This document shows positions 1-44,478 of a stretch of 44,478 nt of DNA, in pieces; the first letter of the stretch is position 1, and every line of letters starts with the position of its first letter. The DNA is from Lysobacterales bacterium. GTDB lineage: Bacteria; Pseudomonadota; Gammaproteobacteria; Xanthomonadales; Marinicellaceae. The translations under genes and the position numbers were made by a program. The stretch is taken from NCBI GenBank assembly GCA_026982315.1, contig JALSHI010000062.1, forward strand, positions 1 to 44,478. Direction: 5' to 3'. Under the pieces are notes generated by a model, which made no database searches, was not told the origin of the DNA, and saw only the letters and a program-made list of their open reading frames with translations.

Positions 1-110
1 CACCACACTTGCCTTCGGCTTTTTTGCCACCGCACTTGCCTTCACCACACTTGCCTTCGGCTTTTTTACCGCCGCACTTGCCTTCACCACACTTGCCTTC
101 GGCCTTCTTC
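1..110 (-). repeat. 42-bp tandem repeat inside hvfA
   Basis: The block beginning CACCACACTTGCC recurs at positions 1, 43 and 85, an exact 42-bp period. Each unit encodes the 14-residue AEGKCGEGKCGGKK with two cysteines. The copy next to the start is slightly divergent, and the array continues past the window edge, so the full copy number is unknown. Confidence 0.9.
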
Positions 111-259
111 ATGGCGCCTTGTTTATAGCCAGAGTCCATGTCATGCTGGCTGAAAGGGTTGCTGGAACAACTGGCTACAGTGGTAAAGCCAACCGTGGCA
201 ACTAAAGTGCCAATGGCAGCGGTTAAGGGTTTGATGTGGGTTTTATTTTTGTTTGACAT
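1..259 (-). CDS. hvfA: HvfA-type oxazolone/thioamide RiPP precursor, 3' part outside window
   Basis: The first 86 codons are visible and the frame stays open through base 1, so the gene continues out of the window. Residues 1-30 form a signal-peptide-like segment (basic start, then an Ala/Thr/Val-rich core). It is followed by the motif NPFSQHDMDSGY and then by repeats of AEGKCGEGKCGGKK from residue 53. The NPF...SGY spacer followed by EGKCG repeats is the hallmark of HvfA-family precursors. In that family HvfB (DUF692) and HvfC convert the repeat cysteines into oxazolone/thioamide groups that bind copper. Partner genes would lie to the left of the window and are not seen. Odd point: VASC at residues 28-31 fits a lipobox, so the product may be lipid-anchored instead of soluble in the periplasm. 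A GGAGGA Shine-Dalgarno lies just upstream of the ATG. The family call is fairly secure; modification is inferred. Confidence 0.82.
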   Translation of the reverse strand, partial: MSNKNKTHIKPLTAAIGTLVATVGFTTVASCSSNPFSQHDMDSGYKQGAMKKAEGKCGEGKCGGKKAEGKCGEGKCGGKKAEGKCG

Positions 260-287
260 GTTTCGTCCTCCGCGGATTGTTTTTGTC

Positions 288-315
288 AAAATACGGCATC
301 AATATGCCATTGCAA
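288..315 (-). promoter_or_regulatory. possible promoter of hvfA
   Basis: On the minus strand, TTGCAA (310-315) and TATTTT (288-293) are separated by 16 bp. They would start transcription about 20 bases upstream of the hvfA ATG. Both boxes are imperfect. A consensus TTGACA at 284-289 is too close to the gene to serve as a -35 element. Confidence 0.3.
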
Positions 316-385
316 TGTAAAGTCAGGGTGGCCTACTGAAATGCTTCCCCTGGCCTTCAGACCCATTGGGTGGTTTCATTATTAC

Positions 386-415
386 AAAAAAAGCCCGCAT
401 GTAACGGGCTTTTTT
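386..415 (-). terminator. intrinsic terminator after pdhC
   Basis: The stem GCCCG (393-397)/CGGGC (405-409) is extended by flanking A and T runs, giving a T-tract on either strand. It lies 20 bases downstream of the pdhC stop on the minus strand. It separates the pdh operon from hvfA. Confidence 0.8.
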
Positions 416-435
416 CTCGGGAATGCCAAAAACGA

Positions 436-1797
436 TTATTCTGGCAGCGCCAAATCCTTGAGAACCGCCGCTAAAAACCGGGAGGCTTCACCGCCAGTGG
501 CGGCGCGGTGGTCAAAAGTCAGAGAAATGGGAATAATGCGATGCGCTTCAAAACCGCCCATGACAGGAATGGCATCATAGCGCAGCTTCCCAGCCCCCAA
601 AATACACACGCAAGGCGGCGTAACCACCGGCGTGGCGTAGCGTCCGGCAAAGACACCGAAGTTGGACAGCATGATGGTGAAGTCTTTCATTTCTTCCGGT
701 GGTATGCTGCGGTTGCGTACTTGCTCCTTGATGCGGTTCATGGCCGCGCGCACTTCTTTTGGACCCAGTTTTTCGGCATTGCGAAGGGTGGGAACAAACA
801 GGCCGTCAGGCGTGTCGACGGCAATACCCACATCCACATGCGGGATTTGCCGGATGGCCAGTTTTTTGCCGTCAAACCAGGCGTTCATGACCGGCTCTGC
901 CCGGCTACCGGCCACCAGGGCGCGAATCAGGCGATAGGTAATGTCCTGACCGGGTTTCCAGTCGTTAATGTCCGCATCGTCCATCAGCGTGGTGGGCACC
1001 ACTTCGGCATGGGCTTGGGCCATAGCGCGGGCCATGCTGCGGCGTGGGCCTTTGACCTGCTGCCACTGTCCGTCGGCAATCGAGGTTGCGGTAGCCGGGG
1101 GCGGGCTTTGTGTAGTCACGGCGGTTTGGGGTGTAGCGGCAGCTTCCAGGGGTAACTGGGATTGTTGTGCCGGTGTCGCTTTTTTAGCGGGGGCGTGACC
1201 GCTTTCTGCCGCCAGGCGGACATCCCGGGCGGTGATGACACCACCAGCGCCTGTGGCTTTGACCTGGCTTAAATCCACCTTGAGTTTTTTCGCCAATGCT
1301 CGCACAGCCGGAGCCACCTTGATATTGCCAATGGTGGAAACATCGCTGACTACCTTGCTGCTGGACTCCATTTGACCAACGACTGTGCCGCTGTCTTCAC
1401 GGGTGGCGGCCGCAGGCGGGGAGGCGACTTCCGGGGCCACCTTGGGCAGGGTTTCTTCCAGTTCGTTAATCAGCTCGCCAATGTCTTCCTGTTGCTTGGT
1501 TGTTTTTGCGTTTTTGGCGGTGGCCGTTTCGCTTTCTTCATTATTCTGGCTGGAACCGTCTTCTGATATATCAAAAGTGACCAGAACCGCACCGGTGTCA
1601 ATAACGTCGCCTGGCTGTCCATGCAACTTGACGATGGTGCCGGTATAGGGAGAAGGCACATCCACAACGGCTTTGGCGGTTTCCATGGACACCATGGGCT
1701 GGTCAACTGTGACCTGGTCGCCTTCCTTGACATGCCATTCAACGATTTCTGCGTCGGGCAGACCTTCGCCCAGATCTGGTAAGTGAAACTGTTTCAT
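436..1797 (-). CDS. pdhC: dihydrolipoamide acyltransferase (E2) of a 2-oxoacid dehydrogenase complex
   Basis: This 453-residue core subunit transfers the acyl group made by E1 to CoA. Residues 1-78 are a single lipoyl domain with the lipoylated Lys42 in METAKAVVD. A Pro/Ala/Thr-rich linker follows, then a peripheral subunit-binding domain at about 160-196 (VAPAVRALAKKLKVDL). The catalytic domain runs from about 245 to 453. The catalytic His430 sits in FDHRAATGGEASRF; the usual HRxxxDG reads HRAATGG, so the Asp position is Gly, as I recall for a subgroup of these E2 enzymes. The start overlaps the stop of the E1 beta gene (ATGA), with GGAGG upstream, so the two are translationally coupled. No E3 gene (lpd) is nearby, so E3 must be shared. 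Pyruvate is the likely substrate from the E1 type; branched-chain acids are possible. Confidence 0.9.
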   Translation of the reverse strand: MKQFHLPDLGEGLPDAEIVEWHVKEGDQVTVDQPMVSMETAKAVVDVPSPYTGTIVKLHGQPGDVIDTGAVLVTFDISEDGSSQNNEESETATAKNAKTTKQQEDIGELINELEETLPKVAPEVASPPAAATREDSGTVVGQMESSSKVVSDVSTIGNIKVAPAVRALAKKLKVDLSQVKATGAGGVITARDVRLAAESGHAPAKKATPAQQSQLPLEAAATPQTAVTTQSPPPATATSIADGQWQQVKGPRRSMARAMAQAHAEVVPTTLMDDADINDWKPGQDITYRLIRALVAGSRAEPVMNAWFDGKKLAIRQIPHVDVGIAVDTPDGLFVPTLRNAEKLGPKEVRAAMNRIKEQVRNRSIPPEEMKDFTIMLSNFGVFAGRYATPVVTPPCVCILGAGKLRYDAIPVMGGFEAHRIIPISLTFDHRAATGGEASRFLAAVLKDLALPE

Positions 1798-2777
1798 GAG
1801 ACCTCCAGGGTTTCGTTAACGGCTTTGATGATGCGGTCGACTGATGGCATGTATTTTTTCTCCAGCCGGAACAGTGGCATGACAGTATCGTAGCCGGCCA
1901 CCCGTTTGACGGGGGCTTGCAAGCTGTAGAGCCCTTGGCTGTCAGCCAGGTTGGCGGCGATTTCCGCGCCAACGCCGCAGTTTTTCGGAGCCTCCTGCAC
2001 AATAACGCAGCGCCCGGTTTTGGCCACGGATTCGTAAATGGTGTCCATGTCCAGCGGGCTGATGGTGGCCACGTCGATGACTTCGGCGGAAATGCCTTGT
2101 TCGGCCAGTTTGTCGGTGGCCTCCAGGGTTTCCTTGGTCATGGCGCCCCAGGTTACCAGTGTCACATCCTTGCCTTCGCGCAACACGAAGCACATATCCA
2201 GGGGCAGCTCTTCGCCATCGTCCTCTACTTCCTCCTTGTGCAGGCGGTAGATGCGTTTGGGCTCCAGAAAAATGACTGGATCCGGGTTGCGTATGGCTGC
2301 CAGCAGCAGGCCGTAGGCGCGGCTGGGAGAGGAGGGTATGACCACCCGTACACCGGGCATGTGGGCAAACATGGCCTCGGTGCTTTCGGAGTGGTGTTCC
2401 GGGGCGTGGATGCCACCGCCATAAGGGGCGCGAATCACCAGGGGGCAGTGCATGCGGCCACGAGTCCGGTTACGAAAGCGGCCAGCATGAGAAATTACGT
2501 GGTCCACCATGGGATAGATAAAGCCCATAAACTGGGCTTCTGCCACAGGCTTCATGCCCTGGGTGGCCATGCCGACGGTCATTCCGGCAATCATGGTTTC
2601 CGCCAGTGGCGTATCAATAACGCGGTCTTCACCAAATCTTTGGGCCAGGCCTGCGGTGGCGCGAAATACGCCGCCGTTGATGCCCACATCTTCACCCAGA
2701 ATCACCACGTCCGGGTCATGTTCCAGCTCATGAGCCAAGGCCATGGTAACTGCTTCTACCAGTGTGATTTTAGCCAT
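1794..2777 (-). CDS. pdhB: pyruvate dehydrogenase E1 component, beta subunit
   Basis: A 327-residue transketolase-like beta subunit that pairs with the upstream alpha subunit to decarboxylate the 2-oxoacid and load the lipoyl arm of E2. The sequence begins AKITLVEAVTMALAHEL and carries the family motifs GEDVGINGGVFRAT, DTPLAE near residue 70 and the RAPYGGG.HAPEHHSES loop near 135. The start is set at the ATG before AKITLVEA. In-frame starts further upstream would add 20 residues lying inside pdhA, with no family similarity. The gene overlaps the end of pdhA by 8 bases and the start of the E2 gene by 4, so all three form one transcription unit. Confidence 0.92.
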   Translation of the reverse strand: MAKITLVEAVTMALAHELEHDPDVVILGEDVGINGGVFRATAGLAQRFGEDRVIDTPLAETMIAGMTVGMATQGMKPVAEAQFMGFIYPMVDHVISHAGRFRNRTRGRMHCPLVIRAPYGGGIHAPEHHSESTEAMFAHMPGVRVVIPSSPSRAYGLLLAAIRNPDPVIFLEPKRIYRLHKEEVEDDGEELPLDMCFVLREGKDVTLVTWGAMTKETLEATDKLAEQGISAEVIDVATISPLDMDTIYESVAKTGRCVIVQEAPKNCGVGAEIAANLADSQGLYSLQAPVKRVAGYDTVMPLFRLEKKYMPSVDRIIKAVNETLEVS

Positions 2778-3846
2778 TGTTTTCCATCTCCAGCGCGTAT
2801 TGGCGTTGTTCTGCCAGGTCGTGAGGCAGCTCGGCAAACATGTAGTCGAACATATCGGTCACAGCCGGTTTTGGCGTGCTGAGGTACTCTTCCACGGCGG
2901 CATCCACTTTGGCCGCGCAATCCTTCAGCAGCTGGTTTTCCTGCTGGGCGCTCCATTGGTTGTTGCTCATCAGGTATTTTCTCAAGCGGGAAATGGGTTC
3001 AAAACGGCGGGCGTTTTCCACTTCTTCCTGGGGGCGATAGCGGCTGGCGTCATCGGCTGTGGTGTGGTCGCTAAGGCGATAGGTGATGGCCTCGACAACG
3101 GTCGCGCCACCGCCGGATCGCGCGCGTTTCAGTGCTTCATCCATGACAGCGTGCACGGCAATCAGGTCATTGCCGTCAACCTGAATGGATGGCAGCCCGG
3201 CGGCGATGCCTTTTTGGGCCAGGGTTTGCCCGCCGGACTGTTTTTTGCGTGGCACGGAAATGGCCCACTGGTTGTTGACGATCACCAGCACCAGCGGCAA
3301 CTTGAATGCGCCAGCGGCATTGATTGCCTCGAGAAAATCGCCTTTGGACGAACCGCCATCACCAATAACGGTGACTGCCGCCCGCTCCTGGCCACGCAGT
3401 TTAAAAGTCATGGCCGCGCCTGCGGCGTGCAGGTTCTGCGTGGCGATGGGCACGCACCAGGGAAAATCGTGTTTGGGGCCGGAAAAATTGCTGCCACGTT
3501 CGTCGCCGCCCCAGTACAAAAGCACCTCAGACATTTTGACGCCGCGGTAAAACTGGGTGCCATATTCACGGTACATGGGAGCAAACACATCTTCGTATTT
3601 CATGGCCGCACCCATGCCCACATGAACGGCCTCATGGCCCAGGGAAGAAGCGTAAGTGCCCAGTTTGCCGGTGCGCTGCAAGGCGATGGCTTTGGCATCG
3701 AACACACGGGTCAGTACCATGAGTTCGTAGAGTTTCTTTAGTTGTTCAAAGTCAGTGGCGATGGGCGGCGCCTTGTCGCCGACCAGTTGCCCTTCTGGCG
3801 ACAGGTGTTGCACGTAATCTATGGAAAAAGAGGCCACGGTTGTCAC
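2770..3846 (-). CDS. pdhA: pyruvate dehydrogenase E1 component, alpha subunit
   Basis: This 358-residue thiamine-diphosphate subunit is the first gene of the operon. The TPP-binding motif runs from GDG at 162-164 to NN at 191-192. Other landmarks are SLGHEAVHVG (68-77), EVLLYWGGDERGS (107-119) and the YRLSDHTTADDASRYR loop near 270. The LLYWxGDERGS signature is typical of the TIGR03181 type of pyruvate dehydrogenase E1 alpha found in heterodimeric complexes. This is unlike the single-chain AceE of enteric bacteria. It faces away from kynA across a 314-base regulatory gap. The substrate is assigned by subfamily only; a branched-chain 2-oxoacid dehydrogenase is the alternative. Confidence 0.9.
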   Translation of the reverse strand: MTTVASFSIDYVQHLSPEGQLVGDKAPPIATDFEQLKKLYELMVLTRVFDAKAIALQRTGKLGTYASSLGHEAVHVGMGAAMKYEDVFAPMYREYGTQFYRGVKMSEVLLYWGGDERGSNFSGPKHDFPWCVPIATQNLHAAGAAMTFKLRGQERAAVTVIGDGGSSKGDFLEAINAAGAFKLPLVLVIVNNQWAISVPRKKQSGGQTLAQKGIAAGLPSIQVDGNDLIAVHAVMDEALKRARSGGGATVVEAITYRLSDHTTADDASRYRPQEEVENARRFEPISRLRKYLMSNNQWSAQQENQLLKDCAAKVDAAVEEYLSTPKPAVTDMFDYMFAELPHDLAEQRQYALEMENNG

Positions 3847-4160
3847 GGTATTTTCTCCAGTTTATGTGTTGCGGCTGGCTCTGGCAGCGGCGAGGCTGTG
3901 TCCCCTGAGCAAAACCGGTTGCATCAAGTTTCAGGCGAACATGCGATGGACGCGAAACGCCTGTAAGTAGACTCGCAGCTGGCGCCGTGATGGCGCAGTC
4001 CGAGTGGGAACCGGGGGTGTGGGCTGGTGTTTCTTGTTGTGGAGGTGTACCTACAACGCACATGTGAGATGTGCGGAGCGTTCACGCTACAGCCAGAAAC
4101 TTCCCGGCATTACCGGGCGGGTATTATAGAATAAAGCCACTTAGATTTCAGGATAATTGT
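3847..4160. promoter_or_regulatory. divergent control region between pdhA and kynA
   Basis: This 314-base gap holds no credible gene. Two adjacent dyads are visible. One (4036-4057) pairs GTTGT/AGGT with ACCT/ACAAC around a 2-base centre and a 2-base bulge. The next (4057-4075) pairs CGCACAT with ATGTGCG around GTGAG. A third short dyad, CCCGG (4103-4107)/CCGGG (4113-4117), lies just upstream of a TATTAT (4122-4127) that could be the kynA -10 box, although no good -35 is seen. The dyads may be operators; no regulator is encoded nearby. Confidence 0.45.
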
Positions 4161-5021
4161 ATGAGTGAGAAATCCAGCGAGCAGCTGAATACGCGAAACC
4201 TGGAAAAAGGCATTCGCCTGGGGGTGGATGAACGCTCCAATTATGGCGGTTATCTGTGTCTGGAGCAAATACTCACGGCTCAGCACCCCTTGAGTGACCC
4301 ACCGCATCACGATGAAATGCTGTTCATTATTCAGCACCAGGTGTCGGAGTTGTGGATGAAACTGATTATCCACGAGCTTCAAGCCGCCATTGATTTGATT
4401 CAAGCCGGTGACCTTGAAAAAGCCTCAAAAGGCCTGGCGCGTGTCAAACAGGTGCAAAAGCAGTTGTTTGAAATGTGGTCGGTACTTGAAACGTTGACAC
4501 CCAGCGAATACATTGAGTTTCGGCATGTGTTCGGCAGTGCGTCAGGCTTTCAGTCGGTGCAATACCGGCAACTGGAATTTTTGCTTGGCAATAAAAACGC
4601 CCGCATGATCGCCGTTTTCCCTGAAGGCAGCGCTTCCCGCGCTATTCTTGAGAAAACCTTGCATGCTCCCAGCATTTATGACGTATTCCTGGCGCACCTG
4701 CATCGGTGCGGTTACGCGGTTCCCGAAGCTTGTATCAAGCGGGATTTTTCCCAACCGCATGTTTTTACTTCCGAGCTATTGCCGGTTTTTATCAAAATTT
4801 ACCGGGACACCAAAAATCATTGGGAAGCCTATGCCCTGTGTGAGCAGTTGGTGGACGTAGAGGAGTCTTTTCAGCTGTGGCGCTTTCGTCACATGAAAAC
4901 CGTAGAGCGGATTATTGGCTTCAAGAAAGGCTCCGGGGGGTCTTCTGGCGTGGGGTTTTTGAAAAAAGCACTGGACTTGACCTTTTTTCCTGAATTATTT
5001 GAAGTAAGAACGCATTTGTAA
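4161..5021 (+). CDS. kynA: tryptophan 2,3-dioxygenase
   Basis: This 286-residue cytosolic haem enzyme opens the indole ring of L-Trp to give N-formylkynurenine, the first step of the kynurenine pathway. Family blocks are evident: [18 protein letters not shown] near 33-50, [20 protein letters not shown] near 54-73, [20 protein letters not shown] near 115-134, and the C-terminal [20 protein letters not shown], whose His is the expected axial haem ligand. The start is the ATG at MSEKSSEQ, with AGGA upstream; an in-frame start 30 codons earlier would pass through the promoter dyads. No kynB (formamidase) or kynU gene is adjacent, so the pathway is either encoded elsewhere or incomplete. Confidence 0.96.
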
Positions 5022-5044
5022 TCTGTTGCCAGTTTTTACTCAGC

Positions 5045-5072
5045 AAAGCCGGCTGTGCTGGCAGCCGGCTTT
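5045..5072. terminator. bidirectional terminator between kynA and the peroxidase gene
   Basis: The arms AAAGCCGGCT (5045-5054) and AGCCGGCTTT (5063-5072) form a perfect 10-bp stem with an 8-base loop. It lies between the convergent kynA and diheme peroxidase genes. The T-tract is short (three). Confidence 0.7.
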
Positions 5073-5089
5073 GTGCGTAAGATTTGCTT

Positions 5090-6106
5090 TTAGCCGCGGT
5101 CGGGTTTGGGGGTGGCGGCCGTAGATGGAGGCAAGACCGGATAGACAATTTTCGGTTGCTCTCCGGTCAGGGTTTTCAGAAAAGCGACGATTTTGTCGGC
5201 TTCCTCGTCTTTGATGTCCAGGCCCAGTTCGTATTCGCCCATGAGTTTGACAGCCTCGGCCAAATCCCAGGTGCGGGCATCATGGAAGTAGGGAGCGGTC
5301 AGTTCGATGTTTCTGAGTGTGGGCACCTTAAACACCATTTTGTCAGATTCCTTGCCTGTCACATTGTACCGGCCAAGAATGGTGGTGTTGGGGTAGGGCT
5401 TGACAATGCCCAGTTTCTGGAAACTGTTACCGCCAACGGCCACGCCATTGTGACAACCGACACAACCTTTGCTTTTGAATAGTTGATAACCTTCCAGTTC
5501 AACCGGGGTCAGGGCATCGTCGTGGCCTTTGAGCCATAAATCGAAGCGGGAATTGGGAGTAATCAGGGTGTCTTCAAAAGCGGCGATGGCATCCTGGATT
5601 TCTTCGATTTCAATGTCGTCATCGCCATAAATGTCCCGAAACAGCTCCACATATTGGGGAATGGAGCTGAGAATTTCATCGGTTAATTCGTGATTGGAGG
5701 CCATTTCCTTGGGGTTCTCAATGGGGCCGCCAGCCTGTTCCTTGAGATCGCGGGCGCGGCCGTCCCAAAATTGCGCCAGGTTGAAACGCGCATTCAGGAC
5801 CGTGGGAGAGTTGATAGGGCCCAGTTGCCACTTATGGCCGATAGAGGTGGGCAAGTTGTCAGAGCCGCCGGTGGCCAGGTTGTGGCAGGAATTGCAGGAA
5901 ATAAAGCCGGATTTTGACAGGCGTGGGTCAAAAAACAGCATTTTCCCCAACTCCACTTTGGCCGTATGCGCTTCCACACCCAGCGGGATGGGCTGAATGG
6001 GTTCATTGGTGCGTGGTTTTGGCAGGGTGATTTTCTCGGCATATACCTGAAAACTGGTCAATGAGAGCCCAAGAAACAGGCTGTGGACAATGGATTTTAC
6101 GTGCAT
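5090..6106 (-). CDS. diheme cytochrome c peroxidase (CcpA type)
   Basis: A 338-residue periplasmic enzyme expected to reduce hydrogen peroxide with electrons from cytochrome c. An N-terminal signal peptide ends near residue 23 (VYA). There are two c-haem sites, CNSCH at 71-75 and CVGCH at 215-219. Family blocks are LGKMLFFDPRLS, NSPTVLNARFNLAQFWDGRA and VPTLRNIELTAPYFHD. Met257 in DKMVFKVPTLRN is in place to be the axial ligand of the high-potential haem, as in classical CcpA enzymes. AGGAGGA precedes the ATG. The gene is separated from the next upstream gene by 182 bases containing a strong hairpin and its own AT-rich leader, so it is probably transcribed separately. Confidence 0.92.
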   Translation of the reverse strand: MHVKSIVHSLFLGLSLTSFQVYAEKITLPKPRTNEPIQPIPLGVEAHTAKVELGKMLFFDPRLSKSGFISCNSCHNLATGGSDNLPTSIGHKWQLGPINSPTVLNARFNLAQFWDGRARDLKEQAGGPIENPKEMASNHELTDEILSSIPQYVELFRDIYGDDDIEIEEIQDAIAAFEDTLITPNSRFDLWLKGHDDALTPVELEGYQLFKSKGCVGCHNGVAVGGNSFQKLGIVKPYPNTTILGRYNVTGKESDKMVFKVPTLRNIELTAPYFHDARTWDLAEAVKLMGEYELGLDIKDEEADKIVAFLKTLTGEQPKIVYPVLPPSTAATPKPDRG

Positions 6107-6138
6107 GGATCCTCCTGAATTTATTTATTTGTTAATTC

Positions 6139-6160
6139 TAAATTAGAGGATGCTAATTTA
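6139..6160 (-). promoter_or_regulatory. 8-bp inverted repeat in the peroxidase promoter region
   Basis: TAAATTAG (6139-6146) and CTAATTTA (6153-6160) are perfect inverted copies around a 6-base spacer, in AT-rich DNA 33-54 bases upstream of the peroxidase ATG. A possible -10 (TAGAAT on the minus strand) overlaps one arm. This is a plausible binding site for a repressor or activator of the peroxidase; the factor is unknown. Confidence 0.45.
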
Positions 6161-6224
6161 ACATGCAGTCAGCCTAAAAAGAATTTGAAAAAATCGATAG
6201 CCATATTCTGTTTCGTTAATACAG

Positions 6225-6258
6225 CCAGAATAGCCAGGGTTTATCCTGGCTATTCTGG
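6225..6258 (-). terminator. 14-bp perfect hairpin after the cytochrome gene
   Basis: CCAGAATAGCCAGG (6225-6238) pairs fully with CCTGGCTATTCTGG (6245-6258) around a 6-base loop. It starts about 30 bases past the stop of the minus-strand cytochrome gene. No T-run follows it, so it may end transcription weakly or protect the 3' end of the operon mRNA. Confidence 0.55.
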
Positions 6259-6288
6259 TTTACAGGTGAGGGTGGTTGACGCTGTCAA

Positions 6289-6708
6289 TCAGTGCTTCCC
6301 GGGTTGCAGGGGAACATTGCGTCGTTCCCAGTAGATATAGGCTTGCAAAGCCACCATTTTGGGATCATCCAATGCCAGGGGTTTTCCTTCCAGCGGGTTT
6401 TGAATGCACCAGTTGATCATTTCCCCAATGGTGACCACCTTGCCCAGTTGTTGCTGGAACTTGGGATAGGTCTCCGGATGGGTGTTGGCGCCATTGGGGT
6501 GGCACTGATCGCAGGAGACGGTATTGGCGTTGCCCAGGCCGCCGTGGAACAGCTTGTCGCCGGTTTTAACCGCGGCCATGAATTCCTGGTTCCAGCGTTG
6601 CAGGTCTTCCTGGGTAAACTCGTCGGCCCAGACCGCGCAAGTCAGGGACATGGCTGTTCCCAGGGAGAGTATTTTCAAAATGGTTGATTGTGCGCGTTGT
6701 TTTTTCAT
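6289..6708 (-). CDS. small monoheme c-type cytochrome
   Basis: A 139-residue exported protein. A signal peptide ends near residue 29 (AVWA), and a single haem-attachment motif CDQCH lies at 66-70. The C-terminal block MINWCIQNPLEGKPLALDDPKM resembles the SoxX/TsdA-like cytochrome c fold, in which the Met (here Met118) is the distal haem ligand. It is probably a periplasmic electron carrier. It lies 9 bases after the metallophosphoesterase gene and is the last gene of that operon. This suggests it passes electrons to or from the MauG-like enzyme encoded first in the operon. No sox or tsd genes are in view, so a sulfur role is not supported. Confidence 0.85.
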   Translation of the reverse strand: MKKQRAQSTILKILSLGTAMSLTCAVWADEFTQEDLQRWNQEFMAAVKTGDKLFHGGLGNANTVSCDQCHPNGANTHPETYPKFQQQLGKVVTIGEMINWCIQNPLEGKPLALDDPKMVALQAYIYWERRNVPLQPGKH

Positions 6709-6717
6709 GTTATCACC

Positions 6718-7794
6718 TCAATAGTGTTCCTGTGGCGGAATGCGTTTGGCCGGGTCTTGATATTCGGTGTCCACCGGATGCCCTTTGTCGGGGTCAAAAC
6801 GCACCACGCGGTTCTTGTTGTTTTCCCACAGCACATAGTTCAGGTCCACTTTGCCGCTGTGCAGGTTGATAAACTGCCAGCCGGTGGCGTCGCGTTCAAA
6901 GAAGGGATCAGCCCGGTTCATGGGTACAGTCAGCTTGGGAATATGGCTAACACCCTGGGCATAGCTGGCCGGGTAAGGCCAGGGCCAGGCTGTGGCCATC
7001 ACAGAGTGGAAGCTGATGTTGTCGATTTGGTTATACTGGATTTGATGCACATGGCCATAAAGGACAGTGGCCTTTTTATAAGGTTTGAGCAAGGCGTGGA
7101 TTTTTTCGGCGTCTTCGGTCCAGAAATTCCAGCCCTTGTAGATCTTTTGCAAGGGGGAATGGGACAGAACCACCACTGGCGTGTCGTGGGCCACGCCTGC
7201 CAGATCTTTTTTCATCCAGCGACGCTGTTCCTCGCCAACCATAAACGGTGAGCCATTGGGATTGTCCAGCCGGGCCATTTGCTTCATGCGGTCCATGCCG
7301 GTTTTCCAGTTTTTGTGCATCCAGTCTTTATAGGTCAGGATGCTGTTAAGAACGATAAAGTGCACGCCCTTGTGATCAAAACTGTAATGATCCGGCCCCA
7401 GGCGTTTGCGCCAGTGCGCACCCAGATCAACATAATAGTCATGCTCACCCATGACATATTTGACCGGTGCGCGTAAACCACTGAGCATATCCAGGGCATG
7501 GTCGATTTCCTCGGGTTTGCCCAGTTGCGCCAGATCGCCGCCGTAGACAATAAAATCCGGCTTTGGGTCCATCAAGTTGGCTTCGGCCACGGCTCGCTTG
7601 AGTCCCTGATCCCAATTGCGCACAAACTCTTTGCCTTTGATATGGGTGATGTGCGAATCGGAGATAAAGCCAAAGGTGAAGTTTTGCGGATGGTCTTTGC
7701 CGAAAGCGATTTCCACCAGGCTGACAGGCAGGCTGGCTGCGGCCACAAAAGCGCCGCTGCGCTGGATAAATTGACGTCTATTGAGTTTTTTCAT
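6718..7794 (-). CDS. Tat-exported calcineurin-like metallophosphoesterase
   Basis: 358 residues. The N-terminus has a twin-arginine signal (NRRQFIQRSG, residues 5-14) with an Ala-rich core, so the protein is folded and metal-loaded before export. The metallophosphoesterase motifs appear in order: DSH at 46-48, GGDLAQ at 85-90, GEHD at 116-119, SHSPL at 211-215 and GHVH at 247-250. The third motif is normally GNH(D/E); here Asn is Glu117, replacing a metal ligand. The substrate cannot be inferred. The gene overlaps the upstream MauG-like gene by 4 bases (ATGA) and is followed within 10 bases by the cytochrome gene, so it is co-translated with two haem proteins. This pairing implies a joint periplasmic task. 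Confidence 0.88.
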   Translation of the reverse strand: MKKLNRRQFIQRSGAFVAAASLPVSLVEIAFGKDHPQNFTFGFISDSHITHIKGKEFVRNWDQGLKRAVAEANLMDPKPDFIVYGGDLAQLGKPEEIDHALDMLSGLRAPVKYVMGEHDYYVDLGAHWRKRLGPDHYSFDHKGVHFIVLNSILTYKDWMHKNWKTGMDRMKQMARLDNPNGSPFMVGEEQRRWMKKDLAGVAHDTPVVVLSHSPLQKIYKGWNFWTEDAEKIHALLKPYKKATVLYGHVHQIQYNQIDNISFHSVMATAWPWPYPASYAQGVSHIPKLTVPMNRADPFFERDATGWQFINLHSGKVDLNYVLWENNKNRVVRFDPDKGHPVDTEYQDPAKRIPPQEHY

Positions 7795-9002
7795 GGGGTG
7801 TTTCCTCCCGCGGTAGAAGCGCTTTGATGTATTCCCGCTTGTTTGGCTTGGGCAGCCTGTTTGGCGATTTCCGGACTGGTCAGGCTTTCCAGAAATGCCA
7901 CCAGGTCGGCTTTTTCCTGTTCAGTGAGATTGAGAGGCTTGATGCCGCCGCTTAGGAAGGGCGTCACCGGGTCATCCGGATTAACCCGTCCGCCGTTGTT
8001 GTAAAAGTCCACGACATCCTCCAGGGTTTGCAGGGAACCGTCGTGCATGTAGGGGAATGTCAGGGCGACGTTGCGCAAGGTGGGGGTCTTGAAAGCGCCG
8101 ACGTCACTGAAGTCTTCGGTGATGACAAAACGCCCCAGCTCTGAAATTTCCTTATCGCTGAGCACGGCCTTGTCAATAAATTCCAGGGCTTTTTTCTCAT
8201 CGGCCTGCTGATGTTTCATGCGCAGGAATTTTTCGGCGATTTCCGGCTCGCGTCCGGCGATGGCTTTGAAGCCGATACCAATGTTGTGGAATTTACTGTC
8301 AGTAAACAGAGCCTGCGTGTGTTCAAGTGTGTGGCAAGAAGCGCAACGGGCCTTCACCCGGAACAGCGCCAGTCCGCGCTTCTGGCTGTCGGTCAGGGCA
8401 TTCTCCTCGCCGCCATACTGATAGCGGTCGAAAGGAGAGTTGCCGGCGATGACCGTCCGTTCAAAGGCGGCAATGGCTTTGGCCACATGGTCCTCGGTGA
8501 TGTGCTCCGGGCTGGTGCCAAAGACTTTCCTGAACTGTTTGCGGTAGTCCCTGTCATTACGAATGATTTCCAGTATGGGCTCATGGTTGGGCAGGCCGCC
8601 TTCCACCGGGTTGATGGGCGGTTGTTTGGCTTGCCCTTCCAGGTCCGGCTCGCGGCCGTCCCAGAACTGGCTTTTCATATAGGCCGCGTTGATGACTGTG
8701 GGCGCGTTTCGGGTGCCGGTTAGTCCCTGAAACCCCTTGGATACAGGCAGGTTGTCGGTAAACGCTTTTTCTGGCGCATGGCATGTGGCGCACGATACCT
8801 TGCCGTCAGCGCTGAAGCGGGTATCGTGATACAGCTTATCGCCCAGGGCGATTTTTTCCGGTGTCTGTGGGTTGTCTGCCGGTATGGGGACCGGCGGCAA
8901 GCCCAGGGGTGGCCTGTTTGACTCGGTGGCCAGGGTTGGGCCACTGAACATGGCGCCTGCCAATGCCGTGCTCAGTGCCAGAATGATGGGTTTGTGTTTC
9001 AT
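7791..9002 (-). CDS. MauG/CcpA-family diheme enzyme
   Basis: 403 residues with a signal peptide (cleavage near LATES, about residue 26). The c-haem sites are CATCH at 71-75 and CASCH at 220-224. The conserved Trp of SQFWDGREPD (Trp114) lies between the haem domains. The segment before KTPTLRN is DVGAF, with no Met. In classical peroxidases a Met at this point ligates the high-potential haem, so the protein looks more like the MauG branch, whose members oxidise Trp or Tyr residues of partner proteins. It is the first gene of a three-gene operon with the metallophosphoesterase and the cytochrome. An AAGGGGAT ribosome site precedes the ATG. The C-terminal 25 residues are an Ala/Gln-rich tail. 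A simple peroxidase role remains possible. Confidence 0.88.
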   Translation of the reverse strand: MKHKPIILALSTALAGAMFSGPTLATESNRPPLGLPPVPIPADNPQTPEKIALGDKLYHDTRFSADGKVSCATCHAPEKAFTDNLPVSKGFQGLTGTRNAPTVINAAYMKSQFWDGREPDLEGQAKQPPINPVEGGLPNHEPILEIIRNDRDYRKQFRKVFGTSPEHITEDHVAKAIAAFERTVIAGNSPFDRYQYGGEENALTDSQKRGLALFRVKARCASCHTLEHTQALFTDSKFHNIGIGFKAIAGREPEIAEKFLRMKHQQADEKKALEFIDKAVLSDKEISELGRFVITEDFSDVGAFKTPTLRNVALTFPYMHDGSLQTLEDVVDFYNNGGRVNPDDPVTPFLSGGIKPLNLTEQEKADLVAFLESLTSPEIAKQAAQAKQAGIHQSASTAGGNTP

Positions 9003-9086
9003 GGTTAAATCCCCTTGAGTTGATTAACAAAACAGCCATCCCTGGAAGGAACCAGCCGCTTCCGTGCCGCCAAACATGTCGTTTGC

Positions 9087-9113
9087 AAAAAAAGCCGGCA
9101 TATCAGCCGGCTT
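9087..9113 (-). terminator. intrinsic terminator of dps
   Basis: The stem AAGCCGGC (9092-9099)/GCCGGCTT (9106-9113) is followed on the minus strand by a T-run (A-run at 9087-9093). It ends the dps transcript before the MauG-like operon. Confidence 0.85.
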
Positions 9114-9124
9114 GTTTCTCTGTT

Positions 9125-9601
9125 TTATTCTTCCAAAAGACTGCGAAGCATCCAGGCGGCTTTTTCATGCACCTGCATTCGGCCCACCAGCAAGTCCACG
9201 GTGGGTTGGTCGTTGGCTTCTTCAGCCATGGGCAGCAGTTCTCTGGCGGTGCGTACAACCGTCTCGTTGTCTTCAACCAGGTTGCGAACCATCTCGCTGG
9301 CGCCAGGATGGCCCGTTTCCTCTTCAATGCGGGTGAGTGTGGAAAAAGCCTGATAGGAACCGGGCGCTGGCTCTCCCAGGGTGCGGATGCGCTCGGCGAT
9401 TTCATCGATCGCCAACGCCAATTCGGTGTACTGTTGTTCGAACAGAGCATGCAGCGTGGTAAACTGCCAGCCGGTCACGTTCCAGTGATAATTGTGGGTT
9501 TTGAGATACAGCGTGTAGCTGTCTGCCAGCAATCGGCTCAGGCCGGCGGCGATGCGTTTACGTTCGTTTTCGTTGATGCCAATGTTGATTGGTGAGTTCA
9601 T
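9125..9601 (-). CDS. dps: Dps ferritin-like DNA-protection and iron-storage protein
   Basis: A 158-residue ferritin-like subunit. The family signature KTHNYHWNVTGWQFTTLHALF (residues 34-54) holds the ferroxidase His, and IDEIAERIRTLGEPAPGS (66-83) supplies the acidic side of the inter-subunit iron site. Dps dodecamers oxidise Fe(II) with hydrogen peroxide and shield DNA under stress or starvation. The N-terminus is short and has few Lys residues, so DNA binding may be weak. AGGAGCT precedes the ATG. It is divergent from mtnN. On the minus strand it is followed by the diheme-enzyme operon, which fits a peroxide and iron theme, although a terminator separates them. Confidence 0.96.
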   Translation of the reverse strand: MNSPINIGINENERKRIAAGLSRLLADSYTLYLKTHNYHWNVTGWQFTTLHALFEQQYTELALAIDEIAERIRTLGEPAPGSYQAFSTLTRIEEETGHPGASEMVRNLVEDNETVVRTARELLPMAEEANDQPTVDLLVGRMQVHEKAAWMLRSLLEE

Positions 9602-9670
9602 GGTGAGCTCCTGTTTTTTATGATGTTTTCAGTCTACGCCGGTACTTTCAGCGAGTAAAGCGGATAATTT

Positions 9671-9696
9671 CGAATGCGGTATTCGCCAAAAGCGAA
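9671..9696. promoter_or_regulatory. overlapping short inverted repeats in the dps-mtnN gap
   Basis: CGAAT (9671-9675)/ATTCG (9681-9685) overlaps TTCGC (9682-9686)/GCGAA (9692-9696). The site is 70 bases upstream of the dps start and 56 bases upstream of mtnN. It could be an operator for dps, but the arms are only 5 bp. Confidence 0.25.
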
Positions 9697-9751
9697 CATG
9701 GCAAGGCAGGCGTTTTTGAAGATAACCAGCCATTACAGATGAGGGAAAAAT

Positions 9752-10489
9752 ATGTCACCTATCGGTATCATTGCCGCCATGGAGGAAGAAATATGTCATC
9801 TTCGCGCCATGCTGACAGAGCAAACAGCAGCCATCCATGCAGGTATTACTTTTTACTCCGGCCACATGCCTTTGCAAGGTGGTTGTCAGCGCCCGGTGGT
9901 GCTGGCCCAGTCGGGTATTGGCAAGGTCAATGCCGCGCTCACCACGCAGTTAATGATTGACCGTTATGATGTTGATTTGATCGTGAATACCGGCTCAGCT
10001 GGCGGGCTGGGAAAATCCCAGCAGATCGGGGATTTCGTGGTGGCGCGGCAGCTTTGTCATCACGATATTGATGTGACCTTGTTGGGCGTTGCGCCCGGGG
10101 AATTGCCTGGCTTACCACGCTATTACGATGTCAAGACAGAATATATTGAGTTGTTGCATGCAATAGCCAGTCAGCAACATATTCCATACCACACGGGGGT
10201 GATTGCAACCGGGGAATCCTTTATTTATCGTCCGGAGCAAGTGGCCTATATCACACGGCATTTTACAGATGTGATTGCCTGCGAAATGGAAGCGGCAGCC
10301 GTGGCGCAGGTGGCGTTTCTCAATCAGGTGGATGTCGTGGTGATTCGCAGTTTGTCTGATATTGCCGGGCAAACCGCAGAAATCAATTTCGCCAAATACC
10401 TTGACCTGGCATCCCGGCGGTCATCACAGCTGGTCAGGGCGTTTTTAAGCCGTCTTTCTTCATCGGCTGAAAGCGTTGGGGTAGAATAA
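9752..10489 (+). CDS. mtnN: 5'-methylthioadenosine/S-adenosylhomocysteine nucleosidase
   Basis: A 245-residue cytosolic enzyme that hydrolyses S-adenosylhomocysteine and methylthioadenosine to free adenine. This recycles by-products of methylation and polyamine synthesis. Family motifs: GIIAAMEEE at the N-terminus (catalytic Glu), QSGIGKVNAALTT near 55-67, VNTGSAGGL near 79-87, CEMEAAAVAQVA near 174-185 and RSLSDIAG, whose Asp is the catalytic acid. AGGG precedes the ATG. The gene stands alone between dps and the M1 aminopeptidase. Confidence 0.93.
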   Translation: MSPIGIIAAMEEEICHLRAMLTEQTAAIHAGITFYSGHMPLQGGCQRPVVLAQSGIGKVNAALTTQLMIDRYDVDLIVNTGSAGGLGKSQQIGDFVVARQLCHHDIDVTLLGVAPGELPGLPRYYDVKTEYIELLHAIASQQHIPYHTGVIATGESFIYRPEQVAYITRHFTDVIACEMEAAAVAQVAFLNQVDVVVIRSLSDIAGQTAEINFAKYLDLASRRSSQLVRAFLSRLSSSAESVGVE

Positions 10490-10592
10490 GCGGCTTCTTG
10501 GTCGTCTTTATCTCTTTTTTGGTTGATGTCATCAAAGCGACTTGAGTCGATTTTATCCACGCACTGATTTTTGCTTAACCCGGGACAAGTTT

Positions 10593-12569
10593 ATGAAGCT
10601 GAAAAAAAGAAATCTTCTGCAGCCATCCATTGGGCGAACATTAGTTGTTTGTTGCTTGTTTCTTGGTATTGTGGTGCTGGCCGGTTGTGGCTCCCTGCCC
10701 ATGCGGCAGTCTGCCGCCGAAGTTCGCCCCGGTGTGGATTATCACTCATTTTCCAACCCGGGCGCGGTGCGTGTCGAGCATGTTGACCTGGATCTCAAAG
10801 CCGATTTTCAGCAGAAAATTTTGACCGGCACTGCCACTTTGACCGTCAAACGGCAGCAACCTGATGCCAAAAAGCTGGTTTTGGACACCCGTGACCTGAG
10901 CATTGAAAGCGTGGAGGATGTGACCGCGGGTGGGACTGCCGGTGCCAAGCCATTGAAATGGCGCTGGGGACATTCCGATACCGTGCTGGGGCGGGCGCTG
11001 GAGATCAGCTTGCCGAAAAAAACCGCAGACGCACAGGCAGAAAAAATCCGCATCCGCTACCACACCACGCCCCAGGCCACCGGTTTGCAGTGGTTGGAGA
11101 AGGCACAAACCGCCAGTCAGAGCATGCCCTTCCTGTTCAGCCAAAATGAGGCCATACACGGGCGTAGTTGGATCCCCTTGCAGGACACCCCACAAGTGCG
11201 GCAAACCTATCACGCCACCATCATGGTACCAACTGGCATGCGCGTGGTAATGAGCGCCAAAACAGTGACCGAAAAACCACAACAGGGATTTTTTGAGTTT
11301 GACATGCCCCAACCAATCCCTTCTTATTTGATTGCATTGGCAGCTGGTGACCTGAAGACCGGCACGCTGGGCCCCAGAAGCCGTGTTTTTGCCGAAAAAC
11401 CCTATCTGAAAGCAGCGGTGAACGAATTTTCCGATATGGAGGCCATGATCCAGGCGGGAGAAAAACTCTACGGCCCCTATCGGTGGGATGAGTACAATTT
11501 ATTGATTTTGCCCCCCAGCTTTCCGTTTGGCGGCATGGAAAATCCGCGTGTCTCCTTTATTACGCCTACTGTGCTGGCCGGTGACAAGTCTCTGGTATCA
11601 CTGATTGCCCACGAGCTGGCGCATTCCTGGTCGGGTAACCTGGTGACCAATGCCAGCTGGCGGGACTTATGGCTGAATGAAGGGTTTACCACCTATTTTG
11701 AATCGCGCATTACCGAGGCCGTGTATGGTGCGGATCTGGCCAATATGCAGGCAGTTCTGCAGTGGCAGGCGCTGGAAAAGGAATTGCAGGAACTGCCGCC
11801 GGAAGCCCAGGTGCTGGCGCGGGATTTGCGGGGACGTGACCCGGATGAAGCATTCACCGATGTGCCTTATGCCAAAGGCCGCTTTTTTCTTGAGCGTCTG
11901 GAACAAGCCTACGGACGGTCGGTTTTTGACACATTTTTGCGCAAGTGGTTTAACAGTCATGCGTTTCAAAGCGCAACCACCGAGGACTTTGTCGAATTTG
12001 TGCGAAACAATTTGCTGGGCACGCAACCCCCGCACCGAACAGGTATCAGCATGGGTGAGGTCAAGCGCTGGATATATCGCCCAGGCATGCCTCACACCTT
12101 TATTAAACCGGCCTCCAGGTCTTTATATAAGGTGCAGCAATGGCGTGACGCCTTTGTGAACCACAATTTGCCAGCAGAAAAGCTACCCGCGAAGCCATGG
12201 ACAACGCAAGAGTGGCTGTATTTCCTGAATAACCTTCCCGCCACCATTGGTCAGGAGCGCATGGCGCAGCTCGACAAAGTGTGGAATTTGACTCAAACGC
12301 ACAACAGTGAAATCGCCCATAGCTGGTTGTTGCTGGCGATCAAGAATCATTACCAGCCAGCTTATGACCGTTTGCAGGACTATTTACGGCACATTGGCCG
12401 CCGCAAACTGATTGTTCCGCTTTACAAAGCCATGCTGGAAGACCCCGAATTGAGAAATCAGGCCCTGGCCATTTATCAACAAGCCAAGCCAGGCTATCAT
12501 CACTTGACCCGGACGAGCGTGGAAAACCTGATTAAAAGCACGGCAGAAACGACCAATAGCCAGAAATAA
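10593..12569 (+). CDS. M1-family aminopeptidase (LTA4 hydrolase-like), lipoprotein
   Basis: 658 residues. An N-terminal lipoprotein signal has its lipobox LAGC at 29-32, so the enzyme is probably anchored in the cell envelope. GGMEN at 313-317 binds the substrate amino terminus. The zinc site is HELAH (340-344) with Glu363 in LNEGF. The order of N-terminal beta domain, catalytic domain and C-terminal helical domain (FVNHNLPAEKL.AKPWTTQEW near 530-550) matches bacterial leukotriene A4 hydrolase homologues, which remove N-terminal residues from peptides. The start is the ATG at MKLKKRN, because the lipoprotein signal begins there; an in-frame TTG 51 bases upstream adds a non-signal-like stretch. 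It probably digests periplasmic or imported peptides. Confidence 0.92.
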   Translation: MKLKKRNLLQPSIGRTLVVCCLFLGIVVLAGCGSLPMRQSAAEVRPGVDYHSFSNPGAVRVEHVDLDLKADFQQKILTGTATLTVKRQQPDAKKLVLDTRDLSIESVEDVTAGGTAGAKPLKWRWGHSDTVLGRALEISLPKKTADAQAEKIRIRYHTTPQATGLQWLEKAQTASQSMPFLFSQNEAIHGRSWIPLQDTPQVRQTYHATIMVPTGMRVVMSAKTVTEKPQQGFFEFDMPQPIPSYLIALAAGDLKTGTLGPRSRVFAEKPYLKAAVNEFSDMEAMIQAGEKLYGPYRWDEYNLLILPPSFPFGGMENPRVSFITPTVLAGDKSLVSLIAHELAHSWSGNLVTNASWRDLWLNEGFTTYFESRITEAVYGADLANMQAVLQWQALEKELQELPPEAQVLARDLRGRDPDEAFTDVPYAKGRFFLERLEQAYGRSVFDTFLRKWFNSHAFQSATTEDFVEFVRNNLLGTQPPHRTGISMGEVKRWIYRPGMPHTFIKPASRSLYKVQQWRDAFVNHNLPAEKLPAKPWTTQEWLYFLNNLPATIGQERMAQLDKVWNLTQTHNSEIAHSWLLLAIKNHYQPAYDRLQDYLRHIGRRKLIVPLYKAMLEDPELRNQALAIYQQAKPGYHHLTRTSVENLIKSTAETTNSQK

Positions 12570-12582
12570 AGTGGAAAACGAC

Positions 12583-12611
12583 TGGGCAAAGGCCGTGTTT
12601 TGGGCTAAAAT
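12583..12611 (+). promoter_or_regulatory. possible promoter of the rpsP operon
   Basis: TGGGCA (12583-12588) and TAAAAT (12606-12611) are separated by 17 bp. They lie about 95 bases upstream of rpsP, directly after the M1 aminopeptidase stop. The match to the housekeeping sigma consensus is 4 of 6 in the first box and 5 of 6 in the second. Confidence 0.4.
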
Positions 12612-12704
12612 GGCCGGCTTTTAGCGGAGTCCTGTTTGCCGTGGGCAAGTGTTGGCTCCGTTTTTATCTTAACGAAAGACTGGCTAAAGTTTAGAGGCAT
12701 ACAC

Positions 12705-12965
12705 ATGGTAACAATTCGTTTGTCACGTCACGGTGCGAAGAAAACCCCCTTTTATCACATCGTTGTGGCCGATTCCCGCAGCAAGCGCGATGGCCGCAGC
12801 CTGGAAAAGGTGGGGTTTTACAATCCGGTGGCGCGCGGCAAGGATGAGGCGTTGCGCATCAACCTGGAACGGGTTGACCACTGGTTGGGCCTGGGTGCGC
12901 AAATGTCCGACCGTGTCAAGGATCTGGTCAAGCGCGCCAGAAAGGAAACCGCCAAGGCGGCTTGA
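12705..12965 (+). CDS. rpsP: 30S ribosomal protein S16
   Basis: An 86-residue ribosomal protein starting [20 protein letters not shown], diagnostic of S16, with the family block [18 protein letters not shown]. It is a small-subunit assembly protein. The ATG before VTIRLS is chosen by homology, and AGAGG lies upstream; longer in-frame starts are upstream noise. It heads the conserved rpsP-rimM-trmD-rplS operon. Confidence 0.97.
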
Positions 12966-13020
12966 TTGAGTTGCCGGTGGCCATGGTAGCCGCAGGCAGT
13001 CCTACGCAGTACGAATCCCC

Positions 13021-13512
13021 ATGCAGGACAAGCCGGTTTTAATAGGATCGATTTCCGGTTGTCATGGGGTGCGTGGCTGGCTCAAGGTCTACTCATACAC
13101 CCGCCCGCGGGAAAATATTACCCGTTACCGGCGTTGGCTGATTGATGGACAGTTGTATCGAGTCAAGGCGACCAAGCATGGCAAAAGCGTCATTGCGAAA
13201 ATCGAAGGCATTGATGATCGCGATGCGGCCGCCAGGCTCGTGGGCAAGGAGATTTACCTGCCGCGCACCAGTTTGCCCGCACTGGAAGAAGGGCAGTATT
13301 ACTGGAATGACCTGATTGGCATGGATGTGGTGAATGTCGAAGGCGATGCCTTTGGCACGGTTTCGAAATTGCTGGAAACCGGAGCCCATGATGTACTGGT
13401 CATAGAGGGCGAAGACCGGCAGCGGCTGGTGCCCTTTGTCATGGACGTTTATATCAAAAACGTGGATTTTGACAATAACACAATTCACGTTGACTGGCAT
13501 CGGGATGACTGA
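13021..13512 (+). CDS. rimM: ribosome maturation factor RimM
   Basis: 163 residues. The N-terminal RimM domain (GSISGCHGVRGWLKVYSYT) is followed by a PRC-barrel domain with the YYWNDLIGMDVVN block near 95-107. It binds S19 and helps 16S rRNA 3'-domain processing in the 30S subunit. The 55-base gap from rpsP holds no clear Shine-Dalgarno, so translation may be weaker or coupled. Its stop overlaps the trmD start by one base (TGATG). Confidence 0.96.
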   Translation: MQDKPVLIGSISGCHGVRGWLKVYSYTRPRENITRYRRWLIDGQLYRVKATKHGKSVIAKIEGIDDRDAAARLVGKEIYLPRTSLPALEEGQYYWNDLIGMDVVNVEGDAFGTVSKLLETGAHDVLVIEGEDRQRLVPFVMDVYIKNVDFDNNTIHVDWHRDD

Positions 13513-14216
13513 TGAAAATCACCATCATCACCCTGTTTCCGGAAATGATTCACCAGGTGTTGTCCTGGGGCGTTGTTGGCAAGGCGATTGAGAACGGAAC
13601 TATTGCACTGCAAACTGTCAATCCCCGTGATTTCGCCAACAACAAACACAATACGGTGGACGACCGCCCTTTTGGCGGTGGTGCCGGTATGGTCATGATG
13701 TATGACCCGCTGGAGCGGGCCTTGCAGAGTCTCAAGACCAGTGCGCCGGTCACATTTATGAGTCCCCAGGGAAAACGGCTTGACCAGAATCTGGTTAACC
13801 GAATGGCCACCCGAAAGGAACTGGTATTGCTGTGCGGGCGCTATGAAGGCGTCGACCAGCGGTTCCTGGACAAATACGTCGATGAAGAAATCTCGCTGGG
13901 GGATTTCGTTATCAGTGGTGGCGAACTGGCCGCAGCAGTCCTAACCGATGCGGTGGCCAGACAAATTCCCGGCGTGCTGGGCGATGCAGAATCGGCGCTG
14001 AGTGATTCATTCATGCAGAACCGGTTGGGTTATCCCCAGTACACCCGTTCAGAGAAACTGGGGCACCAGGGCGTGCCAGCTGTTTTGCTGAGCGGTGATC
14101 ATGCGGCTATCCGAGCCTGGCGGGCAAGCGAGTCCGAGCGCATCACGCGTGCCAAACGGCCGGACCTGCTAATGGCCGATGCCGCGCTAAATGGCGAAAC
14201 CTCTGGGCAGAAGTGA
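13512..14216 (+). CDS. trmD: tRNA (guanine37-N1)-methyltransferase
   Basis: A 234-residue SpoU/TrmD trefoil-knot enzyme that methylates G37 next to the anticodon and so prevents frameshifting. Hallmarks: ITLFPEMI at the start, [16 protein letters not shown] near 53-68, the knot segments [13 protein letters not shown] and [16 protein letters not shown], and [13 protein letters not shown] near the end. It is translationally coupled to rimM and precedes rplS by about 43 bases. Confidence 0.97.
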
Positions 14217-14259
14217 CCCATGTTTTGGCTGTTCCATTAACGAGACAAAGGAAAAAGCG

Positions 14260-14646
14260 ATGAGTGACATTATCAAACAACTCGAAGCAGAGCAAATGAA
14301 CCGGGACATCCCCGATTTTAATCCGGGTGACACAGTGGTTGTCGGTGTCAAAGTCAAGGAAGGCAAGCGTGAGCGGGTTCAGCGTTTTGAAGGCGTTGTA
14401 ATCGCCAAGAAAAATCGCGGCCTTAATTCTGCTTTTACGGTGCGCAAGATTTCCCATGGTGTGGGTGTTGAGCGTGTTTTTCAGACCTATAGCCCGATGA
14501 TCGACAGCATTGAAATCAAGCGCCGTGGCGATGTGCGTCGCGCCAAGCTGTACTATCTGCGTGGACGGGAAGGCAAGGCGGCCCGTATCAAGGAAAAACT
14601 GGTCAGAAAAGACAGCAAATCCGCCAATGCCAAGGCAAGTCAATAA
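14260..14646 (+). CDS. rplS: 50S ribosomal protein L19
   Basis: 128 residues, with the L19 blocks [36 protein letters not shown] and [21 protein letters not shown]19 sits at the 30S-50S interface. The ATG preceded by a purine-rich AAAGGAAAAA leader is used, since in-frame codons upstream overlap the end of trmD. The C-terminus has a basic Lys/Ala/Ser tail about 12 residues longer than the roughly 115-residue enteric L19. Confidence 0.97.
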
Positions 14647-14673
14647 CATCATCGCATTAATGAGGACAATATC

Positions 14674-14910
14674 ATGGCCAGAGTATGTCAGGTAACCGGT
14701 AAAAAACCCATTACGGGCAACAATGTGTCGCATGCCCAAAACAAAACCAAGCGTCGCTTTTTGCCCAACCTTCAGTATCATCGTTTTTGGGTTCCCAGCG
14801 AAAACCGTTGGGTCAGACTGCGGGTTTCCGCCAAGGGAATGCGCATTATTGACAAGAAAGGCATCGAAGCGGTGCTGGAAGACATGAGAAAACGTGGAGA
14901 GAAGGTGTAA
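14674..14910 (+). CDS. rpmB: 50S ribosomal protein L28
   Basis: 78 residues beginning [20 protein letters not shown], with the [14 protein letters not shown] block of L28. GAGGAC lies upstream. It follows rplS by 27 bases and rpmG follows it by 2. In many relatives rpmB-rpmG forms a separate operon; here it is joined to the trmD operon. Confidence 0.97.
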
Positions 14911-14912
14911 TC

Positions 14913-15068
14913 ATGCGCGATAAAATCAAATTGGTTTCTTCTGCCGGTACCGGTTATTACTACACCACCGACAAGAACAAAAAAAACACCCCGGATAAAC
15001 TGCAATTCAAAAAGTATGACCCGGTGGTTCGCAAACACGTGATTTTCAAAGAAGCGAAAATCAAGTAA
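14913..15068 (+). CDS. rpmG: 50S ribosomal protein L33
   Basis: A 51-residue protein, [20 protein letters not shown] onward, ending FKEAKIK, with the [15 protein letters not shown] block of L33. No CxxC zinc ligands are present, so this is the zinc-independent form. It is the last gene of the ribosomal run and is followed within 20 bases by a strong terminator. Confidence 0.96.
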
Positions 15069-15086
15069 TTGCCATATCCGGTGATT

Positions 15087-15120
15087 GCACAAAAGCCCGT
15101 CTGTTGACGGGCTTTTGTGC
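15087..15120 (+). terminator. strong intrinsic terminator after rpmG
   Basis: GCACAAAAGCCCGTC (15087-15101) pairs perfectly with GACGGGCTTTTGTGC (15106-15120) around TGTT, with the U-run inside the 3' arm. It ends the rpsP-to-rpmG transcript. The following 200 bases to tldD hold no credible gene. Confidence 0.9.
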
Positions 15121-15319
15121 ATCAGGGGCGCCTTTCCCGGTTTTTACCTGATTCGACCGTGGTTCCTTGAATCCACAGCAATCATGCCACCAGGAAGGGG
15201 CCTTTTTGTTGCGGAACCGGCTGCGTTTTCTGCGGTCGAAAGCCCGCATGGAGAGCGTCCGTTTGCCTTCCTTTCTTAATAGATGACCGCAAGAGTGATA
15301 TAGGCCTGGAGAGATACCG

Positions 15320-16789
15320 TTGACTAACATGATGCAGGACACCAATCTGAAACTGGCCCAACAGCGACTGCTGGAGCCGGGTAATGTTACCGTGAGTGAC
15401 CTGGAAAACGCATTGGCGCAAGCATTGTCCAGCGGCGGTGATTTTGCCGACTTGTATTTCCAGCAGTCACGCCTGGAAGCCTGGACACTGGAAGACCAGA
15501 AAGTCAAAAGTGGCACGCACAACATTGACCAGGGCGTGGGCGTGCGTGTTAACAGCGGCGAAAAAACCGGCTTTGCCTATAGCGAAAGCATTACCCGTCA
15601 AGGGATTCTGGAGGCCGCCAGGCAAGCCCGCACCATTACTCGAACTAACCGTGGGCAAGAATCCGGTGGTATTCAGGTTCAGGCTGAGCCGGTGCCCCGC
15701 ATGTATGACACGGAAGATGTATTGGCAGCCGTGGAGAACCAACACATCATTGATACCCTGCGCCGGATGGATGCCCGCGCCCGTGCAGCTGATTCACGGG
15801 TACACAAGGTCATTTGTTCCCTGGTGACAGCCCAGGAAACCATGCTGGTGGCAGCCAGTGACGGCACGTTGGCCGCCGACGTCCGGCCCATGGTCAAAAT
15901 CAGCATCCAGGTGGTGGCCACTGATGGTAAAGGTCGTACAGAAACCGGGTTTGCAGGCGGTGGCGGGCGGCGCTCGTTACGCGAGATTCTGGATACACCG
16001 GGCCTGGTGGATTCCTTTGTGGATCAGGCGGTTAAAACCGCGGTAATCAATCTCAAGGCCAAGCCCGCGCCTGCTGGCAGCATGCCGGTGGTGGTGGGTT
16101 CTGGCTGGCCGGGTGTGCTGCTGCACGAAGCCATTGGCCATGGCCTGGAAGGTGACTTTAACCGTAAGGGCTCTTCGGCGTTTTCCGGCCGTATTGGCCA
16201 GCGTGTGGCCAGCGATGCGTGCACTGTGATTGATAGCGGCTTGTTGCCTGGCCGCCGCGGTTCCCTGAGTGTGGATGATGAAGGAACGCCAGCGGCTGAA
16301 AATGTGCTGATTGAAAATGGCATTTTGCGTGGCTATATGCAGGACAAGCTGAATGCCCGGCTGATGGGAATGTCCGCCACCGGCAATGGCCGCCGGGAAT
16401 CCTTTGCCCATTTGCCCATGCCGCGCATGACCAACACCTATATGCTGGCTGGTGAACATGACCCCGGAGAAATTATTGCGTCGGTAGACAAGGGCCTGTA
16501 TGCGGTGAATTTTGCCGGCGGTCAGGTGGATATCACCAATGGCAAATTTGTTTTTTCAGCCAATGAGGCTTATTTGATCGAAAATGGCAAAGTCACGACG
16601 CCGGTCAAGGGCGCCACGCTCATTGGAGATGGGCCCACCGTATTGACCCGTGTCAGCATGGTGGGTAATGATCTGGCCTTTGACCAGGGTTTGGGCGTGT
16701 GCGGAAAGGATGGCCAGAGTGTCCCGGTGGGGATTGGCCAGCCCACTTTGCGGGTCGACGAATTGACGGTGGGTGGCACGCACTTTTAA
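15320..16789 (+). CDS. tldD: TldD subunit of the TldD/PmbA metalloprotease
   Basis: 489 residues, close to the E. coli length. The zinc-protease helix [12 protein letters not shown] has His269, Glu270 and His274; the Cys in [15 protein letters not shown] is the third expected ligand. Other conserved blocks are [20 protein letters not shown] and [17 protein letters not shown]. TldD forms a heterodimer with PmbA (TldE) and degrades unfolded peptides or matures modified peptides. The start is taken as TTG, 6 bases after GGAGAG. The ATG codons at 15329 and 15332 are alternatives but lie far from that site. pmbA is close by, with darP between them on the other strand. Confidence 0.95.
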
Positions 16790-17319
16790 TTGTTCGGCAA
16801 AGGTGGCAGCGGGCTGTTTTGGTCAAGCGCCCGCAAGGCGTCGAATAGTTTTCGGCGCTGGCGCTTGTCCACCGTAGGTGCTTTCAGGCATTGACGCACA
16901 ATTTGCCGAATGGTGTGCAGGGATTCCGGCTCGCCACAGGCGTACAGGTCATTAAGCCGGTTGGGGTCCTCAAGCAAGGCGTTGACCCAGTCTTGCAGCA
17001 GTTCCACCCGGGCGGCCTGGGCTTTTTCTGTGGCTTCCTGTTGGGCGATGGTGGCCAGAATGTGTTCCGGGTTATTGTTGAGCAGCAATTTGGCCAGAAA
17101 CTGGATTTCCCGTTTCCGGGCTACATGGCTTTTAATGCGCCGGGTTTTGGCAATGGTATCCAGAATTTTCTGGTTCAGAGGCAGGCTGTCGAGCCACTCG
17201 GGGCGACTATCCAGTAACCGGACAGCCAGTTCCTGTAAGCTGCGGGCATAGTTTTTTTGCTGGGTTTTGCTGGAAAATTCCGGTAAATCCGGCACATTGT
17301 GAGAATCAGAGTCAGACAT
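16786..17319 (-). CDS. darP: DarP (YjgA), ribosome-associated large-subunit assembly factor
   Basis: A 177-residue, highly charged protein of the YjgA/DarP family. Recognisable blocks are [19 protein letters not shown] near 18-36 and [14 protein letters not shown] near 70-83. The family binds pre-50S particles and aids domain rearrangement of 23S rRNA. The start is the ATG before [10 protein letters not shown]. In-frame codons upstream would run 230 residues into pmbA antisense and are rejected. The gene converges on tldD with a 4-base overlap at the stops and diverges from pmbA, as in many gammaproteobacteria. Confidence 0.93.
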
Positions 17320-17337
17320 ATGCAAAGAGGCGAGAGT

Positions 17338-18687
17338 GTGAATCAGGAAATAAAAACCAAGATAGAAAATGCCAAAAGCATTGTGGCAGAAGTCCTGGAA
17401 ACAGTAAAGCGTCTTGGCGCTTTTGAGGCTGAAGTGGTTTATTCCCAGGGCAGTGGTCTGGCTGTCAGTACCCGAGGTGGCCAGGTTGACACCGTTGAGC
17501 GCAATGATGACCGGTCGTTGGCGGTGACTGTATATCTCAAAAAGCCTGACCAGCAAGGGCTCAGCAAGGGCAGCGCCAGTACAGCCGTTCTGGATGCGGA
17601 TGCCATTGCCCTGAGCGTGGAAAAAGCCATGAATATCGCCCGCTGGACGGAGCCCGATCCGCATATGGGTTTGGCTGATCCATCCCTGCTGGCCACACAG
17701 TTTCCTGATTTGCAGACCTGGAAGCCGCAAACCGTGAGCGCCGATGCGCTGATTCAGCGCGCTTTGCAGGCTGAGTCGGCGGCCCGCGAATGTGGTGTAT
17801 CTGTGGACAACAGCAGTGCCCAGGCTGGCGAGGGTTTTTCCGTCTATGGAAACAGTCATGGCTTTATCGGTCATCAGGCAGGAACGACAGCTTCGGCATC
17901 GGTGGTGGCCTTGGCGGAGCATGATGGTGCCATGGAGCGAGATTACTGGTGGGATGCCAGTCGCCACCTGGCCGGGTTGATGCCTGCCGAGGACATGGGT
18001 GAGCAAGCGGCTTGTCGGACCCAAAAGCGTCTGGGGGCGAAAAAGCTGGCCTCAGGTTCCTATCCGGTGTTGTTTGAGGCGCCTGTGGCCAAGTCTCTGG
18101 TGGGTCATTTATTGCAGGCAATCAGCGGCTCGGCCCTGTACCAGGATGCCAGCTTCCTCAAAGGGGCGGCAGGCCAGGCTGTTTTTCCGTCCTGGTTGCA
18201 GATCAGTGAAGACCCGTTTGTTCCTGGTGGATTCGCCAGCCGCCACTTTGATAACGACGGGGTGCAAACGCGCGCGCGCTCCCTGGTCTCCGATGGGGTT
18301 TTACAGGGCTATCTGTTGTCTTGTTATGCCGCCCGGCGGCTTGGCCTGGAACCCACAGGCAATGCCGGGGGCGCGCATAATATCGAAGTTCACGCCAACG
18401 CCGGTGACCTGCCTGCCTTGTTGAAACAGTTAGATACCGGATTGCTGGTTACTGAGCTCATGGGGCAAGGCATGAACCCGGTCACCGGCGATTACTCCCG
18501 TGGGGCCAGTGGCTTTTGGGTGGAAAATGGCCAGATTCAATACCCGGTCAATGAAATCACCGTGGCCGGGAACCTGAAGGATATGTACGCTGGGCTGCAA
18601 GCTGTGGGCAGCGATACTGACAAGCGGAGCAAAATCCAGACAGGCTCCTGGCTGATAGACAAAATGGCTGTGGCCGGTAATCGCTGA
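17338..18687 (+). CDS. pmbA: PmbA (TldE) subunit of the TldD/PmbA metalloprotease
   Basis: 449 residues from the GTG start, matching the 450 of E. coli PmbA. It has the PmbA blocks VSTRGGQVDTVERNDDRSLA, VFGNSHG-like VYGNSHGFIG, GLVVTELMGQG-like GLLVTELMGQGMNPVTGDYS and PVNEITVAGNLKDM. It lacks the HExxxH of TldD, as expected for the non-catalytic partner. The GTG is preceded at good spacing by AGAGG; ATG codons at 17299 and 17320 are alternatives, but the region before the GTG overlaps or abuts the darP start. Together with TldD it makes the cytosolic peptide-degrading heterodimer. Confidence 0.93.
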   Translation: MNQEIKTKIENAKSIVAEVLETVKRLGAFEAEVVYSQGSGLAVSTRGGQVDTVERNDDRSLAVTVYLKKPDQQGLSKGSASTAVLDADAIALSVEKAMNIARWTEPDPHMGLADPSLLATQFPDLQTWKPQTVSADALIQRALQAESAARECGVSVDNSSAQAGEGFSVYGNSHGFIGHQAGTTASASVVALAEHDGAMERDYWWDASRHLAGLMPAEDMGEQAACRTQKRLGAKKLASGSYPVLFEAPVAKSLVGHLLQAISGSALYQDASFLKGAAGQAVFPSWLQISEDPFVPGGFASRHFDNDGVQTRARSLVSDGVLQGYLLSCYAARRLGLEPTGNAGGAHNIEVHANAGDLPALLKQLDTGLLVTELMGQGMNPVTGDYSRGASGFWVENGQIQYPVNEITVAGNLKDMYAGLQAVGSDTDKRSKIQTGSWLIDKMAVAGNR

Positions 18688-18739
18688 TTGAACCCGGGCG
18701 ATTGCGTGGTCACAGCCTTTTTAGTCCAGGGGGTCGGCG

Positions 18740-19069
18740 TTATGCCTTGTCTGCGGGTTTTGCGTTGGCCTGTTGGCGCGCGGTAAATGCGGCCAATTGT
18801 TCTTTCGTCGCCGGTGGCTGGTACTTGGCTTTCCATTCCTGGTAAGGCATCCCATACACTTTCTCTCGAGCGGTATCCTTGTCCAGGGTCAGGCCATGGT
18901 CGGCCGCGGCTTCCTGCCACCAGTTGGCCAGGCAGTTGCGGCAGAATCCCGCCAGAATCATCAGGTCGATGTTTTGAACTTCTTTGTGTTTGTCCAGGTG
19001 GTTCAATAACCGGTCAAGAACGGCTGCCTTGATGGCGGCTTCCTGGGCTTCTGGTATTTTTTCAGTCAT
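18740..19069 (-). CDS. DUF1244 family protein
   Basis: 109 residues. The family core is visible as AAVLDRLLNHLDKHKEVQNI followed by DLMILAGFCRNCLANWW, with two conserved cysteines, then YGMPYQEWKAKYQ. No function is established for DUF1244; the CRNC pair could bind metal or be redox-active (inference). The start is the ATG before TEKIPEAQ; an upstream in-frame start would run into the folD promoter. It is divergent from folD with 64 bases between starts and convergent with pmbA. Confidence 0.9.
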   Translation of the reverse strand: MTEKIPEAQEAAIKAAVLDRLLNHLDKHKEVQNIDLMILAGFCRNCLANWWQEAAADHGLTLDKDTAREKVYGMPYQEWKAKYQPPATKEQLAAFTARQQANAKPADKA

Positions 19070-19133
19070 GCTGATGGCTCCGGAATCGTGAGATAATAAC
19101 GGCCTTATTTTCTCATACACAGGCGGAAAGAGC

Positions 19134-19997
19134 ATGAGCGCAAAGATTCTGGATGGCAAAAAAGTGGCCGCGAAGCTGATTGAATCCATTCGCCAGAAGG
19201 TGAATGCGCGCGTGGCCGCAGGTCATGCGGCACCGGGACTGGCAGTGGTGCTTGTGGGTGATGACCCGGCATCGCAGGTTTACGTCCGTAACAAGGTGCG
19301 AGCCTGTGAGAAAGCCGGCATTCGCTCTTTGTCGTGGCAATTGCCGCGAACGGTTTCGGCCCATGAGCTTTATGCTTTGGTTGATGAACTGAATCTTAAT
19401 CCGGAAGTGGATGGCATTCTGGTGCAACTGCCTCTGCCAGAACATATTAATGAAACCGAAGTCACCAATCGCATTGCGCCACATAAGGATGTGGACGGCT
19501 TTCATGCCGAGAATGTCGGCCGCCTGGCCTTGCGCCAGCCAGGCCTGCGGCCATGCACTCCCCGGGGTATCATGACATTGCTGAATGATTACCAGATTAA
19601 TCCCAAGGGGCAGCATTGCGTGATTGTCGGCGCCTCGAATATTGTCGGGCGTCCCCTGGTGCTGGAAATGCTTTATGCCGGAGCCACCACCACCTGTTGT
19701 CACCGTTTTACCCGCGACCTGGAATCCCATGTGCGTGACGCCGATATTTTGTGTGTGGCCGTTGGCAAGCCGGGCATTGTCAGCAGCGACTGGATCAAGC
19801 CTGGCGCGGTGGTGGTTGATGTGGGGATCAATCGACAGGCTGATGGTTCGCTACGTGGTGACGTGGATTTTGACACAGCGGCGGCTGTGGCTGCATGGAT
19901 TACACCCGTGCCAGGTGGTGTGGGCCCCATGACAGTGGCCACCCTGATGCAAAATACGTTTGAGGCCAGTTTGCTGAGGAAGCAGCGGGCAGACTAA
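19134..19997 (+). CDS. folD: bifunctional methylenetetrahydrofolate dehydrogenase/cyclohydrolase
   Basis: 287 residues. It interconverts 5,10-methylene- and 10-formyl-tetrahydrofolate in the cytosol, using NADP. The catalytic Lys54 lies in [17 protein letters not shown]. The folate and dimer blocks [17 protein letters not shown] and RPCTPRGIM follow. The Rossmann motif is GASNIVGRP, and the C-terminal signature is [28 protein letters not shown] precedes the ATG. It is a single-gene unit. Confidence 0.97.
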
Positions 19998-20045
19998 AAA
20001 GCCGGCAGGTGGAGCCGTCCGGAGCCATAAATAAAGGGAGTCGGC

Positions 20046-22352
20046 TCAGTTGCCGGAGTCTTCCTCCGAGCTATCCTTGAGCTTGCTGGCGATGGCGCTT
20101 AAGGCGCGGTCAAATAGTGGAATTTGCTCCAGAATCCGCGCTTTTTCACCACGCAAATCAGCCGCCAGCCCTGCCGGAGATTTGTCCATCACCTTCAGTC
20201 CGCGGGCATTCACAAACAACAGTTTTCCGCTAATGGGGCTAATCCAGGATAACTTGGCGCGCAGTGTTTTGCCTTCACTGTTGGTGAATTCAAACCAGGT
20301 GCCCACTTCCAGATTTTCAACGATATCGTTGTAATCGTCAGTTTCAATTTCCGTTTCGTCCTCATCTTCAGAAAGAACAATTTCCTGGATAAATTCCTGG
20401 ACTTCGGACGTGTCGGGCTCATTGTCAGCCAGTTGCAGGATTTCTTCCGGTGCGATGAACTCCATGTTGTCATCAATTTCGCCGGCTTCAATGCCGTTGA
20501 TGCTGGCCAGATACTGGTAAAGCTCTTCGGTTTTGTGGCGGATTTCCGGTTCGGGCACAACCACCAGCTCCAGTCCGTTGGAAAATTCTTCCATTAACTG
20601 TTTTAGATCCTCCCCGGTGATATTGACGATGTGAGCCGGGTCGGCGTATTCGGCCAGTTTTTGGGCGAAGGTGACATATTGCTGAAAGGCTTCGGAGTTT
20701 TCCCCATGCCGAAGGTGCATGAGAATCAGCACATTGGCCCAGGGTTTGAGCAGAATATCGCGCACCATGTCCGGTAAGGTGTGGTCCTGCATGACATCCA
20801 CCAGAACATTGGCCGCAGTGCGTTTGGCCTGTTTGACTTTTTCCCGGCCCAAAGTGGCTTCTGTAACCCGCTTTTCCGCTACTGTTGCACGTTTTTTCCG
20901 GCGTTCGAGAAAACGCTTCAGGTCTGCATGAAGACGATTGAACAGTTCCAGGTCATCATCATATTCATGCAGGATGGTATCGGTGATGCGGGTGATTTTT
21001 TCGATAAACTGGCCTTTGGGGTCGCTCTCCTCAGCCCAGCCCACCGACGCAGTGGACAAAGTATCCAGCAGTTGACGGGCAGGGTGCTCCTTGTTGGCAA
21101 ACAGGTGGCGATCCTGCAAGGCGACTTTCAGGTAGGGAATTTGCAAGCGAGCCAGAATGGCTTGTATCTTTGCGGGCAAATTGCGATCTTCCACCAGAAA
21201 TTGAAATAGCATGCCTACCAGGTCGATAATGTCCTCGTCAGCCCGGTCCACATGCTTTTCGTCGGCGGAGTCATCCAGCGTGCGTAGTTGTTCCAGCAGT
21301 TTTTTCTTGATTTCTTCCGGAGATTGCTCTGTATCGGTGGCGCTGGTGGTTTGCAACAGGCTCAGGGCGTTAATCAACAACCCCATGTCAATGGGTGTGC
21401 CTGCGGGAGTAGGGCCATCGGCCATTGTGGCCACGGCGCGGCTGGCAAATGCCGAAGAAATGGCCTGGAAGTTGGGATCCACCTGATAATTGACGCCAGT
21501 GGGCATAATGCTGTACCCAACTGGCGCGCCAGCAGCTGGCACTTGTTCGCCGCTGGCCAAAGTGTTTTCAGGCACGGCGCCAGGCGGCATTGGCGCCGGG
21601 GCCGGGCCGCGGTATCCGCCACCGACCGGCCGGGCCATGTCAAATTTGATGGTTGGGCACACCCCGTGTTCTGCCAGGTACTGGTTGATTTCTCCATAAG
21701 GCCGGTGCAGGCCGGCAATCAGGTGCCGTTCGAACAGTTTATAGAGAATCAGCTTGATTTGAATATCTGTGTCCAGTTCCTGTATGGACTCGGCAAAGGA
21801 ATGGACGATAACAAACGGGCCTAGAGGCAGGCTTTTATTGTCCAGCTCGGCGCCACCTCCCAGCAGGGAGAAGCGTTTTTTCAGGGCAAACAGGGGCTGA
21901 TGATAAGCTGTTTCGGCTTTGGCGATCAGGTTGTCAATGGCCAGATTTTCTTCCAGATCCTCGTCATCCACCAAGGCCAGATCACCAGAAATATCGGTGT
22001 TTTTTTCAGCATCGAAAAAATTCAGATGGCCCCGTTTGAATTCGGTAAAGACCTTTTCCAAACGCTCGGAAAACAAGCGTGTCATCAGCCCTTTTTTCTT
22101 GCGAACTTCCCGCATGCCATCAAAAAACAGGGTTTGCTGGCGATTGGTTTCAGCTTTTTCCGCCAGGTCAAACAAAGTGTCATCAAGGCTGTCAAAAAAA
22201 GCATCAATCTGTGGTTTGATGAGTGTCAGGAATTTACTTTTGGTTTTTCCCAGCAGATTGTTGGTGTCCAGTACTTCTTTCTTGTCATTGATGCGGATGA
22301 CCTTGTCAGCCTTTTTGTTGGGGTTGTTGTTTTTATTGTCCGGCGTGTTCAT
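20046..22352 (-). CDS. DUF1631 family protein
   Basis: 768 residues, soluble, acidic. The N-terminal half carries the DUF1631 blocks IDAFFDSLDDTLFDLAEKAE and QTLFFDGMREVRKKKG. A Pro/Gly-rich linker near 245-275 is followed by a helical middle and a charged coiled-coil-like stretch (RFLERRKKRATVAEKRVTEA). The C-terminal domain, VGTWFEFTNSEGKTLRAKLS then WISPISGKLLFVNARGLKV, looks like a PilZ-type beta barrel. This raises the possibility of cyclic-di-GMP or another ligand controlling it (inference). Some relatives are mislabelled thymidine phosphorylase, which the sequence does not support. The start is the ATG before NTPDNKNN, after GAGGAA. It diverges from pepP across a region with a striking palindrome. 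Confidence 0.88.
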   Translation of the reverse strand: MNTPDNKNNNPNKKADKVIRINDKKEVLDTNNLLGKTKSKFLTLIKPQIDAFFDSLDDTLFDLAEKAETNRQQTLFFDGMREVRKKKGLMTRLFSERLEKVFTEFKRGHLNFFDAEKNTDISGDLALVDDEDLEENLAIDNLIAKAETAYHQPLFALKKRFSLLGGGAELDNKSLPLGPFVIVHSFAESIQELDTDIQIKLILYKLFERHLIAGLHRPYGEINQYLAEHGVCPTIKFDMARPVGGGYRGPAPAPMPPGAVPENTLASGEQVPAAGAPVGYSIMPTGVNYQVDPNFQAISSAFASRAVATMADGPTPAGTPIDMGLLINALSLLQTTSATDTEQSPEEIKKKLLEQLRTLDDSADEKHVDRADEDIIDLVGMLFQFLVEDRNLPAKIQAILARLQIPYLKVALQDRHLFANKEHPARQLLDTLSTASVGWAEESDPKGQFIEKITRITDTILHEYDDDLELFNRLHADLKRFLERRKKRATVAEKRVTEATLGREKVKQAKRTAANVLVDVMQDHTLPDMVRDILLKPWANVLILMHLRHGENSEAFQQYVTFAQKLAEYADPAHIVNITGEDLKQLMEEFSNGLELVVVPEPEIRHKTEELYQYLASINGIEAGEIDDNMEFIAPEEILQLADNEPDTSEVQEFIQEIVLSEDEDETEIETDDYNDIVENLEVGTWFEFTNSEGKTLRAKLSWISPISGKLLFVNARGLKVMDKSPAGLAADLRGEKARILEQIPLFDRALSAIASKLKDSSEEDSGN

Positions 22353-22612
22353 CAAATACAATTCCTCTGGTGTCTCGGGGGCAGAGAAACAAGATTCTGC
22401 ACCCCACCCCAGTTTACCACTTTTATGGGCTATGAATGTGTGCCACATCACAAATCATGCGCTTGCCACAGTTGTCTGCAGATGTCTGCAGACAACCATA
22501 AGCCAAGGCTTTTTCATGGTGTAAAAAATCCTGCATCGGGCATGGCATTTTCAGACAGTCGGCAGTATAGTGCTAGCCTGCTTTTGTTTTCCGTATTATC
22601 AGGGCTTTTGCA
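22353..22612. promoter_or_regulatory. divergent control region between DUF1631 and pepP
   Basis: A 260-base region without a gene. Its centre holds the 26-bp symmetric site described separately. Near pepP, TATTAT (about 22594-22599) could be a -10 box. Confidence 0.4.
22471..22496. repeat. 26-bp palindrome built from two TGTCTGCAGA repeats
   Basis: GTTGTCTGCAGA (22471-22482) and TCTGCAGACAAC (22485-22496) are perfect inverted arms around TG. The same bases can be read as two direct copies of TGTCTGCAGA (22473-22482 and 22483-22492), each containing the palindrome TCTGCAGA. It lies almost midway between the divergent starts (about 118 bases from each). Such double symmetry suits cooperative binding of two repressor dimers. 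Confidence 0.8.
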
Positions 22613-23917
22613 ATGATTAAACCTCAGGAATTCCGCAAGCGCCGTCAGCAGTTACTCAAAACCCTGGGCGACGGCGCCATTGCTATTGTTCCCAGCGCGC
22701 GGGAGAAAGTTCGCAATGGCGATGTGCACTATCCCTTCCGTCAGGATAGTGACTTCTGGTACCTCAGCGGTTTTTCCGAACCTGATGCTATATTGGTTTT
22801 GTGTCATGGTTGTGAAGTCGGTGAGCATATTCTGTTTTGCCGCGAAGCGGATCCCGCCAAGATGATTTGGGACGGTCCCATGCTGGGCACCGCCGGGGCC
22901 AGGGAAAAGCTGCTCTTTGATGCCGTATATGACATTAAAGCCATTGATAACATCATGCCAACTTTGCTAAAGGGCCGTGAGCGTATTTGCTATCCGGTCG
23001 GTAAGGACCAGGCATTTGATCTAAAAGTGCTGGATTGGAACAAGGCAGTGGAGACGCGCAAGGGGGAAAAAAGCCAGGCACCGGAAAAGTTCACCAATGT
23101 GTTGCATCACCTGCACGACATGCGCCTGTATAAAAGCCGTGAAGAAATCCGCTGTATGAAAAAATCTGCGGAAATAGCTGTCAAGGCTCACCAGCGGATG
23201 ATGCAGGTCGTCGCGCCGGGCAAAAATGAGAGTGACCTGCTGGCCGAATACTTGCACACGCTGGCCTCGCATCAGAGTCAACCCAGTTATACGCCCATTA
23301 TTGGTGGTGGCGCGAATGGTTGCATTTTGCACTATGTTCAGAATAACCAGCCGCTGCAGGATGGAGACCTGGTTTTGGTGGATGCCGGTGCCGAATATGA
23401 CCTGTACGCCAGCGACATTACCCGCACCTATCCGGTTAATGGCGTTTTTACCAGCGCCCAACGGGATTTATACGAGCTGGTGCTGACCGCCCACGCAGCG
23501 GCCGTGGAACACGTTCAAGTCGGCAATCAGTGGAATCATCCTCATGAGGCGGCGGTGCGGGTGATTGCGCAGGGCCTGATAGATCTCGGCTTGCTGCAAG
23601 CGCCATTGGAGCAAGTGCTGGAAGAAGAACTTTACACAGAATTTTTTATGCACAAAACCGGTCACTGGTTGGGTCTGGATGTGCACGACTGTGGCGATTA
23701 TCAGGTGGATGGCTTGTGGGTGGAGTTGGAAGCCGGCATGGTGCTGACCATTGAGCCGGGGATTTATGTTTCACCGCAGGCGCCAGTTCAGGCGCACTGG
23801 AAGGGCATGGGCATCCGCATTGAAGACGATGTCCTGGTCAGCCGTAAGGGGCCGCAGATTCTCAGCGACAAAATTCCCCGGGATATTGACGCCATTGAAA
23901 CACTTATGCGGGGATAA
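22613..23917 (+). CDS. pepP: Xaa-Pro aminopeptidase P
   Basis: A 434-residue M24-family enzyme that releases an N-terminal residue preceding proline. The N-terminal creatinase-like domain starts FRKRRQQLLKTLGDGAIAIV. The pita-bread domain supplies the two-metal site: Asp257, Asp268 (DITRTYP), His351 (HKTGHWLGLDVHD), Glu381 (TIEPGIYV) and Glu404 (RIEDDVLV). All ligands are present. An AGGG-like weak ribosome site precedes the ATG. The reading direction and the peptide-degrading genes that follow suggest shared peptide turnover, although 149 bases separate it from the next gene. In enteric bacteria pepP precedes ubiH; that context is absent here. Confidence 0.95.
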   Translation: MIKPQEFRKRRQQLLKTLGDGAIAIVPSAREKVRNGDVHYPFRQDSDFWYLSGFSEPDAILVLCHGCEVGEHILFCREADPAKMIWDGPMLGTAGAREKLLFDAVYDIKAIDNIMPTLLKGRERICYPVGKDQAFDLKVLDWNKAVETRKGEKSQAPEKFTNVLHHLHDMRLYKSREEIRCMKKSAEIAVKAHQRMMQVVAPGKNESDLLAEYLHTLASHQSQPSYTPIIGGGANGCILHYVQNNQPLQDGDLVLVDAGAEYDLYASDITRTYPVNGVFTSAQRDLYELVLTAHAAAVEHVQVGNQWNHPHEAAVRVIAQGLIDLGLLQAPLEQVLEEELYTEFFMHKTGHWLGLDVHDCGDYQVDGLWVELEAGMVLTIEPGIYVSPQAPVQAHWKGMGIRIEDDVLVSRKGPQILSDKIPRDIDAIETLMRG

Positions 23918-24066
23918 CAGACAAATCGCGCAGATGGCCCGGATGCCGGCTGGCAATGGTTTGTGGAAGGTGTATTGCGGGAAATCTGTTTATGACGCTG
24001 CTGAGCGTGCCATGCGCCAGCCGCGTCGCATCATGATAACCATACTAACCTAAGGGGATAAACACA

Positions 24067-25347
24067 ATGAACAGACAGCAGACATTGACTTTCGGCGCGC
24101 TTTTTCTTTTGACGGTAAATGTGTCGCTGGCGCAAAATCTGGTGGTGCATTGCGGTCACGTGATTGATCCGGCCGCCGCCGCCGTACTGGATAATCAACG
24201 CATCGTGATACGAGATGGCCGTTTTGCGCTTGTCGAACCCTGGAGGGCGCAGTCTCAACCGGCAGATGTCGACTTGTCTGATGCCTGGTGTTTGCCTGGC
24301 CTGATTGACATGCACACACATCTATCGGGGCAGTTCAGCAAAGAAGCGTATCGGGAGAAATTCACCAAAAATCCCGCGGATGTGGCCTTTGACTCAGCGG
24401 TATATGCTGGCCGCACCCTGGATGCCGGCTTTACCACGGTGCGGGATTTGGGTGACTCGTACAATGTTACCGTGTCTTTGCGTAATGCCATCAAGCAAGG
24501 CAAGGTGCGCGGCCCGCGAATTTTTACCGCGGCCAAATCGTTGGCCACCACCGGTGGTCATGCGGATCCGTCCAATGGCTACCGCGACGGGCTATGGCCC
24601 CATGTGGCACCGGAACAAGGCGTTCTCGACGGACCGGACGAAGCCCGAAAAGCCGTGCGTCAGCGTTACAAGGATGGTGCGGATCTGATTAAAATTACCG
24701 CCACAGGCGGTGTTCTGAGTGAAGCGGCTAGTGGTGACAATGCCCAATTTCAGGTTGATGAACTCCAGGCGGTTATCCAGACTGCTCATGACTATGGTTT
24801 CCGGGTTGCCGCCCATGCCCATGGCAAGGAAGGCATGAAACGGGCCATCGTTGCCGGGGTCAACAGCATTGAGCATGGTACCTATCTTGACGATGAAATT
24901 ATCCGCTTGATGAAAAAGCATGGCACCTACCTGGTACCCACCTTGCTGGCAGGAGACTGGGTAACGCAAAAAGCCAAAATTCCCGGCTTTTTTCCACCAG
25001 TGGTGGCGCGCAAGGCGGCGACCATTGGCCCGGTGATTGCTTCGGCCTTTGCTCGCGCGCATCGCAAAGGCGTTAAAATTGCCTTTGGCACTGACAGCGG
25101 AGTATCAGCCCATGGTGAGAACGCCAAGGAATTTGCGCTTCTGGTCAAAAATGGCATGAGCCCAATGCAGGCCATTCAGGCTGCGACGGTCAATGCTGCT
25201 GATTTGCTGGGAAAAAAGCAACAACTGGGTGTCATCAAACCGGGTTATCTGGCGGATTTGGTGGCGGTTCGGCGTAACCCGCTGGAAGATATCACTGCGC
25301 TGGAACAGGTGGATGTGGTGATTAAAAACGGCAAACAGGAGAAATAA
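24067..25347 (+). CDS. exported prolidase-like metal-dependent amidohydrolase
   Basis: 426 residues with a signal peptide (cleavage near SLAQ, residue 22). The amidohydrolase metal site is complete: HTH at 83-85, the carbamylated-Lys candidate Lys209 in LIKITATGG, His250 (VAAHAHG), His270 (SIEHGTY) and Asp343 (GTDSG). The ITATGGVLS and MHTHLSG signatures match the group of Xaa-Pro and imidazolonepropionase-like hydrolases characterised as carboxypeptidase-type prolidases. It probably cleaves dipeptides or N-acyl amino acids in the periplasm; the exact substrate is unknown. AAGGGGA precedes the ATG. It ends one base before the next start, opening a coupled four-gene run. Confidence 0.87.
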   Translation: MNRQQTLTFGALFLLTVNVSLAQNLVVHCGHVIDPAAAAVLDNQRIVIRDGRFALVEPWRAQSQPADVDLSDAWCLPGLIDMHTHLSGQFSKEAYREKFTKNPADVAFDSAVYAGRTLDAGFTTVRDLGDSYNVTVSLRNAIKQGKVRGPRIFTAAKSLATTGGHADPSNGYRDGLWPHVAPEQGVLDGPDEARKAVRQRYKDGADLIKITATGGVLSEAASGDNAQFQVDELQAVIQTAHDYGFRVAAHAHGKEGMKRAIVAGVNSIEHGTYLDDEIIRLMKKHGTYLVPTLLAGDWVTQKAKIPGFFPPVVARKAATIGPVIASAFARAHRKGVKIAFGTDSGVSAHGENAKEFALLVKNGMSPMQAIQAATVNAADLLGKKQQLGVIKPGYLADLVAVRRNPLEDITALEQVDVVIKNGKQEK

Positions 25348-25348
25348 C

Positions 25349-26065
25349 ATGCGTGAATATCCCTTGACTTATTTTGATGTCGACCAGGAGCTGGAGGCCT
25401 GGGTGGTAGAACCCAAGAATGCCCAGGCAGGTAAAACGCCGGTGGTGCTCATTGCCCATATGTGGTCAGGCCGGGTGCCATTTGTGGAAGACGTGGCCCG
25501 CACCATGGCCGCCAAAGGGTATATCGGGTTTGCCCTGGACATGTATGGAAAGGGCCGGGTGGGTCATAGCGTGGAAGAAAACATGGCCTTGATGACGCCT
25601 TTTATGGAAAACCGTGAGCTGATGCAGCGGCGCATGTTACTGGCGCTGAAAGCGGCCCGTGGATTGCCCATGGCGGACAAAGAACGCGTGGCGGCCATAG
25701 GCTATTGCTTTGGCGGCCTCTGTGTACAGGATCTGGCGCGGGTCAGCGACCAGGTACGCGGCATTGTCAGTATCCACGGTCTTATGAAACAGGCGGACAA
25801 TATCGACCAGGGCTTGTGGCGCGCCATGGCTCTGTTTTTGCATGGGGATGCCGACCCCATGGTTCCTTTGGAGGACTGGCTGGCCTTGCGGGATGAGCTT
25901 AACCGCGCCGGTTGTGATTGGCAAAAACATGATTTTGGCGGTGTTATGCACGCTTTTACCAACCCGGATGCCAATGATCCGGAACTGGGAACAGTGTACG
26001 ATCCCAAAGCCGATCGCCGCAGCGCCTTTTTGCTGGATCAATTTTTACAGGAGTGCTTTTCATGA
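25349..26065 (+). CDS. dienelactone hydrolase family protein
   Basis: A 238-residue cytosolic alpha/beta hydrolase. The nucleophile elbow is GYCFGG (Cys120), and the acid and base are Asp169 (HGDADPMV) and His201 (GVMHAFTNP). This Cys-Asp-His triad is that of dienelactone hydrolases, which open lactones such as 4-carboxymethylenebut-2-en-4-olide. No catechol or chlorocatechol genes are nearby, so the substrate is probably something else. AGGAG of the preceding gene's end serves as its ribosome site, and its stop overlaps the next start (ATGA). Confidence 0.9.
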   Translation: MREYPLTYFDVDQELEAWVVEPKNAQAGKTPVVLIAHMWSGRVPFVEDVARTMAAKGYIGFALDMYGKGRVGHSVEENMALMTPFMENRELMQRRMLLALKAARGLPMADKERVAAIGYCFGGLCVQDLARVSDQVRGIVSIHGLMKQADNIDQGLWRAMALFLHGDADPMVPLEDWLALRDELNRAGCDWQKHDFGGVMHAFTNPDANDPELGTVYDPKADRRSAFLLDQFLQECFS

Positions 26066-28029
26066 AATCATCATCAGTTGGATCAGACCGTGGGAATCGT
26101 GTCTGGAAAGTGGTCGCGGTTTGTGTGCTTGCGGGACTGGCCGTGTGGCTGGGTCTGCAATATGCAGACAAAAAGTCCTCGCCAGCGTCACCCGCATCAT
26201 CGGCCGTTTCATTGCCAGTGGATACAACAGCGCTGAATGAAGCCGTTCAGGCAGAAAAGGAACCGGAGCCGGAAACGGCTGTAACCGAAGCGCAAAAAGC
26301 CCGCCAGATTTACCAGTGGTATGACGAACAGCAATTACGGCTGAACCCGCTTTCGGCCACTTTTCGTGGTGATCACCGCTTTAATGACCAGCTTCCCAAC
26401 TTTCTCAGTGAGCAATGGCGGCAAAAGGCGAAAAAGCTGGAACAGGCGGCACTGAATCGCATCCAGAAAGTGGACCGAAAAGCCTTGCCCAAAAGTGAGC
26501 AAACATCCTATGACCTGTTTGTGGCCAAGCGGAAAAACGCCCTGGAAGGTTTTCGTTATCCAGATCACTTGATGCCCATCAATCAGTTTTACTCCCTGCC
26601 GAATATGTTTGCCATGCTGGGCTCAGGCTCTCAGGCCCAGCCATTTAACACAGTCGAGGATTACCGGAACTGGCTGAAGCGCATGGATGGAGGCGTGGTC
26701 TTGCTGGATCAGGCCATTGCCAATATGAAACAGGGTCAGGCCCAGGGATATTCGCAACCGAAAGTGTTAATGCAGCGGGTGTTGCCGCAGCTTAAAGCCT
26801 TGCTGGTGGACAAGGTGGAAGACAGCCTGTTCTGGCAGCCGGTGAAGCATATGCCCGATAGTTTTTCAGCAGAGGAAAAACGCGAACTGACGGCCGCCTA
26901 TCGGGACAAAATCAGCCATAAGGTTTTGCCAGCCTATCAGCGTCTGTATGACTATATCAAAAACGAATATTTGCCCAAGGCGCGTGATACCTATGGGCTG
27001 TATGATGTCCCTGGCGGCAAGGCATGGTATGTCTACAAGGTGAAAACCATCACCACCACCGACTATACGCCAGAAGAAATTCACGCCATTGGCAAGCAGG
27101 AAGTGGCCCGTATCCACAAGCAGATGCAAGAGATTATGCAGCGTGTGGGTTTTAAAGGCACATTAAAGGAGTTCTTTGAATTCACGAAAAACGACCCGCA
27201 ATTTCATTTCCGCAGCAAGCAGGAATTGTTGCAAGCCTATGCTGACTTGAAAGACAAGGTGAATGCGCGTGTCGGGGACATTTTTGAGATTTTTCCCAAG
27301 GCGGACTTTGAAATTCGCCCGGTCGAGGCTTTTCGCGAAAAATCCGCCTCGGGGGCGTCCTATCAAAGCCCATCGGCCGATGGCAAGCGCCCGGGCGTGT
27401 TTTACGTAAACACCTACGATTTGAAGGCACGGCCAAAATGGGGTGTGGAGAATCTCTATTTACACGAGGCGGTGCCAGGCCACCATTTTCAATTATCCAT
27501 CCAACAGGAATTGCCTAATTTACCCAATTTCCGCAAGTTTGGCGGTTACACGGCCTTTGTCGAAGGCTGGGCATTGTATTCAGAAGGATTGGGCAAGGAT
27601 TTGGGGCTATATGAAGACCCCTACAGCGAATTTGGACAGTTGAGCGCTGAATTATGGCGCGCTATCCGGCTGGTGGTGGACACGGGGATTCACCAATTTG
27701 GCTGGTCGCGGGACAAAGTGCTGGATTATATGTACGCCAATGCGCCGGTGGTGGAAGCCCGGGCGGTTTCTGAAGCCGAACGGTTTATGGCCATACCCGG
27801 CCAGGCATTGGCCTATAAAATCGGTCAGCTAAAAATCAAGCAGCTGCGCGATGAAGCCGAAGCGGAGCTGGGCGCAGACAAGAGCGTTGTGCGCCGTTTC
27901 CATACCCAGGTGCTTGATGATGGCGCCGTGCCGCTGAATTTTCTGGAGAAAAAGGTGCGTGACTGGATTGATCGGGAAAAACAGGAAAAATCCAGGGACT
28001 CTCAGACGGCGACAAACGACAGTCACTAA
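26062..28029 (+). CDS. DUF885 family zinc peptidase-like protein, membrane-anchored
   Basis: 655 residues. A basic N-terminus and one hydrophobic segment (about 14-31, WKVVAVCVLAGLAVWLGL) indicate a signal anchor facing the periplasm, followed by a Ser/Pro/Ala-rich linker. The DUF885 domain covers the rest. It includes the metal motif HEAVPGHH at 468-475 and the acidic helix FVEGWALYSEGLG about 30 residues later, as in HExxxH-type gluzincins. The family is predicted to be metallopeptidases and few members are tested. The ATG is preceded by AGGAG 9 bases away and overlaps the dienelactone hydrolase stop by 4 bases. Its TAATG junction couples it to tpm. Confidence 0.88.
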   Translation: MKSSSVGSDRGNRVWKVVAVCVLAGLAVWLGLQYADKKSSPASPASSAVSLPVDTTALNEAVQAEKEPEPETAVTEAQKARQIYQWYDEQQLRLNPLSATFRGDHRFNDQLPNFLSEQWRQKAKKLEQAALNRIQKVDRKALPKSEQTSYDLFVAKRKNALEGFRYPDHLMPINQFYSLPNMFAMLGSGSQAQPFNTVEDYRNWLKRMDGGVVLLDQAIANMKQGQAQGYSQPKVLMQRVLPQLKALLVDKVEDSLFWQPVKHMPDSFSAEEKRELTAAYRDKISHKVLPAYQRLYDYIKNEYLPKARDTYGLYDVPGGKAWYVYKVKTITTTDYTPEEIHAIGKQEVARIHKQMQEIMQRVGFKGTLKEFFEFTKNDPQFHFRSKQELLQAYADLKDKVNARVGDIFEIFPKADFEIRPVEAFREKSASGASYQSPSADGKRPGVFYVNTYDLKARPKWGVENLYLHEAVPGHHFQLSIQQELPNLPNFRKFGGYTAFVEGWALYSEGLGKDLGLYEDPYSEFGQLSAELWRAIRLVVDTGIHQFGWSRDKVLDYMYANAPVVEARAVSEAERFMAIPGQALAYKIGQLKIKQLRDEAEAELGADKSVVRRFHTQVLDDGAVPLNFLEKKVRDWIDREKQEKSRDSQTATNDSH

Positions 28030-28706
28030 TGGATACAGAGTTCTGGCTTGAAAAGTGGCATCGGCACCAGATTGGTTTTCACGAAGGCCGCCCCAATGCC
28101 TCCTTGCAGCAATGGTTCGATGCCATGGCGCTGCAACCTGGCGATCACGTTTTTGTGCCTTTATGTGGAAAAAGCCAGGATTTATTGTGGCTATTGGGAA
28201 AAGGCTTGCAGGTAACCGGCTGTGAGTGCTCGCCCCAGGCCGTTGCGGAATTTTTTGCCGACAATCAGCTCCAATACGAACATTGCGAGGACCAGACAGC
28301 CAGTGGCCACACGGTCTTCCAATGTGGGCGGCTCAGCCTGTGGCAAGGCGACTTTTTTCGCTTGCCTGAGCAGGTGTTGGCATTGGCTGATGGCGTGTAT
28401 GACCGGGCGGCACTAATCGCTTTGCCGCCAGACTTGCGCCAACGCTACGTCCACAAGTTTTATCAGGAACTGACAGCAGAAACGCCAATCTTGCTGGTCA
28501 CGCTGGACTTTCAGCGTGACCCGGTTCTTTCGGGGGGCTATCAGGGCCCGCCTTTTCCACATACAGATGACATGGTCAAGCGGCAGTACCAGGCATTTTC
28601 CCGTATTGACAAGCTGGGAGAGCGGGATATCCTGGCCAACGAGCCCAAGTTCCAGGCCCAGGGCGCCACCAGCGCTTATGAAAAAACCTGGCTGGTGACC
28701 AGATAA
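28029..28706 (+). CDS. tpm: thiopurine S-methyltransferase
   Basis: 225 residues. The bacterial TPMT signatures are WHRHQIGFHEG near 10-20, the SAM-binding block VFVPLCGKSQDLLWL (41-55) and DRAALIALPP near 118-127. The family methylates thiopurines, and in some bacteria selenite or tellurite species, giving resistance. One-base overlap with the DUF885 gene indicates the same operon. Why a methyltransferase of this kind is coupled to hydrolases is not obvious. Confidence 0.93.
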   Translation: MDTEFWLEKWHRHQIGFHEGRPNASLQQWFDAMALQPGDHVFVPLCGKSQDLLWLLGKGLQVTGCECSPQAVAEFFADNQLQYEHCEDQTASGHTVFQCGRLSLWQGDFFRLPEQVLALADGVYDRAALIALPPDLRQRYVHKFYQELTAETPILLVTLDFQRDPVLSGGYQGPPFPHTDDMVKRQYQAFSRIDKLGERDILANEPKFQAQGATSAYEKTWLVTR

Positions 28707-28741
28707 CCCGCCTGATTGCGGTGAGATAGGGTGTCCCGTGG

Positions 28742-29197
28742 TTATTCTGTGTCCAGCCTGAGCTGTGTCAAAGCCTGGCGAATGGCATCGGGAATGGCAC
28801 AAGTCGCGCCGGAGGCCATATCCAGATAAACCGCTTCGCTGGTGCCTTCGGCGGCCACTGTCTGCTGCCGATGGCTGAACACGGCATACACCATGCTAAA
28901 GCGTTTTTCATGAATGGCGCTGACAGCTGTGCCGACGGTGATCTGATCCGGCCAGGTGAGGGGGCGCAGGTATTTGCACTGGGTATGCCCCAGAACGGGG
29001 CCAATATTGTCACTGAGAAACAGGCGATTGATGCCGGTGCGCTCCATCAGGGCAATGCGCGCATTTTCAAAATAGCGAAAGTAGACCGTGTTGTTTACAT
29101 GACGCAAGGCATCCATGTCCCCCCATTGCACCGGCTGCTGGATACACACAGGAAATTGTTGCTGGAATTGTTTCAAGGCGCGGGTTTCTGTTGTCAT
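28742..29197 (-). CDS. acyl-CoA thioesterase of the hotdog (4HBT) family
   Basis: A 151-residue cytosolic enzyme. The signature VQWGDMDALRHVNNTVYFRY (residues 23-42) contains the Asp (Asp27) that acts in 4-hydroxybenzoyl-CoA thioesterases and the HVNN turn of the YbgC/FadM group. It is expected to hydrolyse an acyl-CoA, but the chain type is unknown. It lies convergent with tpm, 35 bases away. The ribosome site is weak. Confidence 0.9.
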   Translation of the reverse strand: MTTETRALKQFQQQFPVCIQQPVQWGDMDALRHVNNTVYFRYFENARIALMERTGINRLFLSDNIGPVLGHTQCKYLRPLTWPDQITVGTAVSAIHEKRFSMVYAVFSHRQQTVAAEGTSEAVYLDMASGATCAIPDAIRQALTQLRLDTE

Positions 29198-29356
29198 GGA
29201 ATGAGATCAAGCCTGGTTTCAAGAGAAGATGGCATTTTAGCCGCCTTACAGGGCAGATGAAAACCGTTGGCGTTATTTTATTGCCATGCCCCTGTGATAA
29301 TGCCTTGCCTTCCCTTCATCATGGCTATTCAGCTTTTATTCATGGGTCTGTGGCTA

Positions 29357-29372
29357 AACTTGGCGACAAGTT
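29357..29372 (+). promoter_or_regulatory. inverted repeat upstream of the glycine-zipper gene
   Basis: AACTTG (29357-29362) and CAAGTT (29367-29372) flank GCGA, 37-52 bases upstream of the ATG. It is a possible operator near the transcription start. The other 150 bases of this gap show nothing clear. Confidence 0.3.
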
Positions 29373-29408
29373 AACAAGCAGTCCCGCACGTGGACAGGAG
29401 CTGAAACC

Positions 29409-30017
29409 ATGTTTTCGATTCATTCATTATTGAAACCCACGTTCATTGTGCCGGGCCTCATATTGTCTCTGGCTTCATTTGCGGTCTCGGCGCGCCATTA
29501 CCAAAGCGATATTATTTATGCGCCAGTGGTGGATGTGCAACCGATTTATCGCTCTGTTCGTGTCGTCCAGCCGCGGGAAGTCTGTTGGGATGAGCCGGTC
29601 TATCGGCGTCACCACTCCCGTCATCATCGCCGCCAGGCGAATCCCGGCGGAGCCATTCTGGGGGCTGTGATTGGCGGGGCGATTGGAAACCGTTTTGGCC
29701 GAGGCCATGGCCGAGATGCGGCCACTTTCGCGGGCGCGGTGCTGGGTTCTGTGATTGGCGCCCAGGCAGGCACTGGCCACAATCGGAGCGCTTACCATGA
29801 GCGGCGTTATCCCTATGCGGATACACGACGATATGGACGCGTGGAGCCGGTGCGTTATCGCCAGCGCTGCCGCATGGAGCAGGATGTGAGAGAAGAAGAA
29901 CGCATTGTGGCCTATGATGTGGCTTATGAGTTTGAAGGCCGTTTGCGGCGCACGCGGCTGGATCATCACCCTGGTGATCGCATTCGCCTGCATGTGAATT
30001 TACAGGTGGCCGAGTAG
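29409..30017 (+). CDS. glycine-zipper 2TM-domain envelope protein
   Basis: 202 residues. A signal peptide (to about residue 28, AVSA) is followed by a His/Arg-rich stretch (YRRHHSRHHRRQ, 65-76). Two Gly-zipper hydrophobic helices at about 80-120 (GGAILGAVIGGAIGNRFG and AATFAGAVLGSVIGAQAG) are the Rick_17kDa_Anti/glycine-zipper 2TM signature. The C-terminal half is basic and ends in a conserved-looking VAYDVAYEFEGRLRRTRL beta segment. It is presumably an outer-membrane or periplasmic structural protein of unknown function. AGGAG precedes the ATG. It is a single-gene unit ending in a terminator. Confidence 0.87.
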   Translation: MFSIHSLLKPTFIVPGLILSLASFAVSARHYQSDIIYAPVVDVQPIYRSVRVVQPREVCWDEPVYRRHHSRHHRRQANPGGAILGAVIGGAIGNRFGRGHGRDAATFAGAVLGSVIGAQAGTGHNRSAYHERRYPYADTRRYGRVEPVRYRQRCRMEQDVREEERIVAYDVAYEFEGRLRRTRLDHHPGDRIRLHVNLQVAE

Positions 30018-30070
30018 GCGCTTGTTGAGTGAGCTTCCTCCTGGCTTGTTTGTGATGGTGCAAGCCTGTT

Positions 30071-30095
30071 GCCCCTGGAGTCCGGGGGCTTTTTT
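30071..30095 (+). terminator. intrinsic terminator after the glycine-zipper gene
   Basis: GCCCCTGG (30071-30078) pairs with CCGGGGGC (30082-30089, one G-U) and is followed by six T residues (30090-30095). Confidence 0.8.
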
Positions 30096-30131
30096 GTGGG
30101 GCGATTCCTCCCGGGTTGGGTTTGAACGCCG

Positions 30132-30140
30132 TGATACAAT
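30132..30140 (+). promoter_or_regulatory. extended -10 promoter of murL, leaderless start
   Basis: TGATACAAT combines an extended -10 TGN with TACAAT at 30135-30140. The next purine at the usual 7-base distance is the A of the murL ATG at 30147. No Shine-Dalgarno is present, so a leaderless mRNA is likely if this promoter is used. Confidence 0.45.
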
Positions 30141-30146
30141 GCCACC

Positions 30147-31472
30147 ATGCCCGAATTCCATGAAACCTTTTATTTTGGTCAGTGGCGGTTAAACCCGGAA
30201 CAGGCCACTTTACAGTTGTTCTACGAAGTGGAAGGCCTGGGGGAAATGACCGAAACCATTACCTTTCCGGCTTTTGATGTACCAAAGGATGCGCCTCGTC
30301 GCCAGGCGCTGGTTTCTGCCTGCCACTTGCTGCACTGGCTGGCCGGGGTCAGTTATATCAAAATGGGTTTGCCAGCCCGGATTCTCTTCAGAAAGAAGCG
30401 TCCTGACAGCAAAACCGCTGAATTCTTACGCACCACCTGGATAAATGGTCTGGCCGAGCTGGCCTATGTGCAAGGCGTTTCCTTGCATGATCGCTTGCAT
30501 ATTGACAGTGAGGCAATCATTCCTGATAACTGGCGGCTGTCTTTGCCGCATCGCGCGCTGGTGCCTTTTGGTGGCGGAAAGGACTCCATTGTGACCGTGG
30601 AATCCCTGAAAAAATACCAAAAACCCGTGAACTTGTTTGTGGTGGGCGAGTCGTCTGTCATTGCCCGGGCGGCCGCCAAAACCGGCGTGCCGGTTTACAC
30701 CGTCAAGCGTCAACTTGATGAAAAACTGCTGCATGCCAGGCCTGGTGCGTTCTTTAATGGCCATGTGCCGGTCACAGCCATCAACTCGGCTATTGCCGTG
30801 GTGGCTGCCTTGTTGCATGGCTATGACAGCATTGTTTTTTCCAATGAGCGTTCCGCCGAGGCGCATAATACCCTGGATGCCCAGGGCCATCCGGTGAACC
30901 ACCAGTATTCCAAAAGTTTTGCTTTCGAGAAAGACTTCCAGGCGCACATTCATCGCACCATCAGCCCGGATTTGCGCTATTTTTCCTTGCAAAGACCCTG
31001 GTCCGAACTGGCGATACTCAAACAGTTCAGTCAGTACAGCGATTATTTTGATGTGTTCACCAGTTGTAATCGGAATTTTCACCTTGGCGGCAGTCGTAAC
31101 CAGCATGGCTTGTGGTGCGGAGATTGCCCCAAGTGCCGTTTTGTGTTTTTGGGGCTGGCGACGTTTGTGGAGAAATCCCGTTTACTGGAAATTTTTGGGC
31201 ACAACCTGCTGGACAGCCTTCCCCAGTTGCCGGGTTTCGAGGCATTGCTGGGTATTCGTGGTATAAAACCGTTTGAATGTGTGGGCGATGTGCTGGAGAG
31301 CCGAATTGCGTTTCACTGGCTGGCGAATCACCCGGAGTGGGCCAATGACCGGGTCATCGGCTTCCTGCGCGATAAGGTGGTACCGCCGTCGCCAGAGGAA
31401 GAACAGGACGTGTTGGCCTTTCATCCCGAACATGCGATACCGCCTGAATTTTTGCCACGACAGGTTTTCTGA
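30147..31472 (+). CDS. murL: UDP-MurNAc-L-Ala-L-Glu epimerase
   Basis: A 441-residue cytosolic enzyme that converts the L-Glu of UDP-MurNAc-L-Ala-L-Glu to D-Glu using ATP. Recognition rests on the overall MurL pattern: FGGGKDSIVTVE (141-152), a PP-loop-like ATP motif; the block IVFSNERSAEAHN; and the Cys cluster WCGDCPKCRFVFLGLA near 325-340. Its immediate partner is a murD-like ligase 9 bases downstream, the pairing known from Xanthomonas. Together they replace glutamate racemase plus MurD for this step. Assignment to MurL is strong from the combination of family and neighbour; activity is not shown here. Confidence 0.9.
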   Translation: MPEFHETFYFGQWRLNPEQATLQLFYEVEGLGEMTETITFPAFDVPKDAPRRQALVSACHLLHWLAGVSYIKMGLPARILFRKKRPDSKTAEFLRTTWINGLAELAYVQGVSLHDRLHIDSEAIIPDNWRLSLPHRALVPFGGGKDSIVTVESLKKYQKPVNLFVVGESSVIARAAAKTGVPVYTVKRQLDEKLLHARPGAFFNGHVPVTAINSAIAVVAALLHGYDSIVFSNERSAEAHNTLDAQGHPVNHQYSKSFAFEKDFQAHIHRTISPDLRYFSLQRPWSELAILKQFSQYSDYFDVFTSCNRNFHLGGSRNQHGLWCGDCPKCRFVFLGLATFVEKSRLLEIFGHNLLDSLPQLPGFEALLGIRGIKPFECVGDVLESRIAFHWLANHPEWANDRVIGFLRDKVVPPSPEEEQDVLAFHPEHAIPPEFLPRQVF

Positions 31473-31481
31473 CGGATATCG

Positions 31482-32879
31482 ATGAACGCGCGTTTGCCCC
31501 CAACCCTTTCCGGTCAACGCATCGCCGTATGGGGATACGGTGTGGAAGGCCGCGCGACAGCGTCTTATTTGGCGCGCTACCATCCCGGCAGCCAGGTGAC
31601 GGTTTTTTGCCCGCCACAGGAAACAGGCGGCACAGATGCTCATCAAGGTCGCCGCTGGACGTTTTGTACCAAAGCGGTTACCGCTGATAAGTTGAATAGT
31701 TTTGATCTGGTGATCAAATCGCCCGGCATCAGCCCCTATCGGCCGCCGGCCAGTGACGTTACTGTGCCGGTGATTGGCTCGGCGGCGCTATGGTTTGCCT
31801 ATCATCGTCACGGCAAAATCATTGCGGTGACGGGAACCAAGGGCAAATCCACCACCGCCAGCTTACTGGCGCATGTATTAAACGGTTTGGGAGAAACGGT
31901 TAATCTGGCGGGAAACATCGGTACGCCCCTGCTGGAGTATGTGGATCGGCCAGCAACATGGACGGTTCTGGAGACCTCCAGCTATCAGGCCGCTGCCGGG
32001 GATATTGAAGCGGATTGCGCGGTTTTGTTAAATCTGTTTCCCGAACACCTGGACTGGCATGGGAGCGAAGCGCGTTACTACCAGGACAAGCTCCGGCTGC
32101 TGGAGGCGGCTCCCCGGATTATTCTGGGTCAACCGCTGGCGCATTTTGAAAACCGTTTGTCTGCCGCCCAATGTCCATTGCCACCTGCGCTTAAATGCGC
32201 GCAGTCACCCCGGTGGCAAGTTAGAAAAACAGGCTTGTATCATCAGAGCCGGTGCGTTTTTTCCTGTGACGACTGGATTTTGCAGGGGCAGCACAATTTA
32301 CACAACCTGGCGGCTGTGCTGCAAGTCATTGAGGTGCTCGGTTTGTCTGTGGATTCGGCTTTGCAGACTGCGCGTGAGTTTCTGCCCTTGCCTCATCGTT
32401 TGCAACCTGTGGGCCATATTGGTGCGTGGCATTGGATTAATGACTCCATCGCCTCTACGCCACATGCCAGCCTGGCGGCGTTGTCCACAGTGGATGCCAA
32501 AACCACCACAATGATTCTGGGCGGCTATGATCGCCAATTGGACTGGGAGGAGTTTGCCCGGGCTATCCAGTCCAACCCTCCCGCCTCGCTGGTGGTCACC
32601 GGGGCGAATGCCCGGCGTATATTGAAGGCTCTGGAAAAATATCCACCAGCGTGTCAGGTTGTTCCGGCCGCAGATTTGGCCGAGGCTGTTAAATTGGCTA
32701 CCTGCTATACACCTGCCGGCGGCACCATTCTGTTGTCGCCGGGCGCACCCAGTTTCGATGCTTTTCCCGACTATGCCGCTCGTGGCCGCTACTTTGAGAA
32801 ACTGCTGCGGGAAATGGATGTCAAAAGTCTGCAAGGCCGGCTCAATTCCGATTCGGCGCCTGATAATGTGGCCCCGTGA
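31482..32879 (+). CDS. murD2: UDP-MurNAc-L-Ala:L-Glu ligase (MurD2)
   Basis: A 465-residue Mur ligase. The N-terminal nucleotide-binding domain has VWGYGVEGRATASYL (16-30). The ATP loop is GTKGKSTT at 118-125. Family blocks NLAGNIGTPLLEY, VLETSSYQ, NLFPEHLDWHG and HRLQPVGHIGAWHWINDSIA follow. It is like MurD but belongs to the MurD2 branch that attaches L-Glu instead of D-Glu to UDP-MurNAc-L-Ala. The branch is inferred mainly from its position directly after murL. Canonical murD in the dcw cluster would be a separate gene, which is not in this window. Its stop overlaps the next start (TGATG). Confidence 0.9.
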   Translation: MNARLPPTLSGQRIAVWGYGVEGRATASYLARYHPGSQVTVFCPPQETGGTDAHQGRRWTFCTKAVTADKLNSFDLVIKSPGISPYRPPASDVTVPVIGSAALWFAYHRHGKIIAVTGTKGKSTTASLLAHVLNGLGETVNLAGNIGTPLLEYVDRPATWTVLETSSYQAAAGDIEADCAVLLNLFPEHLDWHGSEARYYQDKLRLLEAAPRIILGQPLAHFENRLSAAQCPLPPALKCAQSPRWQVRKTGLYHQSRCVFSCDDWILQGQHNLHNLAAVLQVIEVLGLSVDSALQTAREFLPLPHRLQPVGHIGAWHWINDSIASTPHASLAALSTVDAKTTTMILGGYDRQLDWEEFARAIQSNPPASLVVTGANARRILKALEKYPPACQVVPAADLAEAVKLATCYTPAGGTILLSPGAPSFDAFPDYAARGRYFEKLLREMDVKSLQGRLNSDSAPDNVAP

Positions 32880-33910
32880 TGTTGAACGCTTTTTTTCTCG
32901 TGTCTGTGCTTGCCCGGCCTGCGGTGGTGTGCAGGGGCGGGGCCGGTTTGTTGCGCCAAAACTGGTGTCGTCGGCTATTTGTAACCCTTGCCATAATCCT
33001 GACCATCCAGCCCGCCACGGCTGTGTCCAAAGTTGGTAAAAACTCCGCTAATGCGCCTGCCTTCGGTTCTTCTGTGGGAGACAAAGAACAGCCGGAAACG
33101 CTGACCGGCTTGCAGCCGGTACCGGTTCCTGCTCCATTGGCTCAAGCGGCCCAAAGCCTGCCGGATTGGGCGTTTTTGCTGGGGAAGAATCTTTACCAAA
33201 GGTGGTCTGAAGCACAAAAAGCCACAGACAGCGGTGCGGCTGTCGGACTGATTGATGATGCCTACCCCGGGGAGCAGGTGCGAAGCCAGGCTTTGTACTG
33301 GCTTCGCCAGGCCGCCAAAGCCGGCCATGGAGAAGCGGTCTGGCTTTTGGCTCAGGATGCCGCGCAACACAAGCAGGACGCCCAGGTTCTTGCATGGTAC
33401 CAACAAGCCGCAGCCGCCCATGTGGCGCCAGCCGCGCTGGCTTTGGGCAATGTTTTTTTGTATGGGCTGCTTGGTCAAACCCGGGATTGCAAAAAGGCAG
33501 AAATGTATTTTTCTCAGGCTGAAAAACTTGGCAATGCTCATGCCTATAATAACCATGCCTGGATGCTTGCCACCGCGCGCGATCCCCAGTGCCGCAACCC
33601 GGAAAAGGCCATGCGCTTGTGGTCGGAACTGGACTGGGATACAGTCAGGGGGCAGCCTGTCATGATGGCGGCTTTTTGGGACACCCTGGCGGCCATTCAT
33701 GCGGCCTTGCGTGATTTCGGCAGCGCCGTTGATGCTCAGCGCAAGGCCATCGCCCTTATGTCCAAACACCAGGCGCCGGATGATGAAATGCTGGCTGACA
33801 TGCAGCGTCGGTTGCGTGCCTATGAGTCTGGTTCGCCCTGGTTCAAGTCGGAGTTTATGGCGGCGGGGCGCAACAAAAAAGGCCAGGCCGGGCAGCAGGA
33901 CAAGCGCTGA
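32879..33910 (+). CDS. Sel1-like/TPR repeat protein
   Basis: 343 residues. An N-terminal hydrophobic segment at about 34-49 (LFVTLAIILTIQPATA) is a signal peptide or anchor. It is unusually far from the ATG, and an internal TTG near residue 25 would give a normal-length signal. The body has alpha-solenoid repeats such as ALYWLRQAAKAGHGEAVWLL and CKKAEMYFSQAEKLGNAHAY, of Sel1/TPR character. It is translationally coupled to murD2 by TGATG, so it may work in peptidoglycan or envelope assembly as a scaffold. No enzymatic motif is seen. Confidence 0.8.
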   Translation: MLNAFFLVSVLARPAVVCRGGAGLLRQNWCRRLFVTLAIILTIQPATAVSKVGKNSANAPAFGSSVGDKEQPETLTGLQPVPVPAPLAQAAQSLPDWAFLLGKNLYQRWSEAQKATDSGAAVGLIDDAYPGEQVRSQALYWLRQAAKAGHGEAVWLLAQDAAQHKQDAQVLAWYQQAAAAHVAPAALALGNVFLYGLLGQTRDCKKAEMYFSQAEKLGNAHAYNNHAWMLATARDPQCRNPEKAMRLWSELDWDTVRGQPVMMAAFWDTLAAIHAALRDFGSAVDAQRKAIALMSKHQAPDDEMLADMQRRLRAYESGSPWFKSEFMAAGRNKKGQAGQQDKR

Positions 33911-33933
33911 TCGCTGGTTGCTGAAAAGCCCGA

Positions 33934-33948
33934 TTTTCACGGTGAAAA
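33934..33948 (+). repeat. inverted repeat after the Sel1-like gene
   Basis: TTTTCAC (33934-33940) and GTGAAAA (33942-33948) form a 7-bp palindrome around one G, 23 bases past the stop. It may be part of a weak terminator or of the rluC promoter region. Confidence 0.3.
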
Positions 33949-34035
33949 GGGCCTTTCAATGATATGATGCGCGCAATTTATGCTGGCTTACCAAAAAACG
34001 AAGCCGCTTTCTGAATTTAACTGGTGAATGGTTGC

Positions 34036-34983
34036 ATGAAAAACAGGTCACACCCTGTCAATATCATACCTGTCGGCCCGGAGGCCGATGGCCAGCGGGT
34101 GGATAATTTTCTTATCAAGAAACTCAAGAACTTTCCCCGCACGCTCATTTACAAGGCGCTGCGTACCGGCCAGATTCGCGTGAATGGCCAGCGCGCCAAA
34201 CAGACCCGAAAACTCTCGTCTGGAGACTTGATCCGTTTGCCGCCTTTTATGATACCTGCAGAAGGCGGTCAGATTCGGGTGCCGGACAAATGGGTGCAAA
34301 CCATTCGTGATCGTGTGCTGTGCCGCTCGCCGGATTATCTGGTGGTGGACAAACCCTCCGGCATGGCCGTGCATGCAGGATCAGGCGTGCCCTTTGGCCT
34401 GATTGATATTGTGCGGCAATTGGAAGGCCATCCGGATTTGCAGTTATGTCACCGTTTGGACCGGGATACCTCCGGTTGCGTGGTGATTGCACGCAACATG
34501 CCAGCCTTGCGGGATTTTCAGCAGCAGATGCAGCAGCAGAAGATTAAAAAAACCTACTTCGCCCTGTTAAAAGGGCACCTGAATGACCGTCAGGCGGTGC
34601 AGGCGCGGATTGATGTGGAAAACCGGCAGGATGGTGAGCGCACCGTGGCGGTGCTGGATGACGACGAACAAGGTGGCAAGTCCGCCCATACGGTCTTTTT
34701 GCCTGTGGAGCACTTTAACCGGCAGGCCACGCTGGCCGAATGTGACCTGAAAACCGGGCGCACGCATCAGATCCGCGCACATGCGGCACATATAGGTCAC
34801 CCATTGGCTGGCGATGAACGCTACGGCGACCCGGCATTTAACCGCTTTATGCAGCAACGTGGATTGCACCGCCTGTTTTTGCATGCCGGTGCATTGCATT
34901 TTCGCGACAATGGCGAAGATATCGTGGTGTCGGCCCCCATTCCCGACGAATTAACTGCTGTATTGAACAAACCCTGGAGCTAA
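34036..34983 (+). CDS. rluC: 23S rRNA pseudouridine synthase RluC
   Basis: 315 residues. An N-terminal S4 RNA-binding domain (about 20-75, KNFPRTLIYKALRTGQIRVN) precedes an RluA-family catalytic domain. The catalytic Asp144 lies in HRLDRDTSG. Other motifs are VVDKPSGMAVHAGSG and KTGRTHQIRAHAAHIGHPL. RluC makes pseudouridines at 955, 2504 and 2580 of 23S rRNA. The ATG before KNRSHPVN is chosen; a GTG four codons upstream is an alternative, and neither has a strong ribosome site. It is followed 2 bases later by the esterase gene. Confidence 0.92.
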   Translation: MKNRSHPVNIIPVGPEADGQRVDNFLIKKLKNFPRTLIYKALRTGQIRVNGQRAKQTRKLSSGDLIRLPPFMIPAEGGQIRVPDKWVQTIRDRVLCRSPDYLVVDKPSGMAVHAGSGVPFGLIDIVRQLEGHPDLQLCHRLDRDTSGCVVIARNMPALRDFQQQMQQQKIKKTYFALLKGHLNDRQAVQARIDVENRQDGERTVAVLDDDEQGGKSAHTVFLPVEHFNRQATLAECDLKTGRTHQIRAHAAHIGHPLAGDERYGDPAFNRFMQQRGLHRLFLHAGALHFRDNGEDIVVSAPIPDELTAVLNKPWS

Positions 34984-34985
34984 TT

Positions 34986-36008
34986 GTGTCCCGCTACAAG
35001 CATACCCAAAACTATCCTACCGGTCGGCTGGTGACCATCACAGTGACAAGCGAACTGCTACGGGACAATCCCTGGGGCGATCCGCATCAGCGGGCTGTGC
35101 CGGTCTATGTGCCCCCAGGGTATGACGACACCACAGACCACTATCCGCTCATGGTGTATCTGGCCGCCTATACCGGCAGTGGACTGAAAAGCGTCGTCTG
35201 GCGGGCCTTTGAGGAAAGCATACCGGAACGTCTGGACAGGCTGATTGGCGAAGGCCGCATGGGCCCGGTGGTGATGGCGCTCCCGGACTGTTTTACGCGT
35301 CTGGGCGGCAATCAATATCTGGATTCCGCCGGTATGGGGCGTTATGCCAGTTTTTTGCATGCGGAGTTATTGCCGGCCCTGCAATCGAACTTTCGCATCC
35401 ACGCATCGCCCGAACACCGGGCGGTGCTGGGTAAGTCCTCCGGCGGTTTTGCCGCCATGCGCTGCGCCATGGACTGGCCCGGCCAATGGGGGGCGATCGC
35501 CAATCACTCCGGCGATGCCGGTTTTGACCTGTTATACCAGCGTGATTTTCCGCTGGTGGCGGATGTGCTGGCCAATTACGGCAACGACCCGCTGCACTTT
35601 GTGAACCGCTTCTGGAAAAGCAAAAAAGTCACCGGCGGAGACATTCATACTCTCATGATGCTGTGCATGGCCGCCACCTATGATCCGGCCGATGAGCCGG
35701 AAACCATCCAGCTACCGTTTGATATCTACACCTGCGAGCTGATTCCCGAGCGCTGGGCCCGCTGGCAGGCGCACGATCCGGTGCAACGGGTGGCTACCAG
35801 TGTGGAGGGCCTGTCTGCGCTCAATGGCCTGTGGATGGATTGCGGCTTTCGGGATCAGTACATGATTCATTACGGCATGCGCCGCTTGCATCAGGCCCTT
35901 GAAAATCACGCCATCGAACATATTTACGAAGAGTTCAATGGCACCCATTCAGGCATTGACTACCGTCTGGATGAATCCCTGCCTTACCTTTATGGAAAAA
36001 TCGCATGA
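34986..36008 (+). CDS. D-type putative esterase (alpha/beta hydrolase)
   Basis: 340 residues, no signal peptide. It resembles the PF00756 esterase family: VPVYVPPGYDDTTDHYPLMV near 38-57, the nucleophile elbow GKSSGGFAAM (Ser151 in GxSxG), and a C-terminal HSGIDYRLDESLPYL that supplies the His. Family members hydrolyse ferulate, S-formylglutathione or siderophore esters; none of these can be picked here. The start is GTG, two bases after the rluC stop. Its stop overlaps the nfuA start (ATGA), so rluC, this gene and nfuA form one unit. Confidence 0.83.
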   Translation: MSRYKHTQNYPTGRLVTITVTSELLRDNPWGDPHQRAVPVYVPPGYDDTTDHYPLMVYLAAYTGSGLKSVVWRAFEESIPERLDRLIGEGRMGPVVMALPDCFTRLGGNQYLDSAGMGRYASFLHAELLPALQSNFRIHASPEHRAVLGKSSGGFAAMRCAMDWPGQWGAIANHSGDAGFDLLYQRDFPLVADVLANYGNDPLHFVNRFWKSKKVTGGDIHTLMMLCMAATYDPADEPETIQLPFDIYTCELIPERWARWQAHDPVQRVATSVEGLSALNGLWMDCGFRDQYMIHYGMRRLHQALENHAIEHIYEEFNGTHSGIDYRLDESLPYLYGKIA

Positions 36009-36592
36009 TTACCGTCACAAATGCTGCCAAAAAATACCTGAAAAACGTTCTGGACGAGCAGGACATTGACGATCTGCATCTGCGCTTGGTGGTCGATCGG
36101 CCAGGCACGCCCATGGCTGATTGCTATCTGAATTTTTGCGAAGAAAATGAAATGGGCCCGGATGATGAGGCCCTGGATCAGGGGGCGTTCAAAATTGTGG
36201 TGGAAAAAAGCCATAAAAAATACCTTGATGACGCAGAAATTGATTACGAAGAAACCGAAACCGGTGGCCAGCTGAATATCAAGGCGCCAGGGCTCAAAGG
36301 ACGCAAGCCCGGTGAAGACGCCTCCCTGAAGGACAAGGTTGACTGGTTTCTCAACAGTGAAATCAACCCGCAACTGGCCAGCCATGGCGGTTGGGCGCGT
36401 TTGGTGGATCTGGACAAGGATGGTTATGCCATTATCGAGTTTGGCGGTGGTTGCCATGGTTGTGGCATGGCCAGCCAGACCCTCAGCATGGGTATTGAAT
36501 CCAAATTGCTGGCGGCTTTTCCGGAACTCAAAGGCGTTCTTGACTCGACGGATCACAGCACAGGTGAGAACCCTTATATTGCCGCCAGTTGA
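36005..36592 (+). CDS. nfuA: Fe-S biogenesis protein NfuA
   Basis: 195 residues. The N-terminal degenerate A-type-carrier domain is followed by the NifU C-terminal domain with the Fe-S ligands in GGGCHGCGMA (Cys150, Cys153). NfuA holds a [4Fe-4S] cluster between two subunits and delivers it to targets such as aconitase, especially under oxidative stress. It overlaps the esterase stop by 4 bases. In this window it is the only Fe-S assembly gene. Confidence 0.96.
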   Translation: MITVTNAAKKYLKNVLDEQDIDDLHLRLVVDRPGTPMADCYLNFCEENEMGPDDEALDQGAFKIVVEKSHKKYLDDAEIDYEETETGGQLNIKAPGLKGRKPGEDASLKDKVDWFLNSEINPQLASHGGWARLVDLDKDGYAIIEFGGGCHGCGMASQTLSMGIESKLLAAFPELKGVLDSTDHSTGENPYIAAS

Positions 36593-36675
36593 TGGGTTTG
36601 TGAACGCGACGACGGAGAATCACTGCTGTCATTGAACAAGGATTTGTCAATCAGAAACGAAACAGGAAGAAAACG

Positions 36676-37473
36676 ATGAGCGAACATGTTTTTGACGCCA
36701 CCCAGGCTGATTTTCAGCAAAAAGTGATCGAAGAGTCCTTTAAGCGGCCGGTCGTGGTGGATTTTTGGGCTGACTGGTGCGGGCCTTGCCGGATGTTGAT
36801 GCCGGTATTGCACCAGGTTATAGACAGCTATCATGGCCAAGTGGCTTTGGCCAAAGTCAACACGGATGCGGAGCAAACACTGGCCATGCAGTATGGTATT
36901 CGTTCCCTACCCACAGTGGCGATATTTCGCAACGGAGAAATTGCCGACCAGTTTATGGGCGTGCAACCGGAAGGCGCGATTCGCCAGTTTATTGAGAAAC
37001 ATTTGCAGCAGGCGCCGGACAAGGACTGGTTGGCCATTCAGCAAGCCATTGAGGACGGCCAGACTGACCTGGCCATCGAAAAGCTTCAGGCGCGGGATGA
37101 CGACAAATCACGACTGCAACTGGCTCAGTTATTGATGCAAGCGGGTCGCACGGATGAGGCGCGCGAGCTGTGGAATGCTTTGCCACACGCTGTACGCAGT
37201 GCGCCGGAGGCCGAAAAGCTGGCCAGCGCGCTGGAACTGCTGACATTGCAGGAAAAATTGACAGACAAGCCGGAAATCGGCACCGCCATAGGGCACATTG
37301 CCGCCGGGGCGGTCGAAAACGGCATCGCTGCCTTGCTTCAGGCGCTGGAAAATACACAGGGAGACGACCGTGAAGCGGTGCGTCAGGCGCTGGTTAACGC
37401 GCTGAATCTGGTGGATGACCCCGCCCAGCGAGCCGTTTTCCGGCGCAAAATGGCCGCCACGCTGTTTTCCTGA
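36676..37473 (+). CDS. cnoX: thioredoxin-domain/TPR co-chaperone CnoX
   Basis: 265 residues. The N-terminal thioredoxin domain is VVVDFWADWCGPCRMLMPVL with Cys35 and Cys38. The C-terminal half (about 115-265) is helical TPR-like, as in YbbN/CnoX, a chaperedoxin that protects proteins during bleach stress and hands them to GroEL. E. coli CnoX lacks the CxxC redox pair; this one keeps WCGPC, so it should also be a thiol oxidoreductase, as reported for the Caulobacter protein. GGAAGAAAA precedes the ATG, 83 bases after nfuA. Confidence 0.9.
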   Translation: MSEHVFDATQADFQQKVIEESFKRPVVVDFWADWCGPCRMLMPVLHQVIDSYHGQVALAKVNTDAEQTLAMQYGIRSLPTVAIFRNGEIADQFMGVQPEGAIRQFIEKHLQQAPDKDWLAIQQAIEDGQTDLAIEKLQARDDDKSRLQLAQLLMQAGRTDEARELWNALPHAVRSAPEAEKLASALELLTLQEKLTDKPEIGTAIGHIAAGAVENGIAALLQALENTQGDDREAVRQALVNALNLVDDPAQRAVFRRKMAATLFS

Positions 37474-37520
37474 TATTTGCTAAAATACAGCCATTAAAAT
37501 TTTTTGTACCGGAGATACCC

Positions 37521-38117
37521 ATGAACATACGTTGCAGCTTATCCCGGCTGATGTTGGCAGTCGCTTTGCTATTGGCCTTTAGCGGTCAGGCTTTGGCTCA
37601 GCCCAAGGTCGTCAAGTCGCCGCCGCGGCCGGATTATTTGCAAATGGTTTATCCGGCAGAGAAAAACCTGCTGATTGGCCCGCAACCGTTTTATCCTGAT
37701 TTGGCCCGGTTGAAACAGGCTGGAATTCGCACAGTCATCAACTTCCGCACCCCGGAGGAAATGAAACAGTTACGTTTTAACGAAGCGGCTGAACTGAAAA
37801 AGCTGGGCATTGACTATGTGATGATTCCCATTGGCGGCAAGGATTTCCCTCGCAGCGAAAAACAGACCAAGGCCTTGGCCGAAGCCCTGAAAAAAACCGA
37901 TGGTCCGGTATTGATGCACTGCCGTTCCGGCCACCGGGCGTCTGAGGCCTATATTGCCTGGTTGGTGAAAGAAAAAGGCGTGCCCATTAATGAAGCCCTG
38001 GATCGCGCCCGTGACTTTGGCTGGTGGCCACCAGGGATTGAGGGCCTGCTGGGTAAAAAACTGAAGGTGACCCTGGAAGAAACCCCAGTAAAAACACCGG
38101 TAAAAACCAATCAATAA
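37521..38117 (+). CDS. exported phosphatase-like protein (TIGR01244/DUF442-like)
   Basis: 198 residues with a signal peptide (cleavage near LALAQ, residue 26). The dual-specificity phosphatase-like fold is shown by LLIGPQPFYPDLARLKQAGI, VINFRTPEE and the active loop MHCRSGHRASEAYIAW. The loop is Cys-x4-Arg (Cys134 to Arg139), one residue shorter than the classical CX5R. This matches the Blh/DUF442 group instead of true tyrosine phosphatases. The C-terminus has an EETPVKTPVKTN tail. Phosphatase activity is uncertain; rhodanese-like or sulfide-related roles occur in relatives. GGAGA precedes the ATG. Confidence 0.8.
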   Translation: MNIRCSLSRLMLAVALLLAFSGQALAQPKVVKSPPRPDYLQMVYPAEKNLLIGPQPFYPDLARLKQAGIRTVINFRTPEEMKQLRFNEAAELKKLGIDYVMIPIGGKDFPRSEKQTKALAEALKKTDGPVLMHCRSGHRASEAYIAWLVKEKGVPINEALDRARDFGWWPPGIEGLLGKKLKVTLEETPVKTPVKTNQ

Positions 38118-38147
38118 ATCCGTTTGATTTTCCATCCAGGAGCCCAT

Positions 38148-38852
38148 ATGCCGTCAACCCCGAAGCTTCAGCTGATTCCCGCCTTTGCCGTGCCTTTTGG
38201 GTTGACCACCGTGGCCGATGCCCAGGCTTTGAATGCGGAATTGAAAAGCCTGTTCCTGCAGCGTGAAGCCGAAGGTGACCGCTACCGCAACCCGCAACAA
38301 AACTCTCTGAAAACCCGGGAACTGTTTGAAAGCCACTTCGATCTGTTTGCCTGGAAAGAGCCATGCGTGCAGCGTTTGCAGAAGATCATCACCGACCATG
38401 TGTTGGAAATGGTGGGCATGATTAACCAGTACAAGCGCAAAACCGTGGACGAATTTGAGGTCTATGCTGACGCCTGGTTTCATGTCACGCGAAAAAACGG
38501 CTATTTCGTCAACCACAATCATGGCATGGCCAGTTGGTCCGCGGTGTATTGTGTGGACAGCGGTGAAAAGCCGGGGGAACCCCTGATCGATTCGGGCGTG
38601 ACCCGCTTTTTTCACCCCAATCCGGCAGCCAGTCAGTATCTGGATGCGGGGAATTTACAAATGGGCCTGGCGGCCTTTTCTACCGGCCACAAGGTATTCA
38701 AATTGCAAGCTGGACAGTTGCTGATTTTTCCGTCCTGGATTTATCATGAAGTCAGCCCTTACAAGGGCGATGCTACCCGCATCACTGTGGCCTGCAATTA
38801 CTGGTTTCGGCACCCGCACATGGAAGTCCAGCAAGGCCCGCGGGTGCGCTAG
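38148..38852 (+). CDS. putative 2OG-Fe(II) oxygenase (TIGR02466-like)
   Basis: 234 residues, cytosolic. It follows the pattern of the PF13759/TIGR02466 putative 2-oxoglutarate-dependent oxygenases: ADAWFHVTRKNGYFVNHNHG with the first metal His, WSAVYCVDSGEKPGEPL, and the C-terminal LLIFPSWIYHEVSPYKG then TRITVACNYWF, which supplies the distal His and the Arg that binds 2-oxoglutarate. The substrate is unknown. AGGAG lies 6 bases before the ATG at MPSTPKLQ; upstream in-frame codons are not needed. It is 30 bases after the phosphatase-like gene and may share its transcript. Confidence 0.82.
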   Translation: MPSTPKLQLIPAFAVPFGLTTVADAQALNAELKSLFLQREAEGDRYRNPQQNSLKTRELFESHFDLFAWKEPCVQRLQKIITDHVLEMVGMINQYKRKTVDEFEVYADAWFHVTRKNGYFVNHNHGMASWSAVYCVDSGEKPGEPLIDSGVTRFFHPNPAASQYLDAGNLQMGLAAFSTGHKVFKLQAGQLLIFPSWIYHEVSPYKGDATRITVACNYWFRHPHMEVQQGPRVR

Positions 38853-38860
38853 TGGCCGGA

Positions 38861-39688
38861 TCAATCATCATCTCTGTCCCAGGCAAGATTGTCGAGGATA
38901 TGCTGGCGGCCGAACTCGAAAAATGACACGCCATAGGGTGTAAAAGTGCCCGGCCTCACATCAATTTCATGGGCAGACAGTAACTTGTTGATTTCTTCAA
39001 AATGACGCTGCAAAGTCTTGTGTACAAGCGGGTGCAATGCATCCATTTTGTACTCGGGGATTTGTGAGGAATAAACGGTTCTGATGAAATTCTTGTCCTG
39101 ATTTTCAGTGACTCTGCTGTTCAGGGTGAGAGATTGCGCCAGCCGCGCCAGCAGCAAGGCGACGATTTTGTTGTATTCCTCCTTGTCTTCGATCATGCCC
39201 AGGTGATTTTGGCACAGGGAGATGCTATCGCCATGATCACGAATGACCTTTCTTCTGCACAGTTCATTATAGATGGCGGTATGGGTGTAACTGCCGTTGG
39301 CATAGGCCTTGCAGACAGATTCAAAACTGTGTGTGCTGCCTTTTTTGGGTATTTTTCCATCGGTATAACGGTTTTGGGCCAGCCATTTCAGTTCCTGCCA
39401 GATCAGGCCCAGGCGGGTTTGCTTGTAAAGCCCGGGAATGGATTTTTTCTTTTTGAATTCACTCACATGGCGGCGGTCAATGCCTGTTTGCAGTGAGACT
39501 TCGGCGACAGTGGCACGCGGGTTGTCCCGGAAGGCAGACTGCAGCAAACCTTCCTTGAAGGCTGCGATTAACTCCCCGCTGCCAATATCCAGGTTACGGG
39601 TAATTTGGGCAAAGGCCGCCCCCACCAGGCGGACAATGGTCAGGTGCATTTCTTGCTGCTCAGTATGGTTCAAGCTTGGACTTTTCAT
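38861..39688 (-). CDS. DUF6502 family protein, probable DNA-binding
   Basis: 275 residues, no signal or membrane segment. The region at about 58-80 (RATVAEVSLQTGIDRRHVSE) reads as a helix-turn-helix in which a leading helix, turn and recognition helix can be placed. The rest is helical, with a GTFTPYGVSFFEFGRQHIL end. The pattern matches DUF6502 proteins, which have no established role; transcription regulation is inferred from the helix-turn-helix. TGGAGT precedes the ATG. It lies on the same strand just downstream of the repeat-protein gene, which it might control. Confidence 0.72.
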   Translation of the reverse strand: MKSPSLNHTEQQEMHLTIVRLVGAAFAQITRNLDIGSGELIAAFKEGLLQSAFRDNPRATVAEVSLQTGIDRRHVSEFKKKKSIPGLYKQTRLGLIWQELKWLAQNRYTDGKIPKKGSTHSFESVCKAYANGSYTHTAIYNELCRRKVIRDHGDSISLCQNHLGMIEDKEEYNKIVALLLARLAQSLTLNSRVTENQDKNFIRTVYSSQIPEYKMDALHPLVHKTLQRHFEEINKLLSAHEIDVRPGTFTPYGVSFFEFGRQHILDNLAWDRDDD

Positions 39689-39709
39689 GGATACTCCAAT
39701 GTTATGATT

Positions 39710-39751
39710 CTCTGAAAACAGAGGCAACCCCGGTGGTATGGGGCCGGGGTT
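39710..39751 (-). terminator. two hairpins between the repeat-protein gene and DUF6502
   Basis: AACCCCGG (39726-39733)/CCGGGGTT (39744-39751), with a 10-base loop, is followed on the minus strand by CTCTG (39710-39714)/CAGAG (39719-39723). The first can end transcription from the repeat gene; the second overlaps the DUF6502 leader. Confidence 0.5.
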
Positions 39752-39805
39752 TCCCTCGTCAATAAAGTGGCTAGCCTTTTTGTCACTGGCTGGCTTTTTT
39801 CGGAA

Positions 39806-40096
39806 TTATTTAAAAAAGCGCCAGAAGCCAGTGGCTTTTGAACAATTGCCCTCTACTGACGCCTGCCCGATAATCTCATCACCAGTGCTGGCACCGATAA
39901 TCTCATCACCGGTGCTAACGCCAATAATCTCATCACCGGTACTGGCACCAATAATTTCGTCACCAGTACTGATACCAATGATTTCATCACCCGTGCTGAT
40001 GGTGTTGTTTTCTCCCGTTTGGAGGCCACATTGGGCGTACACCTGGGTGGTGGTGAGAAGTAAGATCAGCAGTGTATATTTTGTTTTGGTTTTCAT
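39806..40096 (-). CDS. secreted STGDEIIG-repeat protein
   Basis: 96 residues, with a signal peptide cut near residue 21 (QVYA). The mature part is about 75 residues: Cys23, a degenerate first unit (TGENNTI), then five copies of STGDEIIG spaced exactly 9 residues (34-77), then VEGNCSKATGFWRFFK with Cys85. The two cysteines flank the repeat and could form one disulfide closing it. Each repeat has the same Gly-Asp-Glu-Ile-Ile core, so a regular beta-coil is possible. A distant likeness to the 9-residue RTX period is noted, but the Gly pattern does not match. I do not recognise the family. AGAGGAAG precedes the ATG before KTKTKYTL; further upstream codons are not credible. Confidence 0.75.
   Translation of the reverse strand: MKTKTKYTLLILLLTTTQVYAQCGLQTGENNTISTGDEIIGISTGDEIIGASTGDEIIGVSTGDEIIGASTGDEIIGQASVEGNCSKATGFWRFFK
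39867..40001 (-). repeat. five 27-bp tandem repeats inside the STGDEIIG gene
   Basis: Five consecutive 27-bp units start at 39867, 39894, 39921, 39948 and 39975. They differ mostly at third codon positions (CCGATAATCTCATCACC against CCAATAATTTCGTCACC), so the protein is conserved more than the DNA. That points to selection on the peptide, not recent slippage. Confidence 0.92.
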
Positions 40097-40126
40097 GGGA
40101 CTTCCTCTTGTGTGTGTGAATGAAGT

Positions 40127-40144
40127 CCATACAAAAATGTATGG
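40127..40144 (-). promoter_or_regulatory. hairpin/operator at the start of the repeat-protein transcript
   Basis: CCATACA (40127-40133) and TGTATGG (40138-40144) are perfect inverted arms around AAAA, extended by AAGT/ACTT with a 2-base bulge. It lies just after the predicted minus-strand start point, 31 bases upstream of the ATG, so it may be a repressor site or a 5' hairpin. Confidence 0.5.
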
Positions 40145-40151
40145 AGACTTC

Positions 40152-40179
40152 TCTATACCATAAAAAGCGAAAGTGTTCA
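40152..40179 (-). promoter_or_regulatory. predicted promoter of the repeat-protein gene
   Basis: On the minus strand TGAACA (40174-40179) and TATAGA (40152-40157) are 16 bp apart, each 4 of 6 to the housekeeping consensus. The start point would be about 40145, directly beside the hairpin. Confidence 0.4.
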
Positions 40180-40361
40180 TAATTTTTTTAACAAAACGGG
40201 CGGGGATTGGCCATATTTTGACCAGGTGGTGAGAAAATCCCAAGTTTTAACGCTTTTTTGTGGCCAAGATTAACCCGGCTTTTATGTTCTAGCGCCTAAA
40301 GTGGACCAACCAAAATGGCATGCTGCTGTTTTGGCTTTTGGTTACATTGAGGTAATTTCTT

Positions 40362-40763
40362 ATGAAGACGTTTAAACAAACCAAGATCAATAACACAATT
40401 CGGTTAAAGAACTTTCTGGTTATGCTTGCTATTGGGACAAGTGCAAGCTTGCAGGCTCAGGACGTCACAGGCAGTGAAAAAATGGCGGACAAGGATCAGG
40501 CTTGCTCCACCGCTGCGGTGATTGAGCAAGCCCAAAAAGGGGGTGCTTGTGCGGTGGAAAAAGGCGAGAACTACACCAAAATTACGGCTTCCGGCCGCAT
40601 TGTGGCGTTACTGCCGGAAAAAATGCAGAATAATACCCGTTGTCTTGAAGTTCTTCAGGCCATTACGGAAAGGTGCGCCCCGGCCGGCGAGCCGGCGGCA
40701 GGCAAGAATATCGATAAACCGCCCAAAAATGAGGTTGATGAGGCCGAAACTTTACAAGATTGA
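40362..40763 (+). CDS. small secreted protein with four cysteines, unknown
   Basis: 133 residues; a basic start and hydrophobic core give a signal peptide (cleavage near residue 32, SLQA). The mature part has Cys48, Cys63, Cys94 and Cys105, enough for two disulfides, and an acidic, Pro/Lys-rich tail. There is a short KITASGRIVALLPEKM stretch. I recognise no family. It is divergent from the repeat-protein gene across 265 bases, so the two secreted proteins may share control. GAGG precedes the ATG. Confidence 0.7.
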   Translation: MKTFKQTKINNTIRLKNFLVMLAIGTSASLQAQDVTGSEKMADKDQACSTAAVIEQAQKGGACAVEKGENYTKITASGRIVALLPEKMQNNTRCLEVLQAITERCAPAGEPAAGKNIDKPPKNEVDEAETLQD

Positions 40764-40842
40764 TCGGCGTTTCCCCGCACAAATTCCTGGAGCAGATGAT
40801 GAGGGAGCTTGTGCAGGGGAGGTGTTGTTACAGCATGTGGAT

Positions 40843-42894
40843 TTATTTAACCCGCATGCCTGGTTGGGCGCCGGTATCCGGGCTCAGCAGAAAGATGTTC
40901 TGGCCGCCGGGCCCTACGGCCAGAACCATGCCTTCGGAGACACCAAAACGCATTTTCCGGGGGGCGAGATTGGCCACCATAACGGTTAACCGGCCTTCCA
41001 GGTCTTCCGGTTGATAGGCCGATTTTATGCCGGCAAACACCTGCCGGGTTTCATGTCCCAGGTCCAGCGTTAGCCGTAACAGCTTGTCAGCGCCCTCGAC
41101 CTGCTCGGCTTTGGCAATCCGGGCAATCCGCAAATCAACTTTGGCAAAATCGTCATAGGGAATCTGTGGAGCCACCGGTTCAGTTTTTGCCGGGTTGCCG
41201 CCAGCCCCAGAGACGGTTTCAGGTTTTTTTTCGTCCATGGTCTTTAACTGCTCTTTGGCGCTTTGCAGCAGGGCGTCGGTGTGTTTTTCTTCGATACGGG
41301 TCATCAGGGGTTTGAATGGGTTAATGGAATGATTCAGCAGGGGCTGTTCAATGGCGTTCCAGTGTGTAAAGTCGGTATTGAGAAAGGCAGCTGCCTTCGC
41401 GGCGGTATGGGGAATCACAGGCGCCAGCCAGCTCATGAGTACGCGGAACAGATTGAGGCCAGTGGTGCAGACGCGATGAACTTCGGTTTCCCGTCCGCTT
41501 TCCTTGATGGCTTTCCACGGCGCCGCGGCGGCGATGTACTGGTTGGCTTTATCCGCCAATGTCATAATGTGGCGAATGGCGGCGTTGTAGTTGCGTTGCT
41601 CAAATAGCTGCTGAATCTGAGGGCTGGCCTGAATAAACTCGGCATACAGATCAGGCTGATCCATGCTGTCGGCCAACACACCGTTAAAGCGTTTGTTGAT
41701 AAATCCGGCGGTGCGGCTGGCAATGTTGATGACCTTGCCGATAAGGTCGGCGTTGATTTTTTGCCGGAAATCGTCCAGGTTGAGATTAAGATCGTTTACT
41801 CCGGTGCCCAGCTTGCTTGCCAGATAGTAGCGCAAATAATCCGGTTGCAGGTGCTCCAGATAAGTAGAGGCATTAATAAAAGTGCCACGGCTTTTGCTCA
41901 TTTTTTTGCCATTGACGGTGAGAAAACCGTGCACATATACACCGCTGGGCACTTTCAGGCCGGCGCCATGCAGCATGGCCGGCCAGAAAAGGGTGTGAAA
42001 ATAGAGGATGTCCTTGCCCACAAAGTGGTGCATTTCGTACTGGCTGTCGGGGTCTATCCAGGGTTGAAACGCCTCCCCGTTATGTTCGCAGACGTACTTC
42101 AGGCAAGCCAGATAACCCACCGGCGCATCCACCCACACATAAAAATACTTGTCTTTTTCGCCGGGAATCGGGAAGCCGAAATAGGGCGCGTCGCGAGAAA
42201 TATCCCAGCTTTGCAGTCCGGCTTCAAACCATTCAGCGAGCTTGTTTTTGACTTCTTCCTGTAACTGGCCGGTATTGGCGACCCAGTCTTTGAGCATTGG
42301 CTCGAAATTTTTCAGGTTAATGAAGTAGTGCAGGGATTCACGCATAACCGGTTTGGCGCCGGACACGACCGAGCGTGGTTCCAGCAGGTCGGCTGGTGTA
42401 TAAGTGGCTCCACACACTTCGCAGTTGTCGCCGTATTGATCGGCAGCGCCACATTTGGGACAGGTGCCTTTGATAAACCGGTCAGGCAGAAACATTTCCC
42501 GCTGTGGGTCGTAATATTGCTCGATAACTTTGGTTTCCACATGGCCGGCGTCTTTAAGGGCATGATAGATGTGGTAAACCATTTCGCGGTTTTCCGGCGA
42601 GTGCGTGGAGTGATAGTGGTCGTAGGAAATGCCAAAAGCCTGCAGGTCTTCCCAGTGCTGTTGCCGGATGGCGTCCACCAGTTCTTCCGGGGTGCGGCCT
42701 TCCCGTTCGGCGCGCAGCATAATGGGGGTGCCGTGGGCGTCATCAGCACAGAGATATTTGACTTCGTGTCCAAGCATGCGGTGCAGCCGCGCCCAGATAT
42801 CGGATTGGGTATGCTCCAGGATATGACCCAGGTGCAAGGGCGAATTGGCGTAGGGAAGGGCAGAGGTAATCAATAAATGGCGCTGTTCGGTCAT
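40843..42894 (-). CDS. metG: methionyl-tRNA synthetase
   Basis: 683 residues, with class I signatures HLGH at 21-24 and KMSKS at 331-335. The connective-peptide zinc knuckle has Cys145, Cys148, Cys158 and Cys161. The anticodon-binding helical domain follows. The C-terminal tRNA-binding domain (about 585-683, [20 protein letters not shown]) is fused, and so it is the long E. coli-type enzyme that dimerises. The start is the ATG before TEQRHLLI. The usual neighbour mrp (apbC) is not adjacent. Confidence 0.97.
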
Positions 42895-42983
42895 GGTGGA
42901 TTCGTCATCAAACAAAAGCGCTATTATCTCACGCGTTTTGACAGAAAGAAACGCGAATGCACAGGCAGGATTCAGGATGGCAG

Positions 42984-43016
42984 AAAAAAACCCGGCGCTG
43001 AATACGCCGGGTTTTT
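42984..43016 (-). terminator. intrinsic terminator after the DUF1329 gene
   Basis: CCCGGCG (42991-42997) pairs with CGCCGGG (43005-43011). An A-run at 42984-42990 becomes the T-tract on the minus strand. It lies 20 bases after the DUF1329 stop and before the metG leader. Confidence 0.85.
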
Positions 43017-43037
43017 GTGAGAAAAGTCACAAGGCGG

Positions 43038-44478
43038 TTAACGTCGTCCCCGCTTACGCAAGGCTTGCGGGGTAAAGTCGGCTTCGTTGAGTTCCTGGTT
43101 AAAGGTGTTGACTGGATCGTGATTGTCCAGTCCCACGGCCAGGTAACGGCCATTTTGCAAGTCGTTGTGGGTTTCAATGGTGGTCCATAACAGGGGCACT
43201 TCGTAATAATTGATGGGATGCCCTTCGGAATAACGCCATAACTGGCCACGTTTGTCATAGTGGTCGGTCAGGACGATTTGCCAACTGTCTTCATCCAGAT
43301 AGTAAGTGCGGCGTTTGTTGATATGCCGCTTGCCAGGTTTGAGAGTGGCTTCCACCACCCAGACGCGATGGGGTTCATAGCGCATGAAATCCGGGTTCAA
43401 ATGGTGTGGCGTGACCAACTTGTTAAAGTCCACATCCGCGCCATGTAATTTGTAGGCGTTGTAGGGAGTGTAGATGATTTTTTTGCCCACCAGCTTCCAG
43501 TCGAAGCGGTCCATGGCGCCGTTGAACATGTCGGTCATGTCGGATGTGCGCAGGCCGTCCGAGGCGGTGCCGGGGTTGTCATAAGCCACATTGGGCGCCC
43601 GGCGAACACGCCGCTGGCCCGGGTTATAAACCCATGCCTGACGAGGCTGGGCTTTCTGGTTCAGGGTTTCGTGTACCAATAATACACTACCGGCCAGGCG
43701 TGCCGGGGCTTCCACCTCCTGGTAAAAATACAACAGAATGTTGTTGAGGTCTGCCAGTGTCATACCAGGTTTCCAGTATTTGCCCAGCAATTCCTCGCGC
43801 AGTTTGATGAGTGTCCAGGCGCCACGGGAAGTGGGCGCGGCCTGGTTGTTGTAACGCACGCCGCCATAGCCTTTGTATTTCATTTTGTGGTTCCACATGG
43901 CGGCTTTGGCCGGGTTGCTGGTGTTATAGGGCAGTGGAAATGGAAAACCTTCTGCTACATCGGCCACGCCCTCGCCATCGGCGACCAACTTACCGGTTTT
44001 GGCATTGCGGATGGTCATGTCGTAGGTGCGTTGGGGAAACGCAGTGGTGCGGCGTGACTGGTAGATGGGCATGCGGAAGCTGTCCGGATATTTTTCGAAC
44101 ATGGCAATTTGTCCCGGAGTTAGTTTGTCGGCATGCTGCTTGTAGTTTTTGGCAGTGATGACAAACTTGGGTTTATCATTGGGAAATGGGTTGGGGTGAT
44201 GGTCTCCGGGCTTGTAGCCGGCCGGTGGTTTGGTGATGCCACCGGTCCATGGTGGAATCAGGCCATCCGGGGTGCCGGCTCGCTCCGCGCCCAATGGCGT
44301 CAAACTTGTGCCCAAGTCGCTAATGGCGGCTTTTTGAAGTACAGGCATGGCCGCTGATGCGTTGGTAGTGGCTTTTTGTGCCTCGGCACGGGCTTTCATT
44401 TCGGCCTCGTGCTTGGCCTTCATTTCGGCCATTTTTTTGGCTTTTTCGGCCTCGGCTTCGGCACGGGCTTTCATTTCG
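43038..44478 (-). CDS. DUF1329 outer-membrane-associated protein, 5' end outside window
   Basis: The frame stays open through the right edge; about 480 codons are visible. The DUF1329 domain begins at LGTSLTPLGAERAGTPDGLI and runs to the stop. Its blocks are IPPWTGGITKPPAGYKPGDH, FPQRTYDMTIRNAKTGKL, APARLAGSVLLVHETLNQ, YNPGQRRVRRAPNVAYD and a C-terminal WRYSEGHPINYYEVPLLW. The family is a LolA/LolB-like beta fold often encoded with DUF1302 and RND transporter genes, and probably handles lipid-like molecules in the periplasm. Oddly, the domain is preceded by a charged repeat (MKARAEAEAEKAKKMAE and so on) where relatives have only a signal peptide. The true start and signal lie outside the window. 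A terminator follows. Confidence 0.85.
   Translation of the reverse strand, partial: EMKARAEAEAEKAKKMAEMKAKHEAEMKARAEAQKATTNASAAMPVLQKAAISDLGTSLTPLGAERAGTPDGLIPPWTGGITKPPAGYKPGDHHPNPFPNDKPKFVITAKNYKQHADKLTPGQIAMFEKYPDSFRMPIYQSRRTTAFPQRTYDMTIRNAKTGKLVADGEGVADVAEGFPFPLPYNTSNPAKAAMWNHKMKYKGYGGVRYNNQAAPTSRGAWTLIKLREELLGKYWKPGMTLADLNNILLYFYQEVEAPARLAGSVLLVHETLNQKAQPRQAWVYNPGQRRVRRAPNVAYDNPGTASDGLRTSDMTDMFNGAMDRFDWKLVGKKIIYTPYNAYKLHGADVDFNKLVTPHHLNPDFMRYEPHRVWVVEATLKPGKRHINKRRTYYLDEDSWQIVLTDHYDKRGQLWRYSEGHPINYYEVPLLWTTIETHNDLQNGRYLAVGLDNHDPVNTFNQELNEADFTPQALRKRGRR
44383..44478 (-). repeat. 75-bp repeat in the 5' part of the DUF1329 gene
   Basis: A 21-bp identical block beginning TCGGCACGGGCTTTCATT occurs at 44383-44403 and again at 44458-44478. 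The period is 75 bp, or 25 codons. It encodes EMKARAEA units within an Ala/Glu/Lys/Met stretch likely to be a long helix or coiled coil. The array probably continues beyond the edge. Confidence 0.8.

Follow-up and report, generated by a model that had tools for sequence, protein, structure and literature searches.

The stretch of DNA analyzed here, the window, is one of the 70 contigs (C62; 44,478 nucleotides, JALSHI010000062.1) of a Lysobacterales genome of 2.24 Mb that is 99% complete. In the open reading frame analysis of the window, a minus-strand ATG at position 259 opens MSNKNKTHIKPLTAAIGTLVATVGFTTVASCSSNPFSQHDMDSGYKQGAMKKAEGKCGEGKCGGKKAEGKCGEGKCGGKKAEGKCG, and the frame is stop-free to base 2 (86 residues). 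The features at this contig edge, together with those on a second contig, C32, are as follows.

2..259, minus strand: 5′ part of an hvfA-type precursor gene, 86 codons, its frame running off the contig edge
2..103, minus strand: AEGKCGEGKCGGKK repeat array, which resumes on contig C32
125..160, minus strand: NPF...SGY spacer, residues 34-45 (NPF at 34-36, SGY at 43-45), from alignments A1 and A3
167..178, minus strand: lipobox V28-A29-S30-C31, with Cys31 as the proposed lipidation site; same residues in the same-genus locus L029
170..259, minus strand: putative signal peptide, residues 1-30, from the sequence and a codon comparison of two species
266..271, minus strand: ribosome-binding sequence GGAGGA, read by eye; it also precedes hvfA in L029
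436..1797, minus strand: 2-oxoacid dehydrogenase E2 gene, identity read from sequence
L002:188-1036, after the array stop on C32: hvfB (MNIO/DUF692), 419.4 bits (NCBIfam cut-off 360)
L002:1026-1829, on C32: hvfC (DUF2063/RRE partner), 266.1 bits (NCBIfam cut-off 142)
L002:1887-2549, on C32: hvfX (DoxX protein), 132 bits (NCBIfam cut-off 80)

The precursor scored 43.1 bits against NF050137, the HvfA family repeat domain (cut-off 19.5), indicative of repeated EGKCG motifs. Against the strict HvfA equivalog model NF050188, the truncated gene reached 30 bits, below the cut-off of 95, and we therefore file the precursor in the wider HvfA/EGKCG family rather than as a strict HvfA equivalog. None of the Pfam families matched the hvfA part. 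The NPF...SGY spacer is shared with lipobox-free relatives in alignments A1 and A3. A sigma-70 scan of positions 1-600 returned two minus-strand matches and one plus-strand match to the consensus (mean of 0.4 in shuffled sequences), which we regard as weak promoter evidence.

The array consists of 42-bp units in tandem, which match at 96% in the window and at 99% at the start of C32, and the assembly probably broke within it because of this likeness at the DNA level. C32 starts inside the same array and continues as a single open frame to a stop codon after ...GEGKCGGKH, and hvfB, hvfC, and hvfX come directly after the array. Across the whole genome, hvfA DNA matches two sites only, the ends of C62 and C32 (E <= 0.001). 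Joining the two contigs by overlap was ruled out, as just 9 exact bases are common to their ends, and for the same reason no array length is claimed for the window gene. The link between C62 and C32 was drawn instead from the array DNA match and from synteny in L029. An isolated hvfA gene was likewise ruled out, the operon being split over the two contigs. Searching the genome with PF05114 gave one MNIO gene, at C32:215-997, and the solved structure best matching HvfB is 3bww, a DUF692 protein.

The linkage is supported by a second genome of the genus (G002; locus L029, the same sequence as JALWKC010000072.1 of a Lysobacterales MAG), in which the E2 gene, hvfA, hvfB, and hvfC lie in this order on a single contig, with hvfX further along. 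The position of the operon is anchored by the E2 gene, which adjoins hvfA both in the window and in the same-genus genome. The complete hvfA of that genome encodes 166 residues. A scan of named genomes with the two-row alignment A2 returned a single locus, L035, which matches L029 exactly over its first 2643 bases. The third genome of the genus (G001, L247) gave no hvfA or hvfB match. It does have hvfX, as well as an hvfC that is cut short where the stretch ends, and hvfA and hvfB may be absent because they fall in an assembly gap. The hvfA gene was thus seen in two genomes of the genus. Array units are 96-99% alike in the present genome (window:1-103, L002:1-155) versus 87% in L029, which suggests, from sequence comparison, a recent expansion or homogenization of the array in this genome.

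These results bear out most of the initial annotation. It had described an HvfA-type precursor with an NPF...SGY spacer and repeats, which lies over the NF050137 cut-off with these elements at the positions claimed, and an array cut at the window edge, where the frame is indeed open to base 2 and the contig ends within the 42-bp repeat. The predicted partner genes hvfB and hvfC were found on C32 together with hvfX, all above their NCBIfam cut-offs. The absence of a downstream DUF692 gene had been named as evidence against that reading; the DUF692 gene hvfB is present after the array on C32.

We defined a canonical lipobox as [LVI][ASTVI][GAS]C preceded by a charged n-region and an uncharged core. 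The window precursor fits this pattern where its putative Sec signal peptide ends, and the box is kept in two species. The stretch VASCSSNPF is identical in the window protein and in L029. At the codon level, residues 28-36 show 6 identical codons, 3 silent changes, and 0 replacements, and linker residues 37-53 show 8, 5, and 4, respectively; for residues 1-27, the counts are 14, 10, and 2, with an insertion at residue 4 left out. All of these numbers are small. The hydrophobic core of the signal peptide is weak, with a best 12-mer of 1.95 on the Kyte-Doolittle scale, below the 2.7-3.0 of the five lipobox EGKCG genes in genus g4 described below. The mature protein would start with CSSN, as do Lpp and Pal, and lspA, lgt, and lolB were found in the genome, each above its cut-off.

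The rarity of the box was gauged in a census of precursors drawn from searches of the own genome and its relatives (61 genomes, 51 with a match), the order (299 genomes, 180 with a match), and the class (369 genomes, 115 with a match). The loci used were those returned with the searches plus 120 further stretches chosen from the listed matches. They gave 196 distinct open reading frames with script-guessed starts, from which one fragment and one frame with masked bases were dropped to leave 194; some of the rows kept are doubtful (e.g., L198), and family labels were given manually. A canonical lipobox occurs in 7 of the 194 EGKCG-type precursors (7/29 in the own taxonomic family and 0/165 outside it), a proportion that cannot be extended to bacteria at large because the loci were a chosen subset of the matches and two of the searches used profile A3, which contained the window's own sequence. 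Being confined to these seven, the lipobox is no frequent side effect of the signal peptides in this family of precursors. Among the sampled precursors of NPF type, only the two of the window's genus carry a canonical box. In genus g3, the signal region of HvfA (L005, L011, L018, and L027) ends in GALMSGTDNPF or similar, and neither a lipobox nor an obvious AxA cleavage site was seen there.

The reliability of the pattern was assessed on nine 49-kb stretches of Escherichia coli K-12, using annotated starts and matching to the tables by eye. The pattern fitted 21 annotated genes. Thirteen of them are annotated as lipoproteins (lpp, rcsF, ybaY, acrA, yajG, pal, lpoB, yfeY, nlpI, slp, ecnA, ecnB, and bsmA), and six more encode proteins that we take to be lipoproteins (metQ, cyoA, bamC, mdtE, blc, and ycfL). 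The two non-lipoprotein fits, ydiK and ybgE, have LWIV and MFWD after the cysteine, unlike the SSNP of the window protein. Four of the 17 annotated lipoproteins were missed (nlpE, lpoA, dolP, and yjeI). Three observations thus support the proposal of the initial annotation that VASC at residues 28-31 is a lipobox: conservation of the box in two species, the K-12 pattern control, and the finding of lgt, lspA, and lolB in the genome.

What the sequences show directly is the gene, its operon, the lipobox, its conservation across two species, and the genes for the enzymes. We consider it very likely that the window gene encodes the precursor of a lipid-anchored RiPP of the oxazolin/captophorin type, which would be modified by HvfB/HvfC, tethered to a membrane, and able to bind copper. 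An ordinary periplasmic oxazolin, cut by signal peptidase I near the TVA/SC or the VAS/CS junction and keeping Cys31 as a free or oxidized thiol, is the unlikely alternative that deserves the most attention. Both TVA and VAS fit the -3,-1 rule, which we count on the side of signal peptidase I, and the weak hydrophobic core and the lack of a canonical lipobox in 187 of the 194 sampled precursors point the same way. Seven further precursors, all outside the family, have a cysteine at residues 15-39 with no canonical box around it (e.g., L159, ALACSSAVAADNPF); a cysteine in this region therefore need not mark a site of lipidation. Against cleavage by signal peptidase I, however, the box with Cys31 is the same in both species, whereas the linker has changed, the canonical box among NPF-type precursors is peculiar to this genus, and the pattern proved specific in the K-12 control.

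Two other readings carry far less weight. Cys31 sits in the precursor of a cysteine-modifying enzyme and might for that reason be unlipidated and serve as an extra metal-binding or modified cysteine, but it lies outside any EGKCG-like motif, in the lipobox that closes the signal peptide; moreover, the N-terminal cysteine of the related peptide NedA is reported to be lipidated, and the mass change of NedA fits its three EGKCG motifs (PMC12636315). We regard this role for Cys31 as very improbable. Equally hard to credit is that the contig end is a break or chimera of the assembly and holds no functional hvfA: although the contig does end within the array, the array resumes on C32 with a stop codon and the operon, and the complete arrangement lies on one contig in the same-genus genome.

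For the lipid-anchored product that we favor, HvfB (the MNIO) and HvfC would recognize the precursor in the cytoplasm, probably via the signal peptide, and would oxidize the array cysteines there, probably to 5-thiooxazoles. The precursor would next be exported by Sec, after which Lgt would put diacylglycerol on Cys31 and LspA would then cut before this residue. Lol would carry the lipidated polymer onward, probably to the outer membrane, since the residue at +2 is a serine, which is of the outer-membrane type in E. coli. The end product would be a membrane-tethered, copper-binding polymer. We infer the modification, lipidation, location, and copper binding of the window product from the families to which these genes belong.

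A different arrangement was found in genus g4 of the same family, in which EGKCG repeats were matched in 8 of 11 genomes at loci that include the following.

L251:2850-4851: EGKCG locus of G005
L252:2748-4093: EGKCG locus of G009
L258:7316-8208: EGKCG locus of G007
L259:3643-4278: EGKCG locus of G015
L101/L034: EGKCG locus of G019

A lipobox EGKCG gene with a clear box (TSC or TAC) is present in five of the eight array genomes (G005, G007, G013, G015, and G019), with best 12-mers of 2.7-3.0 (Kyte-Doolittle), and it follows a lipobox-free EGKCG gene in G005, G007, and G013. G009 has only a lipobox-free EGKCG gene, and the array is cut at a contig edge in G011 and G021. In G015, the first EGKCG gene (L099, around 775) has internal stops, and the lipobox gene next to it has an open frame with 13 KCG motifs. 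HvfX scored above its cut-off in 6 of the 11 genomes: its gene adjoins the array in G005, G009, and G021, lies on a contig other than that of the array in G011 and G019, and occurs with no array match at all in G017; the search found none in G007, G013, or G015. MNIO (PF05114) and DUF2063 (PF09836) were each matched in 1 of the 11 genomes, in both cases G021, where the MNIO is 33% identical to the HvfB of the window genome and follows a short open reading frame free of KCG motifs. Four of the MNIO-free array genomes are 98-100% complete (G005, G007, G009, and G015), and the others range down to 74%.

The lipobox genes, open in five g4 genomes, argue for a function of the arrays; the interrupted gene in G015 and the scattered occurrence of hvfX argue for decay of the system. 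Tentatively, and with more doubt than confidence, we suggest that the EGKCG polymer may have become lipid-anchored twice in the family, in hvfA itself in the window's genus (g1) and in a second gene of g4 with a different N-terminus, and that g4 may have lost HvfB/HvfC and kept the arrays, the lipoprotein form, and, in some genomes, hvfX. If so, a tethered thiol polymer would work in g4 without 5-thiooxazoles, and the role of tethering would be separable from that of modification. The g3 HvfA proteins without a lipobox and the g4 EGKCG lipoproteins without an MNIO match form a comparison set for tethering versus cysteine modification.

The closest published counterpart is NedA of Neisseria dentiae, an MNIO-modified EGKCG peptide that was isolated in triacylated form from E. 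coli (Chen et al. 2025, PMC12636315). According to that report, triacylated NedA was found at -12 Da, consistent with -4 Da for each of its three EGKCG motifs; such lipidated MNIO products were named DAG-RiPPs, RiPP-lipoprotein hybrids, and the system lipo-NedABC. The same source describes SPII signals in some of the bufferins and oxazolins and concludes that the modification reaction is rapid enough to compete with export via the lipoprotein pathway. NedA resembles the window precursor in its SPII-type signal, its EGKCG motifs, and its MNIO with a partner protein. It differs in having three such motifs where the window precursor, from a different bacterium, has a longer array of 42-bp repeats. 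The novelty that the initial annotation had seen in a membrane-tethered, Cys-modified polymer must therefore be given up, as lipidated NedA has already been demonstrated (PMC12636315).

The HvfA/oxazolin of Haemophilus influenzae (PMC13419390) shares with the window gene a signal peptide, AEGKCGEGKCG motifs, and an hvf operon with B, C, and X, and it is reported to be better modified with its signal sequence than without. Unlike the product proposed here, it is described as having a cleaved secretion signal and being released to the periplasm or beyond, and the main text of that paper does not use the words "lipoprotein" or "lipobox". Fontiphorin, gonophorin, and oxazolin, grouped as captophorins in a preprint (PMC12668002), likewise combine EGKCG repeats with an MNIO, there with a PME1 partner and 5-thiooxazoles; its main text contains neither "lipoprotein" nor "signal peptide". 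The preprint assigns the modified cysteine of oxazolin as a 5-thiooxazole and not an oxazolone-thioamide, and 5-thiooxazoles at -4 Da each are reported in relatives by both sources (PMC12668002, PMC13419390). The Buf2 bufferins (PMC12452194) are also MNIO-associated copper peptides, ∼16% of them with predicted lipoprotein signal peptides, but they form a different precursor family that is not defined by EGKCG repeats. With NedA, the SPII subset of oxazolins, and the lipoprotein signals of Buf2 published, the window gene is not new in kind. What it adds to the Neisseria case is a naturally occurring oxazolin that probably carries a lipid anchor, whose array is long and whose hvfABCX operon is complete.
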